A stretch of 64,000 nt of DNA from Nannobrachium achirus (Eukaryota; Chordata; Actinopteri; Myctophiformes; Myctophidae): the NCBI GenBank assembly GCA_963921795.1, contig OY997647.1, forward strand, positions 61,509,857 to 61,573,856, given 5' to 3'. Shown piece after piece: positions 1-64,000 of the stretch. The notes beneath the pieces were generated by a model that was not told the origin of the DNA, did no database searches, and was given only the letters and a program-made list of their open reading frames with translations. Each line of letters starts with the position of its first letter. The stretch's first letter is position 1. The position numbers were made by a program, and so were the translations under genes.

Positions 1-175
1 AAAAAAAGTATAGAGGGCTTAATTGGTTAAGAAAATGTCTCGGTTTCTTTTTTTAATGTATTATTTTTTTCCAAATGGAACCCTGCCGTCACTCTCTGTT
101 TACAGTGTGCCATCATTTCAATGTAGTCAGGGAATTTTAATAAATTGAATTAAAATGATTTTTAATTAATAAAAA

Positions 176-678
176 AAAACCCTGGGAATAAATTCCTTAC
201 CAAACAATTTCTTCACCAATGTGTTCGTAAAGGTGTCTAGTAACATATCTAACAACATCCCTAGCAAAATGTTTGACAGCTAGGGTAATTCTGGGTCTCA
301 TTCACTTACTATACGGGAGAAAATGACTCCCAAAAATCTGCTTTAAGTGGGGTGTGAGGGGTCTAGGTGTTTTTAATTATTCTGAATCCATTGCAAGCAT
401 TTGTTTTGCACGAAAAACATTCTTTGGGCCAAAAATGGACCCCATACACCTTGTGAAAAGTGATGACTCATCACTAAACCATAGTTCTTTTGGGTCTGTT
501 TTTAGCCCAAAGAATGTTTTTCGTGGGCTAGTGTATAGTAAGTGAATGAGACACAGAATTACCCTTGCTGTCAAACATTTTGCTAGGGATGTTGAATTTC
601 AATCTTTGTTAGATATACTAGACACCTTTACGAACACATTGGTGAAGAAATTGTTTGGTAAGGAATTTATTCCCAGAT
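176..678. mobile_element. foldback element, copy 1 (long inverted arms, shared core)
   Basis: Left arm 187-320 is the reverse complement of right arm 535-677 (for example AATTTCTTCACCAATGTG against CACATTGGTGAAGAAATT), with a 14-base insertion in the right arm. The core (~320-535, GTGAGGGGTCTA, CCATTGCAAGCATTTG, AAAAACATTCTTTGGG) recurs at 2790-3075 and 8850-8940. The outer arms of the three copies differ. Confidence 0.8.
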
Positions 679-923
679 TTGACAGTTATTCTGCTAATTT
701 TCCCTGACTAATGCACCCGTCGGCCCCCTGTCGGCCCCCTGTTGCCTCACACGCTCCTAATCTTTTGTTTTGATTTCTGCTCAAGGGACTGGTATTCAAA
801 CGCCACTCAGCTTCTGTTTAAACTTTACACAGAAGAATGAAAGGCTTTAAACTTTAAAGTAGTCACTGCTGTGCACGGTGGGGGTGACAAATGGAAGAGA
901 AAAGAGAAAATCAAAACAATAAT

Positions 924-1145
924 ATCGTCGTTGTCGGGTGGAAACCGTGTCCAAAACCGTTTGTTTCGTATTTATCATTTTTAAAATGATTTAAACTAGT
1001 GAAAACAGCCGATCTACAAGCACACAACGCCTTGTGTGCTTGTAGATCGGCTGTTTTCACTACTTTTGAAGCAGGGCTTTGCTTTGCAAAAAAAATTACA
1101 AATTTGAAACTTGGAGATACGAGGTTTCTGCCCGACAGTGACGAT
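924..1145 (+). mobile_element. MITE family A, copy 1
   Basis: Terminal inverted repeats ATCGTCGTTGTCGGGTGG and CTGCCCGACAGTGACGAT bound a ~222-base element without coding capacity. The centre holds the hairpin core at 998-1062 with arms TAGTGAAAACAGC/GCTGTTTTCACTA. Confidence 0.8.
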
Positions 1146-1326
1146 ATAGTAATGCTCTGATCAAATGTTGTTTTATTTCCCTTATAAACAATCTGTGTGT
1201 GTGTGTACTGTACATACACACACATGCTTAAATATGTAGATATTATTTACATTACGTAGGGTATTTTAGACATTGGTGTTTCATTACATTCAGTATACAG
1301 TAATACTGTATGTGGCGGTCATTGAT

Positions 1327-1585
1327 ATCGTCACTGTCAGACAGAAACCTTGTATCTCCAAGTTTCAAATTTGTATGTTTTTTCCACGAAATAAAGCCCT
1401 GCTTCATCAGACAAGGCCGTCACACAAAAGTAGTGAAAACAGCAGATCTACAAGCACACAACGCCTCGCGCTGCGAGGCGTTGTGTGCTTGTAGATCGGC
1501 TGTTTTCACTAGTTTAGTTCATTTTTTTAAATTATATAAAACTAACGCTTTTGGACATACAAGGTTTCCACCCGACAACGACGAT
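1327..1585 (-). mobile_element. MITE family A, copy 2
   Basis: Inverted relative to copy 1. Starts ATCGTCACTGTCAGACAG and ends CACCCGACAACGACGAT. A nearly perfect hairpin core is at 1431-1512. Confidence 0.8.
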
Positions 1586-1761
1586 ATGCTACAAGTGTAC
1601 TCTAAGTACATGCCTACAATGTTTACGAAACGTTGGTTGTACATTAGTACAGTAGTATTGTGCATTAATAGTGCACCATTTTGATAAAGAAAAAGTATCC
1701 AAGAACACGTCAGTAACATGATGACATCAGTTATGATCTTGATCATAACTTTAAACACACT

Positions 1762-1975
1762 ATGGGCCCTATTTTCGTCCATGCTAAACCCCTAAACTTC
1801 TCTGCCTTTTTTACTATTTTGAAAAACATTTTAAATAGCTGATCGTCAAGCTCACTACGTGCCGATGTAGATCGGCCATTCGAAGTATTTAAAAATGTTT
1901 TTCAAAATAGTAAAAAAAAAAAGGCAAAGAAGTTTAGGAGTTAAGGGTTTAGCATGGACAACATTAGGGCCCCAT
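1762..1975. mobile_element. foldback MITE with ~80-base arms
   Basis: TATGGGCCCTATTTTCGTCC pairs with the reverse complement of the right end around 1950-1975; pairing continues through CTAAACTTCTCTGCC and CTATTTTGAAAAACATTT. The loop contains a degenerate hairpin core (1836-1882). Confidence 0.75.
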
Positions 1976-2356
1976 GTTTCAATTGAGTGCAGCTTAGTGC
2001 CGTTTCAGAAAATATACTCAAGCACACTTTTTTTTCTTCTTCTTTTCCCTGGGAGTATGAGGTGTAGAGAAGAGGACATGGGGACCGTTACACCATTATG
2101 CGTGTATACGTTCACCCACCGGGGATGGTTAAAATAGACTCTCCAGGATAAAAAAGACATTCATGAGATAATGCTCTGACCTCAATTTGGACTCTGCGTA
2201 AATATAAAAGAAATGACAATGAATGCCAGTCCTATTGATCTTTCTATCGCTTGGGGACAATGGTAACAAAAGGTCCATCATTATCCCTCTAACTCTGCAT
2301 CTATCCCTCAGTTCTAACCCGTTGTGTGAGCCAGAATGATCTATCAGAGAGAGAGT

Positions 2357-2390
2357 GTGCGTGCGTGCGTGCGTGCGTGCGTGCGTGTGT
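2357..2390. repeat. (GTGC)n microsatellite
   Basis: GTGC repeated about seven times, flanked by GA and GT steps. Confidence 0.9.
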
Positions 2391-2671
2391 ATCACTCTAA
2401 CCAAGTACACATGGCCACCTCCATTCACCACCCTCTCATCCTCCCAGTCAATGGACTTTAAGCCTTAATCTATTCCAGCGTAATTCCTCCTCCTCTCCCA
2501 AACATATCCCTTAACAGCTTCTTTCCTACTTTTTGACAGATTGTGTGTTACAGTATAGGAGCGGGCAGGCTCACCGATGGCGAGAGAAGAGGGGTCGTCT
2601 CTAAGGCCGAATCACACCTTCATTCATTACGGCAGTGATTCTCTTTAAACTTCAAAAAGGACCTGGAATAT

Positions 2672-3213
2672 AGTTGGGGCGAATCCGATACTTCCGTGAC
2701 CACGAGAGCAAAGGTCCGTTTCTCAGTGGTTTTGTCAACTATGAAGGTTAAATAACAAATTGAGCTCCCATGTCCCTTGCAAAAATGCAGGCAAAATGTT
2801 TGACAGCTAGGGTAATTTTCAGTCTCATTCACTTACTATTACACTATACTATAAAGGAAAAAAGGACTCCCAAAAAATCAGCTTTAAGTTGGATGTGAGG
2901 GGTCAAACTAGGGGTTTTTAATTATTCTGAATCCATTGCAAGCATTTGTTTTGCATGAAAAACATTCCTTGGGCTAAAAACGGACCCCAAAAGACTGTGA
3001 ACAGTGATGACTCATCACTAAACCATAGTTTTGTTGGCCGTTTTTAGCCCAAGGAATGTTTTTCGTGCAAAACAAATGCTTGCAAACATTTTGCCCGCAT
3101 TTTTGCGAGGGACATGGGAGCTCAATTTGTTATTTAACCTTCATAGTTGACAAAACCACTGAGAAACGGACCTTTGCTCTCACGGTCACGGAAGTATGGG
3201 ATTCGCCCCGACT
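2672..3213. mobile_element. foldback element, copy 2 (different arms, same core)
   Basis: Arms 2672-2800 and 3085-3213 pair at high identity (AGTTGGGGCGAATCC against GGATTCGCCCCGACT). The shared core starts at CAAAATGTTTGACAG (2792), the same point where similarity to copy 1 begins. Confidence 0.8.
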
Positions 3214-3246
3214 AATAGGCTATATGCACGGCAGCCATTTTTAAGA

Positions 3247-3636
3247 GAAGTTTGGTCTCTTCTCACTTCTTTCACAGGTGTTACCATACCAATAATACTA
3301 ATGAAGGCTCTGTTCCATTCTGGTCAAACAGAGTCAGGGTGCTGATATTGTGCATGTTGGCTCACTGGAAACACCATTACACCAGTGGGTCTCAAAGTGT
3401 GGTCCAGTTGGGGGTTCCAAATGACCCCTTAACAGGTGTGTAACTCTGAGTGTACACATGGAACCAAATGGACCCGTGAGGGTCCATTTGGTTCCATTTG
3501 TCCACTCTCAGAGTTATGGGAGTCCTTGAAATAAAAGGTTTGAGAACCACTATGACGCTACATGAAATGGAACAGAGCCTTCATTAGTATCATTGGTAAC
3601 ACCTTTGAAGGGAGTGAGAAGAGACCCAACTTCTAT
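3247..3636. mobile_element. inverted-arm element enclosing a hAT-like MITE
   Basis: Arms 3247-3325 and 3560-3636 are inverted copies (AATGAAGGCTCTGTTCCATT against AATGGAACAGAGCCTTCATT reading). Inside, 3383-3550 is a separate MITE starting CAGTGGGTCTCAAAG and ending TTTGAGAACCACTA, with its own internal palindrome GGACCC..GGGTCC at ~3465-3490. Confidence 0.65.
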
Positions 3637-4106
3637 CCACGAGTTTCCAACGCCCCATAGTGCATTGCGCAAACGTCTGCATCGAGGTTCCGCCGCCGAT
3701 TTACAAGCTCACAACGGGTTGCATCTGCGACGCGACGTGAGCTTGTATGTCTGCTGTTAAACCCGGAAGTTTGGTCCTGATAGTCTCCAGTAAACCCCCA
3801 GGGAAACTTGTGGATAGCCTATTGATTAGGTTGAACTGTTGACAGCTCTGGACGCTCCCCTCCCCCGGGCCATCTGTTAGCCGTCCTGCTCAACCCAGAG
3901 GCACCGGTCACCTCTGTCACACACGGTTGGAAGTCTGGTCTGAAGTTCATCAGAAAGTTCCGCGGAGAGCGCAATGTTAGCGTGTAGCGGTGCAGCAGTT
4001 AAGCGAACTAATCTGTTTATCGATTATAAAAAAAGAATAGATTATATTACGAATAGTCGATTTCGTGGGGGAAAGGCAGTAGCTGTAACTTGATGGCTTT
4101 CTAGTA

Positions 4107-4475
4107 CCGTGGTTCTCAACCTTTTCAGGCCGCGACACCCAAAATAACCAACTGGGGACTCCCCTACCCTGACGAGCACCAAGGCATTACATTTTGTATA
4201 ACACGGTTCTATTGAGAAAATAGCAGATCTACATGTAGATCGGTTACTTTCACAATTTCTGTCTCTAATATTTGACAATTTGGCCAATGCTAATATAATT
4301 TGTCATTATAGAGAGATATTGAAAAGTCACTTTAGAAATGTGCAGATACCCTCTATACACTGACATATTTTGTTGGTTTGTTTACTGTTGAGTGAGAAAA
4401 CAATGTTGCACATTTAGTTAATCATCTGGGGACCCCCAAAAATAAATTGAGGACCCCACAGGTTGAGAACCACTG
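4107..4475 (-). mobile_element. hAT-like MITE family C, copy 1
   Basis: Ends CCGTGGTTCTCAACC and GGTTGAGAACCACTG; flanked by TTCTAGTA/TTCTAGTG, a 7-of-8 target-site duplication. A shortened hairpin core lies at 4194-4245 (GCAGATCTACATGTAGATC). Confidence 0.85.
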
Positions 4476-4575
4476 TTCTAGTGCAACTAATGACCATCAG
4501 CAAAACGGAGAGGGACTCCCAGCCACAGGCAAAGCAACGCTGGTATCATTTGGCAAACCAACAAACATAATAGCA

Positions 4576-4649
4576 TCTCTGGACCTGAGCCTAACTAAAC
4601 CTGGACATGAGCCTAACTAAACCTGGACATGAGCCTAACTAAGCCTGGC
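4576..4649. repeat. 23-base tandem repeat
   Basis: Three units of CTGGACATGAGCCTAACTAA with a short linker, partially diverged at both ends. Confidence 0.8.
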
Positions 4650-4674
4650 ATGGATGCCAGGATTACAGGGAAAA

Positions 4675-4852
4675 ACAATACTCATGTCTACCCATACTAT
4701 TTATAATACTCATGTCTACCCATACAATTTATAATACTATTTATAATACTCATATCTACCCATACAATTTATAATACTATTTATAATACTCATGTCTACC
4801 CATACTATTTATAATACTATTTATAATACTCATGTCTACCCTTACTATTTCA
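4675..4852. repeat. AT-rich tandem repeat
   Basis: Units of AATACTCATGTCTACCCATA followed by TTTATAATACTATTTAT, repeated five times with unequal unit lengths (28-41 bases). Confidence 0.85.
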
Positions 4853-5166
4853 TAAATAATGCACTGGATCTTTGCTCCATTGTTAGTGGATGGACAAGAC
4901 AGAAACAGTGGCAGTAGCTGTATGTTGTTACTGTATATTTTACACTTCCACTTTGGATGCACTAAACGTACAAAGCGCTCAGGTTCACTCAGGTGAACAG
5001 CTTGGAATTCTGGGCCCTGCGCAAACCCAAATTGTTTAATTGATTGAATACATTTATTCATTTAACACATGACCTTACGGTTAAATTACCACGTGAGGTT
5101 ATGCTTTACGTGATCGAGAATAGATCATAAAAGAACCCAGATAAGTATTATTGCACATAATACACA

Positions 5167-5558
5167 TAGGGCTGTCACAATTATTACATAATAATCGTCT
5201 AATCGCAATTATTTGAGGTAATCGCAATTATTTTGCATAATCGTCATAATCGTTTCCATGTTGAGAAATGTTAATATAGTTTCAAACACTTTCAAAAAGT
5301 AGTGGAAATAGCAGATCTACAAGCTCACAACGTGTCGCATGTTTCCACTATCAATGTTCTTTTTTAAGTAGAAAGTTGTCAAATATGTCAGTAATTTCTT
5401 TGTATATTTAATGTCATAATTGCCATGTGCAACGTCAAAGCCTAAAAGCCAAACAGAAATGTAATTGTCAACGACAAATACACAAATAAATCGTTAATCA
5501 CAATTATTTGAGTGACAATTAATCATCATGTAGAATGCCATAATCGTGACAGCCTGTA
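5167..5558 (+). mobile_element. hAT-like MITE family E, copy 1
   Basis: Starts TAGGGCTGTCAC, ends GTGACAGCCTGTA, and is flanked by the perfect 8-base duplication AATACACA (5159-5166 and 5559-5566). The hairpin at ~5300-5350 has lost most of its right half. Confidence 0.9.
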
Positions 5559-5724
5559 AATACACAATGAAAGCTAATAAGCCTGAGGACATTTGGCACC
5601 ACTACCTACCATGGAGGCATTCCCATACACACACACGCTTTAAGCAGATGTCACATTCTGTACCTGAGTCATACATTAGGCACGGAGATGACTCAAGAGG
5701 AGAAAACCCTTGCGTATGCAACAC

Positions 5725-6228
5725 CAGGGGCGTCACACCAAATTCTGGGCCCTGGGGTACAAGGATTCACTGCGGGCCCCCCATGAATGCTAACTATTGA
5801 AAAATAGCAGATATACAAGCTCACAGCGCGGCACCGAGTGCCGCGCTGCGAGCTTGTAGATCTGCTATTTTTGAAAAATCGTGAAAATGTGTGCCAAGAA
5901 ACCTATGTTTCCATGTCAGTGATGCTCAAACTTTTTCATGTGAAGGACCCCCCCCCCCCCCATCTCAACATATTTAGTTCCAGGGACCCCCCAGAAGCAA
6001 AATTTGAGTTACAAATGTTCACTTAAAAAATACATATTATATTCAAAGATTTGCGCACATTTTCACGACTTTTCAAAAATAGCAGATCTACAAGCTTGCA
6101 GCGCGGCACTCGGTGCCGCGCTGTGAGCTTGTATATCTGCTATTTTTCAATAGCTAAAGTTACTAGGGCCCCTCCACCTTGGGCCCTGGTAACTCAGTCC
6201 CACTTTCCTACCCCTTGTGACGCCCCTG
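5725..6228 (+). mobile_element. hAT-like MITE family F, copy 1, with two hairpins
   Basis: Ends CAGGGGCGTCACAC and TGTGACGCCCCTG; perfect 8-base duplication TGCAACAC (5717-5724, 6229-6236). Two hairpins, 5797-5876 and 6072-6155, are reverse complements of each other and flank a GTGCTCAAAC-type segment, so the interior is itself an inverted arrangement. Confidence 0.9.
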
Positions 6229-6231
6229 TGC

Positions 6232-6232
<1 letters not shown>

Positions 6233-6280
<48 letters not shown>
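6233..6280. repeat. (CA)n microsatellite
   Basis: About 24 CA units immediately after family F copy 1. Confidence 0.95.
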
Positions 6281-6283
<3 letters not shown>

Positions 6284-6595
6284 TTCCGGCGTGTGCGCCA
6301 ACAGTACACTGCATAGGCAAACAATGCATTACAGAGCTGTTAGTGGGAGATGCCCTGCAGCAGAATGGTGTGCATGCAGCTTGTGTACAGCGTTCAATGT
6401 GTACACTGTGTACAGTAAGTACGGTATGCCTGAAGGCCCTCCCCAGCTTGCTTAGTTGATCTCAGCATTCACCACTTAAGCTATTTAAACTCACTCATAC
6501 AACAAAATAGCAAAACTTTACGATCTACGTCTTACATATTTTTTTCATTCTCATGACAAGCCTAAAAAAAAGTCTAACAAAATTGTACATAGTAA

Positions 6596-6845
6596 ATCGT
6601 CGTTGTCGGGTGGAAACCTTGAATGTCCAAAACCGTTCCTTTTTATCATTTAAAAAAATGAACTAAACTTGTGAAAACAGCCGATCGACAGGCACACAGC
6701 GCCTCGCAGCGCGAGGCGTTGTGTGCTTGTCGATCTGCTGTTTTCACTACTTTTGTGCGACGGCCTTGTCTGATGAAGCAGGGCTTTACTTCGCAAAAAA
6801 ACGTTGCAACTTGGAGATACAATGTTTCTGCCCGACAGTGACGAA
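6596..6845 (+). mobile_element. MITE family A, copy 3
   Basis: ATCGTCGTTGTCGGGTGG start, CTGCCCGACAGTGACGA end, hairpin core at 6670-6750 with a perfect GCGCGAGGCG-type tip. Confidence 0.85.
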
Positions 6846-7365
6846 ATGTGATAGAGCTAAAAGTAGAGATCGTTACATCTCTCTAATGGGGGACTGGAGT
6901 CATTCCATTTCCATACAAATCTTTGCCAAATGAACTTTTGTACGTGGCATTCACAGTTCACATGCGGTTCTAAATTATCCCCCGAAAGTTACATCGGATT
7001 ATTGTCTACATGTAGATCCAAAACAAGCACCGGCTACTCCTTAATCAAAACCGTACAGTGTGACAGAGCATGACTCGTGGCTTGGGTTCATATCTGGTAT
7101 TCCAATCAGAATGACTAATCTATAAATCTAATCTACAGTTCACAGGCCAGATCCTCCTGACCTCAGATGTGTGTGCATGGCTGTGTTAACTCATAGAACA
7201 GCTCGAGTCAACTCGCATTCGATTACTCTGAATTGTGGTGATGATACCTTTCAAGGGGATTAAAGTGGTTAGACTGGTGACTGATGTCAGGTTTTTATCT
7301 GGTCTTTTAAGGGCTATATCACTTGACATCGCATCAGCGTCTCCTCTGCTCTCTTAACTCCTTTC

Positions 7366-7720
7366 TCTCTCCCCCACCCCGTCCCCTGGTGCGTTCTATT
7401 TTACCCTCTCTCTCCCCCCCCCCCCCTCTGGTTTATCTCTCCTCCGCCGTCAAACATCATCTCCATCCCTCTCTGTCTCTCTATCATCCCCTCCTCGCTA
7501 TCTCTCGACCCCCTGTCCACACCTCCAACTCTCTCTTCCGTTTCCCCCCCTCTTTCCCTCTCCCTCTCGTACTTGTTTGCTTCGTGCCTCTCTCCTCTCT
7601 CTCTCTCCCTCCTGTTCTCCTCCCTCTGTACCTCTCCCCCGCTCTCGTGTGTCTCTCTCTCCCTCTCTCTCTCTCTCCCTCTCTCTCTCTCCCCCTCTCT
7701 CTCTCTCTCTCTCTCTCCAG
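7366..7720. repeat. pyrimidine (CT/C) low-complexity tract ending at the exon acceptor
   Basis: About 350 bases of CT-rich sequence that becomes (CT)n and runs into the CAG acceptor at 7718-7720. It acts as an extreme polypyrimidine tract for the first seen cyria exon. Open frames through it are low-complexity artefacts. Confidence 0.9.
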
Positions 7721-7842
7721 ATGCCCAGCCCACGGAGGCGGAGACGGCGGTATGGAACCAGGTCAGCGCCGTGCTGGAGGAGGCTCATGGGATCCTAGCA
7801 GAGCTGCAGTCCTATAACGGGGCGGGCCAAGAGATACGAGAA
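7721..7842 (+). CDS. cyria: cyria coding exon, residues ~24-64
   Basis: The acceptor AG is at 7719-7720, after ~350 bases of almost pure pyrimidine. The exon starts with the last two bases of a split codon (Asp or Asn, residue 24) and reads [18 protein letters not shown] through AGQEIRE. The donor GT is at 7843. In the family this is the first helical segment after the myristoylated N-terminus. It is the first exon seen in the window; the preceding ~23 residues are missing. Confidence 0.92.
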
Positions 7843-8334
7843 GTGAGAGGAGGGCTGCATGCGCACATTAACCAGTCGATAACACGTGTTAAAGCGTCGA
7901 TACACGGCCAGTTGGCTATTGCTGTCTAGTGCGGAATTACACCCACGTGCTGGTTCGGCCAGCGCGGCCAGAAACATTCTGACATGCTCTTAATGACAGA
8001 GACTGTCGATTGGTTTCTTGAAAACGGTTTAGAATTGGGTGTCGAATAACGATTATATTCAAGGAATAAGTAATTATTTATGTTGCAGTGCAACGGTATG
8101 ACATCTGCCACACTTGTATGAAGGACTCCCGTTGATGTCTTTGAACTGGCTTTCTAACAAATAGTGACGGAGCAGATTTCTGTCATTGCCTCCTAATCAC
8201 GAGGGCTTTAAAGGCCAAAACAATTCCATTCTTCCGCCCCAGTCATGCATCATGCATTGCTAATTCGAAACAGAAACTGTGCTCGTCAGTGATGTTGTTT
8301 CTCAGTGACGCAAGTGGTGACCACAAGTGCGTTA

Positions 8335-8570
8335 CCCCCGGCAGTGGCTCAGGGGTAGAGAAACTGTCATTAGAACACGGAGGGTTCCCAGTTAGATCCC
8401 GGGCTCCCCCAGAGTTACAGTAGTGTCGAAGAGTCCTTGAGCAAGACTCTGAACCCTTAGTGAGCAGGTTGGTGCCTTGCATGGTAGTGTATGTGAATGG
8501 GTGGATGTAATGCACAATCTCTGTAAAGCGAATTGGATAAAGGCGCCAAATACATTTACCATTTGTGACC
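8335..8570 (+). mobile_element. tRNA-derived SINE
   Basis: A box-like CAGTGGCTCAGGGGTAGAG at ~8341 and B box-like GGGTTCCCAGTTAGATCCC at ~8384, followed by a body ending in GTAAAGCGAATTGGATAAAG, the L2-clade LINE type tail known from fish SINEs. Confidence 0.75.
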
Positions 8571-8629
8571 ACTTGGGTCTTCTGGTGAAGCGGTAATTTT
8601 CTCTCTTCTTTGAAATTCTGTTAGTCGGA

Positions 8630-9035
8630 GAGCCACATGCCCAAAAGCTCAAAGAATAGGGTTTTACCTGTGACGTCATGACATACTTTTTATTTTGTTT
8701 TTTTCTATTCATTTGGTCATTAAGGTACACAGAATGAGAGGCCTGCTCTGCCGGAAACATTGCAAAAAAAGATTATGGCCATTTGTATATTCACTGTCCC
8801 ATCGACTTCACTATACAGGAAAATAATACAAAACTTTAATCTGCTTTAAGTAGCATGTGAGGGGTCTAACTAGGGGTTCTTCATGATTCTGAATCCATTG
8901 CAAGCATTTGTTTTGCATGAAAAACATTCTTTAGGCTAGATTTCGGCCAAATTAATAGAAAAAACTAAAATAAAAAGTATGTTATGACATCACAGGTCCT
9001 CTCAAATTTTGGGCCCGTGGCTCCCCGGCTATGTG
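8630..9035. mobile_element. foldback element, copy 3 (third arm sequence, same core)
   Basis: Imperfect arms (8630-8725 and 8948-9035; ACCTGTGACGTCATGACATA against TATGTTATGACATCACAGGT) flank a shortened copy of the same core at ~8840-8940. Confidence 0.6.
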
Positions 9036-9329
9036 TTTTAGTTTTTCTTGTGAAAAGCACAATATGAACTTTAACGTTATATATTATATATATTCTGTAT
9101 ATATATGGTTAGACCACTTCAACTTTTTCCACATGATGGCAGTAGGCTACATCTTCAACACAGTTCAGGAGTGGCCACCGTCAACATTCAGGTTTGGTTT
9201 GGTATGTTGATACCAAAGCCATTACCAAAGTGAAACGTTGCTCTGAAGGGAGACAGGAGAGGGGACGTGTCGTGTGTGATATTTAGAATAAGTAACGTTT
9301 GTTTGTGTCCGTGTCTTTTTCCTCTGTAG

Positions 9330-9435
9330 GCCATCCAGAACCCAGGAGACCTGGCTCTACAGGAGAAAGCATGGAACGCAGTGTGCCCCCTGGTGGCCAA
9401 GCTCAAGCGCTTCTATGAATTCTCCCTAAGACTGG
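9330..9435 (+). CDS. cyria: cyria coding exon, residues 65-99 plus split codon 100
   Basis: It follows a CCTCTGTAG acceptor and encodes [18 protein letters not shown], then [17 protein letters not shown], with the first base of residue 100. The donor is G|GTGAGC at 9436. Phase fits exons on both sides (106 bases, 35 codons plus one base). The NAVCPLV and KRFYEFS segments are the CYRI-A form as I recall it. Confidence 0.92.
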
Positions 9436-9544
9436 GTGAGCATGCATGGGCAAAACCCTTCTGCCGGCTTTTTGCTTTCCATGATCTACCAGATGTTAGA
9501 ACCTGTGTCACCTAACCACTTTAACCATTATTTTTTTATACTTT

Positions 9545-9800
9545 GGCTATTCAAAAATAGCAGATCTACAAGCTCATAGCGCGGCACCGAGTGCCACACT
9601 ATGAGCTTGTAGATCTGCTATTATTGAATAAACTTGAATATTTTTGCAAATCTTTGAATATATATTATTTTAAAGCGAACATTTTTCACTCAAATCTTTG
9701 CTTCTTGGGGGGGTCCCTGGAACAAAATATTTTGAGCTGGGGGTCCGCTGTCAAATACATATAATTCCAGAGGTCCTTGATATTAAAAACTTTGAACACA
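9545..9800 (+). mobile_element. MITE family F fragment with hairpin
   Basis: Hairpin at 9550-9628 (CAAAAATAGCAGATCTACAA with GCGGCACCGAGTGCC tip), followed by family F interior (GCGAACATTTTTCACTCAAA, GGGGTCCCTGGAAC). Outer ends not found. Confidence 0.7.
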
Positions 9801-9859
9801 ACGGATAGAAGAAACATATGTTTTTCATAAAACCATTAGACATTTTTTTTCCTCAGGTC

Positions 9860-10037
9860 TTAAAGGAGTAGTTCACCCCCCAAATGACTTTTTTCTATTG
9901 CTTACTAATGACATGGAGACTTCAGTTCAATAATATTTTTTGTTATTTGTCGCATTCCTAAGACAATAATTTGATTGCATGGCATGAGTAATCAATAGAG
10001 AAAAAGTCATCTTGGGGGTGGTGAACTACTCCTTTAA
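9860..10037. mobile_element. 178-base MITE with 24-base TIRs
   Basis: TTAAAGGAGTAGTTCACCCC at the left and its complement GGTGAACTACTCCTTTAA at the right; the interior is also partly palindromic. Known fish MITE style; no coding capacity. Confidence 0.85.
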
Positions 10038-10195
10038 TGGGTTAAAGCACCACTTTCAACCCGGCATCCCTAATTTGGGCAAAATGTTTCAAAATTTTTT
10101 CAAAAGTATTCACTTCAGAATTTCAGGAAAAAAAATATATATAAAAAATCTTCAGGGGGAAAAAAAGAAAAAAATGCCAATGGCTATTTTCGCTA

Positions 10196-10666
10196 TTAAA
10201 GGACAACTTTGTTTTTTTACAACAAGGGTTCATATTTTAGATTGTAATTAGAGAAAAGAAAAAGTGAATGTTAAAATGTTTTCATTTGTTTCGTTCTATT
10301 GTTTTATCGCGTTTACCGTGCTAAAATGTGGGGCATGCATACGCATTGGGGCATGCGTACAAGTGGCTCAATATGTCTTTTTAGACACAATAAGCCAGCA
10401 GTTTCTTTATTGCTATTTACAGTAACACTTCTAGCCCCCATAAGTCACATGCAACCATGAAAGGTTGCGTTGTATCTTGGGAATGGGCTTATTCTGTGTA
10501 AAATTACATATTTCGCCACTTGTACGCATGCCCCCAACCACTGAAATAAGAATCTCTAAAACAATAGAAAGAAGCGAATGAAATCATTTTGACACTCATC
10601 TTTTATATTCTTTAATTACAATCTAAAATATGAACCCTTGTTGTAAAAAACTAAAGTTGTCCTTAA
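10196..10666. mobile_element. TIR element family R, copy 1 (long arms)
   Basis: TTAAAGGACAACTTTG at the left and AAGTTGTCCTTAA at the right, with inverted similarity continuing ~100 bases (ACAACAAGGGTTCATATTTT, CAATCTAAAATATGAACCCT). Related pieces at 42110-42391 and 54372-54478. Confidence 0.8.
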
Positions 10667-10799
10667 TACTACGAAGCTTAATAATTGGTAACTTACTTCA
10701 CCTGTCATTCTGTCTACTTGGAAAATTACTAGTTAGGCCTGGTTCAGCAGACGAATGCAAAGACACACTGTAGCTGGCAGGATGGAAGACCAGTACGGG

Positions 10800-11195
10800 T
10801 AGGGCTGTCACGATTATGACATTTAACATGACGATTAATTGTCACTCAAATAATTGCGATTAACCATTTAATTGTGTTTTTGCTGTTGACCATTACATTT
10901 CTGTTTGGCTTGTAGGCTTTGAAGTTGCACATGGCAGATATGACAGATACCTAAAAATACAACGAAAATTACCGACATATTTGACAACTTTATACTAAAA
11001 AATGAACATTGATAGTGGAAATAGACGATCTACAAGCCCACAACTCTACAATCTGCTATTTCCACTATTTTGAAATGTTTGAAAATATATGAACATTCTT
11101 CAACATGGAAACGATTATGACGATTATGACAAAATAATTGTGATTATGTAAAATAATTGCGATTAGACCATTATGTAATAATTGTGACCGGCCTA
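10800..11195 (-). mobile_element. hAT-like MITE family E, copy 2
   Basis: TAGGGCTGTCACGATTATG start, degenerate GTGACCGGCCTA end. Hairpin remnant at 11010-11075. No clear target-site duplication. Confidence 0.75.
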
Positions 11196-11297
11196 CCCAG
11201 AGGACCTACAGGTATAGTGGGTTGGGAACCATTGCCATAGAACATGACAGGTCTACTGTAGCGTGAGGCGTACTGTACTGCAGGGCCTAAACTAAAG

Positions 11298-11782
11298 CAG
11301 TGTTTAATTCGTCGACTAAAACTATGACGAAAAATTTCGTTTTTTTCACTGACGAAAACTAAAATAAAAACTAAGCTGTGATGACTAAAACTAAGACTAA
11401 AATATATTGACAATTTCGTCAACAAAATAAAAACTAGACTAAAACGTTAGGGAGGGACTAGTGGAGACGAGAGTCATTTTATGTTTGGTTGCTCTCAGGT
11501 GTTGCATCTACAAGCTCACAACGCGCCGCGCTGCTATTTTCAACACACAACCAAGTGTAAAATCAGTCATTACGATGCCATCAAGGCCTGCCAAAATGCA
11601 TTTCAGTTGACTAAATCAACAGTAGATTTAGTCGCCCTAAAATCTTGTATTTAGTCGACTAAAATTTGACTAAAACTAAAACTTTTCAGGTGACTAAATT
11701 ATGACTAAAACTAAAAGTGACATTTTATTCAAAAGACTATGACCATAACTAAATAAAAATTTGCTTGTCAAAAACAACACTA
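11298..11782. mobile_element. hAT-like MITE of TAAAACTAAAA type
   Basis: Starts CAGTGTTTAATTCGTCGAC, ends CAAAAACAACACTA; 8-base duplication AACTAAAG (11290-11297, 11783-11790). A half hairpin core at ~11505-11545. A fragment of the same family is at 35095-35268. Confidence 0.8.
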
Positions 11783-11826
11783 AACTAAAGGGAGGCTGAG
11801 TTGAGAGGAGGACATACTGTGTACAG

Positions 11827-12288
11827 CAGGGGTCTTCAATGTTTTCAGGCCAAGGACCCCTTAGTTGAAAGAGAGATTGAAGCAGGGACCCCAAAACCTT
11901 TTCAGATTCCATATAGTTTTATTGTTTTGACAGCACAATCGTCAGTATATTTTGGATTCATGTTAATGTGGGTTTTCAGATATTTAACCACTTGAACGTC
12001 AATACTTAATAAACGTGACTTTTCAATGTCTACTCTTTTCCCCCTCCAAAGCTCTTGCCAAAAATAGCCGATCTACAAGTTCACAACGCCTCGTGCTGCG
12101 AGGTGTTGTGAGCTTGTAGATCTGCTATTTTTGGCTAAAGTTTGCAGAATATGGACGCTAGGGTTCAAGTGTTTAATATAAAAAATGGGGGAAAAAAACA
12201 AGCTTCTATCACACAAAGATTTGGAGGACCCCCTGTCGTAACTCTGAGGACCCCCTAGGGGTCCCGGACCCCCTGTTGAAGACCCCTG
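11827..12288 (-). mobile_element. hAT-like MITE family B, copy 1
   Basis: CAGGGGTCTTCAATG start and CTGTTGAAGACCCCTG end; perfect 8-base duplication GTGTACAG (11819-11826, 12289-12296). Hairpin core at 12060-12135 inside arms CCAAAAATAGC/GCTATTTTTGG. Confidence 0.92.
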
Positions 12289-12490
12289 GTGTACAGTAAC
12301 AGGCCAAGGGAGTGCCATAACAATGATCAATGTGCTGATTATATTACTTAAACGCAGAGCGACTCGCGCAGCATTCATAAGCGACACACCACGCATCCTG
12401 ACATGCACCTCTCTGCCGCATACATAAATACACTTACCATACTCTATGTGCATGCACAGCCCCTCTCTCTCTCTCTCTCTCTCTCTCACA

Positions 12491-12504
12491 CAGGGGCGTC
12501 ACAA

Positions 12505-12539
<35 letters not shown>

Positions 12540-12995
12540 GTGGGTCTGGGTTACTTGGGCCCAAGGTGGACGGGCCTGGAATTACTTTATGCTTTTAGCT
12601 ATTGAAAAATAGCAGATATACAAGCTCACAGCGCGGCACCGAGTGCCGCGCTGCAAGCTTGTAGATCTGCTATTTTTGAAAAGTCGTTGAAAATGTGCGC
12701 AAATCTTTGAATATATGTATTTTTTTAAGCGAACATTTGTAACTAACATTTGCTTCTGGGGGGGGTCCCTGGAACTAAATATTTAAGACGGGGGTCCGTG
12801 GCCAAATACATATAATTTTGGGGTGTCCTTCATGTGAAAAGGTTTGAGCACCACTGACATAGAAACATAGGTTTTTGAAGAAAAAGAACCTTTGAAGGAT
12901 TTGAAATATTCAAATGCTTGCAAAAAGCTAGTTTAAAGCACAACATGTGAGTGGATCCTTGTACCCAGGGCCCAGAATTTGGTGCGACACCCCTG
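12491..12995 (-). mobile_element. MITE family F, copy 3, with poly-G insertion
   Basis: CAGGGGCGTCACAAG start and GTGCGACACCCCTG end. Hairpin at 12598-12680. A run of ~34 G at 12505-12538 sits just inside the left end, as similar G/C runs do in the copies at 26720, 40421 and 51240. Confidence 0.8.
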
Positions 12996-12996
12996 C

Positions 12997-13115
<119 letters not shown>

Positions 13116-13196
13116 CCCATCTCAGCCAGCCCTGCAGCAGGCTGACCTAGCAGGCAAGCAGCCGTTGCTACGGAAACAGTGGAACATGGTCGGGGC

Positions 13197-13267
<71 letters not shown>

Positions 13268-13275
13268 AGGGGGAG

Positions 13276-13327
<52 letters not shown>

Positions 13328-13362
13328 TGAGAGAGAGATGAGAGAGAGAGAGAGAGAGAGAG
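13197..13362. repeat. (GA)n microsatellite
   Basis: GA repeats with G interruptions; open frames here are low complexity. Confidence 0.95.
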
Positions 13363-13425
13363 AACACAGACAGAGGAATCTGTTCGGTGGACACCGCCCT
13401 CTGCACAACCACCTATTGACACACA

Positions 13426-13727
13426 TAGGACTGTCACAATTATTACATAATTAGTCGCAATTATTTGACATAATCGCAATTATTTTGTCATAATCGTCAT
13501 AATCGTTTCCATGTTGAAAAATGTTCATATATGTTAAAACATTAAAAAAAAATATTGGAAATAGCAGATGTACAAGCTCACGCGTTGTGAGCTTGTAGAT
13601 CGGTTATTTCCACTATGAACGTTCTTTTTAAAGTGTAAAGTTATGTCGGTCATTTATTTGTATATTTAGGTTATGTTTCATATCTACCATATTCGCCATG
13701 TAAAATGTCATGATCGTGACAGCCCTA
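13426..13727 (+). mobile_element. hAT-like MITE family E, copy 3
   Basis: TAGGACTGTCAC start, GTGACAGCCCTA end; GACACACA/GACACACC 7-of-8 duplication. Hairpin core at 13558-13615. Confidence 0.85.
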
Positions 13728-13739
13728 GACACACCGTTT

Positions 13740-14020
13740 CTCAAGCATCGGCTTCAGGGGACCCCTAACCGCCTCCCAAAAACCCTGGGGTCACGGGGGT
13801 ACAAATGGACCTTTACGGGGTCTGTACCTCAGAGGGTGCAAATGGATACATTTGTGGATCCATTTGTACGCCGTCAGAGTTAAACTAACACTGATAATCT
13901 TACAGTGTAGATTGGGGGTCCCAAAGATAAAAAAAAATAATAATGGTTACAGACCCATGAGGGTCCATTTGAACCCCCCGATGGGACCCCCGGACCAGAC
14001 ATTGATCCATAGTGTAATAA
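13740..14020. mobile_element. degenerate GGACCC-type MITE
   Basis: Contains paired CAAATGGATACATTTGTGG/CCATTTGTACG and GGGTCCATTTG motifs like the MITE at 3383-3550. Ends are not clear. Confidence 0.45.
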
Positions 14021-14057
14021 TAATACCTCCTTCTGCCTCATCTGGTCACCCAACACA

Positions 14058-14598
14058 CAGTGGCGTCAGTTCAGAAAAAGCTAAGGTATGGCAACATGAC
14101 TGGTGTCTTGCACGCGCGCGAAGGCGTGCGTGCAAGACACCAGTCATGTTGCCAAACCATAGCAACAGGCATGATATATTTATTTTAAGAAGTACCATTT
14201 TATTTTTTCTCCTGTTTCTACGGTTTCTTGGGCTGGATATGGCAGCCTGGAACGGTTGTTCAAGTGCAGCTAAACTTGGCATGTTAGTAAACGTGCCACA
14301 ATTAACAATAATGCATTGCACCACCTGTGCAGCTGACCTGCGGAACCTGGGAATATACCATTTTGTCAAGATGGGGAGAATAAAAGTGTGGAGGAATATA
14401 ATTAAAATACCTTGTTAAAGTGACCATTTTGTAAAATTTTGTAGGCCTAGTTATTTTACTGTAATTTAAAAACATAATACCCAGAACAGATAGACAAAGA
14501 GACATTCATGGATTTATAACTAAAAGTAACTTTTATTTTCCCCCTGGACCTAGGGTATGGCAGCTGCATACCCCTGCCATACCCAATTGACACCCCTG
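14058..14598 (-). mobile_element. hAT-like MITE family K, copy 1
   Basis: CAGTGGCGTCAG start and TTGACACCCCTG end with an imperfect duplication (CCAACACA/CAACCACA). At ~14083-14156 it carries a long hairpin of a different core: GACTGGTGTCTTGCACGC with its complement. Confidence 0.8.
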
Positions 14599-14762
14599 CA
14601 ACCACAGTGATAACAAGCTACCCAACTAATAATTAATGCTGATGCATCAATGATTCATGCCTGCACTCTAAACATTATTACCTCTTGTTGACATCGGCTT
14701 AAACCCCCCCTTCCTTCCCTATCAGCCCAGAGAAACCGATCTGATCACATGACGCCTCTGTG

Positions 14763-15256
14763 CAGGGGCGTCAATTGGGTATGGCAGGGGTATGCGGCTG
14801 CCATACCCTGGGCCAAGGGGGGAAAATAAACGTTACTTTTACTTTTAAATATAAATCCATGAATGTCTCTTTGTCTTTCTACAACTGCTAAATTTAACAA
14901 AATGATCACTTTAACAAGGTATTATAATTATATTCTCCACACTTGTATTCTCCCATCTTGACAAGATGGTATATTCCCAGGTTCCGCAGGTCAGCTGCAC
15001 AGGTGCAATGCATTAATGTTAATTGTGTGGCACGTTTACTAACATGCCAAGTTTGGCTGCACAAACCGTTCCAGGCTGCCATATCCAGTCCAAGAAACGG
15101 TAGAAACGGGGAAAAAATAAAATGTACTTCTTAAAATAAATGTATCATGTCTGTTGCTAAGGTATGGCAACATGACTGGTGTCTTGCACGCGCGCGAAGG
15201 TGCGCGTGCAAGACACCAGTCATGTTGCCATACCTTTTTCTGAACTGACGCCACTG
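14763..15256 (+). mobile_element. hAT-like MITE family K, copy 2
   Basis: CAGGGGCGTCAATTGG start, CTGACGCCACTG end; perfect 8-base duplication CCTCTGTG (14755-14762, 15257-15264). Same GACTGGTGTCTTGCACGC hairpin at 15165-15234. Opposite orientation to copy 1, 165 bases away, so the pair could fold on itself. Confidence 0.92.
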
Positions 15257-15634
15257 CCTCTGTGCCTCTGTGACGACTGGAACGGGGGGGGGGGGGAAAA
15301 CAGAGAACACATCCTTGTATCTTTTCCCAATGCACTGCAGGCTCTCCCAAACTAGACCCACACCTCCTAGAACAAGCACACATCTCAATGCCTTGATTTA
15401 GATAAGACTTGGGTGGAATGGCAATCAGCATCAGAAAGAAAAACTGGCATGTATTATTTAGAGCTGCACCAATCGATAATTACTCCTTTGATTTATGAAA
15501 TTGAGAAGTGGGTTTTTCTGGATACGTTTTATTGTTTTCAAATAATCAACACAATTGATTAGTCTGATTAGCCACTATGTTATACTTCCTCGTACAATGG
15601 TGTCACGCAACAATATACTAAAATAACCTATCTA

Positions 15635-16094
15635 CAGTGTTGCAAAGTAACTAAGTACTTTTACTTAAGTACTCTTCTTAAGTACACTTTTGAGGTATTT
15701 GTACTTTACTTGAGTATTTCCAATACTTTTACTTCTACTCCATTACATCTCCGATCCAAATATTGTACTTTTACTCCACTACAAATATTTGAAAACTTTA
15801 GTTACTAGTTACTTTACAGATATCAATTATAATATGATAAAACTTACACAAATCACTTGTAGCCCTATTTTATAAATAGGAAATGTGACGCGTTGTGAGC
15901 TTGTAGATCAGATATTTTCAAACATTTTAGTACTTTTACTTTTGCTACTTCAACTATATTTTGATGCCAATACTTTTGTACTTTTACTCAAGTAACATTT
16001 GAACACAGGCATTTTACTTGTAACAGAGTACTTCTACATTGCAGTATTGATACTTTTACTTAAGTAAAACATTGGAGTAAATTTTCCACCTCTG
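15635..16094 (+). mobile_element. MITE family I (AAGTAACTAAGTA type), copy 1
   Basis: CAGTGTTGCAAAGTAACTAA start and TTTCCACCTCTG end, rich in ACTTTTACTTAAGTA. A half hairpin core (GTGAGCTTGTAGATCAG) at 15897. Common fish repeat type. Confidence 0.8.
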
Positions 16095-16272
16095 CCTATA
16101 TCTACAATCTGCAGCGCATTGTGAGGTTGTTGTTGATTTGCCATTTTGTGAAAGCGATGATTTCATTCAAATCGATCATTTCTTATAACTAATTAAAATC
16201 ACTTGCTTCGATTACACGCCTACACGGGTACCCGTATTTCCGACGTTCAGCCCGTCTGGGCTATGCAGCGGT

Positions 16273-16795
16273 CATGGGCATTCACCAAATATTCGAATGT
16301 TCGAATATCAAAGTCACTATTCGAAGTTGTTCACCGAAGTCGAATATTCGCTTATTTTAATTTTTATTGTTTTCTCTTTAAAAAATATATAGTTTATAAA
16401 GCTTGGCTAGATAGGAAGTCATAAGAATGAGTTGTCAGTTGTCAGTTGGTGGATGAATTTGTTAATGCTCTATACCAGGGCTTCTCAAACCTTTTTAGGC
16501 CGTGACCCCCAAAATAAACATATTTGAACTGAGGACCCCCACCCTGACAAGCACTTGGAATTGTAGGTATTACATTTAATGTGACTTGGTTCCACAGATA
16601 AATATTGTGAAAATAGCCGATCTACATGCTCACAACGCCTCGCGTTGTGAGCATGTAGATCGGCTATTTTCACAATGTTCGCCTCTTGCTTACTTAATAT
16701 TTGACAATTTGGCCAGTCCTGTCGAATATTCGACTATTCGAATACTTTGAGGTTGAATAATTCGAATACTAAAAATCACTATTGGTGAATGCCCT
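16273..16795 (+). mobile_element. hAT-like MITE family D, copy 1
   Basis: CATGGGCATTCACC start, GGTGAATGCCCT end; perfect 8-base duplication GCAGCGGT (16265-16272, 16796-16803). Interior ATTCGAATATTCG motifs and a family C-like block (16478-16700) with the hairpin at 16608-16675. Confidence 0.9.
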
Positions 16796-17180
16796 GCAGC
16801 GGTCACGGCTCTGCGTGTGTGGGGAGAACACCGGCGCGTCAGCGTCTGGTATCCACAGCTCTATGCTCGCTGAAGGGCCAGACAGCGGGAGGGAGAGTTG
16901 GCGGAGCGGGGGGCTTCTGCCCGGGCCCTTTAGATGAAACGCATCAGCGCTGTATTTATAGAAGGCTCCCTGTTGCATTTTTAATGCCGAGGAAGAGATG
17001 GGTCCTCGGGAGACTTTGGTGCCGAGGCGTTTTACTACGCTGACTGCACGGTCTCCACACGGTCAGGGGTTCAAAGACAGCGTGGCACACGTATGTGAAA
17101 AAGAGGGCACGCGTGGTCACTGTTGTTACGTCAGGTCACGTCAAAGCATAGGCTTTCCAAATACACACAGTGTTGACTGG

Positions 17181-17531
17181 TACTACCGTGTGATTATGGA
17201 TCCCACTGGGAAAGTAGGATAACCACGCCCCGGACTCATTTTTGAAGCCTGTGATTGGCTGAACCGGATGTAGGGAGCGCTCCATTGCAGTCACTTGGGC
17301 CGCGGCAGAGGTGCACCAAAACCTAAACCTAACCTAACCTTAACCCTAACTCTAACTCTAACTCTAAAACTAACCTTAACCTCAGTAAAACTAACGCTGG
17401 TGAATGCTAACCTGGTGAAATGCTAACCTGCCGACGCTGGTGAGTAGCTAACCTGCCGACGCTCGTGAAAACGAGCGCTATGTACCGTTTCCATCCATCT
17501 TCTCCAGTGGGATCCATAATCAGGCAGTACG
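17181..17531. mobile_element. TIR element containing telomere-like repeats
   Basis: TATGGATCCCACTGGG at 17196 pairs with CCAGTGGGATCCATAATC at 17504. Inside, 17315-17395 is a degenerate CCTAACCTTAACCCTAAC run, and three short direct copies of GCTAACCTG(CCGACGCTGGTGA) follow. Confidence 0.6.
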
Positions 17532-17540
17532 ACCATACAT

Positions 17541-17936
17541 CAAGCATGTGCACACATCAAAGGGGGCTTTTCTGCCTGTAAAAAGTGCCCTCTCCAGAAC
17601 ATGAATGCATTTTTTACTATGGTGAAAGAAATGCAAATGCCCCTCTTTCCATGCCATACCTGAAGGCAGCGTTCAAGAGAATTGCCTTGTCCAAACTCTC
17701 CTGAACTTGAATGCAGCATCTTATGTTGAAAGAATAGCCCTCTCTGTGTAGAAATCCATGCTGTTACGCCACATCTCCAGTATTGACTTTGAAGTGGCTG
17801 ATTACAGACTTGATTATGCTTAGTTCAGTGTGGTATCACGGCACGCACCAAAAAGAGCCGACTAGTCGGCTAATTTAGATATTTTCACCAAAAGGCCCTT
17901 TTAGAAATTTCAGCCCCTACATTCTCTGCACGTCCC
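17541..17936 (-). mobile_element. MITE family H, copy 1
   Basis: Matches the copies at 41147, 48656 and 53743 (CATCAAAGGGGGCTT, AAGTGCCCTCTCCAGA, GGTGAAAGAAATGCAAATGC). Ends TCTGCACGTCCC; left end uncertain. No full hairpin. Confidence 0.7.
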
Positions 17937-18615
17937 AGCCATACATGTTGTGTTGAGTTATGTCCTGTGATGTGACGTAGCTTTTGAGGTCGTCATACAT
18001 ACTTCTTCCGAAGCCCAAACTTCTTTTCGGATAATACAAATTGGCACCATTCTGTGCTTCGGAAAGGCGGTCTTAGATTTTCTGTAGCAGATGTTGTAAA
18101 AAATATGTTTGTGTTTGTGTCGGCCAACTTTTATTTTTCCTAATATGAGTGCTGCTTAATTACGCTGTGCTGGAAACACCAGTGGCACGAGGAGGTTATC
18201 CTGCAGTGTGTGTTCGCGACGTGTGAGGCATTTTACCGTGTCTTATCTTCATCTGCTTACCCAGAGTTTAAATGTTTTCAACTTGAGCATTTGGAAGCGT
18301 TTTTTAGGCAGCGCATTGTGTTTTCAGCAGGGAAATAATGATTTGGACTCACAGCCTTAAAGAAACATTAGTTCCCTCCCATCTTACAGTAGACCTATGT
18401 GTAAAATATAGCTTGATAAGCATCATTTCTGAGTATTTAAACAAACTAAGCAAATGGAATCAAGCCAGGGACCATTTGGTTCCATTTGTAAAGTTTCAAG
18501 AGTTCAAAGTGGATGAATGAACACTGAGGATTTGACGGTGTCCATTGCAGTATGAGTACATGAGATATACAGTAGATGTTGGAACTTGCTAATACCTTTG
18601 TATGTGTGTATGCAG
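17937..18615 (+). other. intronic sequence, no feature recognised
   Basis: Part of the long intron before the exon at 18616. A fragment of the GGACCATTTGGTTCCATTTG repeat lies at 18470-18490. Otherwise nothing I can name. Confidence 0.6.
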
Positions 18616-18752
18616 AGAATGCCCTGCGCAGCCTGTTGGAGGCGCTGACGAGCCCGCCATACGCCCCCATGCAGCACCTTGAGAGAGAGCAGGCGCTGGC
18701 CAAACAGTTCGCCGAGATCCTCCATTTCACGCTCAGCTTCGACGAACTGAAG
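18616..18752 (+). CDS. cyria: cyria coding exon, residues 100-145
   Basis: The acceptor is TGTATGCAG at 18607-18615. The exon completes residue 100 (Glu) and encodes [19 protein letters not shown], then the family signature [18 protein letters not shown] and TLSFDELK. The donor GT is at 18753. The intron before it, 9436-18615, is over 9 kb and packed with MITEs. Confidence 0.93.
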
Positions 18753-19589
18753 GTGAGCATCGACGTGACCGGATGTACATTCTTGGCCGTATGGGTAATG
18801 CAGTTCTTCTCTATGCGATCTTTATTAAAACATGTTTTACTAAAACTAGAGTGATTGCATACATACTCGGGGGTTCTACAGGAGCATATAGAACCATTTT
18901 ACAACCACAGGCCTACTTGTAAGTGTTCATTGAATTGTTACGATTTTATGGCTATTTCATTAGCTACCCTAACCCTACTCTGATTCGTTGGAACAACATC
19001 CAATCAGCAACAACGTCGCCTACATAACAGGTGACTTTTGGAAATAGGAGTCAAATGGAGGGCTTGCCAGACTGAGAAGCAAAGTGACAAAACCAATCCA
19101 CGGAACGTAGCATAGCAGGCTGGCACCCAGGCTACACCTCACCCATTTTCAACCTTATCTTCATTTAATTGGTCCTCACTAGCGCTCATTATAATAAGAT
19201 GGCACACGGCGGGCTGTGGAAAGTTCATAAACCGACGTAATGACATGGGGATTCCATGCCAATATAAACCACAGCCTTTCTCTTCCTAGAAAGTTTGCGT
19301 ACTTTAATAGAAGTTATTGCTGTAATAGAAGTTATTGTTCTTGCATCAGTAATCAGGCTTTATGATTATACTTGGAGGAAGATCTTTTTTTCCACGAAAG
19401 TGTACAGAAAGTGTTAAAAAGGGGAGTTGATGATTTTATGGTGTCATTAAATCAGTGTATTTCAAATGGGAGGCATTCAGCCTCCAGGAAGTAACCAAAA
19501 CTACACATGGAAGACATATTTGCATATTATAACCACACCTGGGGGGTCTATTAGAGCAATGTTAACTCCATAGACACATACAAAACAGA
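18753..19589 (+). other. intronic sequence, no feature recognised
   Basis: Intron between the exons at 18616 and 19839; no coding match or clear TIR pair seen. Confidence 0.6.
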
Positions 19590-19793
19590 AAACGTACAAA
19601 ACTATGGCACCACCTCTTTAAGAAAATAAAAATGGCAGAAATAGCAGATCTCCAAGCTCGGCGTGCAGATCGGCTATTTCTTCTACTGTTTTGTGACACT
19701 GTACAAGGCAGGCATTCATTTACAGGAACCAAACAAAGTTGAACCATGGAGATGCAAGGTCTCTGCCCGACAGTGACCATAACTTCTTATTAA
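19590..19793 (-). mobile_element. MITE family A, degenerate copy
   Basis: Right end CTGCCCGACAGTGACCAT and a short hairpin at 19635-19682 (ATAGCAGATCTCCAAGC with GCAGATCGGCTAT). It lies less than 50 bases upstream of an exon acceptor. Confidence 0.6.
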
Positions 19794-19803
19794 GCATGTC
19801 ATC

Positions 19804-19836
19804 ACCCCCCCCCCCCCCCCCCCCCTCTCTCTCTCT
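19804..19836. repeat. poly-C/(CT)n tract at exon acceptor
   Basis: About 20 C followed by CT repeats directly before the TAG acceptor at 19836-19838; forms the polypyrimidine tract. Confidence 0.9.
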
Positions 19837-19838
19837 AG

Positions 19839-19916
19839 ATGACAAACCCAGCCATTCAGAATGACTTCAGCTACTACAGGAGGACTATAAGTAGGAACAG
19901 GCTGAACAACCAGCAG
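19839..19916 (+). CDS. cyria: cyria coding exon, residues 146-171, Rac1-contact arginines
   Basis: It encodes [19 protein letters not shown] followed by NRLNNQQ. The Arg pair in YYRR is residues 159-160 here and corresponds to CYRI-B Arg160/Arg161, reported as essential for binding active Rac1 (family knowledge), so the Rac1 surface is retained. The acceptor at 19837-19838 sits directly after a C(>20)(CT)n run; the donor is GTAAGG at 19917. Exon length is 78 bases, phase 0 at both ends. Confidence 0.92.
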
Positions 19917-20243
19917 GTAAGGCCGTTGACACTCAGTCCATGTTTACGTTCATGGCAGCTGTATGCAACCATGTTATAAACACATGTAAAAAGAGACAAA
20001 GAACGTACATCACAACCAGAAACCTTTACAAACTTTAAGATGCAGTTCTGGGAAATTGCACTGATGTGAGTCGTGGGGAATCCGCCGGGAAATGAATTTG
20101 CGGGGTTACAGAGAAGGTCACAAAACTCACAGAAGAGTTTAACTGAAAACAGGTTTACTGGAATAAAAGTCTACAGAAAACGGACTCAAACAATAGTGTG
20201 GTTATACAGCAACCACACTCGCTAAAGTGCTATGGTGCTGAAG

Positions 20244-20532
20244 TAGAGGTCTTCACAGGTCCAATTTTACCTACCCTAACCCAAATGGACCCGGGGAAAA
20301 TGGAGCCGGACCCAAATGGACCCGGCTTGACAGATGTAGTAACAGATGATTGACAGATGTAACAGCCAATCGCTGAGTCCATTCTGGTATCAATGGAACC
20401 GCCTATCTTACGGTCAGAGAACTGGAACCCGGGGCATACGGTAGTGGCTCCGACCCGGCACCGAGGTCACTGCTTGTGAATGGACCCGGTACCCTGCTCA
20501 GACCGGATCTCGGACCCACCCAAAGACCTCTA
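20244..20532. mobile_element. hAT-like MITE (AGAGGTCTTC type)
   Basis: TAGAGGTCTTCACAGG start, CAAAGACCTCTA end; perfect 8-base duplication TGCTGAAG (20236-20243, 20533-20540). Interior repeats ATGGACCCGG. It lacks the shared hairpin core. Confidence 0.9.
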
Positions 20533-20540
20533 TGCTGAAG

Positions 20541-21611
20541 TGCAATTGAAGACCTTTAGCCTAATTGCGGTTGGATTCAAAGTCAAACTACAGTGCTTTG
20601 TGTGTATACAGTATGTTGCAAATATAGAGGCAAATCCAAATAAACACAAACACAAACCGTGTTTGGGGGAGGGAAGATGGACAGGGAGGATGAAAATTGT
20701 CACTGCACACAATCCTAGGGGCTGGGGCGGCACCTGTCAGCAAGGAGTGTACTATGCTTTTTTTAAAGCCACGATCACTTTTATGTACATTGTCTCCCTC
20801 GCCTGGCACAGATAGGTAATTGCCAGTGCAGTCTATTTCAAATGTACTTCATAGACATAAAACTAGTAGATCTCGGCTACCCAACACTAGAGTGGACATT
20901 TCTCAATGGAAAAGTATCAAACAAACACTGCACATGTGTTAGCTGTATTGTATTAACATACTCTACTATTCAGATTGGTTCAGGTTTTTTCTGCGATCCC
21001 AATCTACACTGTAAAATATTTATTTGTCTCCCTGGACGGACAGGGGCTAAAACAGTCTCGACCCCCGTCCGTCTGTCTGTGTGTGTACAGCTAATCTCCG
21101 GCACCGTTAAGGGGACACACACCGGCTATGGACGGCACGCGTCAAAACAGCCGCCCACATTATTTTCAATGAACATTACCCACGCACTTTCTGGAGGCCA
21201 GAGCAGAACCTCTGCCCCAAATCTTTCACATCGGCCTGTTATAGAGACACCAGGTCAACATATTTCTTTATATTATTACCTACAGATTTTGTCCAAACAT
21301 CACGCAAATCATATTGAAGAAAATGTCTTAAATCATGAGGCATTTTCCACCCAATTGTTTTTCAAATCGGCCGCCAGTTTTGCACCAAATGCCACACATC
21401 ATCAATGCAGCGCCAGATTTCTGAGAAACTTCGCACGCACATTCTCATTAAGCCAAGGAAGAACCTCCATTCCAACATTTGTAAATCTTCTCGTGGTGGT
21501 GTGACAGCAGTCCACTTCACGTTTTGGCCTATAACTCTTGGACCGTACGAAGGTCGTACATTCAACATATTATTTCCCTGGATTCCTCCTTGGTTCATGA
21601 CCGTCTGACGC
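20541..21611 (+). other. intronic sequence with an unexplained 220-codon open frame
   Basis: An open frame at 20842-21504 (+) shows no domain, low-complexity bias or similarity I recognise, and sits in a cyria intron. I treat it as chance or as decayed transposon sequence. Confidence 0.4.
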
Positions 21612-21805
21612 AACTTTGTCGGGTGGAAACCTTGTATGTCCAAAACCGTTTGTTTTGTATTTATCATCTATAAAATGTACTAAGCTAGTGAAAACAGCAG
21701 ATCTACAAGCACACAACGCCTCGCATCGCGAGGCGTTGTGTGCTTGTAGACCGGCTGTTTTCACTAGTTTTGTGCGACAGAGGTTTCTGCCTGACAGTGA
21801 CGATA
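21612..21805 (+). mobile_element. MITE family A, copy 4 (ends truncated)
   Basis: TTGTCGGGTGGAAACC start, CTGCCTGACAGTGACGAT end; hairpin core 21688-21768. Confidence 0.8.
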
Positions 21806-23351
21806 TTTTAATGATTATGTTGCGAGGAAAACGTTGAGATAATAGCCATTTTGGTTAGAACTGAACTTTTAACTTCAAGTTTAAAATGATACTAAATATT
21901 TTTTCAAGTGTCTAATAAATTCCAAATATTATCAAATGATCTCGCGGCACCCCTGGACTGCCGTCGCGTCACCCCAGGGTGCCCCGCCACCCCAGGGTGC
22001 CCCGTCACCCACTTTGAAAACCCCTGTTCTACATACACATCTATCGGCGAATAGTGACAAAGCGCTGAACCGGAAGTTTACAGAATGCATCGGAATCTAT
22101 GGGTAAAAAGTGACATTTCTGGCGTACAATGAACAACATGACCGGTGCTGTTTCTGACCCTGCGTTGGCAGAACTCTCTATGCAAGGCTCTGTTTGTTTG
22201 TTGCAATGGTAGCGTTGTCTGGTTTCCAGGCTATCCCTAGCCTCGCGTAGCCAGGCTTACTCATCTGCGAAGAGAAAAGCCTGGTGACAATAAAAGGCAG
22301 AAACCGTGGGGCTGAATTTTCCTGGAAGCTGTATTTGTTTCACAGTGCGGTGTTCCTGCAAACGTATTCCCTGCACGAAAAAATCTGGTCTACGTCTCCT
22401 GCTCCGTCGGTTGCGCTCGCAATAAACAATATATAAACTAAAACATTGATTCAAGCAATGTTACACCTATTAACTCAATAGCTGCCGGGCGCCGCTAGGT
22501 GCCGCTAGAGTGCCAGCCATTCTCCCGTAGGCATTCACTATCACATCCGGGTCGCCAGCCTGAACTGGCTTGGCTTTTCACTCGAATGAGTGCTATGCTA
22601 GCGAGCCGGAGGAAGTTAGCTATCAGTTAGCAATCGACTATATCATTTTTTAGAAGAGCGATCTAAAGTTATTCAGCCGCCAAAATAACTTGTCTGCTGG
22701 CCTCGGAACACAATCCGGAGAAAATCCGCTGTAAAGATGTGTTTTTCTATTGGAGTGGGCGGCGTGCTGCGGCCTTTTCTTCCCATTACGGGCCGTGATA
22801 ACAGAATCGCGGCCTTGTGCTAGGATGCTAAATTAGACCGGGGCTATCGTTGATGCCTCCGATTATTTAATTCATTTTACTAAAGGAACTGAATAATGTC
22901 GGTTCTTGTAATCCTTAATACGTCTTGCTGAAACAGCGTTTTTTTGGGGGGGCTCTAAACTTTTTTCTAAACCATTTTCAATGGAATAAATCATCGGGAC
23001 AAGTAGAATGGCTCGTTGGGAGGCGGTGGAGGAGCCAGGACCACCCACGTCGCTACTAGCAGCTCAGGGTATGCGAAATAGATTAAAAAATTAGTATTGG
23101 AATGGAAAAAAGAACCGAGATTATTCGGTTTTCGCACAGAAAGAGTTAAGAGCGAGTTAAGAGCTACAATCTATTTGAGTTTTTTCGCTAGGGAATGTAA
23201 ACAGACCCGCACCGCATGACGTAACGTCCGTTAAACGCAGCACTTCCGCTAGAAATCTGGAACCAACCGGAAGGCATATTGTCTACAGGGTGGGCGATCC
23301 CCAGAACACATGTTGAGAAGCAGTGAACTAAAGGATTTGATTGGTTCACAG
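21806..23351 (+). other. intronic sequence, GC-rich in the middle
   Basis: Includes CACCCCAGGGTGCCCCG repeats near 21970 and a GC-richer stretch at 22480-22830. No exon, promoter or TIR pair could be assigned. Confidence 0.5.
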
Positions 23352-23468
23352 CTGGAAGCTGAGAATGAGGTGAACAACGAGATGGCCAATCGGATGTCTC
23401 TGTTCTACGCTGAAGCCACGCCCATGCTGAAGACTTTGAGTAACGCCACCACTAAATTTGTTTCAGAG
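23352..23468 (+). CDS. cyria: cyria coding exon, residues 172-210
   Basis: The acceptor TTCACAG ends at 23351. The exon encodes [18 protein letters not shown], then [21 protein letters not shown]; the donor GTAAAC starts at 23469. It is 39 codons, phase 0 at both ends. The first residues (LEAE) match the known variable spot between CYRI paralogues but keep the family length. Confidence 0.92.
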
Positions 23469-23767
23469 GTAAACCAAACCTACTCGCCAAACCTCTCATC
23501 CCTCTTTTTTCTTTAACCATTTCAACACTTCAACAAACTGTTACTGTATGTAACAGTTTGTTGCATACAAAATAGCGAAAATATCTCATCTACAAGATCC
23601 AACTTGGAGATCTGCTATTTCTATCGTCTATTTTCAGCTATTAAGACGTGCACAGAATGGAGAGGCTATAGGGTTCATATGGTTAAACACCTTTTCTGCT
23701 AAATAATGCGCATAATTTTCTGACTTCTCTTCAATGCGTCTACTCTGGACAGAACATGCATTTCTCC

Positions 23768-23993
23768 GCTGTCGGGCCGAAACCTTAGAGTTCTCAATCC
23801 AAAATGTAAATTTTCAGGAAAATTAGCTCAAGTGGAGTTAGGAGGTTTTGACCCAAGGGCTTTTTACTACTTTTCATTGGTTCAATATTATTTTAACACT
23901 CAGATGTAAAGGGTGTTCAATAGCACTGATTTATGCCAAAACATCTAAAACCTCAAAAATGGAGTTTAAGAGGTTTTGGCCAGACAGTGACGA
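23768..23993. mobile_element. possible diverged family A element
   Basis: CTGTCGGGCCGAAACC at the left and GGTTTTGGCCAGACAG at the right resemble family A termini; the interior differs and has no hairpin. A separate degenerate hairpin lies at 23575-23640. Confidence 0.4.
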
Positions 23994-24148
23994 GTGATAA
24001 AAAACTTCAGTTGCCGCCTTGGCCATGTTTTTAGTTTAGTTTTTGTTTGTTGCAAAAGTGCAAATAAATGTTTTACTCATGTGCTTTGTCTCCATCTTGT
24101 GGTTAAATGCTGTTAGTGTGCTAGTGGATAAACTTGTATCTCTAAATT

Positions 24149-24149
<1 letters not shown>

Positions 24150-24241
<92 letters not shown>

Positions 24242-24247
24242 CTCTCT
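24150..24247. repeat. (CT)n(CA)n microsatellite just before an exon
   Basis: CT repeats to ~24196, then CA repeats to ~24238, ending 32 bases before the acceptor at 24279. Confidence 0.95.
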
Positions 24248-24279
24248 ATTGACCAGTGTGCTCTTATCTCCTTTTCCAG

Positions 24280-24359
24280 AATAAGACATTGCCCATAGAG
24301 GACACAACAGACTGTCTAAGCACCATGGCCTGTGTCTGCCGCGTCATGCTGGAGACTCC
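24280..24359 (+). CDS. cyria: cyria coding exon, residues 211-236 plus split codon 237
   Basis: The acceptor CTTTTCCAG ends at 24279, shortly after a (CT)n(CA)n microsatellite. It encodes [18 protein letters not shown] and VCRVMLET, then CC of a split Pro codon. The donor is CC|GTAAGT, GT at 24360-24361. The next exon must begin with G then GAA, which is exactly what each exon-7 array copy supplies. Confidence 0.92.
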
Positions 24360-24775
24360 GTAAGTGTCTTCCTTTAGTTTGCCGGTACTCTGTTCCATCC
24401 CCCCTTTACCTCACCCATCCTCTGTTCCATCCCCCTTTACCTCACCATCCCTACCTCATGAAACTCCAGCAACTCCAATTACTAGTCCCATTGAGATGTG
24501 AAGTAAGAGCAGAGTAGCCTACTTGAGGCAATAGATTGATGATAAGTGCTTGAGTTACAGCAAGTGTGCACCTCTGCCCTTCATCTCAGCGTTAATTTAG
24601 CATAACTAAATTGCCTCAAATCGAATATAGGAGTCGTTAGTGACCTGGGACAGTGATTACAAAGTGCTTCAGATGCTCGCAGTCCTCGATTGGCTCAGTC
24701 TACGCGGATAAGGCAGAACATTTATATCCATTTCTCAGATAGTTAAAAAATTGACTAACAGAGATAAAGGTGCAA

Positions 24776-25140
24776 CTAGGGCTGTCACGATTATGACATT
24801 TTACATGACGATTAATTGTCACTCAAATGATTGCGATTAACGATTTAATTGTGTTTTTGTCATTGACAATTACATTCCTGTTTGGCTTTTAGGCTTTGAA
24901 GTTGCACATGGCAGATATGACACATAACCTAAATGTACAAAGAAATTACTGACATATTTGACAACTTTATACTTACAAGCTCACAACGCGTCGCAAGTCA
25001 CATGGCGCGTTGTGAGCTTGTAGATCTGCCATTTCCACTATTTTCGAAAATGTATTAACATTTTTCAACATGGAAATGATTATGACAATTATAACAAAAT
25101 AATTGCGATCAGACGATCATGTAATAATTGTGACGGTCCG
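24776..25140 (-). mobile_element. hAT-like MITE family E, copy 4, just upstream of the exon-7 array
   Basis: CTAGGGCTGTCACG start, TTGTGACGGTCCG end; perfect 8-base duplication AGGTGCAA (24768-24775, 25141-25148). Hairpin core at 24974-25040. It ends 64 bases before the first array acceptor. Confidence 0.9.
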
Positions 25141-25197
25141 AGGTGCAAGCTGCACTTTTTAAGCCTTTTCTTTTTTTAAATGGTACCTTTTGCGTGT

Positions 25198-26428
25198 GTC
25201 ACAGGGAATACCGCTGTAGGTTCACTAACACAGACACCATGCTGTTCTGTATGTGGCAGGGAATACCGCTGTAGGTTCACTAACACAGACACCATGCTGT
25301 TCTGTATGTCTGTCACAGGGAATACCGCTGTAGGTTCACTAACACAAGACACCATGCTGTTCTGTATGTCTGTCACAGGGAATACCGCTGTAGGTTCACT
25401 AACACAGACACCATGCTGTTCTGTATGTCTGTCACAGGGAATACCGCTGTAGGTTCACTAACACAGACACCATGCTGTTCTGTATGTCTGTCACAGGGAA
25501 TACCGCTGTAGGTTCACTAACACAGACACCATGCTGTTCTGTATGTCTGTCACAGGGAATACCGCTGTAGGTTCACTAACACAAGACACCATGCTGTTCT
25601 GTATGTCTGTCACAGGGAATACCGCTGTAGGTTCACCAACACAGACACCATGCTGTTCTGTATGTCACAGGGAATACCGCTGTAGGTTCACTAACACAGA
25701 CACCATGCTGTTCTGAATGTCACAGGGAATACCGCTGTAGGTTCACTAACACAGACACCATGCTGTTCTGTATGTCACAGGGAATACCGCTGTAGGTTCA
25801 CTAACACAGACACCATGCTGTTCTGAATGTCACAGGGAATACCGCTGTAGGTTCACTAACACAGACACCATGCTGTTCTGAATGTCACAGGGAATACCGC
25901 TGTAGGTTCACTAACACAGACACCATGCTGTTCTGTATGTCACAGGGAATACCGCTGTAGATTCACTAACACAGACACCATGCTGTTCTGTATGTCACAG
26001 GGAATACCGCTGTAGGTTCACTAACACAGACACCATGCTGTTCTGAATGTCACAGGGAATACCGCTGTAGGTTCACTAACACAGACACCATGCTGTTCTG
26101 TATGTCACAGGGAATACCGCTGTAGGTTCACTAACACAGACACCATGCTGTTCTGAATGTCACAGGGAATACCGCTGTAGGTTCACTAACACAGACACCA
26201 TGCTGTTCTGAATGTCACAGGGAATACCGCTGTAGGTTCACTAACACAGACACCATGCTGTTCTGTATGTCACAGGGAATACCGCTGTAGGTTCACTAAC
26301 ACAGACACCATGCTGTTCTGAATGTCACAGGGAATACCGCTGTAGGTTCACTAACACAGTGTTTTGTGTGTCTGTCACAGGGAATACCGCTGTAGGTTCA
26401 CTAACACAGACACCATGCTGTTCTGCAT
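25198..26428 (+). repeat. 22-copy tandem array of the cyria exon-7 splice acceptor and exon start
   Basis: Each unit holds GTCACAG, then GGAATACCGCTGTAGGTTC and on to CATGCTGTTCTG. The acceptor-to-exon junction recurs at 25205, 25260, 25319, 25379, 25438, 25497, 25556, 25616, then every 55 bases from 25671 to 26331, and finally 26381. Early units are 59-60 bases; later ones are 55, lacking a TCTG. Units 8-13 and 14-19 share the same order of TGTATG/TGAATG variants, so a six-unit (330-base) block was duplicated. The last unit runs into the full exon. The array lies entirely within intron 6 and exon 7. Confidence 0.95.
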
Positions 26429-26507
26429 GCGGGTGATGGTGGGCGTCATCATCCTCTACGACCACGTCCACCCTGTGGGGGCTTTCGCCAAGACCTCCAA
26501 AATCGAT
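26381..26507 (+). CDS. cyria: cyria coding exon, residues 237-279, at the end of an acceptor array
   Basis: It begins G then [15 protein letters not shown] and continues [27 protein letters not shown]; the donor GTAAGA starts at 26508. It is 127 bases and restores phase. The acceptor used here is the last of 22 copies of GTCACAG|GGAATACCGC. This is the only copy in which the exon continues beyond the first ~48 bases, so it is the one compatible with a full-length product. Cys241 stands where I recall Ser in mammalian CYRI (EYRSRF). Confidence 0.9.
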
Positions 26508-26519
26508 GTAAGAGCTGCA

Positions 26520-26564
26520 AACACACACACACACACACACACAGACGCACGCACGCACGCACGC

Positions 26565-26651
<87 letters not shown>
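26520..26651. repeat. (CA)n microsatellite after the exon-7 donor
   Basis: CA repeats with a CGCA block (26543-26562) start 12 bases after the donor at 26508. Confidence 0.95.
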
Positions 26652-26653
<2 letters not shown>

Positions 26654-26706
26654 GATCTACAACAACAAAAACATAGAGAGCTTGCACATATACAGTTATA
26701 CATATA

Positions 26707-27010
26707 CAGGGGCGTCACAGGGGGGGGGGGGGGGGGGGGGGGGGTGGGACTGAGTTACTAGGGCCCAAGGTGGAGGGGCCTTGATTATTTTAAAACTTTA
26801 GCTATTTTTGAAAAGTCGTGAAAATGTGTGCAAATCTTTGAATACATGTTTTTTTTTTAAACAAACATTTCCTGGGTTCCTGGAACTAAATATTTTGAGA
26901 TGGGGGTCCGTGGCCAAATACATATCATTTTGGGGGTCCATCACATGAAAAAAGTTTGAGCACCACTTGACATAGAAACGTAGGTTTTTCCAAAAACCTT
27001 AGAAGGATTT
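26707..27010 (-). mobile_element. MITE family F, copy 4, lacking the hairpin
   Basis: CAGGGGCGTCAC start with a poly-G run (26720-26744). The interior matches copy 3, but reads TTTAGCTATTTTTGAAAAG at 26797 where copy 3 has an ~65-base hairpin. The right end decays near 27010. Confidence 0.85.
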
Positions 27011-27188
27011 GAAATATTCAAAGACATTAATTATTACGTTTAAATGTGTGTGGGTGAGGCGTGTCTGTCGGTTGACCTTTCCCTATATAGACTGATTTAT
27101 ACTTTTCCGTAAAATGGTGTCACGTGTAGAAAATAGCTGATCTACAAGACAGCATATCTAACACTGTGTTGATCTTTGTACCCTGCAG

Positions 27189-27259
27189 ATGAAGGGCTGC
27201 ATCAAGGTGCTGAAAGAACAACCATCCAACAGTGTGGAGGGACTCCTCAACGCACTGAG
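27189..27259 (+). CDS. cyria: cyria coding exon, residues 280-302 plus split codon 303
   Basis: The acceptor CCCTGCAG ends at 27188. The exon encodes [23 protein letters not shown] and AG of a split Arg codon. The donor AG|GTAGGG at 27260 runs straight into a TG/CGTG microsatellite, so intronic sequence just past the 5' splice site is repetitive. Confidence 0.91.
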
Positions 27260-27263
27260 GTAG

Positions 27264-27278
27264 GGGTGGGTGTGTGTG

Positions 27279-27322
<44 letters not shown>

Positions 27323-27368
27323 TGAGTGAGTGAGTGTGTGTGCGTGTGTGTGTGTGTGAGAGAGAGAG
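27264..27368. repeat. TG/CGTG/GA microsatellite after the exon-8 donor
   Basis: GTGTG and CGTG repeats start right after the donor GTAGGG at 27260 and end in GAGAGA. Confidence 0.95.
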
Positions 27369-28264
27369 ATAGAGAGCTGTACAATTACAACACCAGAGGC
27401 AGCTCCACAAATCACGTCCAACTCAGATTTGGCTCAAACAAAGGGTTACATTTGCTCTCCTGTTATGGTGCAAAAATGTGGAATATACAGACGGTCTTAA
27501 AGGAGTAAATCCCTACCCTCCTTTAAAACCGCTTTTAAAAGTCACTTAAAGGTTGCTGCAGCTCGAAACTGATATCTTTGCATGGTACTGTTTTGTCTGT
27601 CATTTAATGTCGTATGAATTAAGTAAAAAGGGACCCCAATTTAAAGGGACCCCAATTTAAAGCCCAAAAGCTTTCTTGTGGTCTTTATACTTTTAGTTGT
27701 TTACCTTATATCAGTGAACTGTACTGTCCTGTACCTTTTCCTATGCAAACTTCTAATAAAGTATTCAAATCAATCAATTAATCAGAGATAGTAACAGAAG
27801 GAAAATATGGAGAGCAAAGAATGAAAAATGAGAACATAATTATTAATACATTGTTAAATGACCCTTTAGTTTTCACATCCTTTAGCACATATGAAAAGTG
27901 TTGATCGACCTTGGGCAGCAACTAATGATTTTCAATCTACTTTGTAGATCATTTCAATTCATTAACAGTATATTCATGTAGGCCAGCATGTTGAAATTGA
28001 ATGAATTGAACCAAATTTCCCTTTTTTTTCTCTCCTCTTTTTGGAACAAAATCAAACATTCCAATTTTAGCAAGCTGTGATACACATACACAAAAAAGAT
28101 TATTCAATTACAAAAAATGTATTCAATTAATTTTATGCCAATTGATTAATAAATGATCCGATTGATCGTTTCACCCCTGGTCAACATATACTTTTATGTA
28201 AGTAAATATTTCAGGTTAATTTCAATGGACCTGATTGTCTGTTTCCATGCATAATCTCTCATAC
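27369..28264 (+). other. intronic sequence, no feature recognised
   Basis: AT-rich intron sequence between exons 8 and 9. Only short repeats (GGGACCCCAATTTAAA twice at 27631-27662). Confidence 0.55.
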
Positions 28265-28724
28265 CAGGGGTCTTCAACAGGGGGTCCGGGACCCCTAGGG
28301 GGTCCTCAGAGTTACTAAAGGGGGTCCTCCAAATCTTTGTGTGATAGAAACTTCCTTTCTCTTTTTTATGTATCAACCACTTGAACCCTTGCGTCCAAAA
28401 TAATATATTCAGAGAACTTTAGCCAAAAATAGCAGATCTACGAGGCGTTGTCGTGGGCTTGTAGATCGGCTATTTTCAGCAAAGAGGTTTGGTGTAGAGG
28501 AGAAAAAGAGCAGACAAAGTACAGAGTGAAAGGTCAAGTTAATTAAGTATTGACGGTTTAAGTGGTTAAATATCTCAAACTGACATGAATCCAAAATACA
28601 CTGATGATCGTGCTGTCAAACAATGAAACGATATGGAATCTCTGAAAAGGTTGAGGGGGTCCCTGCTTCATCTCTCTGTCAACTAACGGGGTCCTCCTCG
28701 GCCTGAAAACGTTGAAGACCCCCG
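28265..28724 (+). mobile_element. hAT-like MITE family B, copy 2
   Basis: CAGGGGTCTTCAACAGGG start, GTTGAAGACCCCCG end; perfect 8-base duplication TCTCATAC (28257-28264, 28725-28732). Shortened hairpin core at 28424-28480. Confidence 0.92.
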
Positions 28725-28749
28725 TCTCATACGTATTAACCCATTTAGG

Positions 28750-28970
28750 CCTAGAATTATTGAATGCTTTAACCAGTGAAAAATAGCAGATCTGCTATTT
28801 TTGAAAAAGTTGTGAAAATGTGTGCAAATCTTTGAATATATGTATTTTCAAAGCGAACGTTTGTAACTCAAATTTTGCTTCTGGGTGGTCCCTGGAACTC
28901 GCAGCGCGGCACTCGGTGCCGCGCTGCGAGCTTGTATATCTGCTATTTTTCAATAGTTAAATCATAAAGT
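28750..28970. mobile_element. MITE family F fragments, collapsed hairpin
   Basis: 28781-28806 reads GAAAAATAGCAGATCTGCTA then TTTTTGAA, i.e. hairpin arms with the GC-rich tip lost. The second hairpin half is at 28899-28950. It ends ~55 bases before the last coding exon. Confidence 0.7.
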
Positions 28971-29027
28971 AATGATACACAATAATGTGTACCCTTTCTG
29001 AATGGGTTTTAATCTCTCCTCTTCCAG

Positions 29028-29091
29028 GTATACGACACGGCATCTAAACGATGACAGCACGTCCAAACAAATCAGGGCCCTCCTGCAATGA
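29028..29091 (+). CDS. cyria: cyria terminal coding exon, residues 303-323 and stop
   Basis: The acceptor TCTTCCAG ends at 29027. The exon completes Arg303 and encodes YTTRHLNDDSTSKQIRALLQ before TGA at 29089-29091. The C-terminus STSKQIRALLQ closely matches the CYRI-A ending as I recall it. Coding length in the window is 902 bases. Confidence 0.93.
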
Positions 29092-29208
29092 GAGCCTCCG
29101 GCAGAGAGGAGGCGACGTGGGGCGAGAGGAGGGAAAGAGGGCACAGAAAGGAGGAGCGGCCGAGGAGCAAAAAGGAGGAAACCAACGCCAGCGGCTGGAA
29201 AAGAAAAA

Positions 29209-29218
29209 AATAAATAAA
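29209..29218 (+). terminator. proximal polyadenylation signals (overlapping AATAAA)
   Basis: Two overlapping AATAAA hexamers (29209 and 29213) lie ~120 bases after the stop codon in an A-rich run. They could give a short-UTR isoform, though the A-richness raises the chance occurrence. Confidence 0.35.
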
Positions 29219-29356
29219 CCTGTTTGTTTACAACGAACGAGAAACGATGCGCAGGTTCACAACTTGACCTGATGATGAAAAAAAGAGGAAAATAATTATA
29301 TATATTGTCAGCTGTCCATCATTCTGTCTCTCATTTTATAAAATAGAAAAAAAAGA

Positions 29357-29383
29357 AATAAAGACGAAAGCCAGGAGAATAAA
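29357..29383 (+). terminator. alternative polyadenylation signals
   Basis: AATAAA occurs at 29357-29362 and 29378-29383 in AT-rich sequence. No strong GT-rich downstream element is obvious. Alternative to the signals at 29209 and 34140. Confidence 0.3.
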
Positions 29384-29774
29384 GTATAGATATATATTAA
29401 AGAAAAGTGCAACACAGACGCCAGATGAACATAGGTAGTACTAAAGACAAATAAGAGGAAGCTATATCGCAGAATCAAAGACAACACATGTATTAAAAGG
29501 AGGAGGAGGAAAAAAGGACAGGTTCACATCCCAACGTTAGTTTGACGGGTATTTTTGCACACACTTTGAAAGCAACACGGACTCTCCACTTAGCAAACTG
29601 GTGAGGTTTTAACAAAGCCTCTTTCAACCAATCCAATTCCTCAAGCCTGGTGGAGGCATGCAGAGGTTCAGTTCTGGAGGCTGTATAGACGTGATAGTGG
29701 TGTGGTTAGGGTGCCTGTAGCTCCGGTCCACCAGAGCGTCAGCCAGTTCTCACTTGACGCTCTGACACGCGGCC

Positions 29775-30425
29775 GGCTACTTCACTACTCACCTAAACAA
29801 AGGTGGTTTTGCGTTGTTGAAAGTCTATTCGTGGTTGAAAGTCTAAACCTCTCAGCACTAGAGATGTGCCGATTGATCGGTGAGTGATCACGATTGGCCG
29901 ATAATGCCTCTATCGGCTTTGATCGGTATCGGCTTTGCCGATCTACAAGCTAGATCAGCTGTTTTCACAATATTTATCTGTGGGACCTCAGCTTCAACTC
30001 CTACAAGTTGAATTGGATACTAAAGGACCTCAGTCTGCAATCTCCTAATGTTTATACTTAATAGACAATGTCAATGTTTTGTAAGAAGAAATATCGGTAT
30101 CAGCAGATACTGATTCCAGTTGATCGGTAATCGATATCGGCCCCAAAAATCGCAATCGGAGCATTTCTACTCAACACCCCACCCACTCTGTAAAATACAC
30201 CATTTTTGTCATGAAATAAAACGCATCCAACTCGACCGCCGCTGTTGAGTATTCTTATTTCCGGGTTGTGTCTGCGGCGGTCGAGTTGGATGCGTTTTAT
30301 TTCATGACAAAAATAGTGTATTTTACAGAGTGGGTGGGGTGCTGAGAGGTTTCCCACCGCGGAGAATAGACTTTCAGCAACGCAAAACTACCTTAGTTTG
30401 GGTTGAGTAGCAAAGTAGTTTGGTT
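29775..30425. mobile_element. large foldback element in the 3' UTR, interrupted by a MITE
   Basis: Left arm 29775-29858 plus 30178-30243 pairs with right arm 30278-30425 (for example GGTTTTGCGTTGTTGAAAGT and AAACCTCTCAGCAC; CATCCAACTCGACCGCCGC). The ~68-base inner arms are nearly perfect. The left arm is split by the MITE at 29859-30169. Confidence 0.85.
29859..30169 (+). mobile_element. hAT-like MITE (ATCGGCC type) inside the foldback
   Basis: TAGAGATGTGCCGATTG start, CGGAGCATTTCTA end; CTCAGCAC/CTCAACAC 7-of-8 duplication. A hairpin-core remnant (GCCGATCTACAAGCTAGATC) lies at 29938. Confidence 0.85.
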
Positions 30426-30524
30426 TATTTTGACTTGGAAGTTGAGCCCTCGTAGGGCAGAGAAATCCTGGTCCTTGTCTGTGAGCCGGCCGCCTTGTCA
30501 GAGCGAGAAGTGAGAAGTGGCTGC

Positions 30525-30692
30525 CGCTCTGGACCAGAGCGAGGACGCTCTGGACCAGAGCGAGGACGCTCTGGACCAGAGCGAGGGCGCTCTGGACCAG
30601 AGCGAGGACGCTCTGGACCAGAGCGAGGGCGCTCTGGACCAGAGCGAGGGCGCTCTGGTCCAGAGCGAGGGCGCTCTGGACCAGAGCGAGGT
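30525..30692 (+). repeat. 21-base minisatellite with a perfect palindrome in each unit
   Basis: About eight units of GAGGACGCTCTGGACCAGAGC (variants GAGGGCG). Each unit contains the near-complete palindrome CGCTCTGGaCCAGAGCG. The period is a multiple of three, so open frames run through it (ALDQSED on +, ALVQSAL on -), but they have no gene context. It lies in the probable cyria 3' UTR. Confidence 0.9.
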
Positions 30693-31043
30693 GCCTGGCC
30701 TCGGTTCCTTCGGCTGCACTGACCTCAGGCGACGCACTGAGCAATGTGATGGATGCCCTCCGGAGATTTGCTTTACGCCTGTTCATCTCTTCTTTCTTTT
30801 TTCCCCCACCTCCCATCAGTGCAGCTGAAGGACAGGGGGGCGAGGGAAGGACACCAGGAGATAAAGCCACCTTCCACTTTTAGAATGCCTCCCATTACAG
30901 TCCCAATTCCTCTTCGTTCATTGTCATCCAGCCATTCATTTTGCATCATGGGAAATGTGTTTTTTTTTTCTTTTTTCCACGGCACAAAAAACACATCTTA
31001 AGTAGGGTGCTCGGCTTATGCGGTTCGTTCGCCACACAAAACC

Positions 31044-31045
<2 letters not shown>

Positions 31046-31088
<43 letters not shown>
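31046..31088. repeat. (GT)n microsatellite
   Basis: About 21 GT units in the probable 3' UTR. Confidence 0.95.
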
Positions 31089-31091
<3 letters not shown>

Positions 31092-31431
31092 TTTGGCTTT
31101 ACTTTGAACAATGTTGTTCGCTCTCTGTGGTGCTAACGTGGTTTAGGACACAATAAATAGCTTATAAGAAATCCTTGGGCTCCAACCGGTGCGAGACCAC
31201 ACCGGACCGGACGTGATAACTTCATTTAGCCTTCTGATCAACACGGACACGTGAATTCAGGAAAGTCATGACTCCACGAACTGCGCTCATCTATTCTTGT
31301 GGTTTTAAATGGGTGCTTTGAAGAGGGAATAAAATACAACACGTGGCCCCGTTATTGCGTGTCAGGAGAGGACAACGGTAAAGGCTGAAGAAAGGCATTC
31401 TGGGGAAAAACCGCAGCACACTTAATCCCAG

Positions 31432-31761
31432 TAAAGCCCTTTGCACACAGGACAGTTGCGTTTTTTTCGTTTGCGGCATGAATAAAACGCATTGGATTTG
31501 GTGTGCAAAGCTGTGCGGAATCGGCGCTGCGGATCCAAAAAGGAGTCATAAAAGGAGTGATGAGTTTTTCACCGCATGCGACAAGACGCACGAATCGAAC
31601 TGGGTTCGATCGAGAAAAAAATGCACGGCGGCAGCCACTCGTCGCACGGCTAATTCGGAGCCGGTGTGCATGAGGTCGTAGAGAATCATTGTTTTCTTTT
31701 CAAAAAAGTATATTGTCCGTTTTATCCCTGCGGTTAAACGCGCCTGTGTGCAAAGGGCTTA
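31432..31761. mobile_element. TIR element (AAGCCCTTTGCACAC type), full copy
   Basis: TAAAGCCCTTTGCACACAGG start and GTGTGCAAAGGGCTTA end. A truncated copy lies nested in another MITE at 41709-41893. Confidence 0.85.
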
Positions 31762-31762
31762 A

Positions 31763-31992
31763 GAGCGAGATCATTTAGCGACCTACAACCGGGTCGCAAG
31801 GTGGTCGGTAGTTTTCAGCGACCGGGTCGCTAAATCAACAAGGTAGATTAAATCAACAAGGTAAATCAACAAGGTAGATTTAGCGACCCGGTTGGTACAT
31901 CTAGCGACCCGGTCGGAAGATTTCACGACCCGGTCGCTGAAAACAACCGACCGCGTTGCGACCCGGTTGTAGGTCGCTAAATGATCTCGCCC
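31763..31992. mobile_element. foldback MITE of CGACCCGGTCG repeats
   Basis: GAGCGAGATCATTTAGCGAC at the left and its complement at the right. The interior has six or more copies of (A)GCGACCCGGTCG in both orientations and CAACAAGGTAGATT direct repeats. It abuts the previous element. Confidence 0.85.
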
Positions 31993-32260
31993 TCTCTCCT
32001 TAATCCTTCGACCAGTGCCAAAGCTGATTGGTTTACGCTCTTCTTCTTCTTACATCATCAGCCATGGGAAGTGTGTGGGGGGGGGGGGGGGGGAGTTAGC
32101 CTTGTAACAATGCTGGGTAATAATGACAGTCAAATGACCACACGCCCAGATCAAAACACAACACCACACATACGTTTGTATTACTATAATTGTGAGGACA
32201 TCCCCCGGGACATAGTTTTATGGATGGATTTGGCATTGTGAGCTCGTAGATCGTCTATTG

Positions 32261-32702
32261 CATGGGTCTTCAACAGGGGGTCCGGGACCACTAGGGGGTC
32301 CTCAGAGTTACTACAGGGGGTCCTCCAAGTTTTTGAGTGATAGAAACCTTTTTTCTCACTTTTTTTTATAATAACCACTTGAACCCTAGCGTCCATATTC
32401 TAAGAACTTTGGCCAAAAATAGCCGATCTACAAGCTCACAACGCCTCGCGCTGCGAGGCGGTGTGAGCTTGTAGATCGGGAGGGGAAAAAGAGCAAACTA
32501 AGTAAAGTGGAATGTCAAGTTAAGTATTGACGGTTCAAGTGGTTAAATATCTGAAAACACAAATTGACATGAATCCAAAATACACTGATGATTGTGCTGT
32601 CAAACGATGAAACTATATGGAATCTGAAAAAGTTGTGGGGGTCCCTGCTTCATCTCTCTCTCAACTAAGGGGTCCTTGGCCTGAAAACGTTGAAGACCCC
32701 CG
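32261..32702 (+). mobile_element. hAT-like MITE family B, copy 3, with a 17-base flanking repeat
   Basis: CATGGGTCTTCAACAGGG start, GTTGAAGACCCCCG end. The flanks are TCGTAGATCGTCTATTG at both 32244-32260 and 32703-32719, longer than the usual 8 bases and resembling half of the hairpin core. Internal hairpin 32413-32480 has lost its right arm. Confidence 0.85.
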
Positions 32703-32864
32703 TCGTAGATCGTCTATTGACACCGGTGAACAAACCATTTCTCTTGGGATGACCAGGTCACAATGTTTCTTAATATCTACCACCGAGTATATTAATACAA
32801 GTATACACACATACACAAACACACACTTTCCCTCTCTCTCTTAACAGGAGGCTATTATTGTTTC

Positions 32865-33540
32865 CGTAGGAGGTGAGACGTAAGGGAGCGCTCGTTTACC
32901 GGCGGAGACGAGCCGCCCGAAGCAGACTTGACCCACGAGAGGCGACGCCGAGCAAGCTAAAGCGAGCGAGTCGCCGCGCCGAACGTCGCAAAGTCTGCTT
33001 CGGACGACTCAGCGCCGTCCCGAGTTATGTTTTCCGATAGGGACAAAACCGTAAATCCTCGTCCCCTAATACCTTCGGTACCTCAGAGTCCGACATGTCT
33101 ACGCCACACTGCACGCGCTCCAAGTGAATACAGCGGCGCGCTCCCCACCTCCCGTTCAGCCAATCATACGCTCGTCTCCCACGGAAACAACAGTCGCCTA
33201 CGCTTAATTTGGAATTGCACATGAGTTCTGGGCGGAGCCGTTTGATTATTGTCCACGACATTGCAAGCGGCGCGAAGGCCAGCGGACCTTGGTCCTGCTC
33301 TTCGCGCCCGAGCGCCGCAGGCGCGAGTGCCCGCGAAGAGCGGGCCAGAGAGCAAGGCCGTAAGGCCGTAAGGGCACAGTGGGCAAGCCCACGATAAACG
33401 CATTCTATTCACCTCGCACCTCCGTGCGGTCCAAGCGGACAAAAAGGAGCGCTCCCTAGCGCCAGTTCAGCCAATCAAAAGCTTCCATGGGCGGGGTTTG
33501 CCCAGAACTCATGTGCAATTCCAAATAACGCGTCGCCTAC
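32865..33540. other. GC-rich inverted-repeat region
   Basis: GGAATTGCACATGAGTTCTG at 33211 pairs with CAGAACTCATGTGCAATTCC at 33504. Further short GC-rich inversions at 32910-33010 (GAAGCAGACTTG/AAAGTCTGCTTCGG) and 33295-33350 (GCTCTTCGCG/CGCGAAGAGC). Probably a decayed foldback element; no open frame looks genuine. Confidence 0.6.
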
Positions 33541-34139
33541 AGGGGATCAGAATGTTTCAGTGTACATAAGTGAGGCTTTTTTCCCGCCCATCTACAAGAT
33601 TAGTTTGGCCTTTTCTTGAGGAAAAACACACATACAACTAACTGCATACAGTCCATTAGAGTTGTTTCTTTTTAGCGAGGCTGGTTAAGAAGTAAATAAT
33701 TGAATAAATGGGTATTAAAAATGAGAATTAAAAAGAAAAAAAAGATTCAGAGATTCAAAAGGAGTGCTGTACTTTGGATGTCTATAGCCCTTAGTCTATC
33801 ATAATTTGAACTTATAATATATTTTCTATACAGGGGTATGTGCACAAGCATATTCTGTATAAATATATAGATGGCATGTTGTAAAAGTTCCGACAAGAAA
33901 TGTGTAAATAAGGTGTTTTTATTCATTTTTAATTGTTCAGTGATGCTGAAATTGGGTATGTGTCGTCTCTCAGAATTACCATGCGTTTTGGCTTGGACCA
34001 TCGGACTTGCCGTAGTCATAGGTTTTCAGGATTCCAACTTCATATTGGCGAATGACTAAACTGAGGGAGGGGAGGGGCTATCATTGTTGGGGGGGGGGGG
34101 GCTGTCCATTTGCTTGTTATTTTGTACATTTTGTGCAAC

Positions 34140-34145
34140 AATAAA
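34140..34145 (+). terminator. distal polyadenylation signal
   Basis: AATAAA is preceded by T-rich sequence (TTTTGTACATTTTGTG) and followed within ~30 bases by GT-rich sequence (GGATGTTGTGCG) and a T run. This is the best-formed signal downstream of the gene. Confidence 0.5.
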
Positions 34146-34289
34146 CTTGTCATTTATTACATTCAACCATGGATGTTGTGCGTCCGCGTGGTTCGTCTTT
34201 TATTTAGACTAAAATGTTGATTCGTTAAAGGACCAGGTCACCTCTGGGAAAACCAGATCTTATTTTATTGTTGTGTGGGTTAGGGTTAC

Positions 34290-34560
34290 CCCAGGGGGGT
34301 CCCCAAATGAATTAGCTTAATGTGTAACAATGTTTTCTCACTCAACAGTAAACAAACCAACATATAGTTTAAGTATATACAGGGTATCTGCACATTTCTA
34401 AAGTGACAATTTAAGGACCTTTTATTTAATACCTCTAAAATGACAAATTAATTGGTCAAATTGACAAATATTAGCGGCAGAAATTGTGAAAATAGCAGAT
34501 CTACATGCTCACAACGCCTCGTAACGCGAGGCGTTGTGTAGATGTAGATGCTAATAGGGT
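34290..34560 (+). mobile_element. hAT-like MITE family C, partial
   Basis: Interior GGGGGGTCCCCAAATGAATT, TTCTCACTCAACAGTAAAC and hairpin 34490-34545 (AATAGCAGATCTACATGCTC). Both ends missing. Confidence 0.75.
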
Positions 34561-34599
34561 GTTAATAGATGTTATGCTAAATGTTATGCCTCAACTCTT

Positions 34600-35060
34600 A
34601 GTGCTTCTAGCTGTGAGGCGACAGCACTACTGACTGCACCACCGAGCAGAGTTTACTTACTATAACGAAAGAACATGGCATGGATGCACCTGGGACGTAT
34701 CCTCAGTGATGTAGCCCAAGCTCATCTGGGTTTCGGGTCTCACAACATCATACCCCTCACCTGGGTGACCCAGCCGGGGTTGATCAAGTCCCGACTTACG
34801 TCCCAGTAGCTACCCACGATCAGTCCCACTAGGGAAAGACAGGACCATTCACTCCACCACTCCAGAACTATACTCTGCCAAGACTAGGGAAAGAAGTCTG
34901 GCACTTGTAAGGACCAGGCTCTGTGGATTTACTCCTGTCCGGGCCCCTCCTACGTCTCACCATGTCCACTCCTGCTCTCACCAGGTCCAGGACATGTGCG
35001 TTGCACCAGACTTTAGCCCCAGACATTTCACTCAGGAGTGGTGAATTTTTGAACTAAGTA
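34600..35060 (-). mobile_element. possible LINE 3' fragment
   Basis: GTGAGGCGACAGCACTACTG at 34613 with CACCACCGAG resembles the 3' region of L2-like fish LINEs. The following ~400 bases look like decayed sequence without a recognised domain. Confidence 0.35.
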
Positions 35061-35282
35061 AACCAAGTAAGTAAAATCTGCCTTTACGCACACCATCAAG
35101 GCCTGCCAAAATCTCGACAAAATGAACTGTACATTTAGTCGACTAAAACTAGACAAAAACTAAATCATTTCAGATGACTAAAATATGACAAAAACTAAAT
35201 TACATTTTATTCAAAAGACTATGACTAAAACTAAATCAAAGATTTGCTGCCAAAATCAACACTAGGTGGAGGTGTGGAAACG

Positions 35283-35712
35283 TTAAAGGTGATACACCAT
35301 GAAAATTCACTTTTCCTATTTTAAAACCTTTTTTGGGGGTCCCACTAGCACCTTCTATCCTCACAAAGTCCCATTTCAGACCGTTGTGTCTTTCTCTGGT
35401 TTTGGGAAGGTGGAGGTTAAAAGCATCCCACTGGTTCTCAAAACAGGCTGTCCAGATTTGCTGCCGTTTGTGACGTCATAAACGGCCGTTTTTGAAGATT
35501 TTTTCTTTTTCCAATTTTTTTTTTTTTTTTTTTTTTTTCAAAAAGTTTTTTTTTTTTCATTTTTTTTTTTTTTTTCAAAAAGATTTTTTTTTTTGGGGGG
35601 GGGGGGCTCTCTATTCAGGAATGGTAATTTAGACTCAAACCTTTTGAAAAACGTTTTTGGGACATAAACAATATGACAAATACTTTTTAGATGCATGGTG
35701 TATCATTTTTAA
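35283..35712. mobile_element. TIR element (GGTGATACACCATG type), copy 1
   Basis: TTAAAGGTGATACACCATG start and CATGGTGTATCATTTTTAA end, with a T/G-rich insertion at 35509-35607. An inverted second copy is at 54477-54786. Confidence 0.85.
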
Positions 35713-35906
35713 GGAGAGAGAGAGCACTGAAGCTCCTCACTGGACTCTGGCACCCAGTTGAACATGAGAACTTTGAAATGCACAGTAGTCTGTCAACTGA
35801 GTGTTTCTGTTCACAGGAATAGATTGTAAAATATCTTTAAAATATATTTTCAAATTTTACATTTTCACATGCTTCAACTCATTGGATTCACATCAGGACT
35901 TATTTA

Positions 35907-36156
35907 TCATCGTTGTCGGGTGGAAACCTTGTATGTCCAAAACCGTTTGTTTTGTATTTATTATTTTTAAAATGATTTAAACTAGTGAAAACAGCAGATC
36001 TACAAGCACACAACGCCTCGCACCGCGAGGCGTTGTGTGCTTGTAGATCGTCTACTTTCGCGCGACGGCCTTGTATGATGAAGCAGTGCTTTACTTTGCG
36101 AAAAAATTAATACATTTGAAACTTGGAGATACGAGGTTTCTGCCCGACAGTGACGT
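35907..36156 (+). mobile_element. MITE family A, copy 5
   Basis: ATCATCGTTGTCGGGTGG start, CTGCCCGACAGTGACGTTA end; hairpin 35985-36060. Confidence 0.85.
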
Positions 36157-36652
36157 TATGCTACTTCAAAGGCAAAACGGAAGTGCTCCTAACGTAGAGA
36201 TTGTTAGGTTCGCTTTTTAAACTTGTGTGAGCCCACAGTCTTTTTTCGGGAGACATAGAAGGACTCCAATACAGGCCTAAAATCCTGAATTATACAGATG
36301 GCATAGTGTCCCACACAAAAAAACAAGGCAATTTTCAACATGGTACACTGTCACACAACGGGGTGTAAATCAGGCATGAGTAGTAAGACGCCGTCTATTG
36401 TTGTCAGCGCCCTGCGACAGGCCTATAAATTAAGCTTAATGGAGCTGTGTGATGTGACACACAGATGCTCCAGTCAAACACAAATGGCACACATCTGGTC
36501 AGCAACCTGGTAGACACCCACTGAAACTATCCCATTCTTTCAACTCAAAGCTGCAATCTGTAGAATTGATGTCCTACCCGAGATTCAAACCCAGGTTCCA
36601 CGCACACAAGGGCTGAGATGTTCCACTGCTGAGCTAAGATGAAAAGCCTGTT
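36157..36652. other. no feature recognised
   Basis: Ordinary-looking intergenic sequence between MITEs. No coding match or TIR pair seen. Confidence 0.6.
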
Positions 36653-36995
36653 TTAGGCTGGGGAGATATTGCACGAAGGCGCCGGCTACACGGAGCTGGA
36701 TATTTCTGAAGCTAGACATTTTTGTATGCGTTTGGGGCTTGCAGCCACACAAAGCTGGATATTTCGGCTGCGAAGCTGGATATTTTTGAAACCGGATAAA
36801 TAAGTGGAGAGATCGAAAAATATCCGATTTACTGGATCCGTGTAGACAGGGAACCCGGATATCTCTGAAGACTTTACTGTGTGTGTGCTTGTTAGACCTA
36901 GATATCTTTGTCGTGTGGACCTAGATATTTTTCTATGTGGATATCTAAAAAACAGGGATATATGAAATATCCAGCTCCGTGTAGCCATGGCCTTA
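36653..36995. mobile_element. TIR element with GGATATTT repeats
   Basis: GGCTACACGGAGCTGGATAT near 36684 pairs with ATATCCAGCTCCGTGTAGCC at 36967. The interior has many copies of GGATATTT/AAATATCC. Confidence 0.75.
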
Positions 36996-38165
36996 GTTTG
37001 AGCTTCAGGCAAAACCTCTTAGTCAACCAGAAGTGGTCCTACAAGAATAATGGTTTAAATGTGACAATACAAGAACTGAGAGACAAACTACAGTTTGCAA
37101 CTTTAAAAATAGTATGACATTATGTAAACAAGCCCCATAGGGCTTTTTGTTTTATCCTTTTAAAATAACCTTTGACTGTACTGTACTGTTAACAATGTTG
37201 TATTCAATAAAAAAAAACAGGCAAACACAGTATCCACAATGCATTTTCTTGAATATATACCTCTAAGGCCCAAATATAGAAATACTTGAAATAAAAAATT
37301 GAAAAAAATCAGATGGTGTTGTAGGAGTCCTAATAAGAGGAAAATGTAATGTTTTTTTCAAAAAAATGTTTTTGTAAGGTTTTATAGGCATAAATCATAA
37401 ATCATAAATCATGCTCTAATTTACATATGGGGGATATTTTTCACAATAATAACATATGTACATGTTCTAGACATTCTAATGATCACCCAAAAAAATAGTA
37501 CAGGCATTTTACTTATGTTTTTGTGAGGAATAGCTTCCATGAAAAAGTGAGATGTTGTTCGTCAAAACTCTGGAATGTCAGCGGGTGTGGCAGGTGTGAA
37601 TGTCAGCCCCTGTGGGGGGTATTTATATGCAAATATTGTGGCCAATGGCATTGTAATACTAAACAATAGAATCCAATGGTGATGTTTAGGTGGTAGGGGG
37701 AGCTAAAATAAAATGATTTAAACCTTTTTTTGGATAAAATACAAACGTTGTAATATTACAACAGTGGGCCTTAGAGGGATATACATCATCACATTCAATT
37801 CAATTGAATTCCCACAAGTTGGCGGTACAATTACATTCCCAGCTTAATTTGCTTTGTGGTTTGGGTTGTCACCTGTAAAAAAGTGTTTTTTTTTTTGTTT
37901 TTTTATATATATCTTTATTCATGTCACATATGTTTCAACATTGTACATTAAACAAGTCAATATTGCAAAGACATTCTTTTTCTTTTTTTTTCCCTTTTCC
38001 CCAACCCTCCCCCCATATTGCTATCATTAATCACTCCTTGAAAAATAATAAAGACAGTAACAATAAAAGTAAATACAAAACAATAAATCAGCGTACACAA
38101 TATGCACGATAGTAAAGAAAAATAGTTACACAAACAAGGTTAAGTACAATAAATTAAAAGAAAGA

Positions 38166-38172
<7 letters not shown>
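36996..38172. other. AT-rich intergenic sequence, no gene
   Basis: No open frame of interest. 37390-37412 repeats AAATCATA three times. A (TA)n run follows at 38173-38225. Confidence 0.6.
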
Positions 38173-38196
<24 letters not shown>

Positions 38197-38225
38197 CCGT
38201 ATATATATATATAATATATATAATA
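38173..38225. repeat. (TA)n microsatellite
   Basis: TATATA runs with ACCGTA and AATATA interruptions. Confidence 0.9.
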
Positions 38226-38317
38226 AAAATACCAATGGAATTAAGTCTCCTAGAAACCATAGTTGTATTATTTACACAGATCAAGTCGATAGAGTGCTAA
38301 CAGACATCATCCTCCTC

Positions 38318-38480
38318 AATTATCTGAAAACACAAATTGACATGAATCCAAAATACACTGATGATCATGCTGTCAAACAATGACACTATATGGAAACTAT
38401 GAACAGGTTGTGGGGGTCCCTGCTTCATCTTTCTCTCAACTAAGGGGTCCTTGGACTGAAAACGTTGAAGACCACTGAAG
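38318..38480 (+). mobile_element. hAT-like MITE family B, 5'-truncated copy
   Basis: Right third of family B (CTGAAAACACAAATTGACAT to CGTTGAAGACCACTG). Confidence 0.8.
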
Positions 38481-38833
38481 GAGATGCATTGAATACATTC
38501 ATGCTGAAGCCTAAGTAACAGCGAACACTTCACTCTGCGGAACTAAATCAGCCTTATTTTGCTAAAGACTGCACTGTTTAAGCATGATTTGTCACATGAC
38601 AGAGTAGTGCGCTGACAACAGCAGTTCTACAAGCTCATAATAAGTCATACAACAGGGAATAAATTAAGTACAACTCAACTCTTTCTTCACTAGTAGAATT
38701 CCCCCACACACGCAGCCATGTGCTAATCTAACCACAAGGGGGCAGCTTGAGATCATATTGAGGAAAAACTACACAGCCATCATGCCATACAGTACCAATA
38801 CAACAGCATCTCTACACATTCAATAGTACAGTT

Positions 38834-39290
38834 CGGTGGTCTTCAACGTTTTCAGTCCAAGGACCCCTTAGTTGAGAGAGAGATGAAGCAGGGACCCCCA
38901 CAACCCATAGATTCCATATAGTTTCATCGTTTGACAGCACAATCATCAGTGTATTTTGGATTCATGTCAATTAGTATTTTCAGATATGTAACCACTTGAA
39001 CCGTCAATACTTAATAAACTTAACCTTTCACTCTGAACTTGTACCTTTTCCCCTCTACACCAAACCTATTTGCCGGAAATAGCCGATCTACAAGCTCACA
39101 ACGCCTCGCAGCGCGAGGCGTTGTGAGCTTGTAGATCTGCTATTTTTGGCTAAAGTTCTCAAAATATGGATGCTACTGTTCAAGTGATTAAAGGAGAAAA
39201 AAAGTTTCTGTCACACAAAGATTTGGAGGACCCCCTGTAGTAACTCTGAGGACCCCCTAGGGGTCCCGGACCCCCTGTTGAAGACCCCTG
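38834..39290 (-). mobile_element. hAT-like MITE family B, copy 5
   Basis: CGGTGGTCTTCAACG start, GTTGAAGACCCCTG end; perfect 8-base duplication GTACAGTT (38826-38833, 39291-39298). Well-preserved hairpin at 39075-39150. Confidence 0.92.
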
Positions 39291-39421
39291 GTACAGTTAA
39301 TTTCCTGACCTTGTGGGAACGCAGAGACACAACAAGCTGTGGTGTTCTCCGAGCCAGTCAAAACTTCCTCATCAAGTCATTTTTAGTTTCGGAGTCATGG
39401 CTGATAAGCTATATTCAATGA

Positions 39422-39990
39422 CAGGGACGTGCTGGCCATTGGGAAAGGCGGGCCAACTCCCGAACGGACGGTTCATTCCCGGGCCGGTCCAGGCCGGCCA
39501 TTAGGAAAAAATTAAAAATAAAATGTCGGCCTTCGCTCCATTTTGGGGGCTGGGCGGCCAACAAAGTAAATCGTCACTGTCGGTCAGAAACCTTGTATCT
39601 CCAATTTAAAAATGTGTACATTTTTTTCGCAAAGCAAAGCCCTGCTTCATCATACAAGGCCGTCGCACAAACGTAGTGAAAACAGCAGATCTACAAGCAC
39701 ACAACGCCTCGCGGTGCGAGGCGTTGTGTGCTTGTAGATCGGCTGTTTTCACTAGTTTAAATATTTTTTTAAATGATAAATACAAAACAAACAGTTTTGG
39801 ACATACAAGGTTTCCACCCGACAACGACGAAATATAACTCATGTAATTGGCTCACTGGCTTGTCACTTGTCATGATCTGAAATGGCATATCTTTGAGTAG
39901 CAGCAGCGCTATAGAGAGATCTCTCTCTCTCTATAGCGCGCAATGAGGGCCTCTCCAACTCTTTTTCCCGGGCTGAATCAGGGGTCCCTG
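39422..39990 (+). mobile_element. hAT-like MITE family G, copy 1, containing family A
   Basis: CAGGGACGTGCTGGCC start, AGGGGTCCCTG end; perfect 8-base duplication TTCAATGA (39414-39421, 39991-39998). A family A copy lies inside at 39569-39831 with hairpin 39672-39750. Confidence 0.92.
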
Positions 39991-40363
39991 TTCAATGAGA
40001 GCAAGGAGGGCCTCTTTTCTTCAGCAATACTACGATAAAAACACACGAGCGCTGGGTTCTGTTGGGCTCTGTACAACACCGAGCCCACGAGGGTTCTGGC
40101 GGGCAATGACCAAGGATAGCCAACTAAGCCGGTGACCTTAAAGTGGGCTTAACAGATATTTTGGCAAAGCGAACCCTGTCAACTGTTAGCCTGGAAGTGC
40201 TGTACAGTATGTGAGTGTTGGAATGTGTAAAGTAGGGCAGGGGGACACAGGAGAGGGTGCGAGAAGTTATATATGGAAAAGAGAAGAGCGACCATGGCAC
40301 AAATGTAGCATCTTGTAGGGTGGCGCTGCCCCAGTCCGCTGCTGCAAGGGGGATGCAACCAAC

Positions 40364-41001
40364 CAGGGGCGTCACACCAAACTCTGGGCCCTGGGTACAA
40401 GCCAAGGATTCACTGCGGGCCCCCCCCCCCCCCCCCCCCCAATGAGTGTTCTTCATAGGGGGAGGGGGTTTAACCTATTTAGACTGGGAATGCGTTATTA
40501 CGCATTATTTTGTGCTTTAACTATTGAAAAATAGCAGATATACAAGCTCACAGTACAGCACCGAGTGCCGTGCTGCGAGTTTGTAGATCTGCTATTTTTG
40601 AATAATCTTGAAAATATGTGCAAAACCTTCTAAGGTTTTTTTTGAAAAGCCTATGTTTCTATGTCAGTGGTGCTCAAACCTTTTCATGTGAAGGACCCCC
40701 AAAATGAATTATGAATTTGGCCACGGTACCCCATCTCAAAATATTCCGTTCCAGGGACCCCCCCACAGAAGCAAAATTTGAGTTACAAATGTTTGCTTAA
40801 AAAATACATATAGATTTGCACACATTTTCACGAATTTTCCAAAAATAGCAGATCTACAAGCTTGCAGCGCGGCACTCGTTGCCGTGCCGGGAGCTTGTAT
40901 ATCTGCTATTTTTCAATAGCTAAAGTATAAAATAATTAGGGCCCCTCCACCTTGGGCCCTGGTAACTCAGTCCCACTTTTCCCCTCCTTGTGACGCACCT
41001 G
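40364..41001 (+). mobile_element. hAT-like MITE family F, copy 6, two hairpins
   Basis: CAGGGGCGTCACACC start, TTGTGACGCACCTG end; CAACCAAC/CATCCAAC 7-of-8 duplication. Hairpins at 40525-40600 and 40842-40915 in opposite orientation; poly-C run at 40421-40440. Confidence 0.9.
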
Positions 41002-41146
41002 CATCCAACTCCAAATGAACATGATGATAAGGGTGGTGGACTTGTAGAGATAGCAGGCAAACCTCCATAGCAGCAGAGGGGTGATGGGGAGAGAGAAGGG
41101 AACGGAAAACAGACAATTGACTGCAAATGTTAATGAGAGCACAGAG

Positions 41147-41446
41147 CAGGCACGTACACACATAGACATCAAACAAGGCTTGAGCCCCTGCCCTTTCAGC
41201 AGTCTGTAAAAAGTGCCCTCTCCAGACCATGAATGCAGTTTTTACTGTGGTGAAAGAAATGCAAATGCCCTCTTTCCATGCCATACCTGAAGGCAGCACT
41301 CAAGAGAATTGCCTTGTCCAAACTCTCCACATGCAACATCTTATGTCGAAAGAATTGCCCTCTCTGTGTATAAATCTATGTTGTACGCCACATCTCCAGT
41401 ATTCACTTGATTATGCTTAGTTTAGTGTGTTATCAAGCCAGAAATA
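41147..41446 (-). mobile_element. MITE family H, truncated copy with 28-base flanking direct repeat
   Basis: Family H interior (AAGTGCCCTCTCCAGACC, GGTGAAAGAAATGCAAATGC). The flanks GACTGCAAATGTTAATGAGA are repeated at ~41119 and ~41449 and extend to ~28 bases with one mismatch. Confidence 0.75.
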
Positions 41447-41634
41447 TGACTGCAAATGTTAATGAGAACACAGAGAGTGGTCATTTATTTGCAGTTGTTC
41501 CAGTATATAAAACATAGTAAAACCCTGGGTCTTGATGTAACATGTGTATACTGTCAAGACTCAAAACTTACAAATCTATGAATTTAATGAATGAACTAAC
41601 ACTGAGGATTATCGGGTGGCTTTGTGGCCTAATA

Positions 41635-41937
41635 CAGTGGTTCTCAACCTGTGGGGACCCAGGGGGGTCCCCAAATTAAATAAGGGGGGTCCCCAGATGA
41701 TTAGCTTAAGCCCTTTGCACACAGGACAGTTTCGTTTTTTTTCGTTTGCTGCATGAATAAAACACATTGGATTTGGTGTACAATGCTGTGCGGAATCGGT
41801 GCTGCGGATCCCAAAAGGAGTCATAAAAGGAGTGATGAGTTTTTTTTACCGCATGCGACAAGACGCACAAATCGAACTGGGTTCGATCGAGAACTCTTCT
41901 TTTGGGGGTCGTGGCCTGAAAAGGTTGAGAACCACTG
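41635..41937 (+). mobile_element. hAT-like MITE family C, copy 4, with nested element
   Basis: CAGTGGTTCTCAACC start, GGTTGAGAACCACTG end; perfect 8-base duplication GCCTAATA (41627-41634, 41938-41945). A truncated copy of the AAGCCCTTTGCACAC element occupies 41709-41893 in place of the hairpin region. Confidence 0.9.
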
Positions 41938-42109
41938 GCCTAATAGACAGGTGAGGAAGTGCTCCAAAGAGTACTTCACCTGAGCATATTCAGGTCCATT
42001 AGTCCTCAAAATTACACTTGCCTCCTTTCCCCTGTCAATGTGAATTAAGTGTGCAATATACTAGAGGGGATCTGACATTTTTCAAAGCTAGTGCGCAGAC
42101 TCACCAGGT

Positions 42110-42391
42110 TAAAGGATAACTTTGGTTTTTACAACAAGGGTTCATATTTTAGATTGTAATTAGAGAAAAGAAAAGATGAGTGTTAAAATGTTTTCATTTA
42201 CGGCTTTCTATTGTTTTAGCAATTCTAATGACTTTGATTTCAGTGCATGGGGTTATGTGTGCAAGTGCCTAAATGTGTCTTTTTAGACACAATAAGCCGT
42301 CAATTTCTTTATTACTATTTACAGTAACACTACTAGCACCCATAAGTCATATCTGCCCATGAAAGATTGTGGTGCATTGTGGTGTCCTTTA
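42110..42391 (+). mobile_element. TIR element family R, shortened copy
   Basis: TTAAAGGATAACTTTGG start and GGTGTCCTTTAA end; shares ACAACAAGGGTTCATATTTT and the middle block with 10196-10666. Confidence 0.7.
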
Positions 42392-42743
42392 AGTTTAGGA
42401 ACCGTTAATATGGTTAAATATAGACGTTTAGGTATGTTTTTGGTGTGCTTTCATTAATTAATTGTAGTTGCAGTTATGCCTTGTTAGTATGGTTCAGGTT
42501 TTGTCATGGGTTTGGTGTGGTTATTGTTAGGGTAAGGATATGGAGAGGGCGTTCAACAAGAGAATGAAGTCAGCTTTGACCAAAGTCAGCTCCCATCTAG
42601 CCATAAATCGCTTACTTTATTATTCCAGATCATTAAAGTAAGAAAGGGTCAGCAGGAGAGAGCTCCAGGTCACAAGACAGGGGCAAAAACTCAACTATGT
42701 GTAGCGGATCACTCTTCAACTGGATGTCTGAGTCTCCAACAGT

Positions 42744-43256
42744 CAGGGACGTGCTGGCCATTGGGAAAAGCGGGACAACTCCCGAACGGCCGGTTCATTC
42801 CCGGCCGGTCCAGGCCGGCCATTTGGAAAAAAATAAAAATAAAATGTCGGCCTTCGTTCCATTCTCGTATCTCTGAGTTTCAAATTTGTAGATTTTTTCA
42901 CAAAGCAAAGCCCTGCTTCATCATACAAGGCCGTCGCACAAAAGTAGTGAAAACAGCAGATCTACAAGCACACAACACCTCGCGGTGCGAGGCGTTGTGT
43001 GCTTGTAGATCGGCTGTTTTCACTAGTTTAAATCATTTTTTAAATGATAAATACAAAACAAACGGTTTTGGACATACAAGGTTTCCACCCGACAACGACG
43101 AAATATAATTCATGTAATTGGCCCACTGGCTTGTCACTCTGTCACAAATCTTTGAGTAGCAGCAGCGCTATAGAGAGAGATCTCTCTCTACAGCATGCAA
43201 TGAGGGCCTCTACAACTATTTTTCCCGGACTGAATCAGGGGCCCAGCATGTCCCTG
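42744..43256 (+). mobile_element. hAT-like MITE family G, copy 2, containing family A
   Basis: CAGGGACGTGCTGGCC start, CCAGCATGTCCCTG end; perfect 8-base duplication CCAACAGT (42736-42743, 43257-43264). Family A copy 42866-43101 inside (hairpin 42948-43025), at the same place as in copy 1, so the nesting predates spread. Confidence 0.92.
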
Positions 43257-43264
43257 CCAACAGT

Positions 43265-43684
43265 CAAGGTAGCTCGGATAATCCAAAGGTTCCCCTGGAA
43301 TGTTTCGCAAATTGGGTTTTCCCCACTTTGTTGGCTTAAGTCCTTTGTCTGTTAGGGTTTGTAAGCTGCCACAGGGCTTGGCCCGGGCAAACCGTTTAAC
43401 CGTTAACTGCTCTGGAGAGAACACCTTATCAGACAAACTGTAACCAACTTATTCAAAAGCGGTTTCCCTCCCCTTGACTAAACCTACCGCCTTTCATAGG
43501 AGTTGAGTAAAGCCCACGCGGACAGTCCCTCTCTCTCCATTTATCACACACTTAGTAGATAAGTCGCCATAACAGCCACCGTATCAACAGACACTGTTCA
43601 TCGCAGAAATGCAAATCGGCTTTGTTATTACCAACAGTAACCAACTGCCACTCCACCCGCACCATACACACATAACTTCACAGC

Positions 43685-43688
<4 letters not shown>
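43265..43688. other. no feature recognised
   Basis: Intergenic; no coding or TIR signal found. Confidence 0.6.

Positions 43689-43739
<51 letters not shown>
43689..43739. repeat. (GT)n microsatellite
   Basis: About 24 GT units. Confidence 0.95.
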
Positions 43740-43741
<2 letters not shown>

Positions 43742-43820
43742 GCAGTGAAAATGACTTAAAATGGGCAGTTTTGTCAAGTATATCAGTGACATTTTAGTTT
43801 AGTATAGAGAATGACTCTGC

Positions 43821-44212
43821 TAGGGCTGTCACAATTATTACATAATCGTCTAATCGTGATTATTTGACATAATCGTGATTATTTTTCATAATCGTCATAA
43901 TCGTTTCCATGTCAAAAATAGTGGAAATAGCAGATCTACAAGCTCACAACGTGTCGCATCGCGACGCGTTGTGAGCTTGTAGATCGGCTATTTCCACTAT
44001 CAATGTTCTTTTTTAAGTATAAAGTTGTCAAATATGTCAGTAATTTCTTTGTATATTTAGGTTATGTGTCATATCTACCATATGCAACTTCAAAGCCTAA
44101 AAGCCAAACAGAAATGTAATTATCAACGACAAAAACACAATTAAATCGCTAATCGCCAATTATTTGAATGACAATTAATCGTCATGTAAAATGTCATATC
44201 GTGACAGCCCTA
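43821..44212 (+). mobile_element. hAT-like MITE family E, copy 5
   Basis: TAGGGCTGTCAC start, GTGACAGCCCTA end; GACTCTGC/GACTCTGG 7-of-8 duplication. Complete hairpin 43920-44000, useful as the family's reference copy. Confidence 0.9.
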
Positions 44213-44289
44213 GACTCTGGCCAATGAAAGGTTATGTTCATGAACATAACTCCATAATGCAGCGCAGTAAGTACAATGTTTGGTTCCGA

Positions 44290-44391
44290 GACAGTAGTGG
44301 AGTAGAAGTAAAAGTATTGGAAATATTATAATAAGTAAAGTACAAATACCTCAAAATTGTACCTAAGTAAAATACATCTACTTTACACCAC
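44290..44391 (-). mobile_element. MITE family I, fragment
   Basis: AGTAGAAGTAAAAGTATTGG to CTACTTTACACCACTG; the central part is missing. Confidence 0.7.
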
Positions 44392-44403
44392 TGATGCATA
44401 CCA

Positions 44404-44670
44404 TATCGTCACTGTCGGGAAGAAACCTTGTATCTCCAAGTTTCAAATTTGTATGTTTTTTTCGTAAACTAAGGCCCGCCTTCTTCATCATACAAAAGTG
44501 TTGCACGAAGGTAGAGGAAATAGCAGATCTACAAGCACAAAACGCCTTGCGATGCGAGGCGCTGTGTGCTTGTAGATCGGCTATTTTCACTACTTTAAAT
44601 CGTTTTTAAAATAATAACAACAAAAAAGGAAAGTTTTGGACGTACAAGGTTTCCACCCGACAACGATGAT
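44404..44670 (-). mobile_element. MITE family A, copy 8
   Basis: ATCGTCACTGTCGGG start, CACCCGACAACGATGAT end; hairpin 44515-44595. Confidence 0.85.
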
Positions 44671-44852
44671 ACGTAAAGGAAGGATAAAGTTCTTCCCACG
44701 GCTGGAACGGGTTCAATTCCAACTGGAGGCCCTTTGCTCACTCTCTCTCTCTCCCGCCTTTCCCCTCTCTCTGCACAGTGTCAATAGGAAAATAAAAAGG
44801 CGAAAATAAAAGCAGAAATGCCGCCCCAAACATCTTTAATTCATTTAGGCCT

Positions 44853-45262
44853 ACACTTATTGAATGCTTTAACTATTGAAAAATAGCAGATATACAAGCT
44901 CACAGCGCGGCACCGAGTGCCGCGCTGCGAGCTTGTAGATCTGCTATTTTTGAAAATGAGTGCACATTTTTCAATATATATTTTTCAAAGCAGACTTTTG
45001 TAACTCAAATCTCTGCTTCTGGGGGGTCCCTGGAACAACATATTTTGAGATAAGGGTCTGCGGCCGAAAAAAAATGATTTTGGGGGTCCTTGACATGAAA
45101 AAGCTTGAGAACAGCTGATTTAGAGGAAGGATTTAGAAGTCGGGTCAAAGATCGGGTCAAAGATATTCAAAGACTTGCACACATTTTCAAGATTTTTCAA
45201 AAATAGCAGATCTACAAGCTCGCAGCGTGCTGTGAGCTTGTATATCCCCAATAGTTAAAGCA
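44853..45262 (+). mobile_element. MITE family F, copy 7
   Basis: Hairpins at 44875-44950 (complete) and 45198-45250 (short) flank the GTCCCTGGAAC segment. Outer CAGGGGCGTCAC ends not found. Confidence 0.75.
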
Positions 45263-46037
45263 TAAACTAATGGTTAAAGTGGTTCAAATCTAACGCGACT
45301 CGGGCGCGTTCCAGGTATTTGAGAGTTAAAACATCAATTTACCCCCTGTAGGAAGAAAGCCGTTCTTTGTAGCGCGTGCAAGCCTGCAAACACCACAAGC
45401 AAACAGCAGTACAGACTATCAAAACATCTCCGCTGATCATATGTCTACAATGTAATAATATAGGCCTCTATCAGCGCAGTTCCATTACCGAAACAGCCCC
45501 ATACTTAAATCTCCCACCAGGTTAAGTACCACGTCTATGCTTTGTAATCTACCAATGAAACGCCATCGTAAAAATATCACATGGCGATACATTTGTATGG
45601 CGTGAAAAGCGACACCCGGCGCATAAGATGTCATCGGCCGACTATATGAATACCATTTTCCGCGCACAAAGCCCATGGCATGAACAACATGCCCCGTGAA
45701 AGACTTGACAGAGCACATTACCTAACCCCGTGCCTAGGATCATATGTCGCCCTATCGCATGGCATTCCCCGGAGATGACAGAGAACAGAGGAGGCCAATC
45801 CATTAAAGTGATAAATCTGACATTATGGTGCACTTGTTTCAACATTTTAATCTGCAGCCTTATAGGCAAAGATCCCTGTTAAAGAAAATAATGATACTTG
45901 ATAAAATATATAATTAGTCATGTTTAAGGTATTATTTGCACAAGGCATGACACAATGGTAAGTCCCCATCTGGCCTTTTGCGGAGCCATATGACTTCTCT
46001 ATGACAGGGCCCTTTGTTTGAGATGAGGTAGAGGTAT
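45263..46037. other. no feature recognised
   Basis: Intergenic; small open frames have no recognisable similarity. Confidence 0.55.
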
Positions 46038-46148
<111 letters not shown>

Positions 46149-46247
46149 CTGCAATTGGCCCACATGCTCTCTCAGTTATAAGACCTAAAGTTACACCGAG
46201 TTGCATAACGGCCCCTAAAAACATGCATGAGCCATGTGCTTGTGTGT

Positions 46248-46293
<46 letters not shown>

Positions 46294-46609
46294 GAAACAG
46301 ACACACGGTATACAAAGCCTCTCCTGTCCCCGGTCGGTCTGCGCGCGTCTAAACATCCAAAAAGTCGCGGCGCGGAAAGGGTTAAGCACTGCAGAAGGGG
46401 AGGCGCACACAGACCCGCCCACCGTGCTCTCATTTGCATATTGGGCGGGAAGCTCTGGTTCTTTGTTGCCGCTGTACACCCTGCGGAAGCCCCGCCCCTG
46501 AAAAAGGACCGCACTGGCGGGAAAAAGCCGGCTACAGCGCGCACACACACAGGCGACAGACAAGCAGGCAATGTAGAAGGTGAAGGTGCAACCGTTTACA
46601 AGTGGCACG

Positions 46610-46610
<1 letters not shown>

Positions 46611-46687
<77 letters not shown>
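46611..46687. repeat. (CT)n microsatellite
   Basis: About 38 CT units. Confidence 0.95.
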
Positions 46688-46690
<3 letters not shown>

Positions 46691-46754
46691 GCAGGAGGAG
46701 TGCAGTTACAAGGCAGGAAGGATGCAACCCAATACTGATAAACAGGATATCTAG

Positions 46755-46975
46755 AAACACCGATCAGCTGATAAACCTGTAGATATATAGACTGATCATT
46801 CAACTGATAAGCTGATATATACCTAGATATATAGACTGATCAACTGTTACCTTGATATATAGACTGATCAACTGATAAGCTGATATATACCTAGATATAT
46901 AGACTGATCAACTGATCAGCTGATATACCTATAGATACAGTATATAGACTAGATATATAGACTGATCAACTGTTG
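46755..46975. repeat. degenerate tandem repeat
   Basis: Repeats of ATATAGACTGATCAACTG with AAGCTGATATATACCTAG, about five irregular units. Confidence 0.8.
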
Positions 46976-46993
46976 ACTACAAACACTGACAAG

Positions 46994-47315
46994 TAGGGCC
47001 GTCATGATTATGACATTTTACGTGACGATTAATTGTCACTCAAATAATTGCGATTAACGATTTAATTGTGTTTCTGTCATTGATAATTACATTTCTGTTT
47101 GGCTTTTAGGCTTTGAAGTTGCACATGGCAGATATGACACATAACCTAAATATACAAAGAAATTACTGACATAATTTGACAACTTTATACTTGAAAAATA
47201 ACATTGATAGTGGAAATAGCCGATCTACAAGCTCACAACGCGTCGCATCGCGACGCGTTGTCAGCTTGTAGATTTGCTATTTCCACTATTTTTGAAAATA
47301 TGAAACTTTTTCAAC
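46994..47315 (-). mobile_element. hAT-like MITE family E, copy 6 (truncated)
   Basis: TAGGGCCGTCATG start; hairpin 47210-47290. The right end is replaced by a separate hairpin with family B-type arm (AGCCAAAAATAGCAG) at 47322-47390. Confidence 0.8.
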
Positions 47316-47581
47316 ACGTTAGCCAAAAATAGCAGATCTACAAGCTCACAGCGGGTTGCAATGCAGCGCGCTGTGAGCTTGTAGATGAAAACAAACTGAA
47401 ACTAAAAAAAAAAAAACTGTCGAAGTACAGTTTCAACTCAGCTCTTTTTGACAGAGGGTTTAAGTGGCAGAAAGACCGGTAAGCTATTAACTAGAAAGAC
47501 TGTTAACTAGTAAAACTGATACAACAGTCCAAACCAGAGAGACGGTTGGTGGTCACTGCTACAGTATCTACACACTCTTAT

Positions 47582-47685
<104 letters not shown>

Positions 47686-47812
47686 GAGTGGTAGAACAAT
47701 GACATTTATGTTGTCAGCCAGGCACAAAATGTGGAGGCTAAGCAGAATTCTCTTGTTCTAAAACAATGCTGCAGTCTTAATGTATGTACACATTATCTAA
47801 CTAGAGTGACAA

Positions 47813-48534
<722 letters not shown>

Positions 48535-48655
48535 CTACTGTAGAAGGGATATAAAGGGATGCTTGCATACGCCCAACCTAAGCTAGCTCCCCTGGAGGCT
48601 GTTCACATCAAATCAGCTCTCTCTCTCTCTCCCCACCCTCTCCCGTATTCCTCTC

Positions 48656-49112
48656 CAGGCACACGCACACACAGACATCAAAGGGGGCTTGAGCCCCTGC
48701 CCTTTTACCCGTCTCTAAAAAGTGCCCTCTCCTCCAGACCATGAATGCAGTTTTAATAATGGTGAAAGAAATGCAAATGCCCCTCTTTCCATGCCATACC
48801 TCCTGAAGGCAGCATTCAAGACTTCAAGCCTTCAATTTCAACTTCAATTCAAGCCTTGTCCAAACTCTCCTGAACTTGAGTGCAGCATCTTATGTTGAAA
48901 GAATTGCTCTCTCTGTGTAGAAATCCACGCCGTTATACGTATTGACTTTGACGTATTATGCTTAGTTCAGTGTGGTGTCAAGCACCGGAAATAGCCGACC
49001 TCCAAGCTCACAACGCGTCGCAGCGGAGATCTGCTATTTTCGATATTTTCACCAAAGGGCCCTTTTAGAAATGTCAGCCCCTGCCTCTCTAAACATTCTC
49101 TGCACGTCCCTG
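48656..49112 (-). mobile_element. hAT-like MITE family H, copy 3
   Basis: CAGGCACACGCAC start, TCTGCACGTCCCTG end; TTCCTCTC/CTCCTCTC 7-of-8 flank. Hairpin half at 48988-49042 (ATAGCCGACCTCCAAGCTC). Confidence 0.8.
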
Positions 49113-49474
49113 CTCCTCTCCCTCTCTAGAGCACAGAGTGTGGGAGCCGGGGACGACCAGACAGGGTGACAAAGAGGAGACGGAGCGACAGAGAAACTGA
49201 GACAGAGACGGGCAGACGCACAGAGAAAGAGAGAGAAACGCACAGAGAGAGTCCTCACGGCAGCGTGAACTTGTTCAACCCCTATAAGCCGCACTCGCGC
49301 AGGCATCAATAAGTGATGGTTTGTGCCGGGCTGGGGAACGATGCATGCATCACTTATATACTACCACGATGCTTGTCACAAAAGCACACCGTGTCCTCGC
49401 TTGCGTTAGACACCAACCCGCTCACCCCACGCTGCGCGGCTACGTGTCCTCATTATACACCTGTGACAGGGTTC

Positions 49475-50098
49475 ACACTAGGCCTGTGCAAAAAAAAAAA
49501 AAAAACGATTTACTATATTATCGTGATGTTAATGCCGGCGATTCAATTCATTGATTTTCAAAGTTCAGAATCGATTTTCCCGATTTTATTTATTTATAAA
49601 AAAGAAAAAGGCGAAATTAACCTGAAGGTGAAATAACCACTTTCAGTCAGAGTAAAGGAACAGTTTTAGGTCATGAGGATGTCATTTTATGGCTAAAGCT
49701 AGCACAGTGCTGTAGGCCTGCAGCACAGCGATCTTTTTTAATGTTTTTATGACTGTTGTGTTCTGTGTTTTCTGGCATCTTGACCAGGAACATGTTGTTG
49801 TAATGTTGTACCACTGGCACTTTTGCTGAAATAAATGTCAGAAAGATTGACTGACTTTATTTGGATGCATTGATTTGAAGTATATGATTCAACTTTTAAT
49901 GTTTTAAATTGTTTAGAATTGTTTTAAAATGTTTCAATATAAAAAAGCTGTAATTTTTGGGGAAAAATCGCAATAATCACAGGAAAACGCAAATAATCGT
50001 GATATAATCGAATCGTCACCCTATGAATCGAAATCGAATCGAATCGGGAAACTTGAGCATATCGAATCAACCTTTGTATGTCACGGCTGTTGTCAACC
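49475..50098. mobile_element. possible repeat with AATCG motifs
   Basis: GGCCTGTGCA(A)n, ATTATCGTGATG at the left and AATAATCGTGATATAATCG, CGAATCGAATCGGG at the right, typical of a fish non-autonomous element. Boundaries not fixed. Confidence 0.4.
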
Positions 50099-50559
50099 CT
50101 TTCAACATCCTTTTCTGCAGGTTTCACTATTTGTATTTATTAATTTTATTTATTATTAATTTCTCCCCATCCTTAACACTTGGGATGCCATTATTTTTGT
50201 GACACCATTCACTGCATTTATTTTGAAGAGCCCCGGAAGCAACGATCGCGTCCATGTTGTGGAAATTCACTAAATCCGGATGATGTAGACTGGGGTGTTT
50301 ACGTTCACACGGAAATGAAATTGTTACTGTAAATAAAAGGAAAATTGGTTAACCCTATTATACTAGGTCTGCTAGTAGTTCGCAGTACACCAAATCTCTC
50401 TAATAATCTACAGGCTCACAATGCATCACAATACCACACCATGCAAGATTATAGATCAGGTATTTTGGCAGGATGTTTGCACCCAGAATACGGACTCTAG
50501 GGTTCATGTGGTCAATCATTCATTGTATGACGCATCAAAATTCTTGAGAATTTGTGCAA
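50099..50559. other. no gene; hairpin-core remnant
   Basis: A degenerate core (AATCTACAGGCTCACAATGC, ATTATAGATCAGGTATTTT) lies at 50403-50468. Otherwise unassigned. Confidence 0.5.
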
Positions 50560-51276
50560 GTCTTTGAATATTTCAAATCGTTCTAAGGTTTTTTGAAAAA
50601 CCTATGTTTCTATGTCAGTGGTGCTCAAACCTTTTCATGTATAGGACCCCCAGAATCAAAATATTTAGTTCCAGGGGCTCCATGAAGCAACTAACCTGAC
50701 TTTCGCCAGATGGTGGCAGCATTGCGTATATAACGCTCTGCTTTACCATCTGGGCTTGCTCGGCCAGAGTTGATAACACTCGTAAAGTCCCGGGCCGGAC
50801 CAATCAGCGGCAGCTATGGGCGGGCTCTGAGCGGCTCTGAGCCAATAGAGTCTGATTGCAGACCACGTGGAAACCCAGGAGGCGGATTCTGGGTGCAACG
50901 TCATGCAGACAGGCCAATATGAGTGGTTGGAGTTGGCACTCCCAGACTGTGATAGAAACGGCCACATCCAATCACCAGCTACAGAAATTCAAAAAATGGC
51001 CCGCCCCTTACATCGAGTGTGCCCGAGAGAGCCCAGATGTAAGGCAGAGCGTTACGCACTGCTGCAACTATCTGGCGAAAGTCAGGTTATGAAGCAACAT
51101 TTTAGTTACAAAGATTTGCACAAATTTTCACGACTTTTCAAAAATAGCAGGTCTACAAGCTCGCAGCACACTGTTTAGCGATTTTTTAATAGCTAAATAA
51201 TTAAGGGCCCCCCTCCACCTTGGGCCCTAGTAACTCAGCCCCCCCCCCCCCCCCCCCCCCCCCTGTGACGCCCCTG
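50560..51276 (+). mobile_element. MITE family F, copy 8, split by another MITE
   Basis: Family F pieces at 50560-50691 and 51099-51276 (end CTGTGACGCCCCTG) flank an insertion at 50692-51089. The hairpin at 51145-51185 is degenerate; poly-C run 51239-51263. Confidence 0.8.
50692..51089. mobile_element. 398-base TIR element with 9-base target-site duplication
   Basis: TAACCTGACTTTCGCCAGAT start and ATCTGGCGAAAGTCAGGTTA-type end, flanked by perfect TGAAGCAAC (50683-50691, 51090-51098). The duplication splits the family F sequence, proving insertion. Confidence 0.92.
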
Positions 51277-51625
51277 GACTCATCTGCCTTCAATGAAATG
51301 ACATCCATAAACTCATCACTCTACACAGACACCGTGGGAGAAAACCGGCTCATTCATGAGAACGGCCTCTGTGCCGTTCATATAATCTGAGGCATGTAAA
51401 TAAAGACATTCATTCAGCCTCCTTCAGACCCACACGTGCATGCACGCACGTACACGTGTGCACACTGGTGCGCGCAGACGAACAATGCCGTCTTATCTGA
51501 TAGACTTACACCTGACCGTGTTGCGTTTCCCACCGTTATGCAACGGGCACCTTTGTGTTGTATTGTCTTGCCCTCTTTCCCAAAACCAGTCAAACAATGA
51601 CTCTATACCAAGGCAGCACACCCAC

Positions 51626-51782
<157 letters not shown>

Positions 51783-51929
51783 GTGCAGATGTGCATGTGC
51801 ATAAGCATGCACGCAACATAACAGGGGTGCCCAAACCATTCCATGCCAAGGACCCTTACTCTGCCACCCTATTGCGAAGTTGCTTTTCTTTTTACAAAAA
51901 TAGCAGACCTACAAGCTGTCTTGTAGAAC

Positions 51930-52195
51930 AGTATAGTTCTCAACCTGCCCCCAGGGGGGTCCCCAAATAGTTTTGGGGGGTCCCCAGGTGATTAACTTAA
52001 TGAGCGACATTGTTCTCTCACTCAACAGTAAACAAACCAACATAAAGTTAAGTGTATATACTATAGAAGGTATCAAGCACATTTCTAAAGTGACAATTTA
52101 AGGACTTTTTAATACTTTAATACAAATTAAACATTGGCCAAATTGTCAAATATTAGAGGCAGAAATTGTGAAAATAGAGAATCTACATGGAATAC
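51930..52195 (+). mobile_element. hAT-like MITE family C, partial
   Basis: TAGTTCTCAACCTGC, TTCTCTCACTCAACAGTAAA, then a broken hairpin (AATAGAGAATCTACATGG). Right end missing. Confidence 0.7.
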
Positions 52196-52644
52196 CGTGT
52201 TCCTTACATGTGCTACGGTCCTATACCAGGGAAACTTCCCCCTGTCAAGGTGATAAGAAGCGGCCTGCTCACTCCTCCTCCTTTGAAAGAAGCATGTGTC
52301 CCCCTGTTCTCAAGGACATACTTTCAGGGCCTACCTAAAAAAAACCTTGATGCGGCGTAGTTTTGATTTTGGAAAATTTGTTTGGTTTTCGTATGCATCT
52401 TTTAGTCCAACTGGTAGCGACTGGCTAGACATTCACTAGGCTACTGCAGCATTTAAACAGGGACTGGGGAAACAAACGGGGGGAAACAAAACAAAGCGAC
52501 GCCACTTCTTCTGCTTGTGGTTTCTGCCTAGACCGGATCAAACAGCCCGTTGTAAACAAATACCTTTCCCCCGAGAAAGCCTGGTGACACGAGGTTAATC
52601 TTAAAGTAGTTTTGAATATACGTACATGTACCTTTTTATGATTA
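52196..52644. other. no feature recognised
   Basis: Shares AGAAAGCCTGGTGACA with 22270-22290, suggesting a dispersed repeat, but ends are not defined. Confidence 0.45.
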
Positions 52645-52835
52645 GTTTTCCCTGGGGCTCCCGCTGGCCTTGTGGGGTCAAGGCGCACACCACCTAGGGT
52701 TACTATACCACCTAGGCTCCAATGCTGACAGTGTGTCGCGGGTTCGAGTCCCGTTCCCGACGACCTTTGCTGCACGTCTCTCCCCATCTCTCTCTAGTAT
52801 ACTATCCTATCAATAAAGGCAAAAAAAAAAAAAAA
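52645..52835 (+). mobile_element. tRNA-derived SINE with poly-A tail
   Basis: B box GGGTTCGAGTCCC at 52740, TTTGCTGCACGTCTCTCCCC body and AATAAAGGC followed by ~15 A. Typical fish tRNA SINE; the A box region (CTCCCGCTGGCCTTGTGG) is diverged. Confidence 0.8.
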
Positions 52836-52962
52836 ACGTAAGACCACCCGGCCACCCGGCACCCCAAGGTGGCCCCCACTTTGAAAATCTCTACACTAAA
52901 ACATGCACTCATGCGGGTTCATGCACGCACCCACAAATCCACACAATCACTCACATGCACGT

Positions 52963-53280
52963 CTAGGGCATTCACCAAATATTCGAATATTCAAATATCA
53001 AAGTCACTATTCCACGTTGTTCACCGAAGTCGAATATTCTCGTCTTTTTTTTTTTGTCAATGCCTCTGGTGGATGAATTCGTTAATGCTCTATACCAGGG
53101 GTTCTCAAACCTTTTTAGGCCGTGACATGACACAGCATGTAGATCTGCTATTTTCACAATGTTCGCCTCTTGCTTACTTAATATTTGACAGTTTGGCCAG
53201 TCCTTTCGAATATTCGACTATTCGAATACTTTGAGGTCGAATAATTCGAATACTAAAAATCACTATTCGTGAATGCCCTA
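52963..53280 (+). mobile_element. hAT-like MITE family D, copy 2
   Basis: CTAGGGCATTCACC start, GTGAATGCCCTA end; perfect 8-base duplication ATGCACGT (52955-52962, 53281-53288). The hairpin is reduced to its right half (~53135-53160). Confidence 0.9.
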
Positions 53281-53386
53281 ATGCACGTGCATACACAATG
53301 GGTGCAAGCAAGCACATATTTTAAGAGAGGTGATGAGAGAACAATGTCAGAAGTATGGACACATTGTACTCAAAACAGAACTCACG

Positions 53387-53544
<158 letters not shown>

Positions 53545-53742
53545 TATCAACTGTCTGGGACTTGTGTTGTCTGATAAATCGACCTCATGCCAACATTGGT
53601 ATGTGAACTCGAGATTTTATTTTCTTGAGAATTTTCAGACAGCCTTGCCTCGAGCAACAAACGCAGAGAGTTCACCGTCTGTTGACAATCCTTGGTATTC
53701 CACACATCGCTGAAGCAGGCAGGCATTCTGAGACCTTCAGAA

Positions 53743-54036
53743 CAGGGACGTGCAGAGATTGTTAGAGAGGCAGGCGCTGAAATTTCGAAAAGGGCCTTTT
53801 GGTGACAATATCGAAACTAGCAGACCTCCAAGCTCACAACGCTTCGCATGGCTACACATTGTGAGCTTGGAGGTCGGCTATTTTCGGTACTTGACACCAC
53901 ACTGAACTAAGCATAATCGATTTATTTCACCATAGTAAAAACTGCATTCATTATCTGGAGAGGGCACTTTTTTTTTTACATACAGATAAAAGGGCAGGGG
54001 CTCAAGCCCCCTTTGATGCCTGTGTGCAAGTGCCTG
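53743..54036 (+). mobile_element. hAT-like MITE family H, copy 4
   Basis: CAGGGACGTGCAGAG start, GTGCCTG end; perfect 8-base duplication CTTCAGAA (53735-53742, 54037-54044). Hairpin core 53808-53892 in CTCCAAGC form. Confidence 0.92.
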
Positions 54037-54371
54037 CTTCAGAATGCAGCAACCTGCTAACATTCAACCTTCTGAGGGTGCTAGTGTGCCTATACACACT
54101 CTAAAGAAGTGGTTCCCAAACTTTTTAGCCCAAGACCCAAAATAGAAATCACACATTCACCCAGGACCCAAACTAGTGACATTAGCATATCGGCTATTTT
54201 CACTACTTCTTAAATATTTGTTTTATAATTTATGGAATTTCTTTGATTTTTATTTGATTTATCATTGCATTTTTCATTTTCTCATGAAAATCTTAACCGG
54301 TTGTTTTTTGAAAATGTTTTGCCCCCAACCTGGGGGCATGCATGCAAAATCAAAATGGTCAAATCACTAAA

Positions 54372-54476
54372 GCGTCAAATCACTAAAGCCATAGAAAGAA
54401 GTAAATGAAAACATTTAAACACTCATCTTTTCTTTTCTCTAAAATATGAACTCTTGTTGTAAAAAAGTTGTCCTTT
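54372..54476 (-). mobile_element. TIR element family R, end fragment
   Basis: AAATGAAAACATTT to AAAAAAGTTGTCCTTTA, matching the right arm at 10560-10666; abuts the next element. Confidence 0.65.
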
Positions 54477-54786
54477 ATAGGTGATACACCATGCATTTAA
54501 AACATATTTATGTCATATTGTTTATGTCCCAAAAACGCTTTTCAAAAGGTTTGAGGCTAAATTACCACTCCTGAATAGAGAGCCTCTCTCATTTCATCAT
54601 CGACGGCAGCAAATCTGGACAGCCTGTTTTGAGAACCCGTGGGATGCTTTTAACCTCCGCCTTCCCAAAACCAGAGAAAGACACAATGGTCAGAAATGGG
54701 ACTTTGAGAGGATAGAAGGTGTTAGTGGGACCCCAAAAAAAGGTTTTAAAATAGGAAAAGTGAAATTTCATGGTGTATCACCTTTA
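54477..54786. mobile_element. TIR element (GGTGATACACCATG type), copy 2
   Basis: TATAGGTGATACACCATG start and CATGGTGTATCACCTTTAA end; inverted relative to 35283-35712 and without its T-rich insertion. Confidence 0.85.
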
Positions 54787-55038
54787 AATATCAACACAGG
54801 CATCTCTGCGCATGTGCGTTCTGTTTCTTCAGTCAGGATGCATATGTGTGTGTTTACGGGCCAGATGGCAGAGAGTGTTTGGTCCAATGAGATTAGAGAT
54901 TAGGATTAAGTGGATTTCTAATTACCTAGAGACGCACAGTCACTGGATGACACACTACTACTGGAGGAGCGGCAGGGGACAGGCTTACTGCCGGGAAGTC
55001 CACTCGCTCGCCCTCATTCACCCCGCTCTCTCACACAC

Positions 55039-55549
55039 CAGTGGTGTAAAGTAACTAAGTAGTAAGTATGTTTACTTAAGTACTGTGCTTAAGTACATGT
55101 TTGAGTTATCTGTACTTTGCTTGAGTATTTCCAATTTGCAATATTTTTACTTCTACTCCACTACATCTCGGATCCAAATATCGTACTTTTACTCCACTAC
55201 ATTTATTTCAAATTAGTCAGTTTCATTAGTTATGGTTACTTTGTAGATTTTGATTTTGATTACAAAACACACATTACACTTCAGCCATATATACATATTG
55301 GCCATTTGAAAATAGAAATAGTCGATCTACAAGCTCACAATGTGTCGCGATGCGACGCATTGTGAGCTTGTAGATCGGCTATTTTCAAATGATTTGTATA
55401 CATTTTGATTGTATGACATTTTGAAACCAATACTTTAGTACTTTTACTCAAGTAAATTTTGAATACCGGACTTCAACTTAACATAGTACTTCTAAATTGC
55501 AGTATTGCTTTTACTTAAGTAAAGAATGTAAGTACGTTTTCCACCACTG
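55039..55549 (+). mobile_element. hAT-like MITE family I, copy 2
   Basis: CAGTGGTGTAAAGTAACTAA start, TTCCACCACTG end; TCACACAC/TCACACAA 7-of-8 duplication. Complete hairpin 55308-55394 with arms CATTTGAAAATAG and CTATTTTCAAATG. Confidence 0.9.
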
Positions 55550-55555
55550 TCACAC

Positions 55556-55680
<125 letters not shown>

Positions 55681-55991
55681 ACTAAATTCATGTCAGCATC
55701 CCGGCTGCCCTGTGCAACAGGCATCCCTCTAAAACACATCATCCTCATCATCATTTCATAACAAGCACTGGATGGTGGGCAGGTCCCCGTGTCAGGGTCA
55801 GTGGGCAAAAACAAAATCCATGGAAAATGGGACCGCCAGACAGACACACTGTATAGGCCATACAATGTGTTACATAAGGCAGCCTGCAGCCTGCAGCTTT
55901 ACCCCTGACGGGCCTCCCGTACCGTATGGGACAGAATGTGCTCTCACACGGCTCTACCAATAAAACCTGCTACCAGAGCTGGAGCCATCAC

Positions 55992-56983
55992 TACACTCTT
56001 AAAATTGTTGGGTCAAAAACAACCCAAGTTGGTTATTTATGTAACCCAACACGTAACACTGTTTTGGACCAGCCCAACATGGGTTATTGCAGACCAACAG
56101 GGTTGGGTTAAGGCTGTGACCCAGCATGTTGGGTTGGGATTGTACAACCAAGTAATGGGTTAAAAGTGACTTTGCTGTTGGGTTAATGTGATACTGCTAA
56201 TGGGTTGGAATCTAACACCCAAAAATGGCTTAAAAGTGACCTTGTGGTTGGGATTGTATGCTCATTCTAAATCTATTCATTTTTTTTACAACATTTTCTT
56301 CCATGACTTTTTTCCTGCTTAATCTACTTAAGGAAGAATGCTTGTGGAGTAAATTATACATTTAGTCGTGGCAATATATCACAACTTTGAACACAACAGA
56401 GTATGTGGTGCTTCACATTAAAAGAACAGCAAACCTGTTTGTATGTGTCAGTCTGGACCATCTTAGTCATGGTTTCTGTTTCTGTAAGCAACTATGTTTT
56501 TTAATATATTTTTTAATTAGGGATTATGACTGGGCTACATCCACTGCGATCATCTACAATACAATGTTGTTTTCTCTATCTAAAACCATAAAATAATGGA
56601 AAAGTTTGTAAGAAATATCTGTATGGGAGCACAGTTGCATGCTGGGTAACTGCCCACCCACTTAGTTTAACCCAATAGTGGTGCAATTCACAAACCAATG
56701 TGTTGATAGACAGAGAGGGCGGGTCTATTTTAACCCAAGTTGGTGCAATGCAGTGAACCATGTGTTGGGTAAACTCGAATTCAAAAGCCTATACCAACAC
56801 TTGGGTTATGAACTCAATGCATTTTATCTGATGATGTGGGCGGGCCATCCATAGCCCAACAGATGGTTTACTAATTTAAAGTATTTTTAATCCAATGTTT
56901 GGTCAAACTGACCCAACCTTTGACCCAACAGTGTCAACCCAGCAAAAGGGTTGAACATTTGACCCAACATTTTTAAGAGTGTA
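55992..56983. mobile_element. ~990-base DNA transposon, non-autonomous (GGGTTG type)
   Basis: TACACTCTTAAAATTGTTGG start and CATTTTTAAGAGTGTA end; interior full of GGTTGGGTTA/AACCCAAC. No transposase frame. Confidence 0.85.
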
Positions 56984-57008
56984 CAGCCCAGGATGGAGAT
57001 AGAAACAG

Positions 57009-57443
57009 AGCAGGGGGTCCTCAGAGTTTGTAGAGGGGGACCTCCAAATCTTTGTGTGATATCAACTTTTTTCCCCCCTCCTTTTTCATATTAACCACTT
57101 GAACCGTAGCGTCCATATTCGGAGAACTTTAGCCAAAAATAGCAGATCTACAAGCTCACAACGCCTCGCGCTGCGAGGCGTTGTGAGCTTGCAGATCGGC
57201 TATTTTAGGCAAAGAGCTTTGGTGTAGAGGGGGAAAAAAGCTGACTAAGTACAGAGTGAAACGTAAAGTATTGACGGTTCAAGAGGTTAAATATCTGAAA
57301 ACACAAATTGACATGAATCCAAAATACACTGATGATTGTGCTGTCAAATGATGAAACTAAATGGAATCTATGAACAGGTTGTGGGGGTCCCTGCTTATCT
57401 CTCAACTAAGCGGTCCTTGGCCTGAAAATGTTTAAGACCCCTG
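57009..57443 (+). mobile_element. hAT-like MITE family B, copy 6 (left end truncated)
   Basis: Matches family B from GGGGGTCCTCAGAGTT to TTTAAGACCCCTG; complete hairpin 57130-57210. Confidence 0.85.
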
Positions 57444-57972
57444 AAGAGCAATAGAGAGCAATGGTTCTCAACGTTTAGTTTTTTATGTTTATTTCAAGGG
57501 ATGCCCATAACTCAAAGAGTTACAGCCATTTGGAACCCTCACAGATTTCACGTCACTCGCTTCATTGACGCAGATATCGATATGCGTACGCACACAAACA
57601 GACGCTGTGCGTGCCGTGCACGCGCTAAATCACAGTCTCCCAAGCAGCAGCGCTCTGGGAAAAACAGAAGCGGCTGTCAAACGTATTTACTCAACACAAG
57701 CAGGCAGGAGGAATGCTTGACTTTTAGCACAGTGCAGAGGGTTGTGTGTGTGTTTGTCTCTCGCTGTGTGTATTCGACACCGATCCTCGTGGATCTCCTA
57801 TTTCAAAGCCGGGCTCCTTTGATGTGGCACTCCAAAGTGCTGACTTGCCGGGGCTAATGAGTTCACCGAGTGAGTCTGTGTGTCTGTGGATGATCTACCA
57901 CACCACACGCCGCTTAAATCACTAATTAGCCTTGTGACCGTGTGGGCTTGACCTACTTCTATACTGGTGCGG

Positions 57973-58009
<37 letters not shown>

Positions 58010-58148
58010 GTAGTGTTTAGTAGACACAACGCAGGAACCTATGTCACCGAATTGCACAAGTTTTTGCCTCTTTTATTCAGCAGTGCAGTGCTTGGAGGTG
58101 CCAATCTCAAGCTCGAGCCACTTTTGTTAAGTATGCTTTAGATAAGCA
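57444..58148. other. no gene recognised
   Basis: Intergenic; a (GT)n run lies at 57974-58008. Confidence 0.55.
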
Positions 58149-58728
58149 CAGTGGCGTCAATTGGGTATGGCAGGGGTATGCAGCTGCCATACCCTGGGGT
58201 ATCCAGGGGGGAGAATAAAAGTTACTTTTAAATATAAATCAATGAATGTCTCTTTGTCTATCTGCGCTGGTTATTATGTTGTTAAATTACAGTAAAATAA
58301 CTACAAAAAAATTGACAAAAATTGTCACTTTAACAAGGTATTATAATTATATTCTCCACACTTGTATTCTCCCCATCTTGACAGAATGGTATATTCCCAG
58401 GTTCCGCAGGTCAGCTGCAATGCATTGTTGTTAATTGTGGCACGTTTACCAACATGCCAAGTTTACAGTAGCTGCACTTGAACAACCGTTCCAGGCTGCC
58501 ATATCCAGCCCAAGAAACCGTAGAAACCTGTGTAAAAAACTGACAAAAATCAGACATTGTGAAAATAGCCGATCTACATGCTCACAACGCCTCGCAGCGC
58601 GAGGCGTTGTGAGCATGTAGATCTGCTATTTTCCACAATAGAACCGTGTTATACAAAATGTAATGCATCTTTTCCATGAGGACTCCCATCTTTGCCATAC
58701 CCTAGCTTTTGCTGAACTGACGCCACTG
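58149..58728 (+). mobile_element. hAT-like MITE family K, copy 3, with the GATCTAC hairpin
   Basis: CAGTGGCGTCAATTGG start, CTGACGCCACTG end; GATAAGCA/GATAATCA 7-of-8 duplication. Where copies 1 and 2 have the GACTGGTGTCTTG hairpin, this copy holds a family C block (58550-58670) with the GATCTACATGCTCACAACGC hairpin. Confidence 0.9.
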
Positions 58729-59013
58729 GATAATCACACACACACACACACACACACAGCAGCTTCTGGGAATTATAGTTACCCAACAATCCACATCAGC
58801 TGAGAGGGTTCACTGCTGCCAGAGGGGGGATGGATTCACTGACCTTTCATGGCCACTTCCTTGTGATGTAACCATCTCTTGTGGGTTTTCTGTTTGGCTT
58901 CTGTGGAGGGTTCATAGTTACGCACTTTCACTGTGGTCGCCGACGACGCAGAAGGACCGAGGAAAAGCAAAACACGTGCTGCGAGGGGGGAAATGTTATT
59001 ATGGCCCGCCTAG

Positions 59014-59466
59014 TAGGGCATTCACGAATAGTGATTTTTAGTATTCGAATTATTCGACCTCAAAGTATTCGAATAGTCGAATATTCGACCGGACTGGACA
59101 AACTGTCAAATATTAAGTAAGCAAGAGGCGAACATTGTGAAAATAGCGTTGCGAGGCGTTGTGAGCATGTAGATCTGCTATTTTCACAATATTTATCTGC
59201 GGAACCGAGTCACACTAAAATGTAATACCCAGTTCCAAGTGCTTGTCAGGGTGGGGGTCCCCAGTTCATATATGTTTATTTTGGGGGTCACTGCCTAAAA
59301 AGTTTTGAGAACCCCTGGTATAAAGCATTAAACATTTGTATCCACCAGGGGCATTGACAACTCATTCTTATGACTTCCTATCTATGCCAAGAGAACAATA
59401 AAAATAATTAAAAATAAGCGACTTTGATATTTGAATACGGTATTCGAATATTTGGTGAATGCCCTA
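59014..59466 (-). mobile_element. hAT-like MITE family D, copy 3
   Basis: TAGGGCATTCACG start, GTGAATGCCCTA end; CCGCCTAG/GCGCCTAG 7-of-8 duplication. Half hairpin at 59148-59190. Confidence 0.88.
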
Positions 59467-59845
59467 GCGCCTAGCGAAAGGAATCGACTACGAGTAACAG
59501 GATACGCAACGAGAAGAAAGAAATTCCCGAACAAAAGGAGGATTTAGATAGAGGACACACGTCGGTTACCAGGATGACCTTTGCTATCAACGTCTCTCTC
59601 TCTCTCGTTCTGCACGACGATAGCCACCTGCTAAAGCAAAGCTTTGAGGCCTGACCTAGATTGGCTCGAACAAAATGTGGGACACACACTTCCAGCCATT
59701 ATACAGTTTGGTATATATTTAGCCGTGTTAGTCAAAGCTTGAGAGCTTGAGAACTCATTTAGCCGCGTTAAAAGAGTGAGGTACACTTATTGTTAAGAAA
59801 AGAGAGATCGGAAGACTGGAGAAGAGAGAGAGGCGTCAGTTGGGG

Positions 59846-59848
<3 letters not shown>

Positions 59849-59910
<62 letters not shown>

Positions 59911-59934
59911 TGTGTGTGGGGGGGGGGGGGGGGT
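59849..59934. repeat. (GT)n plus poly-G microsatellite
   Basis: GT run with GGGTG steps ending in ~14 G. Confidence 0.95.
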
Positions 59935-60252
59935 GGAAAACAGAACAAAAGAGAATTAAGAGGAAAAGGGAGGGGGCGGGAAAATAAAAGAGAACGCAGG
60001 CAGGTGAAGAGAGGGAGAGAGCGCGTCAAAGTGCACCTTGGAGCCGGGCCAGATTATTGTGTAAGCAATTTGACAGACTTTAGAGCAGGCAAGGCTGAGA
60101 GGCCAAACAGACAAACTGTGAGTTGAAAGGGGAAAAGACAGACAGACATGCAACTGGATAAACAAGAGACTCGCAATCTGTGTGGTGGTGAGATCATGCT
60201 GCTTCAGACCTGGCGGTTTTTCCCCTTATCTGAGCGGTGTCATGATCTAGGC

Positions 60253-61670
60253 CAGCGCTACTCAACCCGCGGCCCGCGGGCCACATGCGGCCCTTTCCGC
60301 ATGTCTGTGCGGCCCGTCATGATCATACAAATAAAAAAATATTTAATTTTCTAAGCCTGTCAAAGGCGGTGATGTTTGAGCCTCAGTGCACTCCGTAGTC
60401 AGGAAGCGAATGCAGTCAACACACAGAGCGCAGCCATAGCGCAGCACTGACAGCAGTGCGAGATGCAACTCCACTAGAGCTGGTACAACGAGACAGTCAG
60501 ACAGACAAATTCGCGGAGATTTTGCAGCAGATAACCGCAGTCGGGCTACTGGAGACTGGGCGCATGGCGGTCGTGCGATATGAACGGTCGCGACTGTCAT
60601 GTTTCAGGCTAATGAAGAGGGGAACTGCCCGTAGGCACGTTACACGTAGCCCTTGTCTCTGCGGCTCCGCCGTCAATGAAAAAAAGTCAGCACCGCATTC
60701 CAACAGATAGCATCAGCCAGGGAACTATTCTACCACAAATCTCCTCCAACGAGATGTTGTGTTTTACAAAGCTCAAAGCATCAAACTGTTTTATAAGTAC
60801 AGTGCAACTGAGGCAGAGTTGAACTGAGCTTGAGTTATTTTTCCATATAACAACTCTCTTCACCAAAAATAGCCGATCTACAAGCAACACATCTTGTGGT
60901 GAGCTTGCAGATCGGCTATTTTTGGTGAATGTCCCCCAAGAATAGGGATACTGGGGTTTGAGTGATTGAATAATAAGTATAAACGTCTATTTACAGGTCT
61001 GGATCAATAACAGCCTGTCAGGTCATGGCTACAGCTTCAAGTCAAATTATGTAATTTTACCAAAACCCCTAAGAGACCTTTTGTCTTGTTTGAAAAACAA
61101 GATTTGTATTTTATTTTATAATTTATTTTATTTGTTACAAGAAGAAAGACTTAGTTTAATTTCGAGGATATTATTTGAGTCATTGATTTGAATTGTTGCA
61201 TTCTGACTGTTACTATCTGTTCAATTCAATTCAAAGTAGCTTCATTGGCATGAGAAAACATACCTTTACATTGCCAAAGTTCACAAGCATTGCATACCCA
61301 GACACTGTTGTGGATATTAGTCTGGTCCTTCTCAGTGTTATTTAGGGGCGGTTACAAAAAGATTGAACCAGATCTGTTCATTTTCACTTCACATTTTGTA
61401 AATAAAGCCTAATTTGATAAAATTTGATAATTTCATCATTCCATTTATGACAATCTTTTGGTTCAATGAGGTTTGGCCTGGCTTTAATATATATAGATGG
61501 AAATGTGGCTGTTTTCTGTGCGTTTCCTTAATTATTAGACTTGTCATGAAGTGTGTTATAAATCATTGTAAACGTCCAAAATACAACATCAGTCATTTTT
61601 AGCTTGCGGCCCTTTGGCTTTTGGCATTTTGCTGAGTGGCCCCTGAGCCATCTAAAGTTGAGTAGCCCTG
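60253..61670 (+). mobile_element. 1.4-kb non-autonomous hAT element
   Basis: CAGCGCTACTCAAC start, GTTGAGTAGCCCTG end; perfect 8-base duplication ATCTAGGC (60245-60252, 61671-61678). Subterminal GCGGCCCGCGGGCC is typical of Charlie-like hATs. No transposase frame is visible. Carries a hairpin core at 60863-60930. Confidence 0.93.
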
Positions 61671-61686
61671 ATCTAGGCCAACCCCA

Positions 61687-63472
<1,786 letters not shown>

Positions 63473-63480
63473 CTCAACAC

Positions 63481-63816
63481 CAGGGGTCTTCAACAAGGGG
63501 TCCGGGGACCCCTAGGGGTTCCTCAGAGTTATTACAGGGGGTCCTCCAAATCTTTGAGTGATATATACTGTATATATTTTTATATTAACCACTTGAACCA
63601 CTTATATTAACCACTTTTGTCCATATTCTGATGAATTTAGCCAAAAATAGAAGATCTACAAGCTCACAACGCCTCGCACTGCGAGGCGTTGTGAGCTTTT
63701 ACATCTTCTGTCAAACATTGAAACTATATGTAATCTATGAAAAGGTTGTGGGAGTCAGCTGCTTCATCTCTCTCCCAACTAAGGGATCTTTGGCCTGAAA
63801 ACGTTGAAGACCCCTG
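63481..63816 (+). mobile_element. hAT-like MITE family B, copy 7
   Basis: CAGGGGTCTTCAACAAGG start, GTTGAAGACCCCTG end; perfect 8-base duplication CTCAACAC (63473-63480, 63817-63824). Hairpin 63645-63712; the middle of the element is shortened. Confidence 0.92.
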
Positions 63817-64000
63817 CTCAACACAAACAACATATTTAAAACTGAAAAGATTTGGGGCTTTATATTTTCTAAGTAAACATTCATCAGCATCAGCATTACA
63901 ACACTCTGGTTTTAAGTACAAAGGGTGATACAATACAGGACATACAGTAGACCTGCACTGCTCCAAGGATCGCGATTAAAACACTTTGCGCTTCCATCCC

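Follow-up and report, generated by a model that had tools for sequence, protein, structure and literature searches.

The acceptor of coding exon 8 in an intact cyria-like gene of Nannobrachium achirus has been amplified into a tandem array, in which the end of the intron and the beginning of the exon recur 22 times. Structurally this array is a "mirage", that is, it is built of head-to-tail units that each contain an exon-intron boundary, the real boundary of an exon in an intact gene is among its copies, and the acceptor AG is present in all 22 units. We consider it probable that the array is a neutral minisatellite of this type, born by slippage and spread by unequal exchange, which is tolerated through the pairing of the exon's donor with the nearest acceptor. 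The window, i.e. the whole stretch of 64,000 nucleotides that was analysed, lies on C10, a 67.7-Mb sequence of the 1.66-Gb genome, and its features are collected in the table.

Features of the cyria-like gene and of its exon 8 array, in window coordinates
Feature	Position	Strand	Basis
Coding exon 2	7721..7842	+	splice-site/frame analysis
Coding exon 3	9330..9435	+	splice-site/frame analysis
Coding exon 4	18616..18752	+	splice-site/frame analysis
Coding exon 5	19839..19916	+	splice-site/frame analysis
Coding exon 6	23352..23468	+	splice-site/frame analysis
Coding exon 7, ends ..ACTCC|GTAAGT	24280..24359	+	splice-site/frame analysis
Tandem array, 22 copies (intron end plus first ~45 exon bases)	25198..26429	+	TRF, junction count, core match
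Copy 1, joins unduplicated intron, CCTTTTCTTTTTTT upstream	25205..25259	+	junction positions
Copies 2-7, 59/60-base units, end is TATGTCTGTCACAG	25260..25615	+	junction positions, unit types
Copies 8-20, 55-base units, end is TATGTCACAG or AATGTCACAG	25616..26330	+	junction positions, unit types
Copy 21, 50 bases, internal deletion	26331..26380	+	junction positions
Copy 22, coding exon 8, followed by donor GTAAGA	26381..26507	+	junction and frame analysis
Coding exon 9	27189..27259	+	splice-site/frame analysis
Coding exon 10, coding part through stop codon; last base may fall just past the stop	29028..29091	+	splice-site/frame analysis

Three measurements agree on the 22 copies of the intron-end/exon-start junction that the original prediction had placed at 25198-26507. 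Junctions of the form CAG|GGAATACC number 22, their first exon-side base moving from 25205 to 26381, and the 21 spacings between them are 55 (14 times), 59 (four times), 60 (twice) and 50 bases (once). TRF delineates an array at 25197-26429 with a period of 55, 22.0 copies and 95% matches, while a 47-base core, with up to three mismatches allowed, finds 19 matches against a mean of 0.00 in 100 shuffles; the three copies that it misses carry indels. The acceptor reads CACAG in 21 copies and GGCAG in copy 2. The exon portion that was copied spans the first 45 bases, or 49 if one mismatch is accepted, so the predicted figure of about 48 was close without being exact. This portion equals the real exon in 17 of the 22 copies (the real one counted), whereas one base is inserted in copies 3 and 7 (the same in both), copies 8 and 14 each have one substitution and copy 21 has lost bases internally. 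As also predicted, the final copy runs on into the conserved exon and its donor. Among the first 21 copies we distinguished eight unit types: copies 2-7 are longer by CTGT, and copies 8-20 have TATG or AATG before the next acceptor. Both the CTAAC (26351-26355) and the TGTTTTGTGTGTCTGTCACAG that lie ahead of the last acceptor are derived from copy 21. By eye, copies 8-20 gave the impression of a six-unit duplication pattern, but it was not better than shuffles (p = 0.14), and we rejected a higher-order repeat as proof of unequal exchange on this figure. Assemblies often go wrong at tandem arrays, and a single assembly was examined; nevertheless, an artefact, with one or few copies in the true genome, appears very improbable given the eight unit types among 21 units, the unique flanks, the length of 1.2 kb, which is within the reach of long reads, and the similar arrays at other loci (see below). 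A DNA search returned the C10 array and five exon matches on C5 only.

The nine coding exons in the window have regular splice sites. Some 0.8 kb upstream of it there is an exon encoding MGN, with GTGAGA after it (L040:9120-9191). Joined, exons 2-10 encode a protein that belongs to PF07159 (4.1e-139) and is identical in 299 of 299 residues to proteins named FAM49A or FAM49A-like from a number of fishes, including Stegastes, Echeneis, Labrus and stickleback. Elsewhere in the genome, the nearest counterparts of a gene on C16 are the CYRIA proteins of birds and mammals (85.7% with P0099), and those of a gene on C21 are fish cyrib proteins (93.0% with the unnamed protein P0164 and 91.4% with P0174, which bears the name member Bb). 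The copies on C5, represented by a composite cyriba protein, group with fish fam49ba, the top match among the best 120 of 1,669 proteins being that of Lota lota at 81%; these 120 contained no close match to the genome's own C5 cyriba copies. Because of these protein matches the window gene is identified as cyria-like (fam49a-like), with cyria proper on C16. What had been described as cyria exon 7 is indeed the seventh coding exon in the window, but it is the eighth of the gene, and the gene is cyria-like. This gene is intact and under strong constraint. A pseudogene or paralogous pseudo-locus was rejected in view of the nine window exons with their splice sites, the MGN exon upstream and the identity of all 299 residues compared with other fishes. 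In an alignment of 120 of 1,763 proteins, none of the predicted proteins of other species had a repeat-like insertion at the exon 8 junction; Synaphobranchus P0028 has a 21-residue insertion there, and P0079, P0080, P0084, P0085 and P0089 are shortened or altered. Inspection by eye of the 117 ORFs of at least 75 aa after 29200 revealed no further conserved exon in the window. Another exon of the MGN type is located on C10, 3.4 kb upstream of the first one (L040:5683-5754), the two being alternative first coding exons. The long microsatellites at 7588-7717 (CT) and 26521-26652 (AC) come within 3 and 13 bases, respectively, of the exon 2 acceptor and the exon 8 donor.

Splice sites were scored with rough matrices of human frequencies. 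On this scale the acceptors of the 22 copies reach 7.3-9.5 bits and the gene's nine acceptors (copy 22 included) 3.3-13.6 bits. The copies thus score alike in an intact gene, which bears out the claim that a functional acceptor was amplified together with part of a coding exon. By the same rough matrix, copy 22 (9.5 bits) is hardly set apart from many other copies (9.0 bits). The reading frame separates them: when exon 7 is joined to each acceptor in turn, copy 22 alone reaches the normal end of the protein and the 21 upstream acceptors all lead to an early stop, the exon being 127 bases long from copy 22 and 1,303 bases from copy 1. Under exon definition an acceptor is paired with the donor of its exon, the nearest one being preferred, and mRNAs with an early stop are degraded by nonsense-mediated decay. 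By these two rules one would expect preference for the last acceptor and the waste of transcripts from the other copies. Copy 22 hardly stands out by its score, so that its predicted use depends on the argument from exon definition. Micro-exons inside the array were also considered and rejected, as the best donor within a unit scores 3.3 bits against 4.6-11.4 bits for the gene's eight window donors (again with the rough matrix) and the sites are only 50-60 bases apart.

The flanks of the array contain similar stretches at which such a duplication could have begun. Exon positions +41 to +49 (TTCTGCATG) agree in seven of nine bases with intron positions -17 to -9 before copy 1 (TTTTGCGTG), and a second match close to the first agrees in seven of eight bases at exon +48/intron -14. 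A slip at the first would yield a unit of 57 bases and at the second one of 61; the units seen are of 55-60 bases, with copy 21 at 50. As the homology is not unique, the exact break is not fixed. At the cyriba locus L012 the single-copy intron AAGTGTTAATGATGG and exon ACAGTGTTGTTG have AGTGTT in common near the break, and the cyria-like and cyriba junctions are both compatible with a duplication between short stretches of similarity. The acceptor, together with 45-49 bases from the start of the exon, may first have been doubled by slippage or microhomology repair between its similar flanks, after which, to judge from the unit variants, unequal exchange or slippage would have multiplied the units and kept them alike. 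The terminal copy is still joined to the full exon and donor, on account of which exon definition would select copy 22 and give the normal exon, while copies 1-21 would be removed as intron. Any mRNAs from upstream copies would carry early stops and be degraded, and purifying selection on the protein would purge changes that harm copy 22, leaving the rest of the array to drift. What makes the array tolerable would be that, in splicing, the donor of the exon is matched with the acceptor closest to it, and arrays of this type may exist because the genome is rich in minisatellites, which in the small sample examined hit exon edges about as often as other sequence.

The array is not alone in this genome. 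An exon-by-exon check of the cyri genes gave 64 exon matches, 11 of which had a nearby copy on the same strand. One of these (L012, an exon 7 match running into an intronic array) was dropped, and the remaining ten fall at five gene junctions, window junction included, because the C5 loci are paralogues. In cyriba, the exon 2 acceptor is repeated in 68-base units, with five and ten acceptors (the real one included) at the two listed C5 places that were fetched (L042 and L046); in both, TAG directly follows the copied exon part. The cyriba exon 3 donor recurs in 75-base units, with five donors in L043, three in L045, where the copies are set apart and two of the three lie about 0.7 kb away, and one in L047. 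At the cyriba exon 8 acceptor, the unit is of 84 bases and the five C5 paralogues of this one assembly, L009 to L013, have 2, 3, 2, 1 and 1 acceptors, respectively; L012 has the junction without duplication and L013 has a further partial copy without an acceptor. These five places are at C5:3.53 Mb and C5:68.56-69.29 Mb, and the L013 copy contains a stop codon. In cyribb it is the donor of coding exon 8 that is repeated (L036/L023, C21:41.89 Mb), in 43-base units with 12 donor positions including the real one. This array starts with GAC|GTGAGT and ends in another such donor; the first and last positions read GACGTGAGT and the ten inner ones GACATGAGT, so that GT has been lost at 10 of 12.

Beyond the cyri genes, we noted an array of 54-base units at an exon of a receptor phosphatase (L060 and L069, C2:76,890,460-76,892,300, minus strand). 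Within 1,841 bases we counted 24 exact CCCCAG|ACTCTGAACTC junctions, among them the real one, and the array extends beyond the fetched stretch, which makes 24 a minimum. The encoded protein is similar to the second domain of receptor phosphatases, and we take it to be of the PTPRK/M/T/U type, with the coding part starting TLNSV. It was the one exon with an acceptor array among 20 sampled, which were hand-picked, not at random, from the upper part of a list of 153 domain matches with about 250 bases of flank; edges of domain matches in this sample do not equal exon edges, and the second exon of L062 was left out. As the L060 array was recognised only through a self-match outside the domain match, further phosphatase arrays may be missed.

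These loci also bear on whether such arrays have a function. The window array could be a dose regulator, in which part of the transcripts would use the 21 upstream acceptors, meet an early stop and be degraded, with the copy number setting the protein dose. All 21 upstream acceptors have AG, comparable scores and a stop after them, and the motif CTAAC, which we presume to be branch-site-like and able to serve as a branch site, occurs in 21 of the 22 copies; 20 of the 22 acceptors have it at a distance of 26-36 bases upstream. Stops likewise follow the three upstream cyriba acceptors and the phosphatase copies that were read. However, stops in units of this type are expected by chance, and the loss of GT from the cyribb donor array is the opposite of preserved signals; hence we regard a regulatory role as unlikely. 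Another reading is that the exon 8 sequence of cyri genes itself provokes duplication of its own edges. Exon 8 has arrays in the cyria-like gene and cyriba (acceptors) and in cyribb (donor), with a different unit in each, and that three types of cyri gene should have them at one and the same exon looks like more than chance, although the sample is small and the exon-by-exon check found no array in cyria on C16, exon 8 included. The arrays at the cyriba exon 2 acceptor, at the exon 3 donor and in the unrelated phosphatase, as well as the plain exon 8 of cyria, make such an exon-specific hotspot quite improbable.

A neutral minisatellite, the reading that we favour, is also consistent with the frequencies. 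By manual tally about 70 junctions in the four cyri gene types include five with arrays, and about 40 junctions in the phosphatase sample, whose edges are not exactly located, include one. Minisatellites with a period of at least 20 account for 3.5% of the window; in 259 kb of loci around the cyri genes, which overlap in part, their share is 6.1%. As these rates are alike, a special attraction to exon edges need not be invoked; this small, non-random sample suggests that exon edges are hit about as frequently as other sequence. There are signs that the genome holds many exon-edge arrays, which probably represent a widespread repeat oddity.

As the original prediction held, the array differs from an ordinary intronic minisatellite, its unit containing an acceptor and part of a coding exon, and from NAGNAG tandem acceptors. 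The latter are competing acceptors at one exon, whereas the cyria-like copies are 50-60 bases apart and each has its own upstream tract. Intron gain by tandem genomic duplication, in the accessible accounts of it, resembles the array in that exon sequence and splice signals are duplicated together; nevertheless, no new functional intron is implied here, since the unit lacks a usable donor (at most 3.3 bits on the rough matrix). The idea of a one-off or new kind of structure did not survive comparison with the literature and with the further arrays of the same genome. In the accessible portions of the reports, amphioxus mirages are minisatellite-like repeats of intron-exon boundaries, found in Adh3 and the globins BflGb6 and BflGb9 (PMC3087553) and also in PGBD5 and TnC (PMC3902484). 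The BflGb6 mirage combines the 3' end of an intron with the 5' part of an exon, which is the build of the cyria-like array, and its unit number is six in one haplotype and three in another; mirages are described as apparently leaving regular splicing undisturbed, on the strength of data for Adh3 and of RT-PCR for the globins (PMC3087553). The present case differs from these accounts in its vertebrate host and in its 22 and at least 24 units against six and three in BflGb6. Human genes in segmental duplications have, according to the accessible text, minisatellites at exon-intron boundaries, the gene-modifying repeats averaging 30 bp and four copies, and these are said to give novel introns and alternative transcripts (PMC2812944). 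In contrast, the gene studied here is conserved and outside recent duplication, and its repeats are most likely read as intron. The antifreeze precedent and the intronic minisatellites of sea bream genes come from two fish papers, as far as their accessible parts go (PMC8622921, PMC3045353). In the notothenioid antifreeze glycoprotein a 9-base unit became a new coding repeat, while the 55-base units, because of their stops, cannot be coding as they stand. No fish with "mirage" arrays appears in the titles and opening lines of abstracts of the literature searched, which includes few subscription papers. Exon-edge arrays are a known but little-studied kind of structure; the novelty here lies in the copy number and in how abundant they seem to be in the genome of a vertebrate.

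Constructed minigenes have served to study how duplicated splice sites compete. A natural case is offered by the cyria-like gene and the phosphatase, where nearly identical acceptors, 22 in the former and at least 24 in the latter, are lined up before conserved exons, and their transcripts could reveal whether the choice falls on the first site met, the one nearest to the donor or all of them, and what role distance plays. More tentatively, and with less confidence than we place in the neutral origin, there might have been a lineage-wide burst of exon-edge minisatellites affecting about one junction in 20-40, some with over 20 competing identical sites, with which exon definition copes and in which array length may tune the loss to unproductive splicing. 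If arrays are common in the genome of this fish, changes of introns and exon edges could be followed there, and their frequency would also be a warning that gene prediction may misplace exon starts.

Another minisatellite of the window, at 30525-30691 and about 1.4 kb past the coding end, consists of eight copies of the 21-base unit CGCTCTGGACCAGAGCGAGGG and is open in several frames.
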